A stretch of DNA of 64,000 bases from Phycisphaerae bacterium. GTDB taxonomy: Bacteria > Planctomycetota > Phycisphaerae > UBA1845. The stretch is from assembly GCA_028289375.1 (NCBI GenBank), contig JANQQK010000085.1, forward strand, positions 1 to 64,000. The letters run 5' to 3'. The translations under genes were made by a program, and so were the position numbers. The notes under the pieces are model-generated. The model saw only the letters and a list, made by a program, of their open reading frames with translations, searched no databases and was not told the origin of the DNA. Positions 1 through 64,000 of this stretch are shown here, piece by piece (position 1 is the first letter of the stretch; every line of letters begins with the position of its first letter).

Positions 1-39
1 CGGCTTGAAATTCGCGCCCATGATCGGAATGCGAACCAT
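1..39 (-). CDS. 5' end of an unidentified gene of the phage-like cassette (partial)
   Basis: Only the first 13 codons are inside the window. A good ribosome binding site, AGGAGT, lies six bases before the ATG at 39-37 on the minus strand. The peptide begins MVRIPIMGANFKP and no family can be assigned from it. It lies 10 bases downstream of the beta-helix gene, on the same strand, so it is probably the next gene of the same transcript. Confidence 0.6.
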   Translation of the reverse strand, partial: MVRIPIMGANFKP

Positions 40-49
40 GGTGGTACTC

Positions 50-1942
50 CTATCCGAAGGTAATGCCGGTCACGTTGTCGAGATCGACCGGGAAATCACT
101 GCCGTCTGTCGGGGCGTTGTTGCCTTCGAGGAAGAACAGTGGCAGTGAATCCGTATCGTCGGTGCCTCTCTTGTAGATGATGGCACCGCGAATGAAGGCG
201 TTGTTGGTTCCGCCGAGCGTCGGCCAGGTCAGGTCGTTGATCACCAGTTGCCCGCGATCATTCGTGTTGTCGGCGCTGACGGCCATCGTCACGGGCAGTC
301 GCGACGCACCTCCGAACCCGCCGGCGTAGTTGTCAGCGGCCGGTTCGTTGGCTGACGGATCATTCGCGTCATCCCCGCCGGTATCGATGGCGGTGATGTC
401 GGGATTGGGTGTGTGTGCCTGGTCGAGCAGCATGGCCTCGAACGTATCTGAGCCGAGGTTGAGCTGTCCGCTCCATAGCAACGCTGGAACGTGATTGTAC
501 ATGAAGTTTGCCACGGTAACGGTACTCCCTTCGCCATAGGCTCCAATGAACGTGCCGCCTTGCCCGGCGGTGAGCAGGGCGGATCCTTCTGCCAAGTGCA
601 AACCGGGGACGTCCGGTGTGCCGCCGGCGAGTACTGCCGCCGGGTTCGCTGTTCGATCCGCACTGTTGACGAACGGATCGCTGATCTGCGTGAGTGCGTT
701 GAGCTCCTGTCCGGAGACGTCACTGTGGTCGTTGTGGCTGGTCAGGTCGCCGATTGCGATCCAATTCGCCAGGGCAATCGGGTTGGCCCTCGCAAAATTA
801 AAGTGAATGTCCTTCTCGAGATTGCCATAGAAGATGCTGTTGATGACGGTGCACAATGAGTCGTTGAGCTCGTCCTCGTCGTGGGTGATGCCGTTCTTCG
901 TGTTGAACACCGACGTGCAGTGATTCACGGTGAGGTTGACGGCTGCGTTGTAGATTCCGAACTGGTTGTCGAAGGTGAGGCAGTATTCGAGCGAGCAATC
1001 GGCAGCTCCGCCAATACCATCACCTTCGGGCGAGTTGCCCCACACACCCGCCACAATCCCGCGACCGTTGCCAGCTCCTGCACCAGTGTGGCCGTACGCA
1101 ACGATGCGCCGGACCGTGGTACGGTGCGATCCGATTGCCAAATCGACTCCGTCGTCGCCGTTGTTCGCAACAATGCAGTCAATGATTTCGTTGTCTTTCG
1201 CGCCAAACGCCTGGATACCATCGCCGTCGCCGGCATCCTGCGTGTTGTCGTGGCAGTAGCAGTGCCTGACGATGCAGTAGCGTGCCCCCTCGTCGGGATC
1301 AGTCTGTACACCGTTGGTCACGCTTCCCTGAAGGACGATTCCGCGACCACAATTCCAGACCTCGCAGAACTCAACCACGCAATAGTGCGCTCGACTGCCA
1401 ATGACGATACCCGGCAGGTTGCTGGGTGATCCGCCAATCGTGTCAAGGTTGTCGTGGGCCTTGATGCCGATGACGTTGATGTAGTCGGAGTCCTGGACGC
1501 GGAAGAGCCGCTCCCTGCCCTCCTTCACGGTGATGTTGCGGTAGGTGACGTATTGCTGGAATTCGATCCTGACGCACTCGTTGTGCGACAGCTCACCGTC
1601 GTATTCAACAGGTTCATTGACAGGGTCGTACGCCTCGAAGGTGACACGTGCGCCGGATGTGCCCGAGATCTCAACATCATGAACCGGCTCAACTTGGAAA
1701 GTATCGGGGAACTGCGACGTATAATCGACGCCGCCCGTTTCGGCGCCACCCCGAATCAAGCACGTGAACGCCTGTCCTGGTACATGAGCCGCTTCGGCGT
1801 CCTTCGGATGGGCGTACGGATTGGCGATCGATCCGAGCGGCTGACCGGGGTCATAGGCCGGCTCTGTTTGTGCCGCTCGATTGATGTTGGCAAAAACAGT
1901 CGCCATCGCACTCAGCCCAATGACGAGGGTCAACGCCCTCAT
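50..1942 (-). CDS. Secreted right-handed beta-helix protein with a phage tail-like C-terminal part
   Basis: A 630-residue protein with an N-terminal hydrophobic segment that looks like a Sec signal peptide. Residues of roughly 60-400 show the repeating pattern of a right-handed parallel beta-helix (runs such as NxIxxCxVxxNxDDGV and repeated short Val/Ile-Asn strands), a fold of polysaccharide lyases and phage tailspikes. From about residue 470 the pattern changes to NFMYNHVPALL, a putative lifetime/charge-poor segment and a final FFLEGN region, which resembles small virion proteins of tailed phages that begin with a short 'nysk-x-ALL' motif. The ATG at 1942 is preferred to an upstream TTG because GAGGAG lies nine bases before it. 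Substrate unknown; tailspike or secreted lyase are both possible. Confidence 0.65.
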   Translation of the reverse strand: MRALTLVIGLSAMATVFANINRAAQTEPAYDPGQPLGSIANPYAHPKDAEAAHVPGQAFTCLIRGGAETGGVDYTSQFPDTFQVEPVHDVEISGTSGARVTFEAYDPVNEPVEYDGELSHNECVRIEFQQYVTYRNITVKEGRERLFRVQDSDYINVIGIKAHDNLDTIGGSPSNLPGIVIGSRAHYCVVEFCEVWNCGRGIVLQGSVTNGVQTDPDEGARYCIVRHCYCHDNTQDAGDGDGIQAFGAKDNEIIDCIVANNGDDGVDLAIGSHRTTVRRIVAYGHTGAGAGNGRGIVAGVWGNSPEGDGIGGAADCSLEYCLTFDNQFGIYNAAVNLTVNHCTSVFNTKNGITHDEDELNDSLCTVINSIFYGNLEKDIHFNFARANPIALANWIAIGDLTSHNDHSDVSGQELNALTQISDPFVNSADRTANPAAVLAGGTPDVPGLHLAEGSALLTAGQGGTFIGAYGEGSTVTVANFMYNHVPALLWSGQLNLGSDTFEAMLLDQAHTPNPDITAIDTGGDDANDPSANEPAADNYAGGFGGASRLPVTMAVSADNTNDRGQLVINDLTWPTLGGTNNAFIRGAIIYKRGTDDTDSLPLFFLEGNNAPTDGSDFPVDLDNVTGITFG

Positions 1943-1960
1943 GGTCAATCGCTCCTCAGA

Positions 1961-2521
1961 TCACACAAAACCACGCCACTTGCCCGGCTCCTGGCACCGC
2001 ATCTCGCAGATTGCGTTGTAGACCTGCTTCAGGTCCTTCGTGATGTCACGCATGTTGGCACCGGGGTATGGAATCTTCGAGAACAACGCCTCGAGCCCCG
2101 CTTGGACATGGCTCATCGACTTGTCGACACATGACTGCGCCAGTTGGCCGAGATCCTCAGCCGCCGGCGACACTGGTGCGTCGCACATTGCCTTGAGCTC
2201 ACCGGCGACGGCGCGGGTGAAGGGATTCAGTGGAATACGCCGGTCGGTCGTGTTCTCGACGGCTTGACCGTACATACGCTCGATCGCGTCATGGAGTGGC
2301 TTCAGCCAGTGAGCCAGTGCATCGGCGTTGGGCTGGCTCGAAGCGAATCGACGAAGAGCAGCCCGCACGTAGTTGAGCGACTTGTCGACGCACGATTGAA
2401 CCATGTCGGCCAACTCGATGCCTGTTGCCGACGTGTCCGATTCGAGCATCGCCCGCAGCTTGTGGCCGGTTGGTGCTGCAAACATGCTCAGCCCAGTGGT
2501 TGATTCCGCAACGGTAGTCAC
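1961..2521 (-). CDS. Hypothetical protein with an internal duplication
   Basis: A 186-residue soluble protein of unknown function. Two stretches repeat with a spacing of about 100 residues: the first contains QSCVDKSLNYV, the second QSCVDKSMSHV, each followed by an Ala/Leu-rich helix and then a segment ending in a predicted helix. This suggests two copies of one alpha-helical domain. The start is GTG at 2521 with AGGAG five bases upstream; the overlapping ATG two bases earlier runs straight into TGA. It directly follows the lipoprotein gene upstream, so translation is probably coupled. No signal peptide or membrane segment is visible. Confidence 0.6.
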   Translation of the reverse strand: MTTVAESTTGLSMFAAPTGHKLRAMLESDTSATGIELADMVQSCVDKSLNYVRAALRRFASSQPNADALAHWLKPLHDAIERMYGQAVENTTDRRIPLNPFTRAVAGELKAMCDAPVSPAAEDLGQLAQSCVDKSMSHVQAGLEALFSKIPYPGANMRDITKDLKQVYNAICEMRCQEPGKWRGFV

Positions 2522-2522
2522 A

Positions 2523-2810
2523 TCAGCTCCTAGACAGCTTCAATCGCAGTTGCCTGATAATCAGCCAGTAGAAAAGCCCACCCTGTAACGAAAGGCGGAC
2601 CTCGTTTCCGATCGCCAGCAGCCGCCCGGGCCACGGGTCATTCACGGCAATACTCTGTGTGTTCTCCTGCGTCACGTTGCCACCGGCGTCAGCGTGTTGC
2701 TTTGACTGCGGAGCGATTCTGGTTCGACCAAGCGACAGCCCAGTTCCGCACCCGCAAATCGCCCAGCCGCAGAACAGGACGATGACGCAGCTAGTTGCTC
2801 GGCGGAACAT
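2523..2810 (-). CDS. Small putative lipoprotein
   Basis: A 95-residue protein with a hydrophobic N-terminus ending in an ICGCG stretch, which resembles a lipobox, so export and lipid attachment are likely. The rest is short, polar in the middle and has a hydrophobic stretch (GGLFYWLIIRQLRL) near the C-terminus. The start lies inside the end of the preceding gene (20-base overlap), implying translational coupling. Overlapping small lipoprotein genes next to a membrane/coiled-coil protein are reminiscent of phage lysis cassettes, but no family is recognised. Confidence 0.5.
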   Translation of the reverse strand: MFRRATSCVIVLFCGWAICGCGTGLSLGRTRIAPQSKQHADAGGNVTQENTQSIAVNDPWPGRLLAIGNEVRLSLQGGLFYWLIIRQLRLKLSRS

Positions 2811-3090
2811 TGCTCGGCGGGCGTCCTGCTGCGGCGTTTGCCTGAAGGGAGATCATTGCGGTCACCGGCTGACGCAATCCGAATTCCTGCTTGGCATAGA
2901 ACCCGACGTCATTGCTCACATGAAGCTGTGCCGTCGCGGAGAGCCCAGAATTGTTGGCCGCCTCCATGTACGCGGCTAAACGTGCGATCTCTTGCTCGAT
3001 CTGTTCGTTGGTCGTGCCCTCACTCGGGGCACAGCCGATGAAGCAGACACAAAGCAGACAAAGAATGGCGGCGATCACGAAGTTCCTCAT
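2791..3090 (-). CDS. Small putative lipoprotein
   Basis: A 99-residue protein with a clear type II-like signal: a positively charged start, a long Leu/Ile/Cys-rich core and FIGCAPSEG, where the Cys would be lipidated. The mature part is mostly helical and Ala-rich. An in-frame ATG at 3096 directly abuts GGAG, so the ATG at 3090 (GGAG, six-base spacing) is chosen. It overlaps the next gene by 20 bases and follows the membrane/coiled-coil gene by 10 bases. Function unknown. Confidence 0.55.
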   Translation of the reverse strand: MRNFVIAAILCLLCVCFIGCAPSEGTTNEQIEQEIARLAAYMEAANNSGLSATAQLHVSNDVGFYAKQEFGLRQPVTAMISLQANAAAGRPPSNVPPSN

Positions 3091-3100
3091 GGTCATCTCC

Positions 3101-3367
3101 TTACTGGTCCCCGGACATCCCGCTCAGGCGTCCGGATAGGTGGGATAGGTCGCGAGCAATCGACCCGACGTCCTTGCCAATGTCGGTCACGGTCGTGTCG
3201 ATGCGTTTGATGGTTTGTCGATTCTGGGAAACTTGATCTTCGACCTGCGTGAACTCACGCGTGAAGTGAATGCCAAAGCTGATGACCGCGACGAACAGTG
3301 TCGCAAGCGGAACCCATTGAAGGACTTGCCGGCCGTTTCCATTCGGCGTTCCACTAGGCGGGCTCAT
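3101..3367 (-). CDS. Small membrane protein with a coiled coil
   Basis: An 88-residue protein: a short Pro/Gly-rich cytoplasmic tail, one membrane segment (about residues 17-36, VPLATLFVAVISFGIHF) and a heptad-patterned stretch (about 40-82) likely to form a coiled coil. Topology and size resemble small phage or secretion accessory proteins, but no family is recognised. The ATG at 3367 has GGAAGG ten bases upstream; an in-frame ATG-less extension upstream is Cys/Arg-rich and unlikely to be coding. It is the first gene of the minus-strand cassette, closest to the tRNA-derived repeat. Confidence 0.5.
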   Translation of the reverse strand: MSPPSGTPNGNGRQVLQWVPLATLFVAVISFGIHFTREFTQVEDQVSQNRQTIKRIDTTVTDIGKDVGSIARDLSHLSGRLSGMSGDQ

Positions 3368-3553
3368 GGCATCGCAACCTTCCATGTCGCGGGAGTACAA
3401 ATTGCCATCCGTGGCCTCCTGGAGGGGGGAATTGCGTCCTCTAGGGCATTGTGTGGACACGCCGCGTAATGGTCAAGAACTTACCCTCGGTAGAGGGGGG
3501 TGTAAATTCGCTAGAATCGGCACTTAGAGCCGCGAAAAGCGGAATCTAGGTTA

Positions 3554-3597
3554 GGCTGTTAACCGCTAGGTTCAAGGTTCGAGTCCTTGTCGAGGAG
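3554..3597 (+). repeat. tRNA 3' half, probable attachment-site core (tRNA-Asn-like, GTT anticodon)
   Basis: From the anticodon loop onward the sequence reads as a tRNA: CTGTTAA loop with anticodon GTT, CCGCT, a five-base variable loop, a perfect T arm (CAAGG-TTCGAGT-CCTTG), then acceptor TCGAGGA and discriminator G. Upstream of 3554 the pairing partners for the anticodon stem, D arm and 5' acceptor are absent, so this is not a complete tRNA gene. A copy that starts at the anticodon loop and runs to the 3' end is the usual form of an att core for tRNA-integrating elements. Which element it belongs to is inferred. Confidence 0.7.
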
Positions 3598-3605
3598 TTT
3601 TTCCG

Positions 3606-3857
3606 TTTCACATCTACATTCTCGAGAACGCCGATGGCCGATTCTATGTTGGCCAGACGTCTGACCTTGAGAAACGTTTGGCTGAGCACAATGCTGATCT
3701 GTCGCTGGGCGTAAGCTACGCGCGCAAACACGGCCCGTGGCAGTTGGTGTGGTCTGAAGAGCACGCGTCACGGTTGTCTGCAGTGCGGCGTGAGCGCAAG
3801 ATCAAGTCAATGAAGTCGTCGCGCTGGATCCGTGAGCATCTGCTGGGCGGCCGTTAA
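3606..3857 (+). CDS. GIY-YIG nuclease domain protein fused to a tRNA end, without a standard start codon
   Basis: Eighty-three codons encode a compact GIY-YIG nuclease domain (family including small URI-type and YhbQ-like proteins): the YIL...FYVGQT pair of strands, the catalytic-type Arg in LEKRLAEHN, a W-x-L-V-W strand, and a terminal helix with RRERKIKSMK. The frame is open back to a TAG at 3567 but contains no ATG, GTG, TTG or CTG; the codons just upstream are the tRNA acceptor end read as CRGVFP. Homologous proteins normally begin only one or two residues before this Phe-His, so it appears that the start was replaced by the tRNA junction. It may be a pseudogene, use a rare start, or be a remnant of an insertion cassette. 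Confidence 0.6.
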   Translation, partial: FHIYILENADGRFYVGQTSDLEKRLAEHNADLSLGVSYARKHGPWQLVWSEEHASRLSAVRRERKIKSMKSSRWIREHLLGGR

Positions 3858-3875
3858 TCCCGGCGCGCCGGGATT
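3856..3875. repeat. Perfect 20-bp palindrome at the cassette junction
   Basis: AATCC-CGGCGCGCCG-GGATT is fully self-complementary. It begins inside the TAA stop of the first GIY-YIG frame and ends inside the second tRNA 3' copy. It could fold as a hairpin, but lacks a following T run, so a terminator role is doubtful; a recombination relic is possible. Confidence 0.75.
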
Positions 3876-3900
3876 CAAGGTTCGAGTCCTTGTCGAGGAG
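3874..3900 (+). repeat. Second tRNA 3'-end remnant (T arm and acceptor)
   Basis: Identical to the T arm and 3' acceptor of the first copy (TTCAAGGTTCGAGTCCTTG then TCGAGGAG). The anticodon arm is missing: the upstream sequence is the palindrome instead. It is therefore a shorter tRNA relic, presumably from another integration or duplication. Confidence 0.75.
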
Positions 3901-3908
3901 TTTTGCCG

Positions 3909-3998
3909 TTTCACGTCTACATTCTCGAGAATGCCGATGGCCGATTCTACGTTGGCCAGACGTCTGATCTCGGGAAACGCCTCGCCAAGAAGAATTAG
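3909..3998 (+). pseudogene. Truncated GIY-YIG reading frame
   Basis: Twenty-nine codons nearly identical to the start of the upstream GIY-YIG frame (FHVYILENADGRFYVGQT) and then a TAG after GKRLAKKN. The second half of the domain is absent. Like the first copy it follows a tRNA acceptor end directly and has no start codon. It cannot make a functional nuclease and is best seen as a remnant. Confidence 0.7.
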
Positions 3999-4034
3999 GA
4001 GTTGATGTCGGCTTGTGTTCGGCGATCTGCGGTC

Positions 4035-5246
4035 TTAATCGACTACACCTTCGATGGTTTCGATGCCGTAAACCGGCGGGATGCCGGATTGCAGGTCGGC
4101 GCTGAGGCTCTCGCTGTCGACCAGCAGTTTGCCGTTTTCGAGGTACTTCTCACCGCGCAAATCCTGTGCCCATTCGATGATGGCGTCGATGGTGGGCACC
4201 GCGAGATCCATCTGCTGGGCCATCCACTTGGCGATGCAGACGCCATAGGAGATGTCGTCGGTGAAGAAGCGGTGGTCGGTGTCGATTACCCAATCGCCGT
4301 CGGGAAGCTGCTTCGTCGGCGGCTTGATGGCGCCGAGGGTCTTTGAAGTTGTGAAGGACTCACGGATGTCGGTGTTCTCGCTCATGTAGGACAGGCGCTC
4401 CGTGCCGAGGTAGTCGAGCATGTGCGGAAAGTCGCGATCGGGGAAGCGGGCTCGAATGCCGTCCCGCACCTTCGAGTAATCGTCATCGAGGGATCGCAGA
4501 AGGTCGGCGGACAAGTCATCGAAGTCGCGGTAGAAGTAGGGAATCGCCTCCTGCGTTTGCCAGCGACCGCCGTAGCGTTTGAAAAGACCGTAGCAGCGCG
4601 AGGGGTGGATGATCTGATTGTCGACCGACAAGGTCAGGGACAAGAAGCTGTCGGCCTGCTGGAAGGCGCCCTTGTCGAACCAATGGTGGCAGATCGCGTC
4701 GAGGAAGTTGCTGTTGAAGTCATCAAAGCGGTCGCGCGGCGACACGGCTGCGAGGTTGACCGCCTTGCAGCCATAGGTCACGCCGACGGAGCCATACGCG
4801 CGAACGCGGCAGATCCAGGGGATGAGTCCGACCGCGAAGGTGACGAGATTGTCGAGGCTGTGCTCGCGCTTGATCTCGCCGGTCATCCAATTGAAGCCGG
4901 CTTGCCCGTAGATGGTGCCGACATAGACGTCGCGGTCGCGGCGAAGATGGGGCGCGATCCGTCGCAGCGCGGCGCGGTAGCTGCACACCGGCATGCACAG
5001 GATGACAACATCGCTTTTTGGAATGACTGCGGCAGGATCGTCCGTGGCAAGACTCAGGTCGCCCGTCAGCGTTCGTTCGACTTCCTGGTCGATCGATTGC
5101 TGCTGCAACTCGATTTGTTGCGACCAGTCACCCGGCCGGCGTGTCAGCAGTTGCACCTTGTGACCGGCGCTGGACAGTAGCGGAATCAGGACGTGGGCGC
5201 TTGATCCACCGCCAACGATCGTCACCACAAGCTCATCACGACTCAT
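4035..5246 (-). CDS. NAD/NADP octopine/nopaline dehydrogenase family protein
   Basis: A 403-residue oxidoreductase. Residues 6-30 form a Rossmann dinucleotide-binding start (VTIVGGGSSAHVLIPLL), followed by an Arg-containing loop (TRRPGD), and SDVVILCMPV marks the fourth strand. The C-terminal two thirds are helical, as in opine dehydrogenases, which reductively condense an amino acid with an alpha-keto acid. The family is certain only at that level; the substrate cannot be read. The ATG at 5246 is chosen because GGAGGT sits five bases upstream; an adjacent ATG at 5249 is too close to it. Monocistronic on the minus strand, ending next to the tRNA/GIY-YIG repeats. Confidence 0.75.
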   Translation of the reverse strand: MSRDELVVTIVGGGSSAHVLIPLLSSAGHKVQLLTRRPGDWSQQIELQQQSIDQEVERTLTGDLSLATDDPAAVIPKSDVVILCMPVCSYRAALRRIAPHLRRDRDVYVGTIYGQAGFNWMTGEIKREHSLDNLVTFAVGLIPWICRVRAYGSVGVTYGCKAVNLAAVSPRDRFDDFNSNFLDAICHHWFDKGAFQQADSFLSLTLSVDNQIIHPSRCYGLFKRYGGRWQTQEAIPYFYRDFDDLSADLLRSLDDDYSKVRDGIRARFPDRDFPHMLDYLGTERLSYMSENTDIRESFTTSKTLGAIKPPTKQLPDGDWVIDTDHRFFTDDISYGVCIAKWMAQQMDLAVPTIDAIIEWAQDLRGEKYLENGKLLVDSESLSADLQSGIPPVYGIETIEGVVD

Positions 5247-5446
5247 CATGGACCTCCACAGGCTAACTCGAGTCGTGGAGTGTACTGCCAAGCGATCCCT
5301 GCAGCCAATTGCGGTGGCTGTGGGCGCGTTGACGCGTACGCCGACGCACTTCTCTCGTGGAACGATTCGGAATCCTGGGTTACGATCCGATTTCGATCGT
5401 TGTTTCACAGGCCCTCGGTCCATGCACCATGCGCGGAGCATCCATC

Positions 5447-5656
5447 ATGGCGATTGACATTCACCGCGATACCACGGTTCGGGATTTGCTGACGGCGTAT
5501 CCGGCGGCGTTTGATGTGCTGGCGTCGCACGGCATGTGTCAGAGTTGCAAAGACGATCCACCCCCAGTGCCCATCCATCACTTTGCCATGAAACACTGCG
5601 GCGGAGAAGTGGACAGGCTGATCGAGGAAGTCAAAGCCGTCGTCGCAAGCGGTTAG
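5447..5656 (+). CDS. DUF1858-like small CxxC protein
   Basis: A 69-residue protein. TTVRDLLTAYPAAFDVLASHGM followed by CQSC resembles the DUF1858/ScdA N-terminal module, in which a helix pair presents cysteines or histidines for a redox or metal function. After the CxxC come PVPIHHF and KHCGG, giving two His and a further Cys that may take part in metal binding. No membrane segment or signal peptide. The ATG at 5447 is preferred because upstream in-frame codons are not family-like. Divergent from the opine dehydrogenase-like gene. Function of this clade is unknown to me. Confidence 0.6.
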   Translation: MAIDIHRDTTVRDLLTAYPAAFDVLASHGMCQSCKDDPPPVPIHHFAMKHCGGEVDRLIEEVKAVVASG

Positions 5657-5956
5657 GCGTGGTGGCGATGATTGGTGAAGGGCGTTCAAAAACTCGGAAT
5701 TCCTGCGCACCGATGTGACGTGCTGATTTGAAGTCAGGTGCTTGTTTCGAGTCGCTGGTGCTATTCTGCAAACCATGGATGCGTCATTCGCTGTCGCTTT
5801 GAGAATTCGAGTTCGACATGCAGAATGCAGGCTCGGGTCTTTGCATTGCAACGCGATCCACGTATTTGCGTTGACGTGCGGCTGGTTTGTGCCACACTCT
5901 GGTAGCCTGCAGTGTTGTTGATTCGTGATAGTTTCATCAGAAGTGTGAGAATCCTC
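5657..5956. other. Intergenic region before the haloperoxidase gene
   Basis: Noticeably less GC-rich than its surroundings, with no convincing reading frame. A TTGACG at 5871-5876 followed 17 bases later by a poor -10 match could belong to a sigma-70-type promoter for the downstream gene, but this is weak. No repeat or hairpin was noted. Confidence 0.4.
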
Positions 5957-7510
5957 ATGAATGCCTGTGATGTTCGTCAATTCGGAATGTACAGCGTGGT
6001 GCTTGTCGCTTTGACTGCTTTGACCGGGTGCCCGCCGGTTCCCGTTCCGGGTGATCCGGCGGTTGATGTGATCCTCGAGTGGAATGCGATCGCGCTGGAG
6101 GCGAATGCCCGCGATCATACGGCGATGGATGTGCCTGCCGATCAGCTCTCTGATACGCAGGGTCCACCGGCGTCGGCGCGTGCGTTGGCGATTGTGCACG
6201 CGGCCATGTACGACGCGCACAATTCCATCGACATGCGTTACGCGCCGTACCTGACCCAGGCACCGAATGCGGAAGGAGCCTCAGTTGATGCGGCGGTCGC
6301 ACAGGCTGCCCACGATACGCTGCTTGCATTGATCCCCGCTGAAGCTGTCTTTTACGCCGATTCGTTGCAGGAGACGCTCGATCGAATCCCCGACGGGCCA
6401 AGCAAGACACAGGGTGTGGCGGTCGGGGCGCTTGTTGCGGCGGAGATTTTGGAGGCACGTGCGAATGATGGGGAATTCCTGTCGGGCATGTACACGCCGA
6501 CCGGTGCGCCGGGCAACCATGTTGCCGATCCCCTGAATGACGATCAGGGTTTCATCGGCCCCAATGTCGGTTCCATGCCGCCCTTCGCCGTTGCGGACAT
6601 CACGACGTTTCGGGCGCCGCCCCCACCGGCTCTTGAAAGTCAGGAATACGCCGAGGCGCACGAAGAGGTCAGGATTCTGGGTGTGTTTCGTGGCGGCGAT
6701 TCCGGCGAGACCGTTCCAACGGACGACGAGACATACGTGATCGCCAACTTCTGGAGCTACAACGGCAGCCCGTTGATCGGCACGCCACCGCGGCTGTACA
6801 ACCAGATGGCCCGCGTGGTCGCCATCCAGCAGGAAAACGAGGTTCATGAGAACGCGCGATTGTTCGCGCTGATCAACCTTGCCATGGCCGACGGGGGCAT
6901 CAGTGCATGGGACAGCAAGTATGAGTACACGTATTGGCGCCCGATCATCGGCATTCGGGAAGCGGCGTCGGACGGTAATCCCGATACCGTCACCGACGCA
7001 ACATGGGTCGCACTCGGCGGATCGCGGAGCAACCCGTTCATGCTCGAGGGTGGGGGCTTGGAAAACAACTTCTCGCCGCCGTTTCCAGCCTACACATCGG
7101 GGCATGCCACGTTCGGTGCGGCAACGTTCAAGACGCTGGCAAACTTCTATCAGTCAGACGAGATTGCATTCACGTTCATGTCGGATGAATGGAACGGCAC
7201 AACGCGCGACCAGTTTGACCGGGTAAGACCGATCGTCATGCGATCCTATGACACGCTCAGTCAGGCAGCCGCTGAGAATGCGGCCAGTCGGGTGTTCAAT
7301 GGTGTGCATTGGCGGTTCGATGGGACAGAGGCGGTCCGCGCAGGCAACGCCATCGCCGACGAAATCTTCGACAGTCGCCTGCGACCCATGGACGGCGAAA
7401 GTGCAACGTCAATTCCCGACGCGGATTTCGCATCGCAGATCGATCAGATCCTGATCGACGCGATGGATGGTGGCGGCGACGATGCGGCTGACGACGATGG
7501 CGACGCTTGA
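5957..7510 (+). CDS. Vanadium-dependent haloperoxidase family lipoprotein
   Basis: A 517-residue protein of the PAP2/vanadium haloperoxidase superfamily. The N-terminus is a lipoprotein signal ending in LTGC. The vanadate-pocket elements appear in order: Lys321 and Arg328 in KYEYTYWRPI, Ser381-Gly-His383 in AYTSGHATFG, and a late HWRF with a downstream Gly/Ala helix. Family members oxidise halides with peroxide or act as phosphatases; which applies is not readable. The ATG at 5957 is chosen because it gives a compact signal peptide. The C-terminus is an Asp/Ala/Gly-rich tail. It is followed after three bases by a SnoaL-like gene, so the two are probably co-transcribed. Confidence 0.85.
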   Translation: MNACDVRQFGMYSVVLVALTALTGCPPVPVPGDPAVDVILEWNAIALEANARDHTAMDVPADQLSDTQGPPASARALAIVHAAMYDAHNSIDMRYAPYLTQAPNAEGASVDAAVAQAAHDTLLALIPAEAVFYADSLQETLDRIPDGPSKTQGVAVGALVAAEILEARANDGEFLSGMYTPTGAPGNHVADPLNDDQGFIGPNVGSMPPFAVADITTFRAPPPPALESQEYAEAHEEVRILGVFRGGDSGETVPTDDETYVIANFWSYNGSPLIGTPPRLYNQMARVVAIQQENEVHENARLFALINLAMADGGISAWDSKYEYTYWRPIIGIREAASDGNPDTVTDATWVALGGSRSNPFMLEGGGLENNFSPPFPAYTSGHATFGAATFKTLANFYQSDEIAFTFMSDEWNGTTRDQFDRVRPIVMRSYDTLSQAAAENAASRVFNGVHWRFDGTEAVRAGNAIADEIFDSRLRPMDGESATSIPDADFASQIDQILIDAMDGGGDDAADDDGDA

Positions 7511-7513
7511 GAC

Positions 7514-8056
7514 GTGAATTCAGGACTGATCGGAACACCCATGAGCCTTGCGGCCGCGGTGTGCCTTGGTGCACTGGTTGGTGGCTGCTCAACGCGAGCC
7601 GACATTCAACTGGAATACAACAAGAATCTGGTTCGGCGCTACTATGAGCACGTTGTCAGCAGCGGTGACATCGACGCCGTTTCCGGATTCGTCGCGTCGG
7701 ACTACGCCTACGTTCATCTTGGCGTGAAGCACAAGTTGGGTATTGAAGGCGAGAAAGAGCACATCCGTGGCGTGCGTCGCACCTATCCCGACCTGCAACT
7801 AACCGTCAAACGCCAAATCGCGGAAGGGGATTGGGTGGCATCCGTCGTGACCATGCGCGGCACGCACAGCGGTGAGTGGATGAACATGACACCCACGCAT
7901 CGCCCCATCGAAGTCACGGCAGTGAATGTCGACCGTGTGGTGGATGGACGCATTGTCGAACACGGCAGAGCGGCAAATCTGCTTGAGGCTTTTCTACGCG
8001 CAGGCGCGATTAAGATCGCCGACCCGGTCGACGCTGCGGAGGTGAATGGCAATTGA
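7514..8056 (+). CDS. SnoaL-like ester cyclase family lipoprotein
   Basis: A 180-residue protein: a signal sequence ending in VGGCS (lipobox) and then a cystatin-like alpha+beta barrel of the SnoaL/ester cyclase family, seen in NLVRRYYEHVVSSGD, the YPDLQLTVKR strand, and the VVDGRIVEHGRAAN end pattern. Such proteins cyclise polyketides or are unassigned NTF2-like enzymes. The start is GTG at 7514 or ATG at 7541; both keep the signal. It begins three bases after the haloperoxidase stop, so both exported proteins are likely made together. Substrate unknown. Confidence 0.75.
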   Translation: MNSGLIGTPMSLAAAVCLGALVGGCSTRADIQLEYNKNLVRRYYEHVVSSGDIDAVSGFVASDYAYVHLGVKHKLGIEGEKEHIRGVRRTYPDLQLTVKRQIAEGDWVASVVTMRGTHSGEWMNMTPTHRPIEVTAVNVDRVVDGRIVEHGRAANLLEAFLRAGAIKIADPVDAAEVNGN

Positions 8057-8116
8057 ATCGGTGGGGTGAATTTCCGCCATGACGCCGTCTGTGCCCCATG
8101 TGCAGCGCAAAGAACT

Positions 8117-8788
8117 TCACGATCCGAAGATCAGCCCGGCCACGACGACATACGCGTTGCTCAGCGGTTCGTCACGCAGAAACGTGGTGGCCATGTCGGG
8201 TGAGCCGACGAATGGCCGGAGTGTCCAGCCCATCTGAACGCCAACAAACGCATAAGCGATCAGCCAAGCATATTGGGCGATGCGGTGGTAGCGATGCCGT
8301 GCGATCAGGGCGCGGTAGTAGCGCGTGGCCAGGATGTGCCCCGCCACCGTCGCAACCGCGAACATCACGCCGTTGAAGAGCAGTGCGGCGCGATAGTTTT
8401 CGACCGAGAAGTACCAGAATCGCGTGATTGGCCCGAGCGCAGCAAGGGTCACGCTCAAGCCGGCCTGGCTGGCGAGAATCGCCTGGAGCGAATCACGCAG
8501 ATCGTCACGCAGTCCGAGCAGCGTGTTGAGCACCAAAAAGCCCGGCAGACACAGCAGCGTCGAGGCGAACAGCAGCAGCGGCACCTTCATGGCTGAGTAC
8601 AGCACCTGCCGCGTTCGTTCGAGCGATACGAAATGATAGCTGCCCATGCATCCGCCGTAGATCGCGCCGAAAAACAGGATCATCAATGGCAGCCACCACC
8701 AGGGACGGCTGGGAGCGGTGCTTGGGTGGAAGTTGCCGGTTCCCCGAAGAAAGTCGTCGACTTGCACGAGCGCGCCGGGCGTTGCCAT
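8117..8788 (-). CDS. Integral membrane protein, QMGWxLRPFxGSP family (paralog 2)
   Basis: A 223-residue polytopic protein with about six membrane segments. A short soluble start (VDDFLRG) is followed by the first helix. The conserved signature near the C-terminus is VQMGWTLRPFVGSPDM. The whole protein aligns with the gene immediately upstream in segment order and in this signature, so the pair are tandem paralogs. Homologous tandem families are seen in other planctomycetes and cyanobacteria, but I know no assigned function. Thirteen bases separate it from the upstream paralog; likely one transcript. Confidence 0.65.
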   Translation of the reverse strand: MATPGALVQVDDFLRGTGNFHPSTAPSRPWWWLPLMILFFGAIYGGCMGSYHFVSLERTRQVLYSAMKVPLLLFASTLLCLPGFLVLNTLLGLRDDLRDSLQAILASQAGLSVTLAALGPITRFWYFSVENYRAALLFNGVMFAVATVAGHILATRYYRALIARHRYHRIAQYAWLIAYAFVGVQMGWTLRPFVGSPDMATTFLRDEPLSNAYVVVAGLIFGS

Positions 8789-8801
8789 CTCGTCGTTTCC
8801 G

Positions 8802-9608
8802 TCAGCCTGTGTTGAGCAGGTTCTGCAAGTGATTCAGAACCGCCATGAAGAAATTGCCCTGTCGCTCGCGGAACCATTCAAAGGGCAATTCCGGCGATCC
8901 GATGAATGGCCGCAACACCCAGCCCATCTGCGCGCCGACCAATCCATACAAGATCACCCAGATTTTGAAGACCGAGTTCGCAGGCCCGATGCCGGAAGGA
9001 TCGACGTCGACCGACTCGAGCGCTCCGGGGGATCGTTCATTCGTGTCGATTCCGTTCGAATCGCCTTCTTGCGATGGATCGGAAGGCGGAGGTGTCACAG
9101 CCCTGGCTCGACCAACGATGCGACGGAGCGTGTGCAACAAAAAGCCCAGCCCCACGAATCCCGAAACGCCGAGCAGCACGACATTGAGAATGATCATGAA
9201 GGGATAGCTTGTCGTGCACAGCGTGAAGAATGCCAGTATAGGCCCGAGCGACGCCGCCACCGTGACGTTCACCACAATCGCCCCGACGAGCAGACGCAAC
9301 GTCCCCAGAAACGACATGCGACAACCCACCAGCGCGTTGAACACATACAGCGAGGGGAATGTCACAATAAGTGTCAAGAGAAACAACGCCGGAAGCTTGA
9401 CGATGGATGCGATCAATTGGGTGTACGTCGTCACGTCCCGATTCAGGACGGAAAACCACCCCATGAAAAAACCATAAACGGCGCCGAGCAGAACAGCCAG
9501 CGTGACGAACGTGCGCAATGGCAGGTCGACACGATCGTCGGCAAGACTGATGGGATCGGTCTTTTCACCGCGAAGCAGGTCGTCGAGTTGTTTGAACCAC
9601 TGTGTCAC
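8802..9608 (-). CDS. Integral membrane protein, QMGWxLRPFxGSP family (paralog 1)
   Basis: A 268-residue polytopic protein, paralogous to the next gene downstream. It starts with a short soluble stretch (LDDLLRG), has about six membrane helices, and ends with AQMGWVLRPFIGSPEL. Between the fifth and sixth helices it carries a polar insert of about 45 residues rich in Pro, Ser, Asp and Glu that its partner lacks. The start is a GTG at 9608 supported by alignment with the paralog rather than by a strong ribosome site. Function unknown. Confidence 0.65.
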   Translation of the reverse strand: MTQWFKQLDDLLRGEKTDPISLADDRVDLPLRTFVTLAVLLGAVYGFFMGWFSVLNRDVTTYTQLIASIVKLPALFLLTLIVTFPSLYVFNALVGCRMSFLGTLRLLVGAIVVNVTVAASLGPILAFFTLCTTSYPFMIILNVVLLGVSGFVGLGFLLHTLRRIVGRARAVTPPPSDPSQEGDSNGIDTNERSPGALESVDVDPSGIGPANSVFKIWVILYGLVGAQMGWVLRPFIGSPELPFEWFRERQGNFFMAVLNHLQNLLNTG

Positions 9609-9666
9609 GGAAACGCTCGCAAAGAAAGGCCAACAGCGTCGTGATCAAAACTCGGTTGATCCCATG

Positions 9667-9712
9667 GTAAGAACGCGCAGCCATTGGCGTCAACAGATAT
9701 CAATGTTCTTAC
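9667..9712. repeat. Inverted repeat between divergent genes
   Basis: GTAAGAAC (9667-9674) and GTTCTTAC (9705-9712) are exact inverted copies with 30 bases between them, in the 270-base gap separating the membrane-protein pair (minus) from the SpoIIE phosphatase (plus). The position suggests a shared control site, but the spacing is long and no known regulator is implied. Confidence 0.4.
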
Positions 9713-9878
9713 GTCGGTTGTTACCTTTGCGTTCACGCTTATCTGAGTGTGCCAATGCGCACGTTGCCAGCGTCGCAGGAACTATGGACGGGATCAGCCG
9801 ACTGCGGTATGGATGACCGTGGGTCACGCGAGACGTAACGGCCATGTGCCCTTGTCGACGCGACTTGGAAAGGGCTTG

Positions 9879-11798
9879 ATGAAGCTTCGCCGGAAAATGC
9901 TGGTCTGGATCGTGCTGCCGACGCTGACGATTTACGTCGTGGTGCTCGGTATCACGATGACGCGACTCAGCGAAAGTGCCCGCCTCGAAACCGAACAGCG
10001 CATGAGTCGATTGGCCGCCAACTACGCTGCCCGGTTCGACGCCGCCTTTCGCGCCGCCGCCGCCGTCGCCGACACCACCGCCCGACAACTCACCCGCTCG
10101 CCCGTCGAATCCGAAGATGCCATCTTCGACATCCTCCGGGGCAATGTCGAACATGACCCGCTCATCCATGGAGCCGCGATGGCGTTTGAGCCGGGAACCC
10201 TGAAGCCCGCCGATGTTCTCTACGCACCTTACGTGCACCGCAATGGTGACCAACTCGCGCAAATGAACATCACGCGCGACATCTACGACTGGTACCGCGA
10301 CGACCAATGGCAGTGGTGGCATCTGCCCAAGAAGATGCGTCGTGGCGTGTGGACGGCTCCATACTTCGATGACGGCGCCGGCAGCGTGCTCATGACGACG
10401 TACGCCACACCCTTCTTCAACGGCGACGCGTTCCACGGTGTGACCACTGTCGACATCATGCTGCCCAATCTCCGTGAGAAGATCGGCCGGGAAATTCTCG
10501 GTCGCCCGGAGTTCGTCATCCTGACCGACGATGCGCAGTACGTGTACCATCCGAAGAAAGAACTCATCATGACGTTCATCGACTTCGATGGAGAGCTGGC
10601 GCTGAGTCGCCCTGATCTGGTCGACGTCGTGCGGGACATCATCTCGGGTGAAGCGGGAGTTGCGACCGTCGATGGCTGGGACACGCCCGAACCCCAGAGC
10701 ATCTTCTACGCACCCATCGCGTCGACCGGTTGGGCTTTTGCCATTCGCCTGCCCCAGCGTGAGGTTCTCGCAACCGTGCGTCAAAACACGATCACCGCGG
10801 TCACCGCGCTTGCGGCGACACTGGCGCTCATCGTCGGCTGCATCTGGTTCATTTCCGGACGCATCACCAGACCGATCGAAAAACTGCGTGCAAAGGCGTT
10901 GGAAATCGCAGGCGGACACTTGGAAGTCCGCGTCGACGACATCCACGAGAAAGGTGAAATCGGCGACCTGGCGGACAGTTTCAACACCATGACGGCCGAC
11001 CTCCGGTCCCACATCGAACGACTGGCCAGCGAGGAAGCCGCCCGCGCCAAAATGGAGCGCGACCTCAACCTCGCCCGAGACATCCAGCAAGGATTGCTCC
11101 CGCGCGAAGTTCCCCCGCTGCCCGGATATGACCTCGCCGGCTGGAGCCAACCTGCCGACCAGACCGGCGGTGACTACTACGATTGGCAGCTCCTGCCAAA
11201 TGGTCGGCTCGCGGTCTCACTCGCCGATGTCACCGGGCACGGCATCGGTCCCGCGCTCGTCACCGCCGTGTGCCGCGCCTATGGCCGCGCGAGTTTCCCA
11301 TCCCAGGAAGCGCTCGCCGTGCTCATGAACCGCATCAATGACCTCTTGCACGAAGATCTCGAGTTGGGCCGATTCGTCACGTTCGTCGCCGGCTTTCTCG
11401 ACGCGTCCACGCATCGGATGGACCTGTTGTCTGCAGGCCACGGTCCGCTGCTGCTCTTCACGGCCGCCGATCAGCGCGTGCAGGCCTTCGATGCGCACGG
11501 CATCCCGATGGGTCTGGACAGCGACGTCGGTTACGGCCCGCCCCAGGTCATCGAGTTTGCCCACGGTGACATGCTGGTGCTGATGACCGACGGGTTCTTC
11601 GAGTGGGCCAACGCTCAAGGCGAACAGTACGGTGTGGAGCGACTGATCGACGTGATCGGCGCGTCGCACGATCGTGCAGCCGAGGAGATCATCGAGCGCA
11701 TGGTCACATCAGTTCGCGCCTTCGTCGGTGATGTTGAGCAGGACGACGACCTCACGGCTGTCGTGCTTAAACGGACATCTGACGCTCACACCGAATGA
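9879..11798 (+). CDS. Membrane-bound PP2C-type (SpoIIE/RsbU) phosphatase with Cache and HAMP domains
   Basis: A 639-residue sensor phosphatase. One membrane helix (about residues 8-28), an extracytoplasmic Cache-like sensing region (about 35-295, with WQWWHLPKK and a ligand-domain style repeat), a second helix (about 303-322), a HAMP linker (about 325-378), then a short coiled coil and a SpoIIE catalytic domain. The latter shows the DIQQGLLP start, TGGDYYD with the metal Asp pair, SLADVTGHG, and GDMLVLMTDGFFEW, ending with DDDLTAVVLK. It should dephosphorylate anti-anti-sigma-type proteins, linking an outside signal to partner switching. The ATG at 9879 follows GGAAAGG. Confidence 0.9.
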   Translation: MKLRRKMLVWIVLPTLTIYVVVLGITMTRLSESARLETEQRMSRLAANYAARFDAAFRAAAAVADTTARQLTRSPVESEDAIFDILRGNVEHDPLIHGAAMAFEPGTLKPADVLYAPYVHRNGDQLAQMNITRDIYDWYRDDQWQWWHLPKKMRRGVWTAPYFDDGAGSVLMTTYATPFFNGDAFHGVTTVDIMLPNLREKIGREILGRPEFVILTDDAQYVYHPKKELIMTFIDFDGELALSRPDLVDVVRDIISGEAGVATVDGWDTPEPQSIFYAPIASTGWAFAIRLPQREVLATVRQNTITAVTALAATLALIVGCIWFISGRITRPIEKLRAKALEIAGGHLEVRVDDIHEKGEIGDLADSFNTMTADLRSHIERLASEEAARAKMERDLNLARDIQQGLLPREVPPLPGYDLAGWSQPADQTGGDYYDWQLLPNGRLAVSLADVTGHGIGPALVTAVCRAYGRASFPSQEALAVLMNRINDLLHEDLELGRFVTFVAGFLDASTHRMDLLSAGHGPLLLFTAADQRVQAFDAHGIPMGLDSDVGYGPPQVIEFAHGDMLVLMTDGFFEWANAQGEQYGVERLIDVIGASHDRAAEEIIERMVTSVRAFVGDVEQDDDLTAVVLKRTSDAHTE

Positions 11799-11937
11799 AC
11801 GAATTTTTTCATCCGTCTGCACGAATTTCAGCCTTCTCGCAATAATCGCGATTCAGTATCGTTGTACCGTTGGAGGGTGGCGGTTGCCGCAACCTCATCC
11901 ACCCTGAGCAGGAACACGCATCCAAGGAGCGAGCCAG

Positions 11938-13491
11938 ATGCCGCCGCACACACGCCACCGGTCCATCATCACACTGACCGCATTGCTGATCACGTCTTGT
12001 GCCGGCATTGCAACCGCACAGATCCCACCAATTCCCGAGCCGCCGGAAAACCCGATCACCGAACCCAAGCGCGTCCTCGGCAAGATCCTTTTCTGGGACG
12101 AGCAACTCTCCAGCGACAACACCATGTCCTGCGGCACCTGTCATCAGCCGCGAACAGCCAAGTCCGATCCGCGCATCGCCGTGAATCCCGGCCTCGATGG
12201 CGTCTTCGGCACGCCGGACGACGTGTTCGGTTCGCCAGGCGTCGTGCAGCAGGATGAGTTCGGCACGCCGATCCCACACCCGGTCTTTGGGACCGATCGA
12301 CAGGTGACGTCGCGGTCGGCCAACCCCGTATCATCGGCCGCGCTCGTCGCGCCGGAACTCTTCTGGGATGGACGGGCGACGTCGCAGTTTCTGAATCCCG
12401 AAACAGGATTGGTCAGCATTGCAGCCGGCGGCGCGCTCGAAAGTCAGGCCGTCGGCCCCATCCTCAGCAGTGTCGAGATGGCGCACGTTGGCAGAACCTG
12501 GGACGACGTCCGCGACAAGTTGCAGGGTGCCACACCCATGTCACTGGCCACGTACCTGCCGACCGACATGTCGGACGCGATCGCCATCAACAACACCTAC
12601 CCCGATCTGTTCAACGCCGCATTCGGCGACCCCGCCATCACCGCCGAGCGGATCGGGTTCGCGATTGCGACATACGAGCGGACCCTCGTGCCCGACCAGA
12701 CGCCGTTCGACCTCGGCACCATGACACCGCAACAGCAGCAGGGCTTCAACGTGCTCAATTCGCCCAACTCTCGTTGCTCGGTCTGTCACCCGGCCCCGCA
12801 CTTCTCGAACAACACCTTCCGCAACATCGGCGTGCGACCCATCCCTGAGGATACCGGTCGTCAGGGCGTCACGGGCCTGCCTCAGGACGCAGGCCGATTC
12901 AAAGTGCCGACGCTCCGCAACGCGGGCTTGAAGTCGACCTTCATGCACAACGGTCGTTTCAGCACGCTTGAAGAGGTGATGGACTTCTACATCGAGGTCA
13001 ATGGCCAGATGCAGTTCCCGCAGAACATCGACCCGTTGATTCCGCCCATCAACGTTCCGCCACCGCAACGCGCCGCCGTCATCGAGTTCATGCGCAACGC
13101 CCTCACCGACCCGCGCGTCGAAAACGAGGAGTTCCCCTTCGATCGCCCCATCCTCCGCAGCGAGCAGGGCGATCACGACCGCGACGGCGATGTGGATGGC
13201 GACGATTTCACCGAGATCGAACTCTGCTTCAATGGAACTGTCGGTGGACCAGCAGCCAGCGGTTGCGAGCGTGTCGACATGGATGGTGATGGTCTGATGA
13301 CTTGCGATGACTGGACGGCCTTCGAGTCCGCCTGGACCGACACCGATCCGATTCCCGAGTTCCCGCTTTGCGCCGTCGGACCAACCGTGCCGACGGTATC
13401 CGAGTGGGGCGTTGTCATCATGACCCTTATGATGCTCGCCGCCGGCACATGCATTCTTCGTCGGAACAACGCGATACTGGGAATGAGCTGA
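11938..13491 (+). CDS. Di-heme cytochrome c peroxidase (MauG/CcpA type) with dockerin-like pair and IPTL-CTERM-like tail
   Basis: A 517-residue exported protein. After a signal peptide come two c-type heme motifs, Cys65-x-x-Cys68-His69 and Cys280-x-x-Cys283-His284, with the FWDEQLSSD and FKVPTLRN motifs of bacterial di-heme peroxidases. The peroxidase domain ends near residue 400. It is followed by two Asp-rich calcium-loop segments (DRDGDVDGDDF and DMDGDGLMTCDDW), and then by VPTVSEWGVVIM, a membrane segment and RR, matching the IPTL-CTERM sorting-signal layout. The protein is therefore probably retained or processed at the membrane. The enzyme reaction is from family knowledge, the sorting part is inference. 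Confidence 0.85.
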   Translation: MPPHTRHRSIITLTALLITSCAGIATAQIPPIPEPPENPITEPKRVLGKILFWDEQLSSDNTMSCGTCHQPRTAKSDPRIAVNPGLDGVFGTPDDVFGSPGVVQQDEFGTPIPHPVFGTDRQVTSRSANPVSSAALVAPELFWDGRATSQFLNPETGLVSIAAGGALESQAVGPILSSVEMAHVGRTWDDVRDKLQGATPMSLATYLPTDMSDAIAINNTYPDLFNAAFGDPAITAERIGFAIATYERTLVPDQTPFDLGTMTPQQQQGFNVLNSPNSRCSVCHPAPHFSNNTFRNIGVRPIPEDTGRQGVTGLPQDAGRFKVPTLRNAGLKSTFMHNGRFSTLEEVMDFYIEVNGQMQFPQNIDPLIPPINVPPPQRAAVIEFMRNALTDPRVENEEFPFDRPILRSEQGDHDRDGDVDGDDFTEIELCFNGTVGGPAASGCERVDMDGDGLMTCDDWTAFESAWTDTDPIPEFPLCAVGPTVPTVSEWGVVIMTLMMLAAGTCILRRNNAILGMS

Positions 13492-13576
13492 GTGGTGTTA
13501 TCGCCGGCGTGCGTTCTGATGAAGCGTCGCGCCGCCATGGGTGGCATTCACCAGTTCTGACATCGCGTCGCAAGGT

Positions 13577-13620
13577 ACCTGGCGAACGCACCACCGTTTC
13601 GCCAGGTGTTTCCGCGTTTT
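13577..13620 (+). terminator. Probable Rho-independent terminator after the peroxidase gene
   Basis: ACCTGGCGAA at 13577-13586 pairs perfectly with TTCGCCAGGT at 13598-13607, an 11-base loop between, followed by a T-rich stretch ending in GTTTT. Ten uninterrupted pairs in a strand-specific position 86 bases after the stop. Confidence 0.5.
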
Positions 13621-13683
13621 CAAAAACCATGAAACTGCCGCCGGCTGGCCGCCCGAACTTACAATGTTGTAAGGAGAGCGACC

Positions 13684-14607
13684 ATGCCAGCACGACGCAT
13701 CGTCATCACCGGCGGCAGCGGTTTTCTCGGGCAAAACCTGGCCAGACACCTCGCTGAAAGGTCATGGGATGTCGTGATCGTCGCGCGCCACGCGCCCACC
13801 GATGACGGACCATGGTCATTCGCAAAGTGGGACGCCCGCACAGTCGGCGACTGGTGCGACGCGCTGGACGGTGCCCGCGCGGTCATCAACCTCGCCGGCC
13901 GATCCGTTGACTGCATCAAGACGCCCGATCATTGCGACGAGATTCTCAGATCGCGCGTCGAGTCCACCCGCGCTGTCGGAACGGCCCTCAATTGGGTCGC
14001 GAACAGGCCCGCCGTTTGGGTGCAGATGAGCACCGCGCACATCTACGGCGATCCCCCCGAGCTTGTCTGCGATGAATCCTCCGCCACCGGTGATGGCCTC
14101 GCGCCGACGGTCGGGCATGCGTGGGAAAAGGCCTGTTACGACACGGCCCCCGACGACGTTCGCAAGGTCATCCTGCGAACGAGTTTCGTCCTCGGCAGAT
14201 CAGGCGGCGCACTCAGGCGACTGGCACTACTGGCGCGTGTTGGCCTTGGCGGCACCATGGGTCGCGGGCGGCAGGGCATGAGTTGGATTCACGTGCAGGA
14301 CATGAATCGCCTGTTCGAACGCGCCATCATGGACGACACGATGTCCGGCACCTACGTCGCCACCGCCCCAAACCCCGTCTCCAATCGCGAATTCATGCGC
14401 CAGCTCCGCAGCGCCGTCCACATGCCCATCGGTTTACCCGCCCCGGCATTCGCCGTCCGCATCGCCGCACCATTGCTGCTTCGGACCGACCCGGAGTTGG
14501 CCCTGTACGGCAGATACTGTGTTTCCCAAAGGTTGGCCGAGGAGGACTTTGAGTTTGCATACCCGACGATCGACGTCGCGCTCCGGCACCTGCTCGAAAC
14601 ACGCTGA
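13684..14607 (+). CDS. SDR39U1/TIGR01777-type NAD-dependent epimerase
   Basis: A 307-residue atypical short-chain dehydrogenase. Residues 6-20 (RIVITGGSGFLGQNLARHL) are a Gly-rich NAD(P) fold, followed by VINLAGRSVD and the MSTAHIYGD active-site region, in which the Tyr-x-x-x-Lys is replaced in this family. The C-terminal part matches the DUF1731-like end (FAYPTIDVALRHLL). The start has AAGGAGAGCGACC before the ATG. Such proteins are common and poorly characterised; some act in cell division in other lineages. It stands alone on the plus strand, separated from the peroxidase by a hairpin. Confidence 0.8.
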   Translation: MPARRIVITGGSGFLGQNLARHLAERSWDVVIVARHAPTDDGPWSFAKWDARTVGDWCDALDGARAVINLAGRSVDCIKTPDHCDEILRSRVESTRAVGTALNWVANRPAVWVQMSTAHIYGDPPELVCDESSATGDGLAPTVGHAWEKACYDTAPDDVRKVILRTSFVLGRSGGALRRLALLARVGLGGTMGRGRQGMSWIHVQDMNRLFERAIMDDTMSGTYVATAPNPVSNREFMRQLRSAVHMPIGLPAPAFAVRIAAPLLLRTDPELALYGRYCVSQRLAEEDFEFAYPTIDVALRHLLETR

Positions 14608-14630
14608 CGCCGCATGGCACTTTGGGGCCG

Positions 14631-15566
14631 CTACTGAGATTTCGGATTGAACGGCGAGTGGTCCATGAATTCCGTCTGCACCGCACCCGGCAACGCCGAC
14701 GCCCGCCATCGCGACACGTGGAATTTCCAGAACCGCTTCGTGCCGCCAGTTCGATTGGCCGGGTCGTCGCCATCCCAGATGACCTCCGCCTCACCTACAA
14801 GTTGCAACACACGCCCACGCTCGAAATCCACGAACACCAGAGAAGCCCGAGGGTTCGTCATCAGGTTGCCCAGCGTGTTGTACATGCTGTTGCCGACGTA
14901 ATCCGGGACCCGAAGCGTGCGATCATCGACAACCTCCACAAACCCCGGCGGCCCACCACGGTGCGACGCATCAAGCCCGCGATCCACATGACCACTCCCC
15001 ACGAAAAACGTATCCGCCCCCGCGATCCAATCCGCCAGCTCCGCATCCAGCCGCTCACCACGCGTCCGCACCGCGTCAACCGTCGCAACGGGTTGACCCT
15101 TCTCGAACCGTATTTCACGACGCTGGATGTACTTCGGGCAATTCGGATAGCTCTCCGACACCTTCAACACCAGCCGGTCATCCGACGTCCGCTCAACGCG
15201 ACCGTTGATCCGCAACCGCCGCCGCGTCGACAACTCGATAAACAATGCCCCCATCCGGTCCGACGTCGCGATGTTCTCCCAGAAAGGATCCGCCTCATCG
15301 ATTCCCGCCCGTGCAAGATCGAATACCACCGTCTGGTCATCCGCCGCCACCGCGAACCCCTGCTCGCCAAACAACACAGACGCCCAGATCGTCCCATCAG
15401 CCGACTCGCTTGACAGCACGGCCATCTGCTGCTGACCGATGAACTTCAACGCACCCTTGAGGATCGTGTCCGCCACTACCCGCCCATTGCGCTCGCCCTC
15501 TGCCACTTCGCCCAGACGCCGCTGCACTTCCAACTCGCCGTCGTGATAAGGCCTTTCCAATCGCAT
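14631..15566 (-). CDS. Pyridoxamine 5'-phosphate oxidase (PNPOx)-like FMN-binding protein
   Basis: A 311-residue protein of the PNPOx-like split-barrel family. The AVLSSESADGTIWASVLFG strand, VVFDLAR, a first barrel and a second half with MYNTLGNLMTNPRASLVFVDFERG show that two barrel-like parts are joined in one chain. Family members bind FMN or F420 and use flavin redox; no specific substrate can be named. The ATG at 15566 follows GGGGAGGTGAC at a six-base distance; an ATG directly before it (15569) is possible. It lies downstream of the DsrE gene on the same strand and near a TetR gene with matching operators. Confidence 0.75.
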   Translation of the reverse strand: MRLERPYHDGELEVQRRLGEVAEGERNGRVVADTILKGALKFIGQQQMAVLSSESADGTIWASVLFGEQGFAVAADDQTVVFDLARAGIDEADPFWENIATSDRMGALFIELSTRRRLRINGRVERTSDDRLVLKVSESYPNCPKYIQRREIRFEKGQPVATVDAVRTRGERLDAELADWIAGADTFFVGSGHVDRGLDASHRGGPPGFVEVVDDRTLRVPDYVGNSMYNTLGNLMTNPRASLVFVDFERGRVLQLVGEAEVIWDGDDPANRTGGTKRFWKFHVSRWRASALPGAVQTEFMDHSPFNPKSQ

Positions 15567-15636
15567 CATGTCACCTCCCCAGCCGGCAGGGGAGACCGCG
15601 ATCATCACCGCAGCCTCCCCCCGCCCGCAGCCTGTC

Positions 15637-16011
15637 TCAAAAGGTCAATACCGTGTACCCATCCGCCACGAGCTTCTGCAGGCTTGACATGCCCGTCGTG
15701 CCCGGCACCGGATTGTCCTTGATCAGATCAAAGCCCGATGTCTCCACCTCTTCGGTGGCACCAAACACATCCGCACACGCACAAGACACACCAGCCACGT
15801 CGTCCTTGACCGCCTCGAACAACTCATGGGCCGGGTGGTCCGCCTTGCTCAGTTCACCGATCCACCGCGTCGCGGTTCCATGAAACCGGATGGTCACCTC
15901 GTCGCCGTTCTGCCTGAAGTCGTACGCCGTCGCCAACGCATTGAAGACCCGCCCCAACGCTTCTTCCGTTCCCGACTTCGGATCCGACATCACAATCACT
16001 GCCGCTTTCAT
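15637..16011 (-). CDS. DsrE family sulfurtransferase-like protein
   Basis: A 124-residue small Rossmann-like protein of the DsrE/DsrF type. KAAVIVMSDPKSG starts the fold, and the conserved Cys residues occur in VSCACADVFG, where DsrE proteins carry the sulfur-relay cysteine. Likely trafficks sulfane sulfur or acts as a redox partner. The ATG at 16011 follows GAGGAA with seven bases of spacing. The gene is the first of a presumed two-gene unit with the PNPOx-like gene, and a perfect palindrome (16166-16183) lies about 155 bases upstream. Confidence 0.75.
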   Translation of the reverse strand: MKAAVIVMSDPKSGTEEALGRVFNALATAYDFRQNGDEVTIRFHGTATRWIGELSKADHPAHELFEAVKDDVAGVSCACADVFGATEEVETSGFDLIKDNPVPGTTGMSSLQKLVADGYTVLTF

Positions 16012-16165
16012 CACATTTTTCCTCTTTTGCAAACCAATCGTTTCAATGCGTATCCATCTCGAGCGTCAACACACCGACGCCCATCCCGTCATCCAAGCCT
16101 GACCGCGTCCCCGAACCACGACGCCAACCGCCCGCGCCCCACCGCATCCTCACGGCATACAACGC

Positions 16166-16183
16166 ATACCGAACGTTCGGTAT
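16166..16183. promoter_or_regulatory. TetR operator, 18-bp perfect palindrome upstream of dsrE-like gene
   Basis: ATACCGAACGTTCGGTAT reads identically on both strands. Its core ACCGAACGTTCGGT also occurs at 16900-16913, before the TetR gene that lies between the two sites. A shared palindrome before the regulator and the neighbouring operon is the standard TetR arrangement, so binding by that regulator is a strong inference. Confidence 0.8.
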
Positions 16184-16292
16184 AATTCCTGGGCAAAAAA
16201 ACACGTGAATTCACACGCACGCACGCCTCGCCATCGAATCCGGCGAAGTCCCCCTCCCCGGCAAATGTCCCGACCATCGTGCGACGTTCGCG

Positions 16293-16859
16293 TCATCGAT
16301 CCGCCCCCGTCAGCAGATCCGGCAACGCCGCAATCGCGCGCTCAAAAGGCTTGCGATCGCCCGACGCCCGTGAAAACACCAACGCCCCCTGAATCTGCAC
16401 GAGCGCTTCCTCCGCCCGACGCTTCGCCATCGCCGGGGTAAAACCAGCCTCCCGCGCGATCTTCGTCATCGCCGCGATCCACGCCTCAAACGACGCACGC
16501 ACATGCGCCCGCGGCGGATCGCCCTTGTCACCCAGCGACATCGTATCCAGCAGACACGCCTTCTTGCCCTCGTCGTAGAACGCCATCAACCGCTTCGCCG
16601 TCTGACGCACGCGGCCTGTCGGCTCACCCGACTCGCTCAGCGGCGCCAGAATGTCCTCCACAAAGGACGCATCAACCCCCGTCAGCGCCGCCTCCGCCAT
16701 CTCCTCCTTGCCGCCGGGAAAGCGGTGGTAAAGGCTCGCCCGCTGCAGGCCCGTCGCCTCGGTCAGCCGACTCAGGCTGGTGCCCTCGTAGCCATAGCGA
16801 CGGAAGACATCCGAGATGCGGTCGAGCAGTTCCGTGTCGTCGATCTTGCTGCGGGCCAT
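16293..16859 (-). CDS. TetR/AcrR family transcriptional repressor
   Basis: A 188-residue regulator. The N-terminal helix-turn-helix is visible as a TetR domain: ELLDRISDVFRRYGYEGTSLSRLTEATGLQRASLYHRFPGGKEEM region (helices 1-4, about residues 8-52). The C-terminal part is an all-helical ligand domain containing KKACLLDTMSLGD, a motif typical of a TetR subgroup sensing reactive or lipophilic compounds. The gene has its own palindrome 41 bases upstream, implying autorepression, and the second copy precedes the DsrE/PNPOx-like unit downstream. Ligand unknown. Confidence 0.88.
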   Translation of the reverse strand: MARSKIDDTELLDRISDVFRRYGYEGTSLSRLTEATGLQRASLYHRFPGGKEEMAEAALTGVDASFVEDILAPLSESGEPTGRVRQTAKRLMAFYDEGKKACLLDTMSLGDKGDPPRAHVRASFEAWIAAMTKIAREAGFTPAMAKRRAEEALVQIQGALVFSRASGDRKPFERAIAALPDLLTGADR

Positions 16860-16899
16860 GATGCTGTCTCCTGCGATTCATCGTTCAGAGACAATATAG

Positions 16900-16913
16900 A
16901 CCGAACGTTCGGT
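16900..16913. promoter_or_regulatory. TetR autoregulatory operator, 14-bp palindrome
   Basis: ACCGAACGTTCGGT, a perfect palindrome 41 bases before the TetR start codon on the minus strand, with the same core as the 16166-16183 site. Predicted to bind the adjacent TetR regulator. Confidence 0.78.
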
Positions 16914-17150
16914 AAAGGCAAATGGATTTCGAGAAAAATTCCGCTCAGGCGAACACCTGCAGGGAGAGCTGGTGGGCCGCCACCCTCCGCAGGTCGGTCT
17001 TCCGGGGCAAAGGCTCGCACAAGTGGAAAGCGTTAAGTTTATGTTTTGCAGGGGATTGCAATCGTTTCCGCCATTTGTCTACGATAGAGATAAGCGGACG
17101 GGGTGAGAGAGAATTCACATACCGTTCCGTTGAGCAGCAGCCGGCACACT

Positions 17151-17185
17151 GATTCGATGTATGGCATAACGATTCGATGTATGGC
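17151..17185 (+). repeat. Tandem direct repeat upstream of the PEP-CTERM gene
   Basis: GATTCGATGTATGGC occurs at 17151-17165 and 17171-17185, two helical turns apart, about 60-95 bases before the start codon. The arrangement fits a dimeric activator site or an enhancer-like element. No regulator can be named. Confidence 0.6.
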
Positions 17186-17197
17186 GTCACGGTGGCT
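17182..17197 (+). promoter_or_regulatory. Candidate sigma-54 promoter of the PEP-CTERM gene
   Basis: TGGCGTCACGGTGGCT keeps the invariant GG and GC dinucleotides exactly 10 bases apart, as in -24/-12 promoters, though the rest of the consensus is only partly matched. It lies about 50 bases before the start codon. PEP-CTERM genes in some proteobacteria are controlled by RpoN; extending that here is inference. Confidence 0.35.
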
Positions 17198-17243
17198 CTG
17201 CCGTGATCGTGCATCGATCACATTCAGGGGAGAGAAGAGGATC

Positions 17244-18020
17244 ATGGGTTTCCCGAAAGCAGCATTCCTGACGGGCTTGTTTGTCGTTGCACCCGGAATT
17301 TCAGTCGCTCAGGCTGATGGAATCTGGCAATGGACTTTCGAAGGGAGTGCCTCTGCGACGGCCAACGTACTCGACGGCGGACCGCCGGTTGCGCGCTCAG
17401 GTCAGACGGATCGTCTCGATGAGGGTTCTTTCACTGTGTCCGCCACCGATCAAACCGGCAGCGGTTCACTGTCCGCCATCGCGAGCGCCAGCGGTCGGTC
17501 ATCGCTCGGGATCAACGATAAAGGACTGGGTGTTGGCACGAGACTCGACGTTGGCTACTTGCCGTCATTTTTCCCGGGCGGCGCCAATCCGGGCGGGGAA
17601 GCGATGGCGGAGATTTCGTCCATGTTTGAGGTTGTGCTCCCCTTTGACATGGAGGAGATGATTTACTTTCTGGACATCGACGAAGAGCATCCCGACGTGT
17701 TCAGCGGTTCGGCGCTCGTCGTCATCGAGAACGTGACCCAGGCGATCACACTGGTCGAACAGTCGCAGGACATCACGGGCACCATTTTGCCGATCAATGC
17801 GTTGGCCGGTGATGTCATCCGCATCACGACGACGATGTCCGGGCAAGGCATGGCCGGCCCAGGCTCTGCGCGTGACTACGGTGCAATCTTCAGGGCGCGT
17901 TTCCCAATCCCCGAGCCATCCGCGGTGTTCCTGCTGCTCGTCGGCTGCGCGATCGCACACAGGCCGAAGCGAGACTCCAGTCGCCCGTTAAACCGACAGA
18001 CACGCGTAGCCAGACGCTAG
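17244..18020 (+). CDS. PEP-CTERM sorted secreted protein
   Basis: A 258-residue protein with a signal peptide (cleavage probably after VAQA), a beta-rich body with many Gly, Ser and Thr, and a C-terminal PEP-CTERM region: IPEPSAVFLLL, a hydrophobic stretch and HRPKR. Proteins of this class are processed by an exosortase and linked to exopolysaccharide. No exosortase gene lies in the window. The ATG at 17244 follows GGGGAGAGAAGAGG. The 3' end overlaps the convergent SRPBCC gene by four bases. Function of the body is unknown. Confidence 0.8.
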   Translation: MGFPKAAFLTGLFVVAPGISVAQADGIWQWTFEGSASATANVLDGGPPVARSGQTDRLDEGSFTVSATDQTGSGSLSAIASASGRSSLGINDKGLGVGTRLDVGYLPSFFPGGANPGGEAMAEISSMFEVVLPFDMEEMIYFLDIDEEHPDVFSGSALVVIENVTQAITLVEQSQDITGTILPINALAGDVIRITTTMSGQGMAGPGSARDYGAIFRARFPIPEPSAVFLLLVGCAIAHRPKRDSSRPLNRQTRVARR

Positions 18021-18502
18021 GCCGCGCCAAAGTGCGCCGTCTGGCGGTCGAGAATTTCGGTCCAGCCCTTTTCCGTACCCTCACGCATGGTGTCCTTGCG
18101 AATACCGGTGTGGGTAATGGTCACCAGCGTGCCGCCGTCGGCGTCGGCGAAGTCCACCGTCACGGTTTCGTCCGTTTCATCCTCGTTCGGATGGTTCACG
18201 TTCCACGTAAAGACAATCCGGTTCGGCCTGTCGATCGCCACAAACTCACCCGTGATCTCCCACACGAAATCTGCCGGCACGCCCGGTATTGGCTCCTCAC
18301 CGCAGCCGGTCTGCCGAATCAGGTACGTCCCACCAACGCGCGGATCAAGCTCGCAATACGCCGGCGATCCGTCCATGTTCGGAAACCACCACTGCGTACG
18401 GATGTCCGCATCCAGCCACGCCGCAAAGACCTTCTCGCGCGAGGCCGGGATGACCTTGGAAACGGTAAGCGACAGTGTGTGCGAGGCGTCGGAAGTCATC
18501 AT
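18017..18502 (-). CDS. SRPBCC (AHSA1-like) family protein
   Basis: A 161-residue protein of the START/Bet v 1 superfamily, subgroup AHSA1. Visible elements are VSKVIPASREKVFAAWLD at the start, WWFPNMDG, CELDPRVGGTYLIR and a C-terminal long helix with KGWTEILDRQTAHF. Typically an intracellular protein with a hydrophobic cavity; function of this clade is unclear, sometimes linked to stress. AGGAG sits eight bases before the ATG. It is directly downstream (11 bases) of an ArsR regulator, the usual pairing. Confidence 0.85.
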   Translation of the reverse strand: MMTSDASHTLSLTVSKVIPASREKVFAAWLDADIRTQWWFPNMDGSPAYCELDPRVGGTYLIRQTGCGEEPIPGVPADFVWEITGEFVAIDRPNRIVFTWNVNHPNEDETDETVTVDFADADGGTLVTITHTGIRKDTMREGTEKGWTEILDRQTAHFGAA

Positions 18503-18513
18503 CGTGGTTTCTC

Positions 18514-18876
18514 CTATTTGCTTGATGTCGCGGAATCGGACGGGTTCGTCGATTCGGATTGTTCAAAGTACGCAGCCAGCGCGTCGAGCTGACCGGTCCA
18601 GAACCGCTCATACCGCGCGATCCACTCGGACGCTTCACGCATCGGCTTGGCCTGCAATCGACAGCGACGAACACGCCCCAGCCGATCCTGCTCCAGCAGA
18701 CCGGCCCGCTCCAGCACGCGGATGTGCTTGCTTACCGCCGGCAGCGACATGTCGAACGGCTCAGCCAACTCGGTCACGTTCACGTCCCGCTCAGCCAACC
18801 GTGCGAGGATGGCCCGTCTCGTGGGATCCGCGAGGGCGGCGAACGTGCGATCGAGGCTGGGATTTAATTTAACCAT
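18514..18876 (-). CDS. ArsR/SmtB family transcriptional regulator
   Basis: A 120-residue winged helix regulator. The helix-turn-helix shows FAALADPTRRAILARLAERD, TELAEPFDMSLPAVSKHI and RVLERAGLLEQDR, as in the ArsR subgroup that pairs with SRPBCC genes; no ArsR-type metal-binding Cys pair is seen. The ATG at 18876 is chosen as the operator overlaps it; an upstream in-frame ATG would include the operator in the coding part. Forms an operon with the SRPBCC gene. Confidence 0.88.
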   Translation of the reverse strand: MVKLNPSLDRTFAALADPTRRAILARLAERDVNVTELAEPFDMSLPAVSKHIRVLERAGLLEQDRLGRVRRCRLQAKPMREASEWIARYERFWTGQLDALAAYFEQSESTNPSDSATSSK

Positions 18877-18886
18877 TTGGTTAAAT
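18867..18886. promoter_or_regulatory. ArsR operator overlapping the arsR-like start codon
   Basis: ATTTAACCA-TT-TGGTTAAAT: two exact 9-base arms around a two-base centre. It covers the ATG of the ArsR gene at 18874-18876 and is AT-rich in a GC-rich region. Strong candidate for autorepression by blocking transcription or translation start. Confidence 0.8.
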
Positions 18887-19048
18887 ATACGGTGTCCCGC
18901 CCATCCCGTCAAGCGGATTCACCCGGAATCCCGCCCGTGTGGTTGATTCGGCTGGGAAGCGCGACGCCGTTTGGACGATATCCACGCACGGTGCGGGCAC
19001 GCTGCGCCCGCAAGACGCGTTTGCGATGCTGATACGGCAGGTGAGCCT

Positions 19049-20341
19049 ATGAACGTGGCATTGTTGGGTGAGAGTTGGTGGAGCGAAGCATGTGAGGCGT
19101 TGGGTCTGGACCATGTCGTCGTGCCGCTGCCGCCGGTAGCCGGTACTAGCCCTTACGCACGCGACCTTGCCGCCCGTCGGTCCATGGGCCATGCAGTGAT
19201 GGATCAAATCGGGGAAGCAGATCCTGACCTGATTCTCGACAACGGCGCGGTCGGACTCGCCTTTCGGGATGATGCAGCGAGTCACGGGAATCTGAAGCTG
19301 GTCCACGAATTGCTCGGCGTGCCGTACGTCTCTCATATCATCGATCCCGTCGTGACGGCATTTCAGTTAATGTCGTGGGATGTCGTGATCCAAACGCTTC
19401 AGTCCGCCACGTGGCACAAGTGTCTGTTCGACGCGCCACAGGCGTACGAACTAACGAGCATGGGTGTGCCGGGCGTTCATCGCACGCCGATGGCCGCCAT
19501 CAACCGCGATTATGATACGACGCCGCTTGATCCCAAAGCGATGCAAACACCCATCTCATTCGTCGGCAACCAGAATACTCAGTTCTACTCCAATCAGTTT
19601 CGCTTGCCCTGCGCGCAGTTGCTTGCTGGCACGTTGGTGCAAGCCGTCCGCAATGATCTGCCGGATGTCTCCTACTATGACGCGTACTTCAACATGTACC
19701 GACTTGACGAGCCGATACAACCGTCCGATTCGCTTGAAACCCGCGTCCGCAAGTCCATGCGCTACTTCGAAAACAAACTCTGTTACAACGCTGCCCGCTG
19801 TGTTCATCAGCGAGACCGCTTCGTGCTGTTTCTAAGCAAGAAACTGGGCAACACGTTCCGGCTGATCGGACAACGGTGGGACGCCGCCTATGGACTGCCC
19901 TGCGAACCGCCGATTCCGACAACGGATGCTTATCTTCACCATTTCCGCACCTGCGCGATCAACCTCAACTTCGCCAACGGCAACACCGACAGCGGATTGA
20001 ATATGCGGCACTTTGAGATCACGGCGGCGGGCGGGTTCATGCTTTGCTATCATCAACCCGAAATCGAAACGTGCTTCGACGTCGGCAAGGAGTGTGTGAC
20101 GTTCCGAAACGAACGCGACCTGCTTGAGAAGATTGAATACTACCTGACCCATCCGGCCGAGCGCGTCGAGATTGCCATGGCCGGTCAGCGGCGAACGCTG
20201 CGGGAGCATCTCTACAGTCATCGCTTGGCCGACATGCTCCGCGTTGTGCAATCACCCGCCGCAAGTGTTTCGTCGCAAGCAGGAGCGTCCGACGAGATGG
20301 CCATGGGTTCGTCCAAGATGTTGCCGGTGGAGGTCAACTGA
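19049..20341 (+). CDS. CgeB-like glycosyltransferase (Glyco_trans_1 type)
   Basis: A 430-residue protein. The N-terminal half is a GT-B Rossmann part without clear donor motifs; the C-terminal half contains the CgeB/Glyco_trans_1_2 core: CAINLNFANGNTDSGLNMRHFEITAAGGF region (about residues 316-345), then ECVTFRNERDLLEKIEYYL and a C-terminal helix. This end binds the sugar nucleotide in such enzymes. Probably transfers a sugar to a cell-surface glycan. The ATG at 19049 has AGGTGA five bases upstream. Five bases before the next gene, so the start of the glycan locus. Confidence 0.78.
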   Translation: MNVALLGESWWSEACEALGLDHVVVPLPPVAGTSPYARDLAARRSMGHAVMDQIGEADPDLILDNGAVGLAFRDDAASHGNLKLVHELLGVPYVSHIIDPVVTAFQLMSWDVVIQTLQSATWHKCLFDAPQAYELTSMGVPGVHRTPMAAINRDYDTTPLDPKAMQTPISFVGNQNTQFYSNQFRLPCAQLLAGTLVQAVRNDLPDVSYYDAYFNMYRLDEPIQPSDSLETRVRKSMRYFENKLCYNAARCVHQRDRFVLFLSKKLGNTFRLIGQRWDAAYGLPCEPPIPTTDAYLHHFRTCAINLNFANGNTDSGLNMRHFEITAAGGFMLCYHQPEIETCFDVGKECVTFRNERDLLEKIEYYLTHPAERVEIAMAGQRRTLREHLYSHRLADMLRVVQSPAASVSSQAGASDEMAMGSSKMLPVEVN

Positions 20342-20346
20342 AACCG

Positions 20347-20967
20347 ATGCAAACGTGGCGGATTGGTCAACGCAATGCTTCTGTGCTCAACCGTTTGTAC
20401 GAGTTCCTGCGCCGAAGGTTGAACGGCAAGCTCGTGACCTACCTGGGCAAGAACCTCGATCGTGGACGCACGCTCGAAGCCGGTTCGGGAACAGCCTATG
20501 CAGCATCACTGATGAAGCAGCGTCCCAATGTGCGATTGTCGGTCTGCATGGACCTGGATCACGAAGCGCTCTCGTTGGCCAAACGACGTGACCCGTGCTT
20601 GTCTGCCGTCGTCGGTGACCTTCGTTGCATGCCGTTCGCCGACGGCGCGTTTGACCTGGTCTACAACAGCAGCACGGTTGAACATCTGGATCGACCGGAG
20701 TCCGCTGTGGCAGAGATGGCCCGCGTGTGCAAAACCGACGGTCGTGTTTTTGTCGGTGTGCCCGGCGTGGCAGGCCCTCTCTTCTTTCAGCCGCTTGTGG
20801 CGAAGACGTCCGTCGGAGAGTGGGTTGGAACCGTGTTCACACGCGCGGGTCTGGAACGCATGATCAACGCCACAGGCCTCAAACCGATTGACCGACTTCG
20901 GTACTTCCTGCGGTTCTTCATCGGCGTGCTTGCGATCAAGCCACGCAGCCGGGAATTCAGGGCATGA
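20347..20967 (+). CDS. Class I SAM-dependent methyltransferase
   Basis: A 206-residue methyltransferase of the Methyltransf_11 type. Motif I is LEAGSGTAYAASLM, motif II ends in CMDLDHEALSLA, and VGDLRCMPFADGAFDLVYNSSTVEHL region is the canonical post-I and motif IV stretch. In a glycan locus it could methylate a sugar or a polyprenol-linked intermediate. The C-terminus is short and the stop overlaps the next ATG by four bases (ATGA). Confidence 0.8.
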   Translation: MQTWRIGQRNASVLNRLYEFLRRRLNGKLVTYLGKNLDRGRTLEAGSGTAYAASLMKQRPNVRLSVCMDLDHEALSLAKRRDPCLSAVVGDLRCMPFADGAFDLVYNSSTVEHLDRPESAVAEMARVCKTDGRVFVGVPGVAGPLFFQPLVAKTSVGEWVGTVFTRAGLERMINATGLKPIDRLRYFLRFFIGVLAIKPRSREFRA

Positions 20968-22976
20968 GCTGGTCGGACGCACTGCTCGTATTTGCCGTGT
21001 TCTTCCCGATCTACGTGATCCTGAGACTGCCGTTCCTGCGCTTGCCGCTGCACATCGACACCGGCTTCTACGTGTCGAATCACCTCGTCGCGACCGGCAC
21101 GTTCCAATACCGCTCTGGCTGGAACGCACGCTACGCCGGCTGCAGCAAGGTGGTGCCGGAGTTTGTCTACTCATTCGCCTATTTAATTGCTCAACGCGTG
21201 TCACCGCACGGATCCTCGAGCTACGCCATCAGCTCGCGCATCGTCGCGATGCTCTACAACTTCGTGACCGCCGGGATCGTCGGCATGACGCTCTGTCAGT
21301 TGTGGCGACCCGAGCCTACCGTATTTCTGTGCGCAGCCATCACGTATGCAATGCTTTCCAGCGAAGCGCAATATGGCGTGTACTACGAAAACGGCGAACT
21401 GTTCGAGATACCCTTCCACGCCGGCGCCTTGATGCTGCTCGTTCCCGGCATCGCAGAGCAGAACATGCTCTACATTGCACTGGCCTCTTTCATTGCCATG
21501 ACCGGCAGCTACTTCGTCAAGCTCAGTTCGATCATCACTTGGGGCATTGTGTTCGTTGTTGTTGGCATCACAAATCCGGCAACCCTGGTGGCCTTCGCGG
21601 TCGGTGCGCTCGTTGCGACAACGCTCTACGTGCTGTGGATGTTCGCAAATCGGCAGTCGCCGTTGGCCATGCTCGAGCCGCTTTGGGGCCACGAAACCGC
21701 GTGCGGACAGCGATTGACGCCCGGCGTGATCATGGACCGCCTTCGTTCCAAGATGCACGGCATGCTGTCGGTCTTCAGGCGACAGCCGATCTTCCCGCTA
21801 CTCGCCATCGTGGGGCTGTTCGGCATGAGCGATGGTCAGGGCTTGCTCTGCCTTTACGGAGCGGGGCTGTTCGTCGCGTACGTATTTCAAGCCGCCGACT
21901 GCTGGTACTACCGTATACCGTTCCTCCTGCCACTGGCGTTTCTGGCCACGGTGGGGCTGACCATGTTGCAGGCACTGATGGTTCACGACGTGTCGATCAT
22001 CCTCCCGGTCGTCTGCCTATGGGCTGCCCACAACACGCTGCGCGCGATTCGCATGAACCGTGATCAGCTGGCCCGCTGGGTCTGGGACGGTCATGTCGCC
22101 ACCGATACGCTGACAGGCGATCTTGAACTCGAATCAGTCGCCAGATCCTGGCGATCCGAACTCCAAGGTCGAACGCTGTTCGTTTACGGATCATTCAACC
22201 AGGCCTACGCGATGCTCGGCGCCAGCTACCCGACAGCCATGGTCGCCGCCGAGCGTTATCTCGATGACATGGCACCCGATTGGCAGTCGACGCTCGCAAC
22301 GCAGTTGGTCTCCGATCCGCCGGAATACATCCTCGACACCGGAAACGTCTTCGCATCAGAGGTCATGCGAACTCAGCTTGGTTTGGATTATAAGCTTCAC
22401 GCGATCCACGCCGATCGTTTCCGCTTGTTCCGATTGGAGCGAGTTGCCAATGGGGGCCCGTGCATGGTGTCAGCGAGAACGTATCGCCCGCAGTCCGCCG
22501 CCGAGTTGCAGGCTGAGCGGAATCGAAGTGGTTCCATTCAGGTCACGCATTCGAACTATACGGCCGATGCCAACGCGGAAGTGCTCGCAAAGACGTTGTC
22601 CACTCTCGGCCATGCCGGACTGCGAAACGTCGCGATCTACGGGGCAGGTCAGTTCACCATTCGACACGCCACCTTGCTTCGCGAGGCCACGGTGAACGTC
22701 GCAGTTGTTCTCGATGATCAGGCGAGCGAAACGGAGGATCAATTCATGGATTGGCCAATCGTCAGACCCGAGCAGGCAGACGAGCACGACATCGATGCAA
22801 TCGTGATCTGCTCTGACCGACACGCCCGAATCATGGACGCCAAAGCCAAAGCGATATGGGGAACACGCTGGCCTGTTGTTCGTTGGGACCGACCCGAAGC
22901 CGAAGCAGTGAATCCCGACACTACCGAGGCGTCGCACCAGCGAATCGAGCGACCGCTCGCGGAAGCTTCAGCCTAG
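20964..22976 (+). CDS. Membrane glycosyltransferase-like protein (GT-C type) fused to a C-terminal Rossmann domain
   Basis: A 670-residue protein. Residues 1-400 hold about ten membrane helices, with an external loop after helix 1 that contains HIDTGFYVSNHLV, similar in position to the acidic donor/acceptor loop of GT-C enzymes such as GT39/ArnT (no exact catalytic motif could be verified). Residues about 400-520 form an extracytoplasmic or cytoplasmic soluble domain with YPTAMVAAERYLDDM. Residues about 540-640 read as a Rossmann-like module: RNVAIYGAGQFTIRHATLL, VAVVLDD and AIVICSDRHARIM. Such a module is found in sugar-nucleotide-binding or PglD-like proteins. The fusion suggests donor binding tied to a membrane transferase; inferred. 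Confidence 0.65.
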   Translation: MSWSDALLVFAVFFPIYVILRLPFLRLPLHIDTGFYVSNHLVATGTFQYRSGWNARYAGCSKVVPEFVYSFAYLIAQRVSPHGSSSYAISSRIVAMLYNFVTAGIVGMTLCQLWRPEPTVFLCAAITYAMLSSEAQYGVYYENGELFEIPFHAGALMLLVPGIAEQNMLYIALASFIAMTGSYFVKLSSIITWGIVFVVVGITNPATLVAFAVGALVATTLYVLWMFANRQSPLAMLEPLWGHETACGQRLTPGVIMDRLRSKMHGMLSVFRRQPIFPLLAIVGLFGMSDGQGLLCLYGAGLFVAYVFQAADCWYYRIPFLLPLAFLATVGLTMLQALMVHDVSIILPVVCLWAAHNTLRAIRMNRDQLARWVWDGHVATDTLTGDLELESVARSWRSELQGRTLFVYGSFNQAYAMLGASYPTAMVAAERYLDDMAPDWQSTLATQLVSDPPEYILDTGNVFASEVMRTQLGLDYKLHAIHADRFRLFRLERVANGGPCMVSARTYRPQSAAELQAERNRSGSIQVTHSNYTADANAEVLAKTLSTLGHAGLRNVAIYGAGQFTIRHATLLREATVNVAVVLDDQASETEDQFMDWPIVRPEQADEHDIDAIVICSDRHARIMDAKAKAIWGTRWPVVRWDRPEAEAVNPDTTEASHQRIERPLAEASA

Positions 22977-22987
22977 AATTTCGCGCA

Positions 22988-24130
22988 TCACGCGCAGCAT
23001 GCCGAACGAAGACAGTCAGCCACGTACACCTGATCCTCGTCCGTCAGCGTGCAACCGCTTGGCAGATAGAACCCGTACCGAGACAAATGATCCGACACCG
23101 GATAGTGCCCGCGCAGGTCAGGCCAACGCTTGTGCTTGCCTTGATAGACGGGCTGCCGATGCATCGGAACGAAGAATGCACGTGTCTCAACCCCCATGCC
23201 GGCCAACGCGTCGCGCACCTGAGAAGCCGGACGATGCAGCGATTCATCGAGCACAACGCCATACATCCAGTACACATTCTTCGCGTACGCCTTGCACACC
23301 GGACGTGACAAGGACGCCACGTCGGCGAGTAGGTCGTCGTAGCGCTCGGCGATGGCGATTTTGCTCGCGACCTTGTCGTCAAGCTTCTCCGTTTGCGCCA
23401 GTCCGATCGCAGCCTGGAGATTCGTCATGCGGTAGTTGAATCCCACGTGGTGGTGCACGAACCGCTCGCGCTCGAACGCCTGATTCCGCAGCAAAGCCAC
23501 GCGACTGGCGATCTCGTCATCATTCGTCGTGACCATCCCCCCCTCGCCGGTCGTGATGATCTTGTTCCCGTAGAAGCTGAATGCGCCGACATGGCCAATG
23601 CTGCCGACGCGCTGTCCGTTCACCTCCGCCCCATGGGCTTCCGCACCATCTTCGATGACATGCAGCCCATGACGATTCGCGATGTCCATGATCGCGTCCA
23701 TGTCGGCCGGATGCCCATACATGTGCACGACCATAATGGCTTTGGTGTTCGGCGTGATCTTCTCCTCAATTCGCTTTGGATCAAGACACCAAGTGTCAGC
23801 CTCGACGTCGCACAGGACGGGCGTTGCCCCTGTCCAGCACACAACGTTGGCCGACACGACCAGCGTGAAGCTGGGGATGATCACCTCGTCGCCCGGCCCG
23901 ATGTCGAGCGCCTCCAATGCCAGGTGCAGCGCCGCGGTTCCGCTGCTGCAGGCGACACCATGGGTGGCGTGGCAGTACGAGGCGAACGTCTTTTCAAACT
24001 CCGGGATGTACTTGCCCAGTGATGACACCCAGTTGCCGTCGATGCAGTCGAGCACGTACTCCCGCTCGCGACCGTCAAGGAGTGGCTCGCACACGGGGAT
24101 AAATCGTTCGGTCGTGGTGGCCGTCGTCAT
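22988..24130 (-). CDS. DegT/DnrJ/EryC1/StrS aminotransferase (sugar nucleotide)
   Basis: A 380-residue PLP-dependent enzyme. Residues include SSGTAALHLALEAL (cofactor phosphate), IIPSFTLVVSANVV, HVIEDGAEAHGA (PLP ring contact Asp) and the internal aldimine Lys in SFYGNKIITTGEGG. The last part has FPSGC-like and the family end. Converts a 4-keto nucleotide sugar to an amino sugar; the length and motifs recall perosamine synthases, but the sugar is not determined. The ATG at 24130 follows GGAAG. It converges on the glycosyltransferase operon, so it sits at the edge of the glycan locus rather than in it. Confidence 0.88.
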   Translation of the reverse strand: MTTATTTERFIPVCEPLLDGREREYVLDCIDGNWVSSLGKYIPEFEKTFASYCHATHGVACSSGTAALHLALEALDIGPGDEVIIPSFTLVVSANVVCWTGATPVLCDVEADTWCLDPKRIEEKITPNTKAIMVVHMYGHPADMDAIMDIANRHGLHVIEDGAEAHGAEVNGQRVGSIGHVGAFSFYGNKIITTGEGGMVTTNDDEIASRVALLRNQAFERERFVHHHVGFNYRMTNLQAAIGLAQTEKLDDKVASKIAIAERYDDLLADVASLSRPVCKAYAKNVYWMYGVVLDESLHRPASQVRDALAGMGVETRAFFVPMHRQPVYQGKHKRWPDLRGHYPVSDHLSRYGFYLPSGCTLTDEDQVYVADCLRSACCA

Positions 24131-24245
24131 GGTTGTCTTCCGCCTGTCTGCACACAAGTTCAAGCACCACGCTGACGCATTGCGCGGTTTCGTGTGCTAT
24201 CGGAAAGGCCGAAGATCAAACTGCAGGCATTCTGACGCTGGCGAG

Positions 24246-25502
24246 TCAGTTGTTGCTGGGATCACCAGTCGCCATCAGCGTTGCATCATGAAAGACGGAG
24301 AATTCGTCGCTCGACGGAGCGTGCACGACAGACCGCTCATCCAGAATGTCGGACAGGTCATCGTTGCCGAAGGCGACAATCCGCAAATCAGGTCGGCTCG
24401 ACAGCGGCATGGGTCCCATGATGCAGGAAGCAGGCAACCGCTTACCGTCCTCGTCGAAGGCGATCACGATCTCCGGCAGGAACGGTGAGCCGTCCACGTG
24501 CGATGTGACGACACCGAACAGACCGTTGCTCAGTCGCAGGCGCGCTCCGATCGGGAATGGCTGCATGCGGCGTGCAAAGATCTTGAGAAGAACCGAATCG
24601 AAGAAGTGGTGAAACGGCCCCCACATCATGTCCCACAATGCACGAACCGGCGACGTAGACTGGCGAAACGCCGTCGGCGTGGTGGCCGATGCAAACGCGT
24701 CGGCGATGCGCAGAATGCGGGAATAGATATGGATCTCGCTTTCCTTCAACCCGTACGGATATCCACTGCCGTCCATATTCTCGTGATGCGTTTCGATGAT
24801 CAGGCGCGTCAGTTCTGGCGTATTCTCCGGGAGCATCTGAGCGCTCGTGATCGGATGCCGGCGAATGACCTCGCACTGCTCTTCAGTAAGCGCATCGGTC
24901 TTGGTGTACAAGTCGCGCATCGGCCACATGGCTGCGTCCATGTACAACGCGGCCAACCCGAGCGGTGCAAGGTTCAGGCTAGTCGATACGCGCTTGCCGG
25001 GGGGAGCGTTCCGCTTGGCTTGGGCGACCTGAACACGGAGATCATTGCCAAGCATGATACCGAGATAGAACGTGCGCACGGCGTGCGCGACGAGGAAATT
25101 ATGCCGTTGCAATGGCACGACCAATTCCTTTGCGAAGCTCGGATGGTCGTTGATGAAGTCGAGCACACCGTGAACCGCCTGATGCAAGCCGCCGCAGTCG
25201 AGTGAGTCCTGCCGCATCTGGATCCCATACGAATCGCGCGCTTCGGTTATGACGTCGGCCAGGCTCTCCTGCGCCGCTGACACCACGGCGCGGTTTTCTG
25301 CCGTCGCGTTGTAGGTGATCAGGTCATCCAAAATCGGATCTTCGACACTGATGTGGGCGCTTGGACATCGCAACTTGAGAAAGTCGATATCGGCGGCGTT
25401 CAGGAGTTTGCCGGCCCGAAGCAGAAGCTGGTCGTTGTCATAGACAGACTCATGCAGACGCATCTGCTCGGTCAATTCGCGGGCACTCAGCAACAAGGGC
25501 AT
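24246..25502 (-). CDS. HD-GYP-like protein with a degenerate metal-binding HD
   Basis: A 418-residue protein. An N-terminal segment of about 100 residues with no clear family, then an HD-GYP core: the GYP helix HHENMDGSGYP (239-249), followed by SRILRIADAFASATT. In normal HD-GYP phosphodiesterases an HD doublet plus GK precede this; here the doublet is replaced by Met188-Asp189 with AAM in place of IGK, and the first His region reads VAHAVR. Loss of the HD would probably abolish cyclic-di-GMP hydrolysis. A sensor or regulator role is an inference. GGGAGAG lies before the ATG at 25502. A TTGACA box about 150 bases upstream could be its promoter. Confidence 0.7.
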   Translation of the reverse strand: MPLLLSARELTEQMRLHESVYDNDQLLLRAGKLLNAADIDFLKLRCPSAHISVEDPILDDLITYNATAENRAVVSAAQESLADVITEARDSYGIQMRQDSLDCGGLHQAVHGVLDFINDHPSFAKELVVPLQRHNFLVAHAVRTFYLGIMLGNDLRVQVAQAKRNAPPGKRVSTSLNLAPLGLAALYMDAAMWPMRDLYTKTDALTEEQCEVIRRHPITSAQMLPENTPELTRLIIETHHENMDGSGYPYGLKESEIHIYSRILRIADAFASATTPTAFRQSTSPVRALWDMMWGPFHHFFDSVLLKIFARRMQPFPIGARLRLSNGLFGVVTSHVDGSPFLPEIVIAFDEDGKRLPASCIMGPMPLSSRPDLRIVAFGNDDLSDILDERSVVHAPSSDEFSVFHDATLMATGDPSNN

Positions 25503-25698
25503 GTTGTCTCTCCCATCGCAGGTTGCGACGCACCGATGTGTCATACTGAGTGCGCAGCAACCGTGAGCACGTCCTGTGTCGGGCAGTCCCGACTCCATGC
25601 GTCCTGCACATTTCGTTCGTTACGTCAATGTACAATTCGATTTAGGAGAGCTTGGGGGGATTTGTCAAAAATCACACTGGGCCCGAAAACCAACGGCG

Positions 25699-26253
25699 TC
25701 ACCCATGAAGCAGCGACATCACCTCGCTGCGGGTCCGGGAATCTGAGCGACATTGGCCGCGGATCGCCGACGTGATCATGCTGCTGCCTGCTTTACGGAC
25801 CCCGCGGCAGGTCATGCAGGTGTGGACGGCTTGAATCACGACGGCGGCGCCTTTGGCTTTGAGGTGTTCCATCAGCAGATCAGCCACCTGCGAGGTGAGT
25901 CGTTCCTGGACCTGCGGGCGGCGGGCGAAGGCATCGACGACACGTGCGAGCTTCGAGATGCCAACGACCTTGCCGTCCGGTAAGTACGCGACGGCGGCCT
26001 TGCCCTCGAACGGCATCAGGTGGTGCTCGCACATCGAGTTGAACGGGATGTCCTTGAGGACGACGAGTTCGTCGTACACCTCGGTAAACTGCGCTTCGAG
26101 CAGCGTGGCGGGGTTGACGTTCATGCCGCTGAAAACTTCTTCGTACATGCGGGCCACGCGACCAGGGGTGTCGCGAATGCCCTCGCGGTCGGGGTCTTCG
26201 CCCACGGCATGCAGAATCTCACGAACGGCTGTCTCAATGCGCTTCAGATCCAT
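25699..26253 (-). CDS. folE: GTP cyclohydrolase I
   Basis: A 184-residue enzyme that converts GTP to dihydroneopterin triphosphate, first step of tetrahydrofolate and tetrahydropterin synthesis. All key motifs are present: residues 60-80 hold FNSMCEHHLMPFEG with zinc ligands Cys75 and His78, Cys146 in HTCMTCRG is the third ligand, and SKLARVVDAFARRPQVQERLT is the conserved helix region. Length is typical of bacterial FolE. It stands alone, the nearest gene on the same strand being the HD-GYP-like one 196 bases downstream. Confidence 0.95.
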   Translation of the reverse strand: MDLKRIETAVREILHAVGEDPDREGIRDTPGRVARMYEEVFSGMNVNPATLLEAQFTEVYDELVVLKDIPFNSMCEHHLMPFEGKAAVAYLPDGKVVGISKLARVVDAFARRPQVQERLTSQVADLLMEHLKAKGAAVVIQAVHTCMTCRGVRKAGSSMITSAIRGQCRSDSRTRSEVMSLLHG

Positions 26254-26372
26254 CGCGGCAGTATAGTCACCCGATCCGAACCAGCCAACCGAGGAACGCG
26301 CGAAGAGACGCGTGTTCGATTAAACTGCCCCGCGGTCGTCCAAATCGGGACGACTGATTTGAGGAGGATGCC

Positions 26373-28331
26373 ATGTCGGAGAGAACAGCACTTTGGACGC
26401 CAAGCCGCGAGCAGGCGGAACAATCGCAGATGCACCAGTTTGCGTCGGGCGTGGCGGAGAAGTTCGGCATCTCGCCGGATTGGGACACGCTGTGGCACTG
26501 GTCGGTGACGCATCCAGAACATTTCTGGTGCGAAATGCTGCGGTTCGCCGAGATCGCGTGCGGCGGGTCGACCGAGCCTGTGTTTTCCAAGCCATTGGGC
26601 GAGCGGTATTCGACGGATGACTGGCTGACGGGGAAATGGTTTCCCAATGTCACGCTGAACCACGCGCGCCATCTGTTGCGCTTTGATGACGATCGCGTCG
26701 CCATTCACGCGGAGACGGAGGCGGGGCGAACGCGGGAGTACACCTACCGCGAATTGCGGGCGGTCGTCGCACGGTTTGCCGACGGGTTGCGGAAGGTTGG
26801 TGTGCAGAATGGGGATTGTGTGGTCGGGTTCATGCCGAACGTGGCAGAGGCGATCATCGCGATGCTGGCGGCGGCGTCGATGGGGGCGATCTGGTCGAGT
26901 TGTTCGCCGGACTTTGGAATCAACGGCGTGCTGGATCGGTTCGGGCAGATCGAGCCCAAGGTGCTGATCACAGCCGACGGGTATACCTACAACGGAAAGC
27001 CGATCGACAGCCTGGAACGCATCGACGCCATCTGTCACAAGCTGCCAAGCCTCGAGCGTGTTGTGGTGGTGCCGATGCTGAGCGAGTCGCCCGATCCGTC
27101 GCGCGTGCCGAATGGGATACTGTGGGACGATTTCCTCGGCGACAACACGACGCTCGATATCGTCGACGTGCCGTTTGATCATCCGCTGTTCGTGATGTAC
27201 TCGTCGGGGACGACGGGCGTGCCGAAGTGCATCGTGCATGGTCATGGCGGAACGGTGCTGCAGCAGATGAAGGAGCTCATGCTGCATTGCGACCTGCGAC
27301 GCGACGACGCCATCTTCTACTTCACGACCTGCGGGTGGATGATGTGGAATTGGCTGGTGAGCGGGCTGGGGGTGGGGGCGACGGTCTGTCTGTATGACGG
27401 CAATCCGATGGCCGGCTCGCCGGATCGGCTGTGGGAGATGGCGGAGCGCGTGGGCATCAGCGTGTTCGGGACGAGTCCGAAGTACATCGCAGCCTGTCAG
27501 AATGTGAAACTGACCCCGCAGAAGACGCATGGCCTGTCGAAGCTGCGATGCGTTTGCAGCACGGGGTCGCCGTTGGTGGATGAGCAGTTCGATTGGATTT
27601 ATGAACACATCGGTTCGGACCTGCAGCTTTCGAGCATCAGTGGCGGGACGGATATCATTTCCTGTTTCATGCTGGGCAATCCGACACTTCCGGTTTACGC
27701 CGGAGAGATTCAGTGTCGCGGACTCGGCATGGATGTGCGGGCATTGAGCGACACGGGGGACAGCGTCGTTGGTGAGAAGGGGGAGCTGGTTTGCTGCACG
27801 CCGTTTCCGTCGAGGCCTATCTACTTCTGGAACGATGCGGACCATGCCAAGTTTCGGGGGAGCTATTTCGAGCATTACGAGGGCATCTGGCGACATGGTG
27901 ACTTTGTCGAGATCACCGAACGCGGCGGCGTGATTGTGTATGGCCGATCGGACGCGACGCTGAACCCCGGCGGCGTGCGGATCGGGACGGCTGAGATCTA
28001 CCGCATCGTGGAGGGGATGGATGAGGTTGTTGACAGCATCGTCGTCGGCAAGGAAGTGGACGGGGACGTTGAAGTTTGTTTGTTTGTCGTGCTGGCGGAT
28101 GGGGTTTCGCTGAGTGATGAACTTGTGTCGCGCATGAAGACGTTGATCGCCGAAGGGGCCACCAAGCGTCACGTACCCAAACACACAAAGCAGGTGTCGG
28201 GCATACCGCATACGATCAGCGGGAAGAAGGTTGAGTTGGCGGTTGCGAATATGATTCATGGCCGGGCGGTGAAGAATCGGGATGCACTTGCCAATCCCGA
28301 GGTTCTTGATGAGTTTGCGGGGATTGTGTGA
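26373..28331 (+). CDS. Acetoacetyl-CoA synthetase (acetoacetate-CoA ligase)
   Basis: A 652-residue AMP-forming acyl-CoA synthetase. Motifs: YSSGTTGVPKCIVHGHGG (A3, AMP), WMMWNWLVSGL, SGGTDIISCF (A5), WRHGDF (A7), YGRSDATLNPGGVRIG (A8) and a C-terminal Lys in HTISGKKVE (A10). The N-terminal stretch WTPSREQAEQSQMHQF and the SCSPDFG and CYLYDGNP-like parts match acetoacetate-CoA ligases rather than acetyl-CoA synthetases. It activates acetoacetate; with the nearby HmgA, whose pathway yields acetoacetate, a link to ketone use is plausible. GAGGAGG precedes the ATG. Confidence 0.9.
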   Translation: MSERTALWTPSREQAEQSQMHQFASGVAEKFGISPDWDTLWHWSVTHPEHFWCEMLRFAEIACGGSTEPVFSKPLGERYSTDDWLTGKWFPNVTLNHARHLLRFDDDRVAIHAETEAGRTREYTYRELRAVVARFADGLRKVGVQNGDCVVGFMPNVAEAIIAMLAAASMGAIWSSCSPDFGINGVLDRFGQIEPKVLITADGYTYNGKPIDSLERIDAICHKLPSLERVVVVPMLSESPDPSRVPNGILWDDFLGDNTTLDIVDVPFDHPLFVMYSSGTTGVPKCIVHGHGGTVLQQMKELMLHCDLRRDDAIFYFTTCGWMMWNWLVSGLGVGATVCLYDGNPMAGSPDRLWEMAERVGISVFGTSPKYIAACQNVKLTPQKTHGLSKLRCVCSTGSPLVDEQFDWIYEHIGSDLQLSSISGGTDIISCFMLGNPTLPVYAGEIQCRGLGMDVRALSDTGDSVVGEKGELVCCTPFPSRPIYFWNDADHAKFRGSYFEHYEGIWRHGDFVEITERGGVIVYGRSDATLNPGGVRIGTAEIYRIVEGMDEVVDSIVVGKEVDGDVEVCLFVVLADGVSLSDELVSRMKTLIAEGATKRHVPKHTKQVSGIPHTISGKKVELAVANMIHGRAVKNRDALANPEVLDEFAGIV

Positions 28332-28357
28332 TACGTGCTTGGCTGGTTGGGGGCACA

Positions 28358-28411
28358 GGGACGAAGGGACTGAGGGACTGAGGGACGAAGGTGAGAGATT
28401 GAGGGATCGAG
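28358..28411 (+). repeat. Short tandem repeat (8-base unit, about seven copies)
   Basis: Between the acetoacetyl-CoA synthetase and ADP-ribosylglycohydrolase genes the sequence reads GGGACGAAG, then several GGGACTGA units, GGGACGAAG and GGGATCGAGG variants. The unit is about eight bases and imperfect. Non-coding, probably a replication-slippage product. Confidence 0.65.
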
Positions 28412-28500
28412 GTAGCGAGGGATTTCCGGCACGCCGAGACAGGCTTCGGAATCAAGTAGGCTGGTTGTTGTATTCATGTCATATCCTCCACCCATAAGTA

Positions 28501-28539
28501 CGCGCGAGGTGATCGAAAATTTTTTGATCGTGGCGCGCG
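28501..28539. repeat. 39-nt imperfect palindrome in the intergenic gap
   Basis: Centred at 28520. Outer arms CGCGCG pair with CGCGCG, then a short mismatch, inner arms GATC with GATC, and AAAA with TTTT. With the T run it could form a strong hairpin. Position, 170 bases after one gene and 47 before the next, would suit a terminator or a repetitive extragenic palindrome. Confidence 0.6.
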
Positions 28540-28585
28540 CCTGTTTACGGGGTCCGGCGTGGGGTTTGACGGTTGAGTTTGAAGC

Positions 28586-29509
28586 ATGAATGGACATGGT
28601 CGAATTCTGGGCTGCCTCATTGGTGGGGCGATTGGGGATGCGATTGGGGCGCAGTATGAAGGGGCCGGGCGTCCGGACGTCGTGGCATGGTCAGGGGAGT
28701 CGCTGCTGACGACGGATGATACGCAGTTGACGCTGGCGACTTGTGAGGCGGTGGTCGAGGCGGGAGCGGTGGATCCGGAGCGGATCGCGGATCAGTTTAG
28801 GCGGTATTTTCTGCAACGGCGGATTCGGGGGATCGGGGCGAGCACGCTGAAGGCGTTGAGCGAACTGGCCGCTGGCGGTCATTGGTACAGTGTTGGGGCC
28901 AAGGGAGATCGCGCGGCGGGCAATGGGGCCGCGATGCGTGTGGCGCCGCTGGCGTTCTGTCTTGATCCGTTGACTGAGTCGGGGCGTGGTGTGTTGCGGG
29001 ATGTCTGCCGGATCACGCATCAGGGTGATGAGGCGTATGCCGGGGCGCTGGCGATTGTGGTGGCGACGCGGTTGATGAGCACTGTCGATGGACCCGGCGA
29101 GCGCCGTTTGACGGAGGCTGTCGCGGATTCGCTGCCGGATACGCTGGTGCGCGACCGGCTTGGTGAATTGCGTGGGCGCGACGATCTGTCTGTCCTGGAC
29201 GTGGCTGAGCGGTACGGTTGTGGTGGGTACGTGGTCGAGTCGGTGCCGCTGGCGATTCTCGGCGTGGAGCGTTTGCTGGCGGATGGATTCGAATGTTTGG
29301 TCACAGACCTGATTCGGTGTGGCGGAGATACGGACACGATCGCGTCGATGGCGGGGCAGATCGCTGGGGCTGCAATCGGAATCGAAGGGCTTCCACAGGA
29401 CATGGTTGGCGTGCTTGATGAATGCGACGAAGTGGTGGCGGTTGGGCAGCAGTTTGCGTTGCTGGAGTCGATTTCGGCCTCGTTTGGCGATTGCGGGGGG
29501 GATGGGTAG
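28586..29509 (+). CDS. ADP-ribosylglycohydrolase family protein
   Basis: A 307-residue protein of the ADP-ribosyl-acceptor hydrolase (DraG-like) family. Metal-binding motifs are TDDTQ (43-47) and GGDTDT (246-251); the start GCLIGGAIGDAIGA is the typical first helix, and NGAAMRVAPLAF is the conserved substrate loop. Probably removes ADP-ribose from proteins or small molecules. The gene is close to the HppD/HmgA genes on the same strand but is separated by more than 130 bases. Target unknown. Confidence 0.85.
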   Translation: MNGHGRILGCLIGGAIGDAIGAQYEGAGRPDVVAWSGESLLTTDDTQLTLATCEAVVEAGAVDPERIADQFRRYFLQRRIRGIGASTLKALSELAAGGHWYSVGAKGDRAAGNGAAMRVAPLAFCLDPLTESGRGVLRDVCRITHQGDEAYAGALAIVVATRLMSTVDGPGERRLTEAVADSLPDTLVRDRLGELRGRDDLSVLDVAERYGCGGYVVESVPLAILGVERLLADGFECLVTDLIRCGGDTDTIASMAGQIAGAAIGIEGLPQDMVGVLDECDEVVAVGQQFALLESISASFGDCGGDG

Positions 29510-29647
29510 AATGCAGAACTGCGTCTGACGGCGCTGGGCCTACCTGGGTTGTTGCGGGTCTGGTGTTGTCGGGCGTTGGTCGTCGGCGGTTTCCCGCCTC
29601 ACCCGGGGTCGGCGGCTTGGGTCTGGTGAAGATCAGGAGTCACGGAG

Positions 29648-30751
29648 GTGGCTGACGATTTCCTTCCCATCAAGGGATACGATCACATCGAGTTTTACGT
29701 GGGCAATGCGCGGCAGGCTGCGCACTTCTACGACAAGGCATTCGGATTCACGCCGATCGCGAAGGCGGGGCTTGAGACGGGCGTGCGCGATCGGGCCAGT
29801 TATGTGTTGTCGCAGGGGAACATCAAATTCGTGCTGACGACGGCGTTGACGCCGGACCATGACATCGCGCGGCACTGCACGCTGCATGGCGATGGTGTGA
29901 AGGCGATTGGCCTGAAGGTCGGCAGCGTCGAGCAGTCGCTGGCGGCGGTGAAGGAACGCGGAGCGACGATCCTCAAGCCGGCGACGGCGATGGAAGATGA
30001 GCATGGGCAACTGGTCGTCGGCGAGATCAAGTACGCCGGCGATACGATTTTCCGTTTCGTCGAGCGTGAGAATTATCGCGGGGCGTTTGCACCGGGTTAC
30101 AACGCGCTCGAGGTGACCAACTCGACGAACACCGATTCGCCGGTGGGATTGGCTGCGGTGGACCACATCGTGACGAATGTCCACTTGAACGAGATGAACT
30201 ACTGGGCGCAGTGGTTCGAGGACATCATGGGCTTTAAGAATCTGCTGCACTTCACGGACGAGGACATCTCGACGGAGTACAGCGCCCTGATGAGCAAGGT
30301 GATGGAGAACGGGACGGGCAAGTGCAAGTTCCCGATCAACGAGCCGGCGGAGGGCAAGAAGAAGAGCCAGATCGATGAATATCTGGATTACTATTATGGT
30401 GCGGGTGTGCAGCACATCGCGATGAACACGGGTGACATTTACGGCACCGTCACCGAGCTGCGCAAGCGGAACATCGACTTCCTGCGCGTGCCGGATACGT
30501 ACTACGACATGATGCGTGAGCGCGTGGGCGACGTTGGTGAAGATTGGGACAGGCTACAGGAGCTTGGCATTCTGATCGACAAGGATGACGACGGGTATCT
30601 GCTGCAGATTTTCACGCAGACGGCACAGGATCGTCCGACACTGTTTTTCGAGGTGATCGAGCGACATGGCAGTCGCGGGTTTGGCATCGGCAACTTCAAG
30701 GCGCTGTTCATCAGCATCGAGAAGGAGCAGGCGCTTCGCGGGAATCTGTAG
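29648..30751 (+). CDS. hppD: 4-hydroxyphenylpyruvate dioxygenase
   Basis: A 367-residue type I extradiol-like oxygenase of the vicinal oxygen chelate superfamily. It converts 4-hydroxyphenylpyruvate to homogentisate in tyrosine breakdown. Iron ligands are visible in the C-terminal half: His173 (VDHIV), His256 (VQHIA), Glu335 (FFEVIER). The N-terminal half repeats the fold (YDHIEFYVGN). GTG start at 29648 with AGGAG eight bases upstream. Followed by a strong terminator, then hmgA, which takes the product further. Confidence 0.95.
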   Translation: MADDFLPIKGYDHIEFYVGNARQAAHFYDKAFGFTPIAKAGLETGVRDRASYVLSQGNIKFVLTTALTPDHDIARHCTLHGDGVKAIGLKVGSVEQSLAAVKERGATILKPATAMEDEHGQLVVGEIKYAGDTIFRFVERENYRGAFAPGYNALEVTNSTNTDSPVGLAAVDHIVTNVHLNEMNYWAQWFEDIMGFKNLLHFTDEDISTEYSALMSKVMENGTGKCKFPINEPAEGKKKSQIDEYLDYYYGAGVQHIAMNTGDIYGTVTELRKRNIDFLRVPDTYYDMMRERVGDVGEDWDRLQELGILIDKDDDGYLLQIFTQTAQDRPTLFFEVIERHGSRGFGIGNFKALFISIEKEQALRGNL

Positions 30752-30789
30752 GGCCTGCGTGGACGCGTTGATGACCATTTGAAATTTTC

Positions 30790-30830
30790 AGGCCGGCGGC
30801 GACTTGAGGTCGTTGGCCGGCCTGTTTTTC
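30790..30830 (+). terminator. Rho-independent terminator after hppD
   Basis: AGGCCGGC GGCGAC - TTGAG - GTCGTT GGCCGGCCT followed by GTTTTTC. The long GC stem (one bulged base and two G-U pairs) and T run are classical. Suggests hppD ends its own transcript, with hmgA started from its own promoter. Confidence 0.75.
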
Positions 30831-30862
30831 GTTTGAACGCGGGCAACATCGGTTTGCGTTCC

Positions 30863-30883
30863 CGCCACCCACGAGGGGTGGCG
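30863..30883. repeat. Hairpin CGCCACCC / GGGTGGCG
   Basis: An 8-base perfect stem with an ACGAG loop, followed by CTAC, in the gap between hppD and hmgA. No T run, so unlikely to end transcription. It resembles a repetitive extragenic palindrome; only one copy in the window. Confidence 0.5.
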
Positions 30884-30965
30884 CTACAGAAGAGGCACCG
30901 GCGAGAATGCTCGGCGCCACGAGAAACGATCAACGGCCGTTGGCCGATCTTTGGAGTGACGATTC

Positions 30966-32183
30966 ATGATTCACTACATGCGCATGGGCAGCGTGCCCAA
31001 GAAGCACCATGTGACACACCATGAGGATGGCAAGCTGCTGATGGAGCAGTGCATGACGCGCGTCGGGTTCGACAGCACGTACAGCATTCTCTACTACCAG
31101 ACGCCGCCGACGGATGAGTTCAAGGTGAAGTCGTTTGAGGTGAAGGGCTTTGCGCCGGTCAAGCCAATCGACGAGCAGCTTCTGCATCGCCGGCACATTC
31201 GCACGCAGGACATCAAGCATGAGGGTGACTTTCTGACGGGGCGTCGGACGGTGCTCATGAACGATGATGTACGGGTTGGCATTGTGAAGACATCGGAGCC
31301 TGCCGGTGACGCGTGGTTCAGCAATGGCGAAGGGGACGAATGCTGGTTTGCGTATGATGGCGGCGGCGTGCTTGAGAGCGTGTATGGGACGCTCTCGTTT
31401 GGCAGGCAGGATTACGTGATCATTCCGAAGGGGACGCCGTATCGGCTGCACCCGGAGAATGCGAAAGCCACGTTCCTCGTGTTCGAGTCGGCCACCTACA
31501 TCGATGTGCCGAAGCAGTTCCGCAATGAGAACGGGCAGATCACGATGGACGCGCCGTATTGCCATCGCGACTTCCGCGTGCCGACGGAGTTGCTGCGTTA
31601 CGACAAGAGCAAGCATGGCGAAGGGCCTTTCAAGCACGTCGTGAAATACTCGAATCAGCTCAGCGTGCATGAGTATGAGCATTTTCCGTGGGACGTTGTT
31701 GGCTGGGATGGGGTGGTCTATCCGGTGGCGTTCAACATCAAGGACTATCAGCCTCGGACGGGGACGATTCACCTTCCGCCGACGATTCACATCACGTTTG
31801 CGGGGCGTGGGTTTATCATATGTTCGTTCGTGCCGCGGAAGGTGGATTACTACAACAACGGCGATGTGAAGGCGATTCCGTGTCCGTATGGGCATGCCAG
31901 TGTCGATTGCGACGAGATTCTGTATTACGTCGAGGGGAACTTCACGTCGCGAAAGGGTATCGATTCGCAGTCGATCAGTCTGCATCCGATGGGCGTTCCG
32001 CATGGGCCACATCCGGGGACGTATGAGCGGAGCGTGGGGACGGACACCACGAGCGAGTTGGCTGTCATGTGCGATACGTTCAAGCCGCTGAAGATGACGC
32101 AGTTCGCCGATTCGATCGAGGACAAGGAGTATCACTACTCGTGGGTTCGTCGCGAGAATGAGGCGATGGAGACGAGCAAATAG
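30966..32183 (+). CDS. hmgA: Homogentisate 1,2-dioxygenase
   Basis: A 405-residue cupin-type iron dioxygenase that cleaves homogentisate to maleylacetoacetate. The start VPKKHHVTHH, GEGDECWFAYDG (first cupin strand region) and the C-terminal iron motif His310...Asp/Glu316-317 (HASVDCDEIL) and His346 (VPHGPHPG) fit the family. The ring-cleavage product feeds maleylacetoacetate isomerase and fumarylacetoacetase, not in this window. Just downstream of hppD but after a terminator. Ends 19 bases from a convergent zinc-ribbon gene. Confidence 0.93.
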   Translation: MIHYMRMGSVPKKHHVTHHEDGKLLMEQCMTRVGFDSTYSILYYQTPPTDEFKVKSFEVKGFAPVKPIDEQLLHRRHIRTQDIKHEGDFLTGRRTVLMNDDVRVGIVKTSEPAGDAWFSNGEGDECWFAYDGGGVLESVYGTLSFGRQDYVIIPKGTPYRLHPENAKATFLVFESATYIDVPKQFRNENGQITMDAPYCHRDFRVPTELLRYDKSKHGEGPFKHVVKYSNQLSVHEYEHFPWDVVGWDGVVYPVAFNIKDYQPRTGTIHLPPTIHITFAGRGFIICSFVPRKVDYYNNGDVKAIPCPYGHASVDCDEILYYVEGNFTSRKGIDSQSISLHPMGVPHGPHPGTYERSVGTDTTSELAVMCDTFKPLKMTQFADSIEDKEYHYSWVRRENEAMETSK

Positions 32184-32202
32184 GGGCAGAACCACGCATT
32201 GC

Positions 32203-33162
32203 TTATCTCTGGTTGGCGTTTTCGCCTCTGTCAATGATTCTCGCGTCCATGGTCGTGATGCGCACTGTCGGTGCTTTGTCCAATGCGTAGAAGATTGGCA
32301 GGCACTTGTTGCACTCTCGAGGAAGAGCTGGATCGAACGTCAGTGTCGCCGTGTACTCGGTCGTCCACGAGTGTGCGTTAACACGCCCACCGACGTGCGA
32401 TAGCTTGGACCGAGTTACGATCTTGATTGCATGTTCGCCACTATTCAGGCCCACAAGGTGGAAAGACGGGGAGGGAGAGAGATCTGGTGCAGCGTCGCCC
32501 AAATGAGGTGGAGGAACGGTCTCGCTTCCGTACCATCTGCAACGGCATTCGAAATGTGAGTAGAATCCCTCGGTTACTAGGAGCTTGGGGCCTTCCTTTC
32601 CATCCACTTGTTCGATTCTGGATCGCAGATTGTCGAAGCTCGGCGTTGTGTGTTCAGTTCGCGAGTAGACTTCGAATGGAACGCTGGCGCCGTCGACGAA
32701 GACCCCTTCTACGTTCTTGATCATGGAACCCCACAGAAACCAGGGATTTGCGCGACGGCGATTCAGCTTCGAGCAGATGTGTCCAGTCGAGTAGATTTCG
32801 AGGGTGTCGCCAAAAATAGTCTCCGAAAGCTCCGCCCCCAAGTCTGGTGAGAGATGTTCGTAAACATGGCGTCTGGTGAGTTCGAACAATGCGGTGTCGT
32901 AACCGAGGTGCTTGTAGGCAGGCATCAGCACGATGCTTGGGACATATCTGATTGGCTTGATGTATCCAAAGTGAATCGCTCCGTAAAGCGCAGTTACAAG
33001 CACCATCGCTGTGAGCTTCTTCCAGTTGCGAGAGAGAAACGTGCTCGGGCGTTTAAGGAGTTTGGTGGGCTGGATCTGGTGGCCGCATTCGGGGCAGGTG
33101 CCGACGTCGGTGGCGTAGTTGCACTTGGGGCAGAAGCCTGCGGGTTGGTAGTCGTGATCCAT
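32203..33162 (-). CDS. Zinc-ribbon membrane protein (paralog with the gene upstream)
   Basis: A 319-residue protein. Residues 1-40 hold a zinc ribbon (CPKCNYATDVGTCPECGHQI), followed by a Lys/Arg-rich stretch and one membrane segment (about 51-72). The remaining 245 residues are unrecognised, probably extracytoplasmic, with two CxC-type motifs (ECRCRW and ECNKC). The 5' half and 95 bases of upstream sequence are nearly identical to the other copy, while the C-terminal parts have little similarity. Function unknown; a sensor with a variable external domain is a guess. Confidence 0.7.
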   Translation of the reverse strand: MDHDYQPAGFCPKCNYATDVGTCPECGHQIQPTKLLKRPSTFLSRNWKKLTAMVLVTALYGAIHFGYIKPIRYVPSIVLMPAYKHLGYDTALFELTRRHVYEHLSPDLGAELSETIFGDTLEIYSTGHICSKLNRRRANPWFLWGSMIKNVEGVFVDGASVPFEVYSRTEHTTPSFDNLRSRIEQVDGKEGPKLLVTEGFYSHFECRCRWYGSETVPPPHLGDAAPDLSPSPSFHLVGLNSGEHAIKIVTRSKLSHVGGRVNAHSWTTEYTATLTFDPALPRECNKCLPIFYALDKAPTVRITTMDARIIDRGENANQR

Positions 33163-33258
33163 GGGGCTGCCTCGATCGTACGATACTTGTCGGCGGCGTG
33201 GTACCGATACGAGTCTAACGGATTGCGACGGCGGATGCTGTCGAGATACGTCGGCGGA
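33012..33258. repeat. Duplicated segment, copy 1 (5' end and upstream of zinc-ribbon gene)
   Basis: Matches 34076-34322 with an offset of 1064. Covers the first 50 codons of the gene and about 96 bases upstream, including the ATCGTACGAT palindrome before the start. Identity is visibly very high in the coding part and somewhat lower upstream. Confidence 0.85.
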
Positions 33259-33293
33259 GCAGAGACTTTTGAGAAGATTCCAATGAGGCGCCG

Positions 33294-34226
33294 CTAGTCC
33301 GGGCGTTCAGATACCTGCAGCTTGGCGGCTTGTGTCTCCTCAATCTGATCGTTATGGCGTCCGTCGGTATTGTTGCATTGAATGCAGGCAAGGCATGAAA
33401 CTGGCTCGAAGATGGCAGACCCTTTGTGCACGGTTGACCAAGTTGCGACCGCGGGCTGCGAGCGATCGATGGCGAACAGGCGAGTCTTGACTATGACGGT
33501 GATGCTGTGCGGGCCGCGTGTGATGCCCTCAATGTGGTATGTGCGGGGAGGCGGGAGGCGTGAACTAAACGGGTGCATGGGAGGGGCTTCGTCGTGTCCG
33601 TAGGTAAAGCAATCGCAATGATCTCCGGGACCGAAATCTACTTCGAGGCATTCAACGGCCAGGTCTTCACCTGTTGTTCGCTCGCGAAGAGCGTCCGGGC
33701 ATACTGAGTTGTCTCTTGACTCGTCGGGCCATGCCAGTTCGATGGGTGCTCCGTCGATTCGGACTTCGTCGATTGTTTTGAAAACATAATAAAAACCGAA
33801 CATCCGAGGGAGGTTCCCCGAACGATTCATCCTTGGACAAAGATGCCCGTTTGGGTAGATGTACATAGTGTCTGAGAGATAGTCTCGCATAAGGCGGCTT
33901 GCCTGATCGGGTGTGAGCGAATTAGTTTGTGCTCGCCGCTTTAACTCTGCAATTGCGCGCAACGAGTCGAATCCTTCGTGAGCTGTAATCAGCAGTGGGG
34001 TCGGAATCCAGCGTATCGGTTTGATCAATCCGAAGTGAAACCCTGAGTACACCGCTCCGACCACTACTGCAACTGCGAGTTTCTTCCAGCTGCGAGAGAA
34101 GAACGTGCTCGGGCGTTTGAGTAGTTTGTTGGGGTGAATCTGGTGGCCGCATTCGGGGCAGGTGCCGACGTCGGTGGCGTAGTTGCACTTGGGGCAATAG
34201 CCTGCGGGTTGGTAGTCGTGATCCAT
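33294..34226 (-). CDS. Zinc-ribbon membrane protein (second paralog)
   Basis: A 310-residue protein with the same plan as the neighbouring copy: N-terminal zinc ribbon (CPKCNYATDVGTCPECGHQI), a short basic segment and a single membrane helix, then an unrecognised external domain with CDCFTY and CLACIQC clusters. The ATG at 34226 is chosen because it aligns exactly with the other copy. The first 40 codons and upstream DNA match the other gene; the external domains differ. Together they are a diverging tandem pair. Confidence 0.7.
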   Translation of the reverse strand: MDHDYQPAGYCPKCNYATDVGTCPECGHQIHPNKLLKRPSTFFSRSWKKLAVAVVVGAVYSGFHFGLIKPIRWIPTPLLITAHEGFDSLRAIAELKRRAQTNSLTPDQASRLMRDYLSDTMYIYPNGHLCPRMNRSGNLPRMFGFYYVFKTIDEVRIDGAPIELAWPDESRDNSVCPDALRERTTGEDLAVECLEVDFGPGDHCDCFTYGHDEAPPMHPFSSRLPPPRTYHIEGITRGPHSITVIVKTRLFAIDRSQPAVATWSTVHKGSAIFEPVSCLACIQCNNTDGRHNDQIEETQAAKLQVSERPD

Positions 34227-34322
34227 GGGGCTGCCCTGATCGTACGATACGTGTCGTCGGCGTCGTGCTGATGCGAGTCTAACGGAAAGCGACGGCGGAT
34301 GCTGTCGAAATACGTCGGCATC
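34076..34322. repeat. Duplicated segment, copy 2
   Basis: Second copy of the element at 33012-33258, covering the start of the upstream zinc-ribbon gene and its leader. The match stops abruptly inside the coding regions at both ends, which fits partial gene conversion or duplication of only the 5' part. Confidence 0.85.
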
Positions 34323-34386
34323 GCAAACCACTGGCTGGAATCGGCGGTTGGGGCGATGATGTTACGGGGAAGGTACGGTTGATCCT

Positions 34387-35877
34387 ATGCTATCGCTCTC
34401 GCAGTTATACAAGCCGTCGTTGTCGCTTCTGACTGACTTCTATCAGCTCACGATGGCGTATGCGTACTTCAAGTGCGGCGTCACGGATCGTGAGGCTGTC
34501 TTTCATCTGACCTATCGCAAGAACCCGTTTGGCGGTGGGTACAGCGTCTGCTGTGGGTTACAGTATGTCATCGAGTATCTCAAGGGGTTCGCGTTCGACG
34601 AGTCGGACCTTGAGTACCTGCGCGACATGCGCGGCAACGATGGCAAGCCGCTGTTCGACCCAGCCTATCTGGATCATCTGAAGGGGCTGGAGTTCAGTTG
34701 CGATGTGGACGCGTTGCCGGAGGGGACGGTGGCGTTTCCGCATGAGCCGCTGGTCCGCGTGAAGGGGCCTATCCTGCAGTGTCAGATTCTTGAGTCGGCG
34801 CTGTTGAACATCGTCAATTTCCAGACGCTGATCGCGACGAAGTCGGCCCGCGTGTGTCAGGCGGCGTTGGGCGATCCGGTGTTAGAGTTCGGATTGCGGC
34901 GGGCGCAGGGAATCGACGGGTCGTTGGCGGCGAGTCGGGCGGCGTACGTCGGTGGATGTGCGGCCACGTCGAATGTGTTGGCCGGCAAGCATTTCGGGAT
35001 TCCCGTTAAAGGTACGCACGCGCACAGTTGGGTGATGACGTTCGAGACGGAGCTTGAGTCGTTCGAGCAGTATGCGGCGGCCATGCCGAACAACTGCATT
35101 TTTCTTGTGGACACGTACGACACGCTGGAGGGCGTGCGAAATGCGGTGGAGGTGGGGCGTACGCTTCGCGAGCGTGGCCACGACATGATGGGCGTACGGC
35201 TGGATTCGGGCGACCTTGCGTACCTGTCGATCGAGTCGAGGCGGATTCTGGACGAGGGTGGGTTTCCGGATGCGAAGATCGTGGCCAGCAACGATCTCGA
35301 CGAGGGGATCATCAAGAGTTTGAAGGAGCAGGGCGCGAAGATTGCCATCTGGGGCGTGGGGACGAAGTTGGCGACCGCGTACGATCAGCCTGCGATGGGA
35401 GGCGTGTACAAGATGTCGGCCATCCGTCAGACGGGCGGTGACTGGCAGTACAAGGTGAAGCTTTCCGAGCAGGCGATCAAGATTTCGAATCCCGGCATCC
35501 TGCAGGTACGGCGTTTCCTGGTTGGCGAGGAGTACGTTGGTGACATGATCTACGACGAGAAGCTCGGGGCGACGGATGCGTCGACGATCGTCGATCCGAT
35601 GGACATGACGCGTCGCAAGGTGATGCCGACAAACGCGGAGACGGAGGATCTGCTCGTGCCGATCTTCCGAGGCGGGGAATGTGTCTACGACGCGCCGTCG
35701 CTACCAGATGTTCGTGAGCGGGCGATGGCTGGGCTGTCTCGGTTCCATTCGGGCGTGAAGCGATTCGTCTATCCGCACGAGTATCCGGTTGGCTTGGAGC
35801 AGAAGCTATTCGACCTGAAGACGAAGCTGATTCTGCGTGCGCGAGACGTGGGACAAAACGGGGGTGATGAGGCATGA
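34387..35877 (+). CDS. pncB: Nicotinate phosphoribosyltransferase
   Basis: A 496-residue type II phosphoribosyltransferase that makes nicotinate mononucleotide from nicotinate and PRPP in NAD salvage. Characteristic stretches are LLTDFYQLTMAYAYF at the start, KSARVCQAA, GTHAHSWVM (near the autophosphorylated His), GVRLDSGDLAYLS and SNDLDEGIIKSL. Length matches the long bacterial form. The stop overlaps the start of the nicotinamidase gene by four bases, so both enzymes of the nicotinamide to NaMN route are co-expressed. Confidence 0.93.
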   Translation: MLSLSQLYKPSLSLLTDFYQLTMAYAYFKCGVTDREAVFHLTYRKNPFGGGYSVCCGLQYVIEYLKGFAFDESDLEYLRDMRGNDGKPLFDPAYLDHLKGLEFSCDVDALPEGTVAFPHEPLVRVKGPILQCQILESALLNIVNFQTLIATKSARVCQAALGDPVLEFGLRRAQGIDGSLAASRAAYVGGCAATSNVLAGKHFGIPVKGTHAHSWVMTFETELESFEQYAAAMPNNCIFLVDTYDTLEGVRNAVEVGRTLRERGHDMMGVRLDSGDLAYLSIESRRILDEGGFPDAKIVASNDLDEGIIKSLKEQGAKIAIWGVGTKLATAYDQPAMGGVYKMSAIRQTGGDWQYKVKLSEQAIKISNPGILQVRRFLVGEEYVGDMIYDEKLGATDASTIVDPMDMTRRKVMPTNAETEDLLVPIFRGGECVYDAPSLPDVRERAMAGLSRFHSGVKRFVYPHEYPVGLEQKLFDLKTKLILRARDVGQNGGDEA

Positions 35878-36500
35878 CGCGTGCCTTGATCGTGGTGGAT
35901 GTGCAGGTTGATTTTCTGCCCGGCGGAGCGTTGGCGGTGCCGGATGGTGATGCCGTGGTGCCGGTGGCGAATGGGTTGATGGCGTCGGGCGCGTTTGATG
36001 TGATCGTGGCCACTCAGGACTGGCATCCGGCCAACCATGCGAGCTTTGCAGCCAACCATCCGGGGTGCGCGGTCGGCGAGGTGATTCAGCTTGACGGCGT
36101 GGATCAGATTCTGTGGCCGGTGCACTGCGTGCAGGAATCGGCTGGGGCTGAGTTCGCGCCGGCGCTGGAGACGCTGCGATTTGATCACGTGGTGCGAAAG
36201 GGGACGGAACCGCGGATTGATTCCTACAGTGGGTTCTTCGACAACAATCATGCCAAGGCCACTGGTCTGGAGGCGTTGCTCAAGAAGCACGAGGTCGACG
36301 AGGTGCATGTGCTCGGGTTGGCGACGGACTACTGCGTGAAATTCACCGTGCTGGATGCCTGCACGCTCGGGTTCACGACGCATTTCATCGAGGATGGCTG
36401 TCGTGGGGTGGAATTGGCCGACGGTGACTGTGCACGCGCCATCGACGACATGAAGATGGCCGGGGCGATCGTCACGCGAAGCGAAACCTGTCTATCGTGA
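35874..36500 (+). CDS. pncA: Nicotinamidase (pyrazinamidase)
   Basis: A 208-residue cysteine hydrolase that deamidates nicotinamide to nicotinate, feeding PncB. Catalytic triad Asp9 (VVDVQVDFL), Lys109 (RKGT) and Cys154 (ATDYCV) is present, with metal ligands Asp49 and His51 in DWHP and a late His. ATGA overlap with pncB means translational coupling. Ends ten bases from the convergent 704-residue gene. Confidence 0.93.
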   Translation: MTRALIVVDVQVDFLPGGALAVPDGDAVVPVANGLMASGAFDVIVATQDWHPANHASFAANHPGCAVGEVIQLDGVDQILWPVHCVQESAGAEFAPALETLRFDHVVRKGTEPRIDSYSGFFDNNHAKATGLEALLKKHEVDEVHVLGLATDYCVKFTVLDACTLGFTTHFIEDGCRGVELADGDCARAIDDMKMAGAIVTRSETCLS

Positions 36501-36509
36501 ATGCAGCAA

Positions 36510-38624
36510 TTACCCCGCGCGCATCGACCGCGAGCCTGGCGTGCCGTCATGTGGCACGATGATGCACTCGCCGGGTTTGATCGGCGGATGATCACTGAAG
36601 GCGATCGGCTTGCCGCCGCGGTTCATCGCAATCAGGCCGAATTGTAAGCCCAGCACATGTTCGAGCGTCGTCGCAGCCAAGTCCGTCCGCCAGATCGAAT
36701 TGCAGATAAAGTCCTGCCCGCCGCCGGGGATCTCGATGCGGATAAGCTGTGCACCGCATTCGCGGGCAGCTGCGTGCATCGGCGTTGCGAAGCAGGCGTC
36801 GTCGACCGTTACTTCCGGGGAGCAGCGCGACATCTGCCAACCAAGTTGGTCATGCCGCGTGATGCTCTGATCTGCGGGCAAGCCTCGATAGAAGAACCGG
36901 TCGCTTGAGAACTTGCGCGCGAGTTCAACGATCATGCCAGCCTGACGGTCAAAGTCTGCATCGTGATGATCGTACACGACACGCATTTGTGATGTATCGG
37001 CGTCGGTGATGTCGATAACAGCCGCAACGTCACCCGGATCGAACTCGCCTTCGATCGACTGGTCATCCACCAGCGACTCGGACCAGCCGAAGTTCTGCCA
37101 GGGGTTGCACAGCGGAATCCACGCGAGGCGGAACTTGCCGGCCAACGCACGGGCGTACGGAGTTTCGTTGGGCGGATCAAGGCGGACGAGGTGTTTGAGG
37201 AAATACATCGTGCCGTAGATGCCGGCAAAGTCGTCACCGCGAATGCCGGTGCGAATCAGGATGGCTTTGCGTCTTGCGGCCGGCAACCCGAGTGTTTCGT
37301 CATCCTCACCGACCTGAATGATGGTGTCCTCACGACTGCGACCCTGATGATTGAAGACATAGTAGCGTGGCGTGAAGTCGCGCAGAAGCTCAAACCATTT
37401 CTGCTCGGACTCCTCCGGAACCGTGTACTGCCCCAAGCCGGACTGATCCAGGCCGAGCAGATCCAGCAGCAGATAGACAGCCACGTTCGGCTCGCCCGCG
37501 CTGGACGGCAACTCCGCCATCGGTTCCATATCGATGACCGTCAAGCCGCCGCCGTCGGTGGCTTTGTGCAGCGCCATCGGTTTTTCCGAGGTCGCATCCG
37601 AATCGGTCATCGACTCCAGAAGCGTGACGAAGCCATGCTCCTTGAGGAGTTTGGTGAATGCTGGTCCCTTGCGGAACTGCCGATGCACCTGTTCGCGCGG
37701 CTCCTCACCCTGCCAGGCGAACGGAAACACATCATGCAGGACGAAGCCACGCGTCATGTGGTCCCCCCAGACCACCTTGGCGAAGAGCGGATCGTCGTCC
37801 TGCTCGATGTCGCGCGTCTGAAGGCCGTTGCCGACGATCGATGCAAACGCCGACGTCGAGATGATGACGACGTGTTGAGCCGCAAGCTCCAGCAGCGCCT
37901 TCAGTGAGCGCAATCCGGTGGGCACCTTCTCGTCGGGAAACAGAATCGCATCCGTCTTGCCCACGACATCACGCCATGACTTGCGTGGCGCGCACGCGAC
38001 CTGCCGCGGGCCAAACCGCTTGCCCAGAATCGCCGACAGCGGATTGAATGTTGCATCGTCGCTGCAAAGGGCCACCCGTTTGGCGCGTCGCGGCGAACGC
38101 TGCGCGTGCGTGGGCGGCGGCAATGCCATGGGATGACTCGTCTGATCCGGCTCGATCAGTTCGCAGGCGAACACGTCGTGAATGGTCATCTCGCCGCATG
38201 CATCGCTGAGGCCGACTTCGATGATGATCGCACGCGTCCCCGGTGGTGTTTTGAAAACGCCGCGAAGCGTCAGCGGACCAGACGTGGTCAGCGTGCCCGC
38301 CAGTCGGATATGGTCCTCGGCTGGTTCGTCATCAATCACCGGCCGAATCCACAGGTTGGCACCGCTGTGCCGGTCGCTGCCGGCAAGCGACGCGGTCACG
38401 TCGGCTTCGAAGCGATACCAATCCTCGGACTTGCAGCGCATCTTCTGGCTGAAGAACGCGATCGTGCTGTCGTGGCCACTTTCGATGACAATGCCATGAT
38501 CCGGTTCGTCGTCAGGGCGTCGTTGCCAGGTCGTGCGATCGTCGCCGACCCATTCCCATGACCGTGGAGATGACTTGCCCTTGTCAAACCGTGAATTGCG
38601 AATGCGATTGACTTCGTCGCTCAA
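36510..38624 (-). CDS. Unrecognised 704-residue multidomain protein
   Basis: No family could be named. Residues 1-155 look like a beta-sandwich carbohydrate-binding module (RNSRFDKG, WIRPVIDDE, LTLRGVFKTPPGTRAIIIEVGLS region). Residues about 180-400 have a Rossmann-like sequence with the pattern of a class I glutamine amidotransferase-like or ThuA-type fold (RVALCSDD, VVIISTSAF, TVIDMEPM). The rest (about 400-704) is unrecognised with CSPEVTVDD and a terminal basic tail. There is no signal peptide, so the sugar-binding module would act inside. Placed next to NAD salvage genes but on the opposite strand; relation unknown. Confidence 0.6.
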   Translation of the reverse strand: MSDEVNRIRNSRFDKGKSSPRSWEWVGDDRTTWQRRPDDEPDHGIVIESGHDSTIAFFSQKMRCKSEDWYRFEADVTASLAGSDRHSGANLWIRPVIDDEPAEDHIRLAGTLTTSGPLTLRGVFKTPPGTRAIIIEVGLSDACGEMTIHDVFACELIEPDQTSHPMALPPPTHAQRSPRRAKRVALCSDDATFNPLSAILGKRFGPRQVACAPRKSWRDVVGKTDAILFPDEKVPTGLRSLKALLELAAQHVVIISTSAFASIVGNGLQTRDIEQDDDPLFAKVVWGDHMTRGFVLHDVFPFAWQGEEPREQVHRQFRKGPAFTKLLKEHGFVTLLESMTDSDATSEKPMALHKATDGGGLTVIDMEPMAELPSSAGEPNVAVYLLLDLLGLDQSGLGQYTVPEESEQKWFELLRDFTPRYYVFNHQGRSREDTIIQVGEDDETLGLPAARRKAILIRTGIRGDDFAGIYGTMYFLKHLVRLDPPNETPYARALAGKFRLAWIPLCNPWQNFGWSESLVDDQSIEGEFDPGDVAAVIDITDADTSQMRVVYDHHDADFDRQAGMIVELARKFSSDRFFYRGLPADQSITRHDQLGWQMSRCSPEVTVDDACFATPMHAAARECGAQLIRIEIPGGGQDFICNSIWRTDLAATTLEHVLGLQFGLIAMNRGGKPIAFSDHPPIKPGECIIVPHDGTPGSRSMRAG

Positions 38625-38707
38625 CGGATGGACCTTTCACATTGAACTCATGGATCGTCAGCGGGTTCTAACCGCTGGTGCGGCGCGACGCAACGACCGC
38701 CAGAGGC

Positions 38708-39094
38708 TCATCGCCCGTCCGGCGAGTTCATACGCCTGGAAACGGCCCGCCCGATTCGCAGGCTAACCCCCACACCGGCCATGTCCGCCACCCAGTCGAG
38801 TATCTCGGCCCCACGCCCAAACCATGGCTGGGTCAGTTCGTCCGCCATCGCGAACAGGGCGAAGCACAACAGCCAGATGCTCACCTGTCGCGGGTCGAAT
38901 CGCCGAACCGCCATCGACCACAGCCCCACGGACGAGAGCACGAAATACCCCGCAAAATGCACCAGCTTGTCGAGATGGGGAATACGCACGGGACCGGCCG
39001 GGATCTTTGGAAGGTGGGTCAGCACGACCCAGCCAATCGCCAGGGATATCCAGATGGCTTTGCGACCCGACTTGCCGCCGACGGATGTCAGCAT
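38708..39094 (-). CDS. VanZ-like family membrane protein
   Basis: A 128-residue protein with about four membrane helices. HLDKLVHFAGYFVLS and DELTQPWFGRGAEILDWVADMAG fit the VanZ-like signature (DExxQ and the later DWxADxxG). The function in planctomycetes is not known; VanZ itself is linked to teicoplanin resistance. Five bases after the ParA stop, so co-transcribed. Confidence 0.75.
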   Translation of the reverse strand: MLTSVGGKSGRKAIWISLAIGWVVLTHLPKIPAGPVRIPHLDKLVHFAGYFVLSSVGLWSMAVRRFDPRQVSIWLLCFALFAMADELTQPWFGRGAEILDWVADMAGVGVSLRIGRAVSRRMNSPDGR

Positions 39095-39098
39095 CGGT

Positions 39099-40190
39099 TC
39101 AGGCGATGTTGGCGATGTCGCCGGTGTCGGTCACGTCGGCCTGATGCTGCTCGGGTAATCTGTAAGTCTCGGGTGGCAGATCAGCCTCGTCGACAGCGTT
39201 CTCAACGGCGGGTTCCGAGTCAGGGACGTCAGATGATGCTGGCACAGCCACGTCAGGCGACCCCAATTTCGGCTCGGCTGCCGGGATCGTTGCGGTTGGC
39301 TCTTCAGTCGATTCCGATGACGCGGAGTTCTCCGGCGTCGGATCAGGGGCCGTGACCGGTTCTTCGACTGCATCCGGCGAACTTCCGAAACCAAGTCGCT
39401 CGGCATTGACCTCCAACCACTCGTCTGCGAGCGCCGCATAGTCGATCGCCCCGTTGCATCTTGGCTCGTACTCAAAAATCGTGACGCCGTGTGACGGAGC
39501 CTCAGCCAGCTTGATATTGCGTCGGATGGGGGTGCGGAAAACGCGGGCATCGGACCAGGGGCACTTGGCGTCGTGGGATGCCGCGAAGAAATCCTTCACG
39601 TCGTCGACGATTTCGGTCGCCAGCCGCGTGCTGCCCTCGTACATCGTCATGATCACCCCGCCGACCCGGAGGCTGGGATTGATCCGCTTGGAGACGAGGC
39701 GAATGGTCTCGTGCAGGAGTTTGCCCAGACCCTGCAGTGCGAGGAAGTGCGGCTGGAGGGGAATGAGCACTTCGTTGGCAGCGGCCAGTGAATTGATCGC
39801 CAACGTGCCAAGCGACGGCGGGCAGTCCATCAGCATGAGATCGTAGTCGTCCTCGACGGCCTCGAGCGCATCACGCAGGATCACCTCGCGGCCCACCACG
39901 CTGACCAGTTCCACTTCGGCGGCGGCAAGATCAAGATGCGACGGGATCAGCGACAAGGTGTCACTTAGCGGGATGGCTGCCTCCGCAATGCCGACACGTT
40001 CCTCGAGCACGGCGTAGACGCTTTTCTCCGATTTGCCGTCGACGCCGAAATTGAGCGTGAGGTGGGCTTGCGGGTCCAGATCGATCATCAGCACGCGGAG
40101 ACCGGTCCGGGCAAAGGCCGCCGACAGATTCGCCACAGACGTGGTTTTGCCGACTCCGCCCTTTTGGTTCAAGACTGCGATCGAGTGCAT
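39099..40190 (-). CDS. ParA family ATPase with a long acidic C-terminal tail
   Basis: A 363-residue protein. The deviant Walker A KGGVGKTT (10-17), IDLDPQAH and MLMDCPPSLGTLA are the ParA/Soj motifs; the ATPase core ends near residue 258. Then follow about 100 residues rich in Glu, Pro, Ser and Thr and predicted disordered. No ParB or parS-like site was recognised nearby, so it is an orphan ParA, which may position large complexes or act with an unlinked partner. First gene in a short unit with VanZ. Confidence 0.85.
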   Translation of the reverse strand: MHSIAVLNQKGGVGKTTSVANLSAAFARTGLRVLMIDLDPQAHLTLNFGVDGKSEKSVYAVLEERVGIAEAAIPLSDTLSLIPSHLDLAAAEVELVSVVGREVILRDALEAVEDDYDLMLMDCPPSLGTLAINSLAAANEVLIPLQPHFLALQGLGKLLHETIRLVSKRINPSLRVGGVIMTMYEGSTRLATEIVDDVKDFFAASHDAKCPWSDARVFRTPIRRNIKLAEAPSHGVTIFEYEPRCNGAIDYAALADEWLEVNAERLGFGSSPDAVEEPVTAPDPTPENSASSESTEEPTATIPAAEPKLGSPDVAVPASSDVPDSEPAVENAVDEADLPPETYRLPEQHQADVTDTGDIANIA

Positions 40191-40321
40191 CGGGTCCTCC
40201 TTAACCGCTCAAGGCTGCGATTCCATTCACTGAGGCGGATTGTACGTGGAAAATACCCGCGCGTCACCGGAATTCGGGACGTAGGTGGTCGTTCCGTGGA
40301 TTGGGCGAAGTCTTGCTGGGT

Positions 40322-40945
40322 TCAGTCTTCAAGACGAGGCAGGCCAGCGACCATGGCCATGTGCACCACATCGGCGAGGCGATCCACACCAAGCTTGGAC
40401 ATGACGTTGGCCCGGTGCACCTCGACCGTTTTCTGGCTGACACCCAGCTCTTCGGCGATCTCGCGATTTCGCCGCCCCGAGATCAGCATCTGCAAGACCT
40501 CGTTTTCGCGCGGGGTCAGCGTGTCCATGAGTTCGAGGATTTCGTTCCTGCGGGCTTCCTCCTCGCGTGCTTCGGAACTGCTGCTGATGGCCTGCTGAAT
40601 GCGATCGAGCAAGGTCTGGTCGTTGAAGGGCTTCTCGATGAAGTCGAAGGCACCGGCTTTCATGGCGCGAACGGCCATCTGCACGTCACCATGCCCGGTG
40701 ATGACGATAATTGGCAGATTCGGGCAGCGAAGACGGACTTTCTCCTGCAGATCAAGCCCGCTCGTTCCCGGCATGCGCACGTCAAGAATCAGGCATCCCG
40801 CGTTCTTGTCATCGAAGTTGTCGAGGAACTCCGCAGCCGACGCGAACGTCTCAACCGCGAGCCCAACCGATTGCATCAGCCAATCAAGGGAATCCCTGAT
40901 GGCGGGGTCGTCATCGACGACAAAGACTTTAGCACCCACGCCCAT
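40322..40945 (-). CDS. FixJ-type two-component response regulator
   Basis: A 207-residue regulator: a receiver domain with VFVVDDDPAIRDS, the phospho-acceptor Asp in LILDVRMPGTSGL, the Thr switch in VITGHGDV and Lys in FIEKPFN; then a LuxR-type HTH (LTPRENEVLQML, NREIAEELGVSQKTVEVHRANVM). The start is set at 40945 because GAGGTGG lies about six bases before it; earlier in-frame Met residues have no ribosome site. No partner kinase in the window. Confidence 0.9.
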   Translation of the reverse strand: MGVGAKVFVVDDDPAIRDSLDWLMQSVGLAVETFASAAEFLDNFDDKNAGCLILDVRMPGTSGLDLQEKVRLRCPNLPIIVITGHGDVQMAVRAMKAGAFDFIEKPFNDQTLLDRIQQAISSSSEAREEEARRNEILELMDTLTPRENEVLQMLISGRRNREIAEELGVSQKTVEVHRANVMSKLGVDRLADVVHMAMVAGLPRLED

Positions 40946-41551
40946 GTGCACCACCTCAGTCATGTCGTTCATCGTAGCATCCACTGCCCATTGTTAGGCA
41001 TGATACGTCCGAAATTCGTGCACGGAATTGGTAGTTTTCCTAGCTGCAGCGAACATTTTTGAAACTGAGATGGCATCGGCTTCCACCAAGAGTGGAACGT
41101 ATTGCTCAGGGCTTTATTTTGGGTTTCGTTGGCTTTTCGCGCCCAACACCATCGGGAAGCGCGAGTGCCACGAAATGGCACACCAGAACCTGCCCTCTGG
41201 CACGAGAAATCGAATGTGACGACTCGGGAAAAGCGTATTCCAATAATGGTTATCGGACGGTATCCGGTCGGGATAGGCTGGCGCCAACTGGTGCGCGTTC
41301 GATTCTTCGACGAAGCCCAATAATTTCTCCTTTGCGAGCAGAAACGCGGGTTCGCGCACGTATCGGAGGTAAGTGGCGGTAGTTCGATGGGGGCGCCGCG
41401 GGTGTTTCGGCGACGAGATTTCGGTGTCGCGGCGGACGCGTTATCATTGAGTTTTCAAAGACGAAACAATGGTCCAGTGCGGCTGTAGGCCTGCTGGGCA
41501 TGGGCTTTCGAGGCGGCCCTGACACAGGTTCGAACGAAAGGACGAGATCTG
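40946..41551. other. 600-base intergenic region before the Cys-rich protein gene
   Basis: No reading frame that looks coding. No recognisable riboswitch, long repeat or clear promoter was seen. The stretch is divergent: the FixJ-type gene on the left reads left, the Cys-rich gene reads right, so it must contain promoters for both. An AAAGGACGAG box precedes the start of the large gene. Confidence 0.5.
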
Positions 41552-44500
41552 ATGCGTGAGCGTAGGTTGACTGTTTTGTGTTGTTTGCCCCATTTAATGG
41601 TGGCGTGCGTGGTGTTGGCTTCAGGCCAAGCCACTTTCGGGCAGGAGTCGGGTGGCGAATGTGCGCCCGATCCTGCCGGAGCGGGATGTCTCCAGACGCA
41701 GTGTCCGGTGGACGGTGAGTTTTGTCTGCCACGGTGCATCAACGTTGATCCACTCAACGGCAATGTCAGCGTGATCGACTGTGACTGTCAGCGCACCTTC
41801 GAGTGTCGACCGTCACCAGACGTCGGGCCCGGTCAGACGAGTGGCTTCTGCGTTGGTGACTGTCCGGTTGGGACCTCTTGTCGTGAAGAGGTCACGGTCA
41901 ATGCGGATGGCTCGCTCGATGTGTGCTGCGACTGCGTGCCGATCGGGCAGGAGTGCCTGCCGGCAATCGATGGTTTCGGCTGCGCTCCGTTTGATTGTCC
42001 GATCGCCGGTCAGGAGTGCGTGCCTGTGGCGGTGGAGTGCCTGCCGGGCGTTGGCTGTCGCGTGTTGGAATGCGACTGTCGGTTCACCAACGAGTGTCAG
42101 ATATTTCCGACGGCCATTCCGGAGCAGCCATTTGCGTGCGACGGTGACTGCCCCCCGGGATTCGTTTGCGAGGAAACCATCGTCGACGTGGACAGCGACG
42201 GCATGCCGGAGTTGATCCGCTGCGACTGTGTGCCCGAAGGCGAGATCGAATGTGAGCCGAACGCGGAGGGCACGCAGTGTCGCAACGCGTTCTGTGACAT
42301 TCCGGAAGATCGCTGTGTGCCGCAGGTGGTTGTGTGCGGTCCCAATGGCAACTGCCAGATCACCGAGTGCGATTGCAGTGATCCGAACCGTTGTCACATC
42401 GATCTTGACCCTCCGTCGTTCCCGTTCTGCACTGGCGAATGTCCCGACGGATTCGAGTGCGTCGAGCGCGAGGTTGCGCTGCCCAATGGCTTCACGCAGC
42501 ACAAGTGTGACTGTGTGCCGGAGACGCAGGCCTGCTGCACTTTCGAGGGTTGCGTCGAACTGCCTCCGACAGCGTGCCAGGAAATGGGCGGTACGCCACT
42601 GGGCGATGGCACGACCTGCGGACCTGAAGGCTCGTGCTGCATCCCGGGTGATGCCACGGCGTTCTGCATCGAGACCGATGCCCAGTGCTGTCAGGTGCTC
42701 GGAGGAACGGCTCAGCCATCCAATGAGGTTTGCTCCGCCACGCGTGCCTGCTGTCTGGGTGATGTGTGTCTGGATATCGACCCTGCGTGCTGTGACGACT
42801 TCGGCGGTGTGACGGTCTTCGGGACGGATTGCGGGCCTGGTGTCTGCGATCCACCGGAGTGCGGTCCGACGCCGAACATGGACCGCTGTGCGCCGGTCGA
42901 TTGCCCCGACGAGAACGATGTTTGTGTGCCGACGCGCGTGGTCTGCGGACCGGGCGACGTACCGTGTCGCGTTGAGACGTGTGAGTGTCGGGATCCGAAT
43001 CTCTGCCACGTGGATCTCGATCCGCCATTCTTCCCGTTCTGTGTTGGCGACTGCCCGGACAGCACCGAGTGCGTGGAACGTGAAATCCTGCTGCCGACCG
43101 ACGAAACACTGCACTTCTGCGAGTGCTTGCCGCTCGAATGCGAGCCGTTCCCGGATGGCAGCGCATGTGCACCGTTCGACTGTCCTGACGACAACGACGA
43201 GTGCGTGCCGCGCGAGGCTGTTTGCGACCTGGCCAGCGGCCAATGCGAGATTACCGAATGTGATTGCGGGAATCCGAATGGTTGTCAGGTGGTCGTCGTT
43301 CAGGGTGAGGGTGCGTTCTGCGAGGGTGATTGCCCACCGGGGACGGTCTGCGAGCAGTTCACAACGCAGTTGCCCGGCGGACAGATTCGCATCAAGTGCG
43401 AGTGTGTCCCTGAGATTTGCGAGCCATTGCCGACGGGTGACCGTTGTGCCCCGACGACCTGCCCGGATCCCGGCGATGAGTGCATTCCGATTCTGCTGGA
43501 GTGCCTGCCGGGTATCGGATGTCGTGTGATCGAATGTGAGTGCATGTCACCGAACTTCTGCCACATCGAGATCAATGCCAATGGCGGTCCGGTGTGTGAG
43601 GGTGGCTGCCCGGGTGACGATGTGTGCAATCTCGTCGGCATCGACGTCGACGGCGACAATGAGCCTGACCTGTTTGAGTGCCGCTGTTCGCAGCCGGTGG
43701 CGTGCTGCCTGCCGGACGGAGACTGCGCGGAACTGGATGCGGTCGAGTGCGACAACGCCGGTGGCATGCCAGGTCCTCCGGGATCGGTGTGTGATCCGCC
43801 GCAGCCATGCTGCATCGTCGGCGCGGTCATTGGTGAGTGCGACGAGCGTTCGCCGGTATGCTGCGAGTTGGCTGGCGGTATCGTGCAGGATGCGGGTGAT
43901 AGTTGCACCGAGCGGGTGGCCTGCTGCCTGAATGACGGCCCGTGTCTGAACATCGATCCGCTCTGTTGCGACGAGCTTGGCGGTACGCCGGGCGGTCCGA
44001 ATTCGCAGTGCACGCTGGAAGGCGCTTGCTGCCTGCCGGGCGGTGCATGCGAAGTGCTGGACCGGACGTGCTGTCAGCTGGCAGGTGGGTTGTTCAGGGG
44101 GGCGAACACGTCATGCGATGAGGTGTCATGTCCCGATCCGCCCAAGATCGTGCACGAGCTTGGTCTGCCGGGTCAGACGCGTCCACACACGGGTTACAAG
44201 GATCCGAAGCAGGATCTTAATCCCGCTGGTAATCGCGATGGGCTGACGTCGTGTGAGATTCGGTTCAACGTGCAGGTTTTCGCAACGAACGCTGGTGGAT
44301 TTCCGACGACGGCGAACTTCTCAATGACGGAGACCGGTGGCGGCGCGCCGCCGACGGTGACGGGCGTCATGATGATTGGAGGCGACCCGACGTTCTACGA
44401 AGTGTCGTGGGACCGCCCCCTGACGCTGCAGGAATGGACGACCATTCGTGCGTCGGTGTTCAATGCCGTCGGCGATCCGATCATCAACGTGGGTGATCTG

Positions 44501-44776
44501 GGACCTGGCATGGAAGAGCCGGACCGCGTGGACCTCGGTTACCTGCCGGCGGACGTCGATCAGGCTGATCCCGTGGCGCCGTTGGACCTGTTCCGATTCC
44601 GGCAATATGTGAACGGCATCGCGATGCCGCCGCTGGGGCTGGTGTCGGATTACATTGACACCAACCGCGATGGTGCGGTGACGCCGTTGGACCTGTTCCG
44701 TTACCGGCAGCTTGTCAACGGTGTGGCCACAACCCAGCCATGGGGTGGTCAGTCGATGAACAACCCGCAGCCATAG
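41552..44776 (+). CDS. 1074-residue secreted Cys-rich repeat protein with C-terminal dockerin-like pair
   Basis: A signal peptide (through about residue 29) is followed by two kinds of repeats. Long units of about 95 residues (starting at about 36, 134, 233, 436, 529 and 623) share the pattern C-P...C-VP...C...ECDC..P..CH......F.FC.G.CP.G..C.....CDCVP. Short units of about 35 residues, ACC..G.C......CC...GG......C, form blocks at about 327-435 and 717-860, three and four units. The order is 3 long, 3 short, 3 long, 4 short. After residue 860 comes a beta-rich domain and two dockerin-like Ca-binding segments (DVDQADPVAPLDLFRFRQ, DTNRDGAVTPLDLFRYRQ). Exported and heavily disulfide bonded; a surface or structural role is inferred. 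Confidence 0.8.
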   Translation: MRERRLTVLCCLPHLMVACVVLASGQATFGQESGGECAPDPAGAGCLQTQCPVDGEFCLPRCINVDPLNGNVSVIDCDCQRTFECRPSPDVGPGQTSGFCVGDCPVGTSCREEVTVNADGSLDVCCDCVPIGQECLPAIDGFGCAPFDCPIAGQECVPVAVECLPGVGCRVLECDCRFTNECQIFPTAIPEQPFACDGDCPPGFVCEETIVDVDSDGMPELIRCDCVPEGEIECEPNAEGTQCRNAFCDIPEDRCVPQVVVCGPNGNCQITECDCSDPNRCHIDLDPPSFPFCTGECPDGFECVEREVALPNGFTQHKCDCVPETQACCTFEGCVELPPTACQEMGGTPLGDGTTCGPEGSCCIPGDATAFCIETDAQCCQVLGGTAQPSNEVCSATRACCLGDVCLDIDPACCDDFGGVTVFGTDCGPGVCDPPECGPTPNMDRCAPVDCPDENDVCVPTRVVCGPGDVPCRVETCECRDPNLCHVDLDPPFFPFCVGDCPDSTECVEREILLPTDETLHFCECLPLECEPFPDGSACAPFDCPDDNDECVPREAVCDLASGQCEITECDCGNPNGCQVVVVQGEGAFCEGDCPPGTVCEQFTTQLPGGQIRIKCECVPEICEPLPTGDRCAPTTCPDPGDECIPILLECLPGIGCRVIECECMSPNFCHIEINANGGPVCEGGCPGDDVCNLVGIDVDGDNEPDLFECRCSQPVACCLPDGDCAELDAVECDNAGGMPGPPGSVCDPPQPCCIVGAVIGECDERSPVCCELAGGIVQDAGDSCTERVACCLNDGPCLNIDPLCCDELGGTPGGPNSQCTLEGACCLPGGACEVLDRTCCQLAGGLFRGANTSCDEVSCPDPPKIVHELGLPGQTRPHTGYKDPKQDLNPAGNRDGLTSCEIRFNVQVFATNAGGFPTTANFSMTETGGGAPPTVTGVMMIGGDPTFYEVSWDRPLTLQEWTTIRASVFNAVGDPIINVGDLGPGMEEPDRVDLGYLPADVDQADPVAPLDLFRFRQYVNGIAMPPLGLVSDYIDTNRDGAVTPLDLFRYRQLVNGVATTQPWGGQSMNNPQP

Positions 44777-44808
44777 CTGCGACCAGAGAATCAGTGACTC
44801 GAGTTGCT

Positions 44809-44850
44809 GCCCCCGTCGACTGTTATCAAGCGGTCGGCGGGGGCTTTTTT
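44809..44850 (+). terminator. Rho-independent terminator after the Cys-rich protein gene
   Basis: GCCCCCG at 44809-44815 pairs with CGGGGGC at 44838-44844, and TCGAC with the GGTCGG stretch adds to the stem; six T residues follow at once. Positioned 33 bases after the stop. Confidence 0.8.
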
Positions 44851-44882
44851 CCTGGTGACACGATGCGTGTATAGTCTCGCCC

Positions 44883-46769
44883 ATGGGAACCGTGAGCGTA
44901 CAAGGCGTTTGCAAGCAGTTTGGCGGGCAGATCGTGCTCGATCAGGTGTCGATCGAGTTCCACAGCGGCGAGATCGTGGGACTCGTGGGACCGAACGGAG
45001 CCGGTAAGTCGACGCTGTTCAAGATCATCGAAGGAGAATTGCAGCCGGACTTGGGCAAGGTGACGTGGTCGAAGGGGATGGACCTCGGTTACTTGGCGCA
45101 GGAGACGAGTTTCGATCCGTCGGCGGGACTCCGCGATGTGGTCACGACCGCGTTCGATCACATTTTCGCGATGGAGAAGAAGCTGCACGACCTGTCGGAT
45201 CGGATGGCGGCTGGCGAGGATGTGATGGCTCACTATGACAGGTTGCAGCATCAATTCGAAGCCGCGGGAGGCTACGACTATGAGCAACGCCTCGATCAGG
45301 TGTTGGGCGGGTTGGGGTTCGGCCCGCAGGATGAGGACCTGAAGGTATCGGCCATGTCGGGTGGGCAGAAGAGTCGGGTGGCGCTCGCGAAGCTGCTGTT
45401 GCGCGAGTCGCGGTTCCTGATGCTCGATGAGCCGACGAATCACCTCGACATCGACGCGGTACGTTGGCTGGAGAAGTTCTTGGCCGGACACCGCGGCGGG
45501 GCGGTGATCATTTCGCACGATCGGTATCTGCTGGATCGTCTCGTGTCGCGGGTTGTCGAGTTGGAGAACCATCGGCTGGTCAGCTATTCGGGCAACTACA
45601 CGAACTACGTGCAGACGAAGGAGCTGCAATTGCTGACGCAGGGGCGGCAGTTCGAGAAGGACCGGGAGTTCATCGAGAAAGAGCAGGCGTTCATCGCGAA
45701 GCACATGGCTGGTCAGCGGACGAAGGAGGCGCAGGGGCGGCGGACGCGGCTTGAGCGACGGATGGCCGACGGTGAGTTCGTGATGGACAAGCCGACCGAG
45801 AATCGGAAGGTGAAGTTCGAATTCGACGAGGGGTTGTCGCTTGATGGTCCCGTGCTGCGGGCGGATGGGTTGGCCAAGGCGTACGACGAGAAGCAATTGT
45901 TTTCCGATCTGACGATTCGACTCGATTCGGGGCAGCGCTTGGGGATCACGGGTCCGAACGGCGTGGGCAAGTCGACGCTGTTGAAGATCGTGCAGGACCT
46001 GGTCGAAAAGGACGCCGGCGAGTTTGAGTTCCATCGCAAAGCACACATCGGCTACTACGCGCAGGACGCCGGCGGTCTGAAGGAAGATCAGTTGGTCGTC
46101 GATGCGATCCGCGAGATTCGCCCCGTGTTTTCGGAGGAGCAGGCACGGACGTTGTTGGGGGCGTTTCATTTCACCGAGGAGCGCGTGTTCAAGAAGCTGG
46201 GGCAATTGTCCGGTGGGGAGCAGTCGCGGGTTCGACTGCTGCGGTTATTGCTGACGTCGCCGAACGTGCTGATTTTCGATGAGCCGACGAACCATCTGGA
46301 CATCGCGTCGCGGGAAGCGTTGGAGCAGGCGTTGGCGGATTATGAAGGCACTATTATTGCGGTCAGTCACGATCGCTATTTTCTCGACCGCGTGGCGGAC
46401 CGGCTGCTCGTGATGCGGCCTGGGGTGTGCAGGACGTACACAGGCAACTACTCAGCCTACATCGAAGAGGTTGAGCGCGAGCAGCAGGAACAGAATAAAC
46501 AGAAGAAGAAGTCGCAAGCCAAGAAGAATGAGCAGCGCAAGGCTGAGCGTCGCAAGGAGTCGCCGTTTGATCGGATGACCATCGACGAGATCGAAACGGT
46601 GATCATGGAGCGGGAAGCACTGGTGGCTGAACTGAACGAGCGGTTCGCCGATCCGGAGGTCATGAAGGATCGGGAGAAAACGATGGCGTTGTCGGACGAG
46701 TTGGCCGCAGCGAAGGCGGACCTGGCTGAGGCGGAGGACGCCTGGAGCGAAAGGGCGGAGCAGGCGTGA
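44883..46769 (+). CDS. ABC-F family ATPase
   Basis: A 628-residue cytosolic protein with two ABC domains and no membrane segments. First domain: GPNGAGKST, MSGGQKSRVALAKLLL, DEPTNHLDID; second: GPNGVGKST, LSGGEQSRVRLLRLLL, DEPTNHLDIA. The linker with basic helices and a C-terminal coiled coil (Lys/Glu-rich after about 545) fit a Uup/EttA-like ribosome-associated factor. ABC-F proteins act on stalled ribosomes or in resistance. The stop overlaps the GTG start of the next gene by four bases. Confidence 0.88.
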   Translation: MGTVSVQGVCKQFGGQIVLDQVSIEFHSGEIVGLVGPNGAGKSTLFKIIEGELQPDLGKVTWSKGMDLGYLAQETSFDPSAGLRDVVTTAFDHIFAMEKKLHDLSDRMAAGEDVMAHYDRLQHQFEAAGGYDYEQRLDQVLGGLGFGPQDEDLKVSAMSGGQKSRVALAKLLLRESRFLMLDEPTNHLDIDAVRWLEKFLAGHRGGAVIISHDRYLLDRLVSRVVELENHRLVSYSGNYTNYVQTKELQLLTQGRQFEKDREFIEKEQAFIAKHMAGQRTKEAQGRRTRLERRMADGEFVMDKPTENRKVKFEFDEGLSLDGPVLRADGLAKAYDEKQLFSDLTIRLDSGQRLGITGPNGVGKSTLLKIVQDLVEKDAGEFEFHRKAHIGYYAQDAGGLKEDQLVVDAIREIRPVFSEEQARTLLGAFHFTEERVFKKLGQLSGGEQSRVRLLRLLLTSPNVLIFDEPTNHLDIASREALEQALADYEGTIIAVSHDRYFLDRVADRLLVMRPGVCRTYTGNYSAYIEEVEREQQEQNKQKKKSQAKKNEQRKAERRKESPFDRMTIDEIETVIMEREALVAELNERFADPEVMKDREKTMALSDELAAAKADLAEAEDAWSERAEQA

Positions 46770-47446
46770 CGCGGTCGGTCGATGAGTTGCGCGAGGAGAT
46801 GGTGTCGATCGCGCGGCGGATGCACCAGCATGGGTTGGTGGCGGCGACGGACGGGAACATCAGTTATCGCCTCGATGATGGCGGCTTTCTCGTGACGCGG
46901 AGTGGGTTGTGTCTTGGGGAAGCCACCGTCGGCGACGTCGTGCGGTTGAATTCAGCCTGTCGCGTGCTGGAAGGGGGCAAGCCAACGTCGGAATTGGCGT
47001 TGCACATGACGGTCTATCGGATTCGCGACGACGTGCAGTCGGTCGTGCATGCCCACCCGACCTACGCCAACGCGTTGACGTTCGCCGGCGTGTCGATGGA
47101 TGAGTTGGTCATTCCCGAGGTCGTGCTGACGTTGGGCCGCATTCCGACGACCGATTATGGGACGCCCGCCTGTCCGGAGGGCGCGGAAGTCGTCGCGCCG
47201 CACATCGTGGACCATGACGCCGTGCTGCTGCAGCGGCACGGCTCGGTGACGGTGGGGGCGTCTGCCACGGAAGCCTACCTGAAACTCGAAAAGGTCGAGC
47301 ACGCCGCCCACATCCTCTACCTCGCCCGCACCCTCGGCGGCCCCACCCCGATGAACACCGAAGAATTGTCCCGCCTCGCCGCCGTCGGCAAACGCCTCGG
47401 CATCAACCTCCCGCCTCCGTTGCGAGGACTGAAGTCTGTCCTTTAG
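46766..47446 (+). CDS. Class II aldolase/adducin family protein
   Basis: A 226-residue protein of the AraD/FucA type. Metal ligands HAHPTY and QRHGSV, the SELALHMTVYR helix and ATDGNISYRL near the N-terminus show an active enzyme of the family, which cleaves or epimerises phosphosugars. The substrate cannot be read. GTG start at 46766 shares GTGA with the ABC-F stop, so the two are translationally coupled although their functions seem unrelated. Confidence 0.88.
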   Translation: MTRSVDELREEMVSIARRMHQHGLVAATDGNISYRLDDGGFLVTRSGLCLGEATVGDVVRLNSACRVLEGGKPTSELALHMTVYRIRDDVQSVVHAHPTYANALTFAGVSMDELVIPEVVLTLGRIPTTDYGTPACPEGAEVVAPHIVDHDAVLLQRHGSVTVGASATEAYLKLEKVEHAAHILYLARTLGGPTPMNTEELSRLAAVGKRLGINLPPPLRGLKSVL

Positions 47447-47505
47447 TCCAAGCCGAGACGACGTATCAACGCCGCTGAGTGTCTATTCATCTTGTTGATG
47501 AAGGT

Positions 47506-50574
<3,069 letters not shown>

Positions 50575-51096
50575 GGAATCGCGTTGCCCCTTGATTTGCT
50601 CCGCGCATGCGCGGGCCGAGTATGAACATGGACATGGCATTATCGGTCGCTGTGCCATCCGAATATGTCATTCAGATTGGCGAGAGTCAAGGGATTCGTG
50701 ATGTCGATCGCCTAGGCGTCGAAACTTGCAACTGGGCGCCGTCCGGCGTACACTTGTCCATGTCGGAAGTCCGACGCAGAGAGAGACATTCCGCCGTATC
50801 GCGTTGTGTCCACTCCGCTTTTGATGTTCCGACGGATAGCGTGATCTTTCAGGGCCAGGCATCCTGTGGGTAGATCGCTTGGGCGGCGTTTTTGGAGAGA
50901 GAGGCGTCGCGGCTTCGGGAGAGAGAGTGGCGAATCGTGACCGGATTGAGAGAGCCGGTCGGTGCGAAACGCATAGCGGTCAAAGAGACCTGCAAGCCTG
51001 GAACATCGGAGCGGTGCCCGGACGAGAGAGCCCGAGCACCGCTTCTGCTTTTGGTACAGCGGTCACCCCTTCACCTGCCAATTGGCCGTTCGATTC
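50575..51096. other. Intergenic region upstream of the WD40 kinase
   Basis: No credible gene. GAGAGAG-type purine runs appear at about 50778, 50895, 50919, 50948 and 51024, spaced 24-29 bases apart in the middle three. These could be protein-binding or slippage sites. The region contains the promoters of the kinase gene; none is clear. Confidence 0.5.
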
Positions 51097-51717
51097 TTAT
51101 TCCTTCACGCGCTGGTACGTGATCTCCATGACTTTGACGCCGTTCTCGGCGGAGCTCATGTCGTACATTTCAAAGACGTGCTCGTCCTTGCTGATGATCC
51201 GCGACACGTATTTCATCGTGCGGTTGCCTTCCATCGGACTGGAAACGGTGCCGTAGCATGTGATGACCTTGCCAGATGGGTCCATGTTGCCTTCGTTGTA
51301 GTAAAGAGCCGTGCCCATGCTGTCCATCCACGTGCTGACGTACTTCTTTTTGGCTTTGTCATAGCCGGTATGGCCGATGCCTTTCATCGGGGTGCCCATC
51401 ATGCTGCCGGTGGCTTCGAGCTGCAGGAATCGCCCGCCAAGAACCCACTTCGATTCGGCTGTGCCCTGCGAGACGGACGGCGGGTTGTCCGGGCCGGCCA
51501 TCCAGAATTTCGACGTTGTGATCCAGTTGCCGGCGAAGACTTCGAGGGCCTTGTGCTGCTCGGCTGGTGTCATGAATTCGACCCAGGCTTTCATCGATTC
51601 CTCGTTGTGTTCGCCACCGGCGGCCTGATTCTGCGATTCGGTACCCATCAGCGTGTCTCCTGCGAAAGTGGCTGCGATTGCAAGCATTGTTCCAAAGATC
51701 GTTCTTCCAAGTGTCAT
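51097..51717 (-). CDS. DUF1579 family exported protein
   Basis: A 206-residue protein with an N-terminal signal peptide. GNWITTSKFWMAGPDNPP, a WVLGGRFLQLEA strand and IGHTGYDKAKKKYVSTWMDSMG region match DUF1579, a lipocalin-like beta-barrel of unknown function. The N-terminus is hydrophobic and probably cleaved. Stands alone between the two kinase genes. Confidence 0.8.
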   Translation of the reverse strand: MTLGRTIFGTMLAIAATFAGDTLMGTESQNQAAGGEHNEESMKAWVEFMTPAEQHKALEVFAGNWITTSKFWMAGPDNPPSVSQGTAESKWVLGGRFLQLEATGSMMGTPMKGIGHTGYDKAKKKYVSTWMDSMGTALYYNEGNMDPSGKVITCYGTVSSPMEGNRTMKYVSRIISKDEHVFEMYDMSSAENGVKVMEITYQRVKE

Positions 51718-51821
51718 GGATCCTGTCTCCCGGTTTCGGTTCGTGATGACGCCCGCAACGGATCGGATGTCTAATACCGGTTCAGGGGTGGCTGGGTTTT
51801 CGCGCGGGAAATCCGGAAAAA

Positions 51822-54359
51822 CTATGGACTTTGTCGTGCGTTGCGCGACGCGGCTTCCTTGGCTTCGAGTTGTTGCGCGCAGATGCGGGCCCAGTGCTCA
51901 AAGTCCATGTCCCAGCCGGGGGTGCGATGGCCGAGGCGGTCGGCGATGGTGAAGGAGTGCAGCGCCTGTGCGGGCCAACCGCTGCTGAGTTGCTGCTGTG
52001 CGCGGCGGCGTGTGCTTTCGGCGATGTTGGACTTCAGTCGGATGGCCTCGTGGTATTGCTGATCAGCGGCTTCGTTGTTGCCCATGCGTTCGAGCGTGAG
52101 GGCGTAGTCCGTGTGAGTGCCCGCGTAGTCCGGATCAATGTCGATCGCTTTCTCGAATGCGATGAGGGCTGATTCGTAATCACCGGACTCGCGCAGGCAA
52201 ATACCGAGACTACGCCAGACGCCATCGATGTCCGGGCGAATGGCGATGGCGGCAGTGTGGTAGCGGGCTGCTTCCTCCCATTCCTGAAACCGCGTGAGGT
52301 ACCATGCGTAGTCGTGGTTGAGTTGGAAATGGTCGGGATAGAGCAGCAACGCCTTTCGAAACGGCTCCTTGAGCACGTTTGCGGTCGGTAGGGTATGCAG
52401 CGTGGACGCGACGAGCAGGAACGTCTCGGGCGGCTCACTTTCAAGGTCCAGCTCTTTGATCAGCTGGAGGCCCTTATCGAGCTTGGGCGGAAAGTCATAG
52501 AACGTCTCGCGGCAACGCGTGCGGTAGGGATCGGTGTCGACTTCCGTGACGATAACAACCTCTTGCATGATGCCAGGGAGCTTCGCATGGTCGCCGTTTA
52601 ACACCGCGATGAACATGCGACTGCGGATCCAAAGGTCGAGGCCAAACGCAAGTTCCTCTGAGATTTCACTCGCCTGCATGCGCCCGATGATCTCGTCACG
52701 CTCGAGAACGCTGAAGTCGATGCCGTATCCGCGAAAGGCATCATCGAATTCGCCATCCATCACGATCCAACTGTCGATGTCGTCATGCGTGGTTCCGGTC
52801 GTGGTGATTTCGTCGAGCCTGGCCAGCATGCGGCGGTCGGTGTCGGACCGTTCCAACTCCGCGAGGAATGCATCGACGCGATTGCGGAGTTCGTCGCTGA
52901 TCGAGTCGTTGTCAGCAAGCTCTGCCAGCTGATCGCCGGCTTTGATGGCGCTGCCCCATTCGCGTTCGTCACGGGCGTCGGACGCCTTGGCTTGTCCGAG
53001 GAGTTGGGCGGCTTTGGCATGCACCGTGTTGATCGATTGTTCCAGCTCCGCCGTTCGTTGAGACTGTTCGCGGACGGCCCACGCACCGGTACCCGTGATC
53101 AGCAGCACAGCGAACAGAACCGAGATAGCCAATGCAGTGGTCAGACGGCGGGCGCGTTTTTCATGGGCGATCGTCGCACGCGACTCGGCGGCGGCGATTT
53201 CGAGGTTCCGCTTTTCCTGCTCCAGGTGTGCGAGGTAGTCGGTGATCTCCCGTGCAATGACACCCGCGTCGCGCGGTCTGTCCTTGCGATTCGATGACAG
53301 GCAGGACGTGGTCAATGCGTTGAGTCGCTCGTCTGCGCCGCTGGACTGGATTCGCGCCAGGGCATCGCCGATGTCGGCATTGGACGCTTGCTTGATGACG
53401 TCGTTGCGTTGTCCATGATAGGGTGGGCGGCCGGTCAGGATTTCGCACAGGATCGCGCCGAGTGCGAATACGTCCGACCGTTCATCGAGTTGGTCGACCT
53501 GTCCATTGGCTTGCTCGGGCGACATGTAGGCCGGTGTGCCCATCACGCTGCCGACGATGGACTGAGCAGCACTCGAACCCGTACGCACCGTCTTGACCGC
53601 CTGTTCATCGGGCATTGGGGATTCGATCGGCAGCGATGCACGCTTGTCATCCGTCGCTCCGCCGCGCGAGAGCACCTTGGCCAATCCCCAGTCGACGACC
53701 TGCACTTCGCCGAACGATCCGACCATGATGTTGGACGGTTTCAAGTCGCGATGGACGACGCCTCGGGAGTGCGCGTAGGCAGTTGCCTGGCAAACCTGTT
53801 CAAAGATGCCGAGCAGTTGTCCGCGGCCATCAGCGGGATCGCGGCGATCGTCGAGCAACGCGGACAGCGTCTTGCCGCGGATGAGTTTCATGGTAAAGAA
53901 AGGCTGATCGTCGGCACGCAAACCAAGTTCGTAGACCGGCAGAATGCTGGGGTGTTGCAGTTGGCCGGCGATCTGGGCTTCCTCGATGAATCGCTGAACC
54001 ATGGCGGGTCGTTCGGTGTGCTCGCTTTGGAGCATCTTGATGGCGACATCTCTTCCGAGGTCGACGTCGCGGCCCTTCATGATCACGCCGACCCCGCCCC
54101 GTGCGATTTCACCGAGCATCTGGTAGCGATTGGACTGAGAATTCGCGTTGGCTGACTCATCCCGACGGGCGTGAACCACGGGCGAATCGTCAGACATCGT
54201 ATCGCGCAGGAGCACGCGCGAGTGAATGCCGTGCGTTTTTTCCAGCAGGCTGACCACGCTCACGCCACGTGTCATGTCGCCCGCGTGGGACGATCCGAAC
54301 GCAGCCGCCATGCCCGCATCGAGCGGCAGCGTTTCATCGGGACGGTTTTCGTCGACCAT
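51822..54359 (-). CDS. Ser/Thr protein kinase with TPR-type C-terminus
   Basis: An 845-residue protein. Kinase domain (about 80-360): GEIARGGVG loop, Lys108, [10 protein letters not shown] (203-212), DWG in place of DFG at 223-225 (the Asp is kept), SPEQANG. A membrane helix follows the kinase (about 405-428, [16 protein letters not shown]), then a coiled coil, an unrecognised region and, in the last 200 residues, TPR-like helical repeats (W-x-x-[27 protein letters not shown]). AGGGA six bases before the ATG at 54359. Last gene of an operon with an ECF sigma factor; likely signals together with it. Confidence 0.86.
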
Positions 54360-54378
54360 CTGAATCCCTTTCGGCTTG

Positions 54379-54798
54379 CTACGCCGGAACCGAATCGACG
54401 TACAGATCTCGGCCATAGACCAACGCGACAGCCACTCCAGCCACACCGTACTTCAACACCGACCACGCGACCGGCAGGAACATGTCAGCCGGTGGGCTGT
54501 TGATCATCGCATACTTGTGCAGCGCATCCGGCAACGCCACGATCAATGCCATCAGGACGCCAAACCGCGCGCCCTCTTCGATCGGTGAGCGTCCGCGATA
54601 GCCGGATGGGTAGATCGTCGCAAGCAATATGGCGTTGGCCAGCATTGCAAGCAGGTGATACTGCACCAGGTTAACTTCACGGGTATTCTTAAAGTAACCG
54701 CCTGCCAACTTCTGAATGGATGGCGGTGTGAACATGTTTACCACCAGAATGGCGACGCCGCATACGACGATGGCCAACACGCGTTTTCTCATGCGCAT
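54379..54798 (-). CDS. Small four-helix membrane protein of the ECF-kinase operon
   Basis: A 139-residue protein with about four membrane helices ([64 protein letters not shown]). No family recognised. Starts at 54798 with AGGAG eight bases upstream. Lies between the sigma factor and the kinase gene, 19 bases before the latter, so it probably belongs to the same signalling unit. Confidence 0.65.
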
Positions 54799-54884
54799 GG
54801 ACTTGCTCCTGTGCCGGGTATCCAATGACAGGTTCGACCGATCGCGCGTTTTCGCACGTCAAAACTGAAAAAAACTGCCCGTGG

Positions 54885-55568
54885 TCAGCCCAATAATCCG
54901 AGCAGGGCGGCGCATTCCTTGCGAGCTTCAGACGGCGAACCAGGGCGATGGAATTGCACAACCTCGAGCAGGGCCGTCTCGAACTCCTTGCGTGCTTTGG
55001 CGTACTCGCGGTGGAGGTGCTCGGCGTCTTCGGACCATTCAGTCGCGATGTCGCGAATTGGTTGCCCTTGCTGAAACCGCAGCCGAAGCAGCTCGACGCG
55101 TCGCATCGCATGCGGTCCGCTTGCCTCAGCCAGTTCCAACTGTCGCGCCGCCGCCTGCTTCATGATCGATCGTGCCCACTCGCGATCGAACACCTGCGAT
55201 AATTGCGCGTCGGTTGCGTCGGCTCCAGTCGATTGCATGACGGTCAATCCCGCCTGCTCGCGTTTGCGTGCGACCCGCGACTCAGCCCGCATCGCGACGT
55301 TGCGGCAGACGCCGAAAAGGAACGCCCGAAACCCGCCGGGCCTGTCCGCGTCAGCCTTTGCAAGTGCACCGCCCTCGCGAAAGCACTCGAAAAAGGCTTC
55401 CTGCACGGCGTCATCCACTTCGCTCAACAGCATCCCGCTTCGCCATCGTGCTCGCAGGTAGGCTTCGATCGCCGGTCGATAGCGTCTGGCGAACAAGTCA
55501 CGCGACACATCCGATCCGCCGCCCGCATCGCGAATCATCGTCCAGCATGTCGTTTCGTTTTCATGCAC
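54885..55568 (-). CDS. ECF-type RNA polymerase sigma factor
   Basis: A 227-residue sigma-70 family protein with only regions 2 and 4. Region 2: YLRARWRSGMLLSEVDDAVQEAFFECF (helix 2.2 DDAVQE), with GGFRAFLFGVCRNVAMR; region 4: LLRLRFQQGQPIRDIATEWS and a final HLHREYAKARKEF helix, where DNA-binding occurs. Planctomycete ECF factors often lie with a Ser/Thr kinase gene, as here, where phosphorylation may set activity in place of an anti-sigma. First gene of the operon. Confidence 0.85.
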   Translation of the reverse strand: MHENETTCWTMIRDAGGGSDVSRDLFARRYRPAIEAYLRARWRSGMLLSEVDDAVQEAFFECFREGGALAKADADRPGGFRAFLFGVCRNVAMRAESRVARKREQAGLTVMQSTGADATDAQLSQVFDREWARSIMKQAAARQLELAEASGPHAMRRVELLRLRFQQGQPIRDIATEWSEDAEHLHREYAKARKEFETALLEVVQFHRPGSPSEARKECAALLGLLG

Positions 55569-55594
55569 ACGACGAGTTTGATTGATCCCAATGC

Positions 55595-55628
55595 AAAAGA
55601 AAAGGGCCTACCCGACGACGGGTAGCCC
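55595..55628 (-). terminator. Rho-independent terminator downstream of the SRPBCC gene
   Basis: On the minus strand: GGGCTACCCG-TCGT-CGGGTAGGCCC followed by TTTTCTTTT. Strong GC stem with a four-base loop and a T run. It ends the transcript of the SRPBCC gene and the extension frame upstream. Confidence 0.85.
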
Positions 55629-55652
55629 TGTGGACGTTTCCAGTCTCGGTTC

Positions 55653-55784
55653 TCAGGGATTCGACTGCGACGTCGATGTGTCAAACGCCTGGGCCTTCCT
55701 GGCGAATTGCTCCTGGGGCAGGTCTTCCCTGTGCGGGGCGTGGGCCCAGCGATGAACCAACGCGATCTTCGCGCGCGTTTTGAC
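55653..55784 (-). other. In-frame 43-codon open extension beyond the TAG stop of the SRPBCC gene
   Basis: Immediately after the stop of the SRPBCC gene the same frame stays open for 43 codons (VKTRAKIALVHRW at its start, ending SNP then TGA at 55655-55653). The third positions are GC-rich as in real genes. No start codon or ribosome site is present. Read-through of TAG or a recent nonsense mutation would both explain it; chance cannot be excluded. Confidence 0.4.
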
Positions 55785-56807
55785 CTACTTGACCATTTCT
55801 GACCAATTGGTCGGCTCGCCCTCCGCCGCGGTCTTGAGTCGCTTCAGTACCGTGCCAATCTGCTTGCGGAGACGGAACAATGGCTTCTTCCATGGGCCAA
55901 CCTCGCCGATGCCTACGGCTGTGTAGCGAACACGTGTTTGGCCATCACCGACGCTCTCCAACCGCCACACGCTCCAGAAGTTCTTGCTGTCTGCACGTGT
56001 GGGGGGCTGGGCCAATCCAAGCCATCCCTGATGCGCGAGCATGTGGTGTGGGCGATAGGCGAGGAGGCGCGCTTTGGACATGTCGGGCATGACGACGGAC
56101 TCGATGTTCGGGCCATACGCGGTGATGTGCCCGTCCTGTTTGAGCTTGATTTCCGCGAAATCGGCAAGCCACTGCACCATGCCCGAGTCCGTCGACATCA
56201 GCGCCCAGACCTGCTCGGGAGTGGCGTTGATCTTCTTGTCAAACTCCAGCTTGAAGGCACTGTCATCCAACGTGTTGCTGACATCCATTGCCTTCGCTGC
56301 AAGGTGTGCGTGAATCATCTGCATCCACTGCTCGTTGGCAGCCAGGAAGTACTTAAACGCCGCGTCCCATTCATCACCCTTCTGCCAGCCGAGCAGCGTC
56401 ATGCGGAGCGTTGTCTTGTTCCTGCTAACCGGCTTGAGATCGTAGATGAACCAGGTGCCGCCTTTCCGCACGGCTGGGAACTGCTCCGGAGCGCTGCCGG
56501 TCCCCGCGAGCATCTCGCCGGGGACGTAGGCCAATACGCGCGTCCCCGTCGGCGACCAGACCTCGTATGATCCATCGATCTCAAGTGCGACCTTCGCGTG
56601 TGGTGCCCCCATCGCCGTCATGCCCGCCTCGGTGGCAATCGTGTTCCAGACGCGGTTGGCCGACGCGGGAAGTTCGACTTCAAACGACTGCCACCGCTCC
56701 GGCTCTGTGCCTTGCGTCACTGTCACGTCAGCGGCTGACACCGTCGAACAGGTTATCAGCAGGAACACTCCAGCCACGAGTCTCGAATAGCCGGGTCGAG
56801 TTTTCAT
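55785..56807 (-). CDS. Exported tandem SRPBCC-domain protein
   Basis: A 340-residue protein with a signal peptide (cleavage near VSAAD). It contains two SRPBCC units, about residues 30-180 and 190-340. The first begins with the helix SANRVWNTIATEAGMTAMG and has WFIYDLKPVSRNKTTLRMTL; the second repeats with INATPEQVWALMSTDSGMVQWL. Such proteins bind hydrophobic ligands; here outside the cytoplasm. The ATG at 56807 follows AGGTGAGAG. The gene overlaps the TetR stop by four bases, so the two are coupled. Function unknown. Confidence 0.75.
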   Translation of the reverse strand: MKTRPGYSRLVAGVFLLITCSTVSAADVTVTQGTEPERWQSFEVELPASANRVWNTIATEAGMTAMGAPHAKVALEIDGSYEVWSPTGTRVLAYVPGEMLAGTGSAPEQFPAVRKGGTWFIYDLKPVSRNKTTLRMTLLGWQKGDEWDAAFKYFLAANEQWMQMIHAHLAAKAMDVSNTLDDSAFKLEFDKKINATPEQVWALMSTDSGMVQWLADFAEIKLKQDGHITAYGPNIESVVMPDMSKARLLAYRPHHMLAHQGWLGLAQPPTRADSKNFWSVWRLESVGDGQTRVRYTAVGIGEVGPWKKPLFRLRKQIGTVLKRLKTAAEGEPTNWSEMVK

Positions 56808-57499
56808 GTTTCTCTCACCTTCATGAGTTGATTCATGTGTTGTCGCAGTTGTTCGATGCACGCATCAAACGGACTGAGGCTGCGATACGCCCGCGCCTGC
56901 ATGATCCCGCCTTCCATCGTCGTCAGCACAAACCGCGACAACGCCTTCACGTCCGTCCCACGTCGAAATCGACCACCAGCCGCACGCAGAATCTCTTCGA
57001 CCGCCGCGCACCAATTGTCAAAGTTCATCGCCACCTTCTCCCGCACCGCCGGCACGTCATCCGCCTCAAGGGCGAGATTCCCGATCGGACAACCTCGCGT
57101 GCAGTCGGTCGACTCCAGCAGCCGCCGATACCCACCCATCACCGCGAAGACCTGCTCGATCGGATCACGCGTCATCGCCCTCGCTGGCTCAAAAACCTCC
57201 GCGTGCATGTGCTCCGCGTAGCCATCCAGCACAGCCAAGAGCAGATCCTCCTTGCTCGCGAAAAAGTGATACAGGCTTCCGCTGCGCGCATTCGCATCGC
57301 GAAGAATCTCCGCCAACCCCGTTGCATGATAGCCCTGCTCGTAGAACAGCTTCATCGCTGAGTCGACGATTCGTTGCCGCGTGGTATTCCCGCCGTCAGA
57401 TTCATTCGATGTCGATCGGCTGCCGGGGCGTCTGTCGCCCGCCTGACTTCCCGACGTCCGACGCTTGTCACGATTCTCAGCCACACCAGACGCGCCCAT
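56804..57499 (-). CDS. TetR/AcrR family transcriptional repressor
   Basis: A 231-residue regulator. After a polar, probably disordered lead of about 35 residues comes a TetR HTH: RIVDSAMKLFYEQGYHATGLAEIL, NARSGSLYHFFASKEDLLLAVL. The C-terminal ligand domain has CTRGCPIGNLALE, a TetR_C_6/YcdC-like mark with two Cys that may be redox active. An ATG at 57499 is chosen; a TTG at 57520 is also possible. Two inverted repeats 130-175 bases upstream are likely operators. Coupled with the exported SRPBCC gene. Confidence 0.85.
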   Translation of the reverse strand: MGASGVAENRDKRRTSGSQAGDRRPGSRSTSNESDGGNTTRQRIVDSAMKLFYEQGYHATGLAEILRDANARSGSLYHFFASKEDLLLAVLDGYAEHMHAEVFEPARAMTRDPIEQVFAVMGGYRRLLESTDCTRGCPIGNLALEADDVPAVREKVAMNFDNWCAAVEEILRAAGGRFRRGTDVKALSRFVLTTMEGGIMQARAYRSLSPFDACIEQLRQHMNQLMKVRET

Positions 57500-57630
57500 T
57501 CTCCGGATTCTTCCAGGCAAGAGGACCGTCAGCCACGCCCATCACCGCGTCCAATTGCCATCCTGCGTCCCGCCGTCTCCATGCGGATTCTTCCCAACCC
57601 CAGTCCATCGATCCATTTCCAATGACTCTC

Positions 57631-57649
57631 CAACCAACGGCGTTAGTTG
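57631..57649. promoter_or_regulatory. TetR operator, near-perfect inverted repeat (O1)
   Basis: CAACCAAC-GGC-GTTAGTTG: two 8-base arms with one mismatch and a 3-base spacer, matching in arm sequence and spacing the better copy 25 bases further upstream. Predicted to bind the TetR regulator. Confidence 0.65.
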
Positions 57650-57655
57650 ATCGAT

Positions 57656-57674
57656 CAACCAAGATACTTGGTTG
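57656..57674. promoter_or_regulatory. TetR operator, perfect inverted repeat (O2)
   Basis: CAACCAAG-ATA-CTTGGTTG: perfect 8-base arms, 3-base spacer, centred 25 bases from O1. The two similar sites side by side suggest cooperative or two-dimer binding at the TetR promoter. Confidence 0.75.
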
Positions 57675-57890
57675 GAGAACGCAAGTCAACTGCCGGTCGC
57701 GTGCGGTGTGAAACGGCGCTTCTCGTTTGACGGAGTCGCGATATTCGCAGTGCGGGTGTCTGCCGTGGACGAAGACGGAGGGCTTCGACCGTACGCCGGT
57801 CGGCTGCGCGGTCCTGCCGCGCCATTTGTGTCGTCACAACATCGGCTGTTTTGGGGCGACCGCAACGAGCCGCGGCTGTGACGCGCCGAC
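57675..57890. other. Intergenic stretch between the TetR operators and a zinc-ribbon gene
   Basis: Together with 57500-57630 this is a gene-free gap of nearly 400 bases. Apart from the two operators nothing could be supported: short frames exist on both strands, but none has a ribosome site or a recognisable protein. Confidence 0.4.
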
Positions 57891-58244
57891 TCAAATCAAG
57901 TGATGCGTGACCAAGCTGATGGCGATAACCGCATACAGCAACAGCCCCGCTCCGCTGACGATCATCCCCGCCATCAGCCAAACTGTCGTTGGGTTCCGAC
58001 AGGAGCAGATCAGCGACAAACTCGACGCAAAGCTGGCTCCGAGCAACATCAGACCCAGCGGTGGAAACGCAATCATCGCCCAGCCAGCGAGTGCACACGT
58101 CAATTCGCCGACCCCGCTGATGTCCGTGTTCACCGCGAAACTCGTCGGGTCGTCCGGATCAAACGCCCGCCCACATTCCGGACAGCGATGGGCCGGTAGC
58201 GCGGTCAGGTCGTAGTCGCAGCTCAAGCAATGCCGATCGCTCAC
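57891..58244 (-). CDS. Small zinc-ribbon membrane protein
   Basis: About 117 residues. N-terminal zinc ribbon, HCLSCDYDLTALPAHRCPECGRAFDPDD, followed by three hydrophobic helices (ALAGWAMIAFPPLGLMLL, SLSLIC, AGMIVSGAGLLLYAVI). The start is not certain: GTG at 58244 places the ribbon at the N-terminus, as in its relatives; longer starts would overlap the upstream gene by nearly 100 bases. One of several CxxCxYxL-type ribbon proteins in the window, function unknown. Confidence 0.6.
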   Translation of the reverse strand: MSDRHCLSCDYDLTALPAHRCPECGRAFDPDDPTSFAVNTDISGVGELTCALAGWAMIAFPPLGLMLLGASFASSLSLICSCRNPTTVWLMAGMIVSGAGLLLYAVIAISLVTHHLI

Positions 58245-58305
58245 CGGATCATCCGAATCAACTGCATTGGCGGTGGTGCCATTGTACGCACGAACACGCG
58301 TATTC

Positions 58306-58968
58306 CTAATCAGGGTAGTAGCTCCACCCTCTCTTGGGACAATAGGTGTGAGACGTTCCGTGATTGCTGATGTACCACAGAAAGCGAAACCCGCCATAGA
58401 AATCGCTCGACTCGTAGAGCTGGAAGTGTGGCTTGTTGCTCTGGTGCAGGAACTGGTATCCGCTCAGATCGCTCGGGTACTCTCCGTTGTCTTGTTTGTG
58501 CTGTTCCAGAAACTCGATCAACTGTTCCGACTCCGCCGCGAGCATGTGGTGCCGTACCCCGTGCATGCAAATCCTTGGCACGATGAGCAGGGCAAGAACG
58601 ACCTGCAGGAAGACGACCACCCGTGGCGGCGCCACGAACAGCAGCAACAGAAAGAACCCGTTGCCGACGATGACGATAAACTGAAGAAGGAAACTGTGAA
58701 TCTCGCTGACCGATTCGTACGCGTAAAGCGCGCACACGTACTCGACGGGTAGGATCAAGAGATTGAAGAGAAGCAGCTTGAACCCGACGCGAGCCACGCG
58801 GCGGTACTGTCGTTGAAAGAAAGTACTCGCCCACGTCGTCGAATCGGTCGGATCAAACGGAGTTCCGCACTCGGGGCAGCGGTCAAGTGGCAAGCCCATC
58901 AAGCGATAACCGCATTCTCTGCAGCGGGGAGACTCTGACGTGATCCATTCACTCGTTTGAGGTCGCAT
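58306..58968 (-). CDS. Zinc-ribbon membrane protein
   Basis: A 220-residue protein. Zinc ribbon RCRECGYRLMGLPLDRCPECGTPFDPTD (about 15-43), then two or three membrane helices (LLLFNLLILPVEYVCALYA, FLLQFIVIVGNGFFLLLLFV, VVVFLQVVLALLIV) and a soluble C-terminal part with FRFLWYISNHG. The ribbon closely resembles that of the downstream gene. Starts at 58968 inside the end of uvrC, so possibly translated by coupling. Function unknown. Confidence 0.65.
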   Translation of the reverse strand: MRPQTSEWITSESPRCRECGYRLMGLPLDRCPECGTPFDPTDSTTWASTFFQRQYRRVARVGFKLLLFNLLILPVEYVCALYAYESVSEIHSFLLQFIVIVGNGFFLLLLFVAPPRVVVFLQVVLALLIVPRICMHGVRHHMLAAESEQLIEFLEQHKQDNGEYPSDLSGYQFLHQSNKPHFQLYESSDFYGGFRFLWYISNHGTSHTYCPKRGWSYYPD

Positions 58969-60349
58969 CGTCCGGCTTCTTCTTGCGACGCTTCGGAGGG
59001 CGGCGTCCCTCGCGGACGTCTTCATCAAATGTCTTCTTGCGTCGCAAAATGTGATGGTAATGCTGCGCGAAGCGATGGGCTTCGTCGCGCACCTGCTGCA
59101 ACAGGCGGAGCGCTTCGTTGTTTCGTGGCAGTCGCACCGGCATGCTCTTCGCTTGGATGTAAATCTCTTCCATCCTCTTGGCCAAGGAAATCACCATCGG
59201 CGGCTGCATGTTCATGTCGTCGAACGCCTCCTGCGCCGCGTGCAACTGCCCCAGCCCGCCGTCGATCAGAATCACATCCGGATACAACTCCTCCCCCTCC
59301 GCCGCATAGCGATACCGCCGTGACACGACCTCCCGGATCGACGCGTAATCGTCCGATCCCTCGACCGTCCGAATCTTGAACCGCTTGTACCCGTTCTTGA
59401 AAGGCCGACCGTCGATGAAACAGACCAGCGACCCGACCGTCTCCTCGCCCATCAGATTGGCGATGTCGATCCCTTCGATGCTGCGTGGCGGCTCGTCGAG
59501 ATCGAGCAAATCACCGAGCTTTTCCAGGCCTTTCGTGGGATCGATGAAGAAGGCTTCGGGTTGCACATCCGTTTCAACGTCGCCCGAAAGCGACAGCCCC
59601 TCGATCGCCTTGATTCGGTCCCGAATCCGCGCCGCCTCCATGAAGTTCCGCTCGTTCGCCGCCTCCTGCATCTCGCGTGTCATCTGCCGCACGATCACGC
59701 TCCGCTTGCTGGCCATGAACTTCTTGAACCGGTCGATGTCCTTCTTGTAGTCCTCCTTGCTGATCAGATCGGCACAGGGCGCGGTGCACTGATTGATCGC
59801 GTGCAACAGGCAGGGCCTGAAGTACTTCCGCGATTCGTCATCCGCGCGAATGTCGAGTTCGCACGTGCGATACTTGAATACCTTCTGAATCGCGTTCACC
59901 GCCATCCGCGCCGCCGACGGACTCGAGAACGGCCCATACAGCTTGCTCCCCTTGATCCGCGGCGTTCGCGTGACGTACACCCCCGGAAAATCCTCGCGCG
60001 TCGTGATCTCGATGTAGGGAAAGGTCTTGTCATCCTTCATCATCACGTTGAACGGCGGCTGAATGTCCTTGATAAGCCGGTTTTCCTTCAGCAGCGCGTC
60101 GACCTCGGTCTCGCAGTCGAGAAAGTCCACATCGACGACCATGTTCGCCATCCTCGCGATCTCAGGCCCACGCGACGCCAGCAGATCCGCCGACGGCTGA
60201 AAATAGCTGCTCACCCGCGACCGCAGGTCCTTCGCTTTTCCGACGTACAGCACCCGCCCGTCGTCGTCCTTCATCAGGTAGACGCCCGGCTGCTTCGGCA
60301 GATTGGCGATGTGTTCGCGGAGTTTGTCGAGGCGTTCGTCGTGGCTCAT
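58949..60349 (-). CDS. uvrC: UvrC excinuclease subunit lacking the C-terminal (HhH)2 region
   Basis: A 466-residue UvrC. GIY-YIG nuclease at residues 20-100 (PGVYLMKDDDGRVLYVGKAKDLRSRV region), a Cys cluster (163, 180, 188, 192) in the position of the UvrC iron-sulfur site, a UVR helix pair (about 203-240), and the RNase H-like domain with Asp295 (GIDIANL), Asp363 (LIDGGLGQ) and His425 (DEAHRFA). The end is a basic tail (KRRKKKPDD) with no helix-hairpin-helix pair, which normally follows in 600-residue UvrC. The ATG at 60349 excludes an upstream non-family lead. Damage incision partner of UvrAB, not in the window. Confidence 0.9.
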   Translation of the reverse strand: MSHDERLDKLREHIANLPKQPGVYLMKDDDGRVLYVGKAKDLRSRVSSYFQPSADLLASRGPEIARMANMVVDVDFLDCETEVDALLKENRLIKDIQPPFNVMMKDDKTFPYIEITTREDFPGVYVTRTPRIKGSKLYGPFSSPSAARMAVNAIQKVFKYRTCELDIRADDESRKYFRPCLLHAINQCTAPCADLISKEDYKKDIDRFKKFMASKRSVIVRQMTREMQEAANERNFMEAARIRDRIKAIEGLSLSGDVETDVQPEAFFIDPTKGLEKLGDLLDLDEPPRSIEGIDIANLMGEETVGSLVCFIDGRPFKNGYKRFKIRTVEGSDDYASIREVVSRRYRYAAEGEELYPDVILIDGGLGQLHAAQEAFDDMNMQPPMVISLAKRMEEIYIQAKSMPVRLPRNNEALRLLQQVRDEAHRFAQHYHHILRRKKTFDEDVREGRRPPKRRKKKPDDATSNE

Positions 60350-60464
60350 CGTCAGAGATTGTAACGCGTTGTCATCAATCAGGCAGTGAACGCAAACAAT
60401 GGAATAGCCGTTCACGCCGCCCGTCTCTAGGATGATCGGCAGAACCTCGCATGCGGAGCCATCG

Positions 60465-60959
60465 ATGAAGCGAAACAGACCCGTCCTGCAACTCAAGCGC
60501 ACGACCGTCGAGTGGGTGTCCGACGTGATCGGCGTTCTCGGGCTCGCCGGCATGTGGATCTACGCCATGACCCACGTGCCCATGCTGCCCGATTCCATCC
60601 CCGTTCACTTCAACGCCGCCGGCGACCCTGATCGCTGGGCGTCACGAGGCTCCATCCTGTCTCTGCCCGCGATTGGCACCGCGTTGTATGTGTTCATGCT
60701 CGTCGCCGGACGCTGGCCTCACAAGTTCAACTACCTCGTCGACATCACCGAGGAGAACGCCCCGAGGCTCTATCGACTCGCACGGATGATGGTCGCCGCG
60801 CTGCGCGCCGAGGTCGTGTGGCTGTTCGTGATCATCCTCTGGCAGAGCATCGCCGTCGGGATGGGCGACGCAACGTCGCTGTCGATGGCGTGGATCTTTG
60901 TCGGCTCAGCCATCATCACCGTGACAGGCGTCGCATTCGTTGCCAAAATGACCTTCTGA
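60465..60959 (+). CDS. DUF1648-like membrane protein
   Basis: A 164-residue protein with four membrane helices. The first is followed by PDSIPVHFNAAGDPDRWASRG, the DUF1648 (SdpI-type) pattern, in which a conserved PxHxNxxGxxDxWxxK motif is met except for the last position. Family members include signalling or immunity factors such as SdpI; role here unknown. GGAG lies seven bases before the ATG at 60465. Divergent from uvrC. Confidence 0.75.
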   Translation: MKRNRPVLQLKRTTVEWVSDVIGVLGLAGMWIYAMTHVPMLPDSIPVHFNAAGDPDRWASRGSILSLPAIGTALYVFMLVAGRWPHKFNYLVDITEENAPRLYRLARMMVAALRAEVVWLFVIILWQSIAVGMGDATSLSMAWIFVGSAIITVTGVAFVAKMTF

Positions 60960-61026
60960 CGGTCGCGATTTGTTTCAGAACGTCGCCGGAAGACCGGTAT
61001 GGTCAACGTAGTGGGAGTGTGTGCAC

Positions 61027-62703
61027 GTGGGTAGGATCTCGACATTATCGGCTGTTGCGTTGGTCACGATGGCGACGGGTTGCGCGACGACCAGCTCTGG
61101 ACCGGCGGACCTTGTCATCACCCATGCGCGCGTCTGGACCGGCACCGGCACATCAGCCGAAGCCATCGCCGTCGCCGATGGTCGCATCGTCGCGGTTGGC
61201 CGCAATGCCGAGATCGCGAAGTGGACCGATGACGACACACACGTCATCCACGCCGACGGACGTCGCGTCGTCCCGGGACTGATCGACAGCCACGTCCACG
61301 TCGTCGCCGGCGGACTGCAGTTGGGCAGACTGCACCTGCGGGATGCCACTTCGCGCGAGGAATTCGTCGCGGCGGTCGCCAACGCGGCTGCGTCGAAATC
61401 GAACGGAGAATGGGTGCTCGGCGGGCGTTGGAGCGTCGAGAGCTGGGACGACCCAACCCCACCGTCGAAGGAATGGCTCGACGGCGTCACCGGCGACATC
61501 CCAGTCTACCTGTCACGCATGGACGGTCATCAGGCCCTCGCCAACTCCGCCGCGCTCAGAATCGCCGGCATCGATCGCGACGGACCACCCGACCCGGTCG
61601 GCGGTGATATCGATCGCGACCCCGCCACCGGCGAGCCAACCGGCGTCCTCAAAGAGTCAGCCATGGACCTCGTCGCCCGCCACATTCCCGCACCATCCGA
61701 CGACGAGTTGGACGTCGCCCTGCGACGGGCCATGCGCCATCTCAATGCCCAGGGCATCACAGCCGTCCACGACATGTCAGGCCCGGAAGACCTGCTCACG
61801 TTCAAACGCGCCCACGACGCGAGCAAACTGACCATTCGCATTCGCAAGTACCTGCACGTGTCGGATTGGACGAAATCAATCGACGCCGTGAAGCAATTCG
61901 GCGCCAAAGACGACTGGTTCCGTATCAACGGATTCAAGGGGTACATCGACGGGTCACTCGGTAGCCGCACCGCCTACATGTACAGGCCCTTCGCCGACTG
62001 CCACGACCACACCGAATATCCAAGTGGGCTGCTGGCCGACATGGCCGACCCGCCCAAAGCGCTGCGCTGGATGATTGAGTCTGCCGACCGCGAAAACCTG
62101 CAACCCGCCGTCCACGCCATCGGCGACGAAGCCAACCACATCATGCTCAACGCCTACCAGGCCGTTCGGACCAAAATCGGTCCACGCGACCGACGACCAC
62201 GCATCGAACATGCCCAGCACCTGCTGCCCGAGGACATAGGCCGCTTCGGTTCGCTCGACGTGATCGCATCCATGCAGCCGTTTCACAAAGCCGACGACGG
62301 TCGCTACGCCGAAAAAGCCATCGGCCAAGACCGCCTCGAAGGTTCGTACGCCTTCCGCAGCCTGATCCAATCCGGCGCCGTCGTTTGTTTCGGCAGCGAT
62401 TGGCCGGTGGTCACGAGCGACCCCTTCGCCGGCATGGAAGCCGCCGTCTCCGCAAGGACGCTCGCCGGCGATCGCTGGATTCCCGAGGAGGCGATCAGCG
62501 TCGAAACCGCGTTGAAGGCCTACACCAGTTCTGCTGCCCACGCCGGATTCGACGAGAAAATTCTCGGCACAATCAGGCCCGGCCACTTGGCGGATATCGT
62601 AGTATTATCGGAGGATGTGCTGTCCGCCGAAGATCACACCATCGGGGATGTGCGGGCAGTCGTCACAATTGTCGGCGGGCAAGTGGTTTACGATGCGCGC
62701 TGA
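61027..62703 (+). CDS. Amidohydrolase family 3 lipoprotein (YtcJ-like)
   Basis: A 558-residue protein with a lipoprotein signal ending in ATGC. The amidohydrolase barrel has the HxH pair in IDSHVHVV (about residue 87), the metal-bridging Lys replaced as in this subgroup, HAIGDEA and RIEHAQHL, and a final Asp in GSDWPVVTSDP. The C-terminal strand LADIVVL and VVTIVGGQVVYD close the composite sandwich domain. It should hydrolyse amide or ester bonds outside the membrane; substrate unknown. GTG starts at 61021 or 61027; the latter is better spaced from GGGAG. Confidence 0.82.
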   Translation: MGRISTLSAVALVTMATGCATTSSGPADLVITHARVWTGTGTSAEAIAVADGRIVAVGRNAEIAKWTDDDTHVIHADGRRVVPGLIDSHVHVVAGGLQLGRLHLRDATSREEFVAAVANAAASKSNGEWVLGGRWSVESWDDPTPPSKEWLDGVTGDIPVYLSRMDGHQALANSAALRIAGIDRDGPPDPVGGDIDRDPATGEPTGVLKESAMDLVARHIPAPSDDELDVALRRAMRHLNAQGITAVHDMSGPEDLLTFKRAHDASKLTIRIRKYLHVSDWTKSIDAVKQFGAKDDWFRINGFKGYIDGSLGSRTAYMYRPFADCHDHTEYPSGLLADMADPPKALRWMIESADRENLQPAVHAIGDEANHIMLNAYQAVRTKIGPRDRRPRIEHAQHLLPEDIGRFGSLDVIASMQPFHKADDGRYAEKAIGQDRLEGSYAFRSLIQSGAVVCFGSDWPVVTSDPFAGMEAAVSARTLAGDRWIPEEAISVETALKAYTSSAAHAGFDEKILGTIRPGHLADIVVLSEDVLSAEDHTIGDVRAVVTIVGGQVVYDAR

Positions 62704-62767
62704 CTTGGCGAGGCGGACAGGGTGGGGTAGGCTGGCAAATTGGCCTGCTGCCATCCGGGGATCACGA

Positions 62768-64000
62768 ATGTTTCTCAGCAAACGCACCTGTTTTCTCTTC
62801 GGGTTAATCGGATGTCTCTTCATCGCCGGCGGTTGCGTCATGCCTCCGCCCGACAATGGCAATGGCGACGGCAACAACGGTGGCCAGAACGGCGACAACG
62901 GTAACGGCGGCGATAACGGGAATGGTGGCGATAACGGAGACGGTGGGGACAACGGCAACGGTGGAACCGGCCAGATTCCCGCGCGATCGCAGTGCGGCGC
63001 CGTCGCGATTGCCTGCTTTGACGAATTCGCGACCCAGCCGGCCAATCTCCGGAGTTTTCGCCCAACGGCACGCTGGTCCAAACGCAACCTGACCTGGACA
63101 TTGGCCGACCCGCTCACCACCATTCCGGCCGCCGATCAGGAGGCGGCCATCGATCGAGCATTCGACGCGTGGGAGGCAGCCTCGCCGCTGACGTTCACGC
63201 AGGTCGCAGACGCGTCGCAGGCGGATATCAAGTTTCGCTTTCTCGCAGGTGATCATGGCGATGCGTTTCCATTTGATGGCGCTGGCAATGTCCTTGGCCA
63301 CTCCTTCTTCCCTGGTACCAACAACGCCGGAGAAATTCACCTTTGTCAGGCCGAACCGTGGGCACTCGCTCCCGGAGAAGGTGTGTTCGATCTGTTCACG
63401 GCGGCGTTGCACGAAATCGGACACGCGCTGGGCCTCGAACACAGTCTGACCGACACAGCCGTCATGTCGCCCGGATATCCAGCCGGTGGGTTCACCGGAC
63501 TGACCGATCAGGACATCATCGCCATCCGCGAGTTGTACGGCAGCCGCGATGGTCGTTCGATTGCAACGGCTGCCTTGGCGCCGAACGAGTTCCCCGCGCC
63601 ACCGGAGTTTGGCGTCAACGACGATCCTGATAGCGATGGCGACCTGATTCCCGACACGCTCGAGGTGTTCGTGTTCGAGACCGATCCGTTCCTGGCTGAC
63701 TCCGACGGCGATGGTGAGAACGACTACCGCGAGATATTTGTTCTCGGTACGCCGCCGAACATCGCGCCGATGAATGACAACATGGACTTGGATGGTGACG
63801 GCGTACCGACCGCAATTGAGGATTTGTTCGGGACCGATCCCAATCAGTCCGACACCGATGGCGATGGTCTCAACGACGAAGAGGAATTGTTCTTCTTCGG
63901 CACCAATCCCAACGCCGCCGACACGGACAATGATGGTCTGACCGACCGTCGTGAGATCTTCGAAACCGAAACGAATCCGTTTGACCCGGATACCGATTTC
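62768..64000 (+). CDS. Matrixin-like zinc metalloprotease lipoprotein with TSP3/EF-type calcium repeats (3' end outside window)
   Basis: At least 411 residues, running off the window. A lipoprotein signal ends in IAGGC; then a Gly/Asn/Asp repeat linker (GNGDGNNGGQNGDNG style). A matrixin catalytic domain follows (about 75-260): ARWSKRNLTWTL, a pattern typical of matrixin starts, the zinc site HEIGHALGLEHS and the Met-turn VMSPGY, so Met is conserved. After residue 290 come Asp-rich repeats (DSDGDLIPDTLEVF, DSDGDGENDY, DLDGDGVPTAIEDLFGTDPN) that bind calcium. Likely a surface protease. Preceded by a GGGG stretch. Confidence 0.85.
   Translation, partial: MFLSKRTCFLFGLIGCLFIAGGCVMPPPDNGNGDGNNGGQNGDNGNGGDNGNGGDNGDGGDNGNGGTGQIPARSQCGAVAIACFDEFATQPANLRSFRPTARWSKRNLTWTLADPLTTIPAADQEAAIDRAFDAWEAASPLTFTQVADASQADIKFRFLAGDHGDAFPFDGAGNVLGHSFFPGTNNAGEIHLCQAEPWALAPGEGVFDLFTAALHEIGHALGLEHSLTDTAVMSPGYPAGGFTGLTDQDIIAIRELYGSRDGRSIATAALAPNEFPAPPEFGVNDDPDSDGDLIPDTLEVFVFETDPFLADSDGDGENDYREIFVLGTPPNIAPMNDNMDLDGDGVPTAIEDLFGTDPNQSDTDGDGLNDEEELFFFGTNPNAADTDNDGLTDRREIFETETNPFDPDTDF

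Follow-up and report, generated by a model that had tools for sequence, protein, structure and literature searches.

The question raised by this locus is how the 3′ end of a tRNA gene and the reading frame of a small nuclease come to lie side by side twice over, between positions 3554 and 3998 of the window, that is, of the whole 64,000-nucleotide stretch of DNA analysed here (contig C37, positions 1-64000, of genome G000, an assembly of 4.99 Mb in 94 contigs). The original prediction described two tRNA-Asn 3′ ends, each directly abutted by a GIY-YIG frame, of which the first is complete beyond the junction and the second cut short, and this description is borne out: a direct repeat of 122 nucleotides with 89% identity links positions 3571-3692 to 3874-3995, the first frame gives a Pfam GIY-YIG match of 60 bits, and the second, truncated after about 33 residues, gives one of 27 bits. 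As to the tRNA portions, positions 3554-3597 are the same as positions 30-73 of the genome's own tRNA-Asn at 44 of 44 nucleotides, or at 48 of 48 if the TTTT that follows is included, so that the tRNA identity is certain and chance can be excluded; the second piece (3874-3900, plus strand) is identical to positions 47-73 of the same gene, comprising the T arm and the 3′ strand of the acceptor. These positions are all that is left of a tRNA in the two copies; ARAGORN calls no tRNA in the window, and Rfam gives no match over the window at gathering threshold.

The first frame (plus strand, 3600-3857, with its stop codon TAA at 3855-3857) belongs to the GIY-YIG superfamily (PF01541): its score of 60 bits (E 2.7e-16) compares with a cut-off of 22.6, and it has the catalytic Tyr/Tyr/Gly/Arg/Glu set, the residues kept in the alignment being Y8, Y18, G20, R28, H32 and E67 (one sequence in that alignment, L098, is in the wrong frame, which leaves the residues cited here unaffected). 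Its start slot (3600-3602) is occupied by TTT, and to this extent the two frames were rightly called start-codon-less; the term does not fit the second (plus strand, 3903-3998), which has a possible TTG start at 3903-3905 and which, as judged from the repeat alignment and Pfam, diverges before reaching a TAG stop at 3996-3998. Because the start slot of copy 1 is TTT and copy 2 is cut short, neither looks intact, and the locus is probably dead. The earlier account did not mention the palindrome AATCCCGGCGCGCCGGGATT (3856-3875), which separates copy 1 from the second piece of tRNA and occupies the place that the anticodon arm would have in the latter; its 16-base core occurs 31 times in the genome and not at all in a relative of the same genus. 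Apart from these copies the only GIY-YIG domain found in the 4.99 Mb of the genome is at 60065-60289 of the window, on the minus strand within an open frame of 536 amino acids. The gene at 4035-5441, beside the cassette, appears by eye to encode a large dehydrogenase-like protein and is possibly foreign; a search of 50 relatives returned no homologue of it at E<1e-50, so that it offers no marker of synteny on that side.

What an intact unit looks like can be seen in relatives of the same order, where the arrangement runs from an intact tRNA through the GIY-YIG gene (about 80-100 codons) and a palindrome to a second tRNA 3′ part, which begins at a tRNA loop and in which the anticodon arm, or sometimes the T arm, is often replaced by a palindrome. 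The best protein relatives lie right behind an intact tRNA-Asn in six genomes (G035, G047, G054, G003, G088 and G089), and the second tRNA copy is also present in the first five of these and, again with an intact tRNA-Asn and the GIY-YIG gene, in G599. In most of the relatives from this order there is a TTG codon one or two bases past the tRNA discriminator, with TCG in its place in G035; since relatives start either in this way or with ATG, absence of a start codon is not a general trait, the unusual route of expression once suggested is not supported as one either, and a frame read through the tRNA as a start-codon-less fusion is rejected; a standard start codon at homologous loci was the very result by which the original prediction said that this idea would fail. 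The frame in these relatives runs up to, or a little way into, a copy of the D part of the tRNA, after which a TCC..GGA palindrome stands in for the anticodon arm on its 5′ side and is followed by TTAACCGC and the tRNA 3′ half, the whole second piece being longer than the window's 3874-3900. In most cases the second copy matches the host's own tRNA, unusual T-stem pairs included (L005, L082 and L086), and the cassette also exists in tRNA-Pro versions (L008 and L086). The same form, with a terminator between the tRNA and the gene, is found in G599, which is complete and a single contig, so that it cannot be an assembly artefact.

That the unit inserts, and that it does so with a repeat of the tRNA 3′ end, is shown by the tRNA-Asn loci of two genomes of one genus, of which G088 is occupied and G032 empty. 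G088 is longer by a net 333 bp and its insertion repeats 42 bp of the tRNA 3′ end, whilst the two loci align at 95% identity over the 165 bp upstream, tRNA included, and at 86% over the 296 bp downstream; the gene is thus present in one genome and absent from the other at an otherwise orthologous site, which is the pattern expected of a free-standing homing endonuclease element. In the occupied allele the tRNA is intact, any alteration being confined to the second copy. Growth in tandem is equally plain, with tandem units at L006, L007, L186, L188, L195 and L196, and with two loci, L193 and L205, that are about 98% identical and differ by roughly one unit. The cassette is thus a unit of about 0.33 kb with a single small nuclease gene, and bacteria that are only distantly related have it behind their tRNA genes.

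The first tRNA end in the window had been taken as part of the cassette, but it is best explained as the attachment site of an unrelated, integrase-borne element. The sole intact tRNA-Asn found in G000 is on contig C38, with a tyrosine integrase of 341 amino acids directly behind it (Pfam 6e-8, PHROG integrase 3e-27), and the 48 identical nucleotides at 3554-3601 (plus strand) correspond to the 3′ part of that tRNA and its first four flanking bases. A GGGGGTGTA-type repeat just before 3554 recurs, inverted, just behind the C38 tRNA, and a GAGGGGGGTGTAAA-type repeat near 3484 has inverted counterparts beside it, so that an integrase beside a tRNA, an identical att core and shared arm-type repeats are all present; in addition, the region of C38 upstream of the tRNA-Asn is orthologous to the tRNA-Asn locus of G001, of the same genus. 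On these observations the window cassette is best read as the old downstream flank of tRNA-Asn, now displaced, and positions 3554-3601 as the attR of an integrative element of about 25.7 kb that has split tRNA-Asn from that flank, positions 1-3553 being the right-hand end of the element (prophage-like or an island). The two tRNA pieces of the window would then differ in origin, the first being attR and the second the cassette's own. The figure of 25.7 kb holds if C38:1-22177 joins C37:1, a join that is inferred across a contig break, the ends of the element lying on two contigs between which no overlap was found. Fragments of the tRNA-Asn 3′ end covering about positions 29-73 recur in many genomes of the order (L135, L136, L137, L139, L141, L145-L148 and L152), at L137 with an integrase-like frame right behind the tRNA, and tRNA-Asn looks like an integration hot spot. 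The idea that all such fragments in the order mark GIY-YIG cassettes was rejected, as there is no GIY frame beside those in L135-L148.

The cassette is by no means confined to the Planctomycetota. Among 198 genomes of the order around L038, in the Bacteroidota, 26 GIY genes pass 1e-12, and in 17 of these a tRNA on the same strand ends less than 400 bp upstream, against a random expectation of about 0.06; the query used to pick these matches was itself linked to a tRNA, but shared ancestry by itself would not place the genes behind different isotypes. The isotypes include Ser, Pro, Leu, Val, Asp, Asn, Arg, Met, Ala and Lys; across Planctomycetota and Bacteroidota, at least ten isotypes have the cassette behind them. 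The search of related genomes that the original prediction proposed has in this way revealed the arrangement behind many isotypes, together with presence and absence at one orthologous site. Nearly all the Bacteroidota genes are flanked by direct repeats, which begin in one of the tRNA loops (D, anticodon or T), span the acceptor and often run on through the terminator, as at L182 and at L038 (about 105 bp, identical). Behind two of the genes (L199 and L201) the intact tRNA follows within a few bases, and at L199 a partial copy with a palindrome precedes the gene; several others belong to arrays that run off the end of a contig, and for the related genes at L192 and L200 no tRNA was found nearby. 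In a tree, the nucleases that are linked to tRNAs and resemble the window's group in a clade of their own, away from GIY proteins without such linkage, and a single Bacteroidota clade (support 100/95) brings different isotypes together; the weaker, UPF0213-like GIY matches in the cassette-bearing genomes of the window's order are not adjacent to tRNAs in the manner of the cassette. Duplication of tRNA genes is common, and one might ask whether ordinary tandem duplication with chance neighbouring genes would suffice, but such recurrence already contradicts this: distant phyla agree in nuclease clade, gene order and strand, and this, together with the empty-site pair, leaves it scarcely credible.

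A more serious proposal is that the GIY-YIG gene is cargo, and the cassette a passive passenger which tyrosine integrases move in trans by way of the tRNA 3′ att site. Elements that target tRNA genes by means of tyrosine integrases do rebuild the 3′ end of the tRNA and create a direct repeat of it, just as is seen with the cassette, so that an integrase acting in trans could move it; moreover, other elements of the same order end in tRNA-Asn positions of about 29-73, one of them with an integrase in view. What makes this improbable is that the nuclease gene is the only gene of the cassette, which has no integrase, that distant phyla share this one nuclease clade, and that the start of the repeat varies from one tRNA loop to another and the repeat may take in the terminator (L038 and L182 again), unlike a fixed att core.

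The frame is, besides, a selected protein: dN/dS is about 0.2 across four pairs, for which the respective values of dN and dS are 0.095/0.48 for the window copies (29 codons), 0.015/0.085 for L184/L183, 0.014/0.053 for L193/L205 and 0.037/0.178 for L082/L006, which demonstrates purifying selection. The solved sequences closest to it are 1zg2 (UPF0213; E 7e-9) and SLX1 (E 1e-3); the UPF0213 proteins (1zg2 and 1ywl) and SLX1 have the catalytic residues in common with the cassette nuclease, although the UPF0213-like proteins that lack tRNA linkage form a separate clade in the tree. In fungi and animals SLX1 needs SLX4. Around the gene, no group I intron RNA was matched in Rfam at gathering threshold, the sole NCBIfam match being far under its cut-off, and phage records contained only distant GIY proteins, with at best about 41% identity.

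The closest tested system is SegB, a free-standing GIY-YIG homing endonuclease of T-even phages, which cuts DNA of the tRNA region, drives tandem amplification of a unit of tRNA and segB, and is found near many isotypes (PMC13096335). Like the cassette, SegB has its GIY-YIG gene beside tRNA genes; it differs in that it belongs to phages, whereas the cassette lies in the chromosome, directly against the 3′ end of the tRNA, and closes with a palindrome and often an arm-replaced tRNA copy, and in that the cassette nuclease is nearest in sequence to UPF0213 and SLX1. It is plausible that the cassette works like SegB, in the sense of likeness rather than membership, and on balance it seems fairly probable that what survives in the window is the decayed form of a selfish nuclease cassette of this kind, one that targets tRNA genes. 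The putative nuclease would cut tRNA-gene DNA, probably at a loop able to form a hairpin, and repair of the break against a copy bearing the cassette would insert the unit along with a second tRNA 3′ end, leaving the host a working tRNA; the arm-replaced second copy would be a remnant and may no longer be cuttable. In G000 the element of about 25.7 kb would later have entered the same tRNA-Asn and severed the cassette from its tRNA, after which the cassette presumably decayed, with loss of the TTG in copy 1 and truncation of copy 2. The proposal of a mobile cassette that rebuilds tRNA 3′ ends accordingly survives as regards a recurrent, tRNA-tied unit with a 3′ repeat at its far end and an intact tRNA left behind, though not as regards the first tRNA end of the window. 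That movement is driven by the nuclease is what we infer from these sequences. Small GIY-YIG proteins of this clade do in any case lie in a defined, repeated and insertable unit behind tRNA genes in distant phyla, and if their nuclease is the driver, the cassette would rank with the smallest known mobile units that are autonomous, using an essential gene as its home and leaving it unharmed. No description of nuclease cassettes at tRNA tails was found in the literature searched, which takes in few subscription papers, and the cassette appears to be a selfish element of a kind not yet described.

The palindromes suggest yet another arrangement, in which they are themselves the mobile unit, comparable to REP, with the GIY-YIG protein as their enzyme as RAYT is for REP, and tRNA copies as one class among their hairpin targets. 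The window palindrome TCCCGGCGCGCCGGGA is found 31 times in G000 and 58 times in G047, but never in the same-genus G001; in all, 20 of 60 relatives contain it, and most others have none. Elsewhere in G000 it replaces the tip of other REP-like repeat hairpins (for instance GTCAGGTCAA..GGACCTGAC), which in G001 are unfilled, with the tip GCGNAGC, one unfilled copy remaining in G000. Genomes with at least four copies of the palindrome more often have a tRNA-linked GIY gene (5 of 12 against 3 of 48; Fisher p=0.006, uncorrected for kinship), and the gene at L203 has palindromes on both sides. On the other hand, no such GIY gene was found in the palindrome-rich G005, G006 and G019 (some genomes being incomplete), and the sequences of the palindromes vary from cassette to cassette. 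Known REP/RAYT systems likewise consist of short dispersed palindromes, some of them beside a nuclease gene, but their enzyme is a tyrosine transposase, whereas the gene here is a GIY-YIG with no palindrome-flanked tyrosine transposase, and the palindromes replace hairpin tips and tRNA arms; we regard this arrangement as quite improbable. A wider claim, which joins the preferred homing-type cassette to these hairpins, is that a separate class of selfish elements exists across phyla, in which a structure-specific GIY-YIG nuclease would cut the hairpin loops of tRNA genes and spread both itself and tip-replacing palindromes, leaving anticodon-less tRNA copies; this is a tentative idea, to be given rather less than even weight. 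Were movement indeed driven by the nuclease, it would offer a candidate for the enzyme by which some short palindromic repeats arose.

The altered copies can be extensive: at L203 (tRNA-Leu) both the anticodon and the T arm of the second copy are TCCCGA..TCGGGA palindromes, the variable arm being kept. It could be argued from such replacement of arms by other hairpins, and from a full-length tRNA-Pro copy at L193 (1265-1340) in which only the anticodon arm is replaced and which ARAGORN calls tRNA-Stop, that the second copies act as RNAs in their own right, for instance as decoys for nucleases that cut anticodons, and that the cassette is a module of defence or regulation. In most copies, however, the 5′ strand of the acceptor is missing, replacement extends to T arms, and the predicted folds contain no cloverleaf (a fourth sequence, on the wrong strand, was left out), all of which makes a functional RNA very unlikely.

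Arm-replaced copies can also enter tRNA annotations, where they explain some false calls of tRNA-Stop, -Gln and -Cys; ARAGORN itself returns tRNA-Stop or tRNA-Cys for those at L193:1265-1340 and L208:1727-1811 (both reverse complement). One Bacteroidia genome has tandem arrays of tRNA pieces with a period of about 95-125 and no GIY gene in view (L142, L143 and L144), in which D-loop and/or anticodon arms are replaced by TCCCG..CGGGA palindromes, and arrays of palindrome-bearing tRNA copies also occur upstream of intact tRNAs, at L010, L140 and L151.
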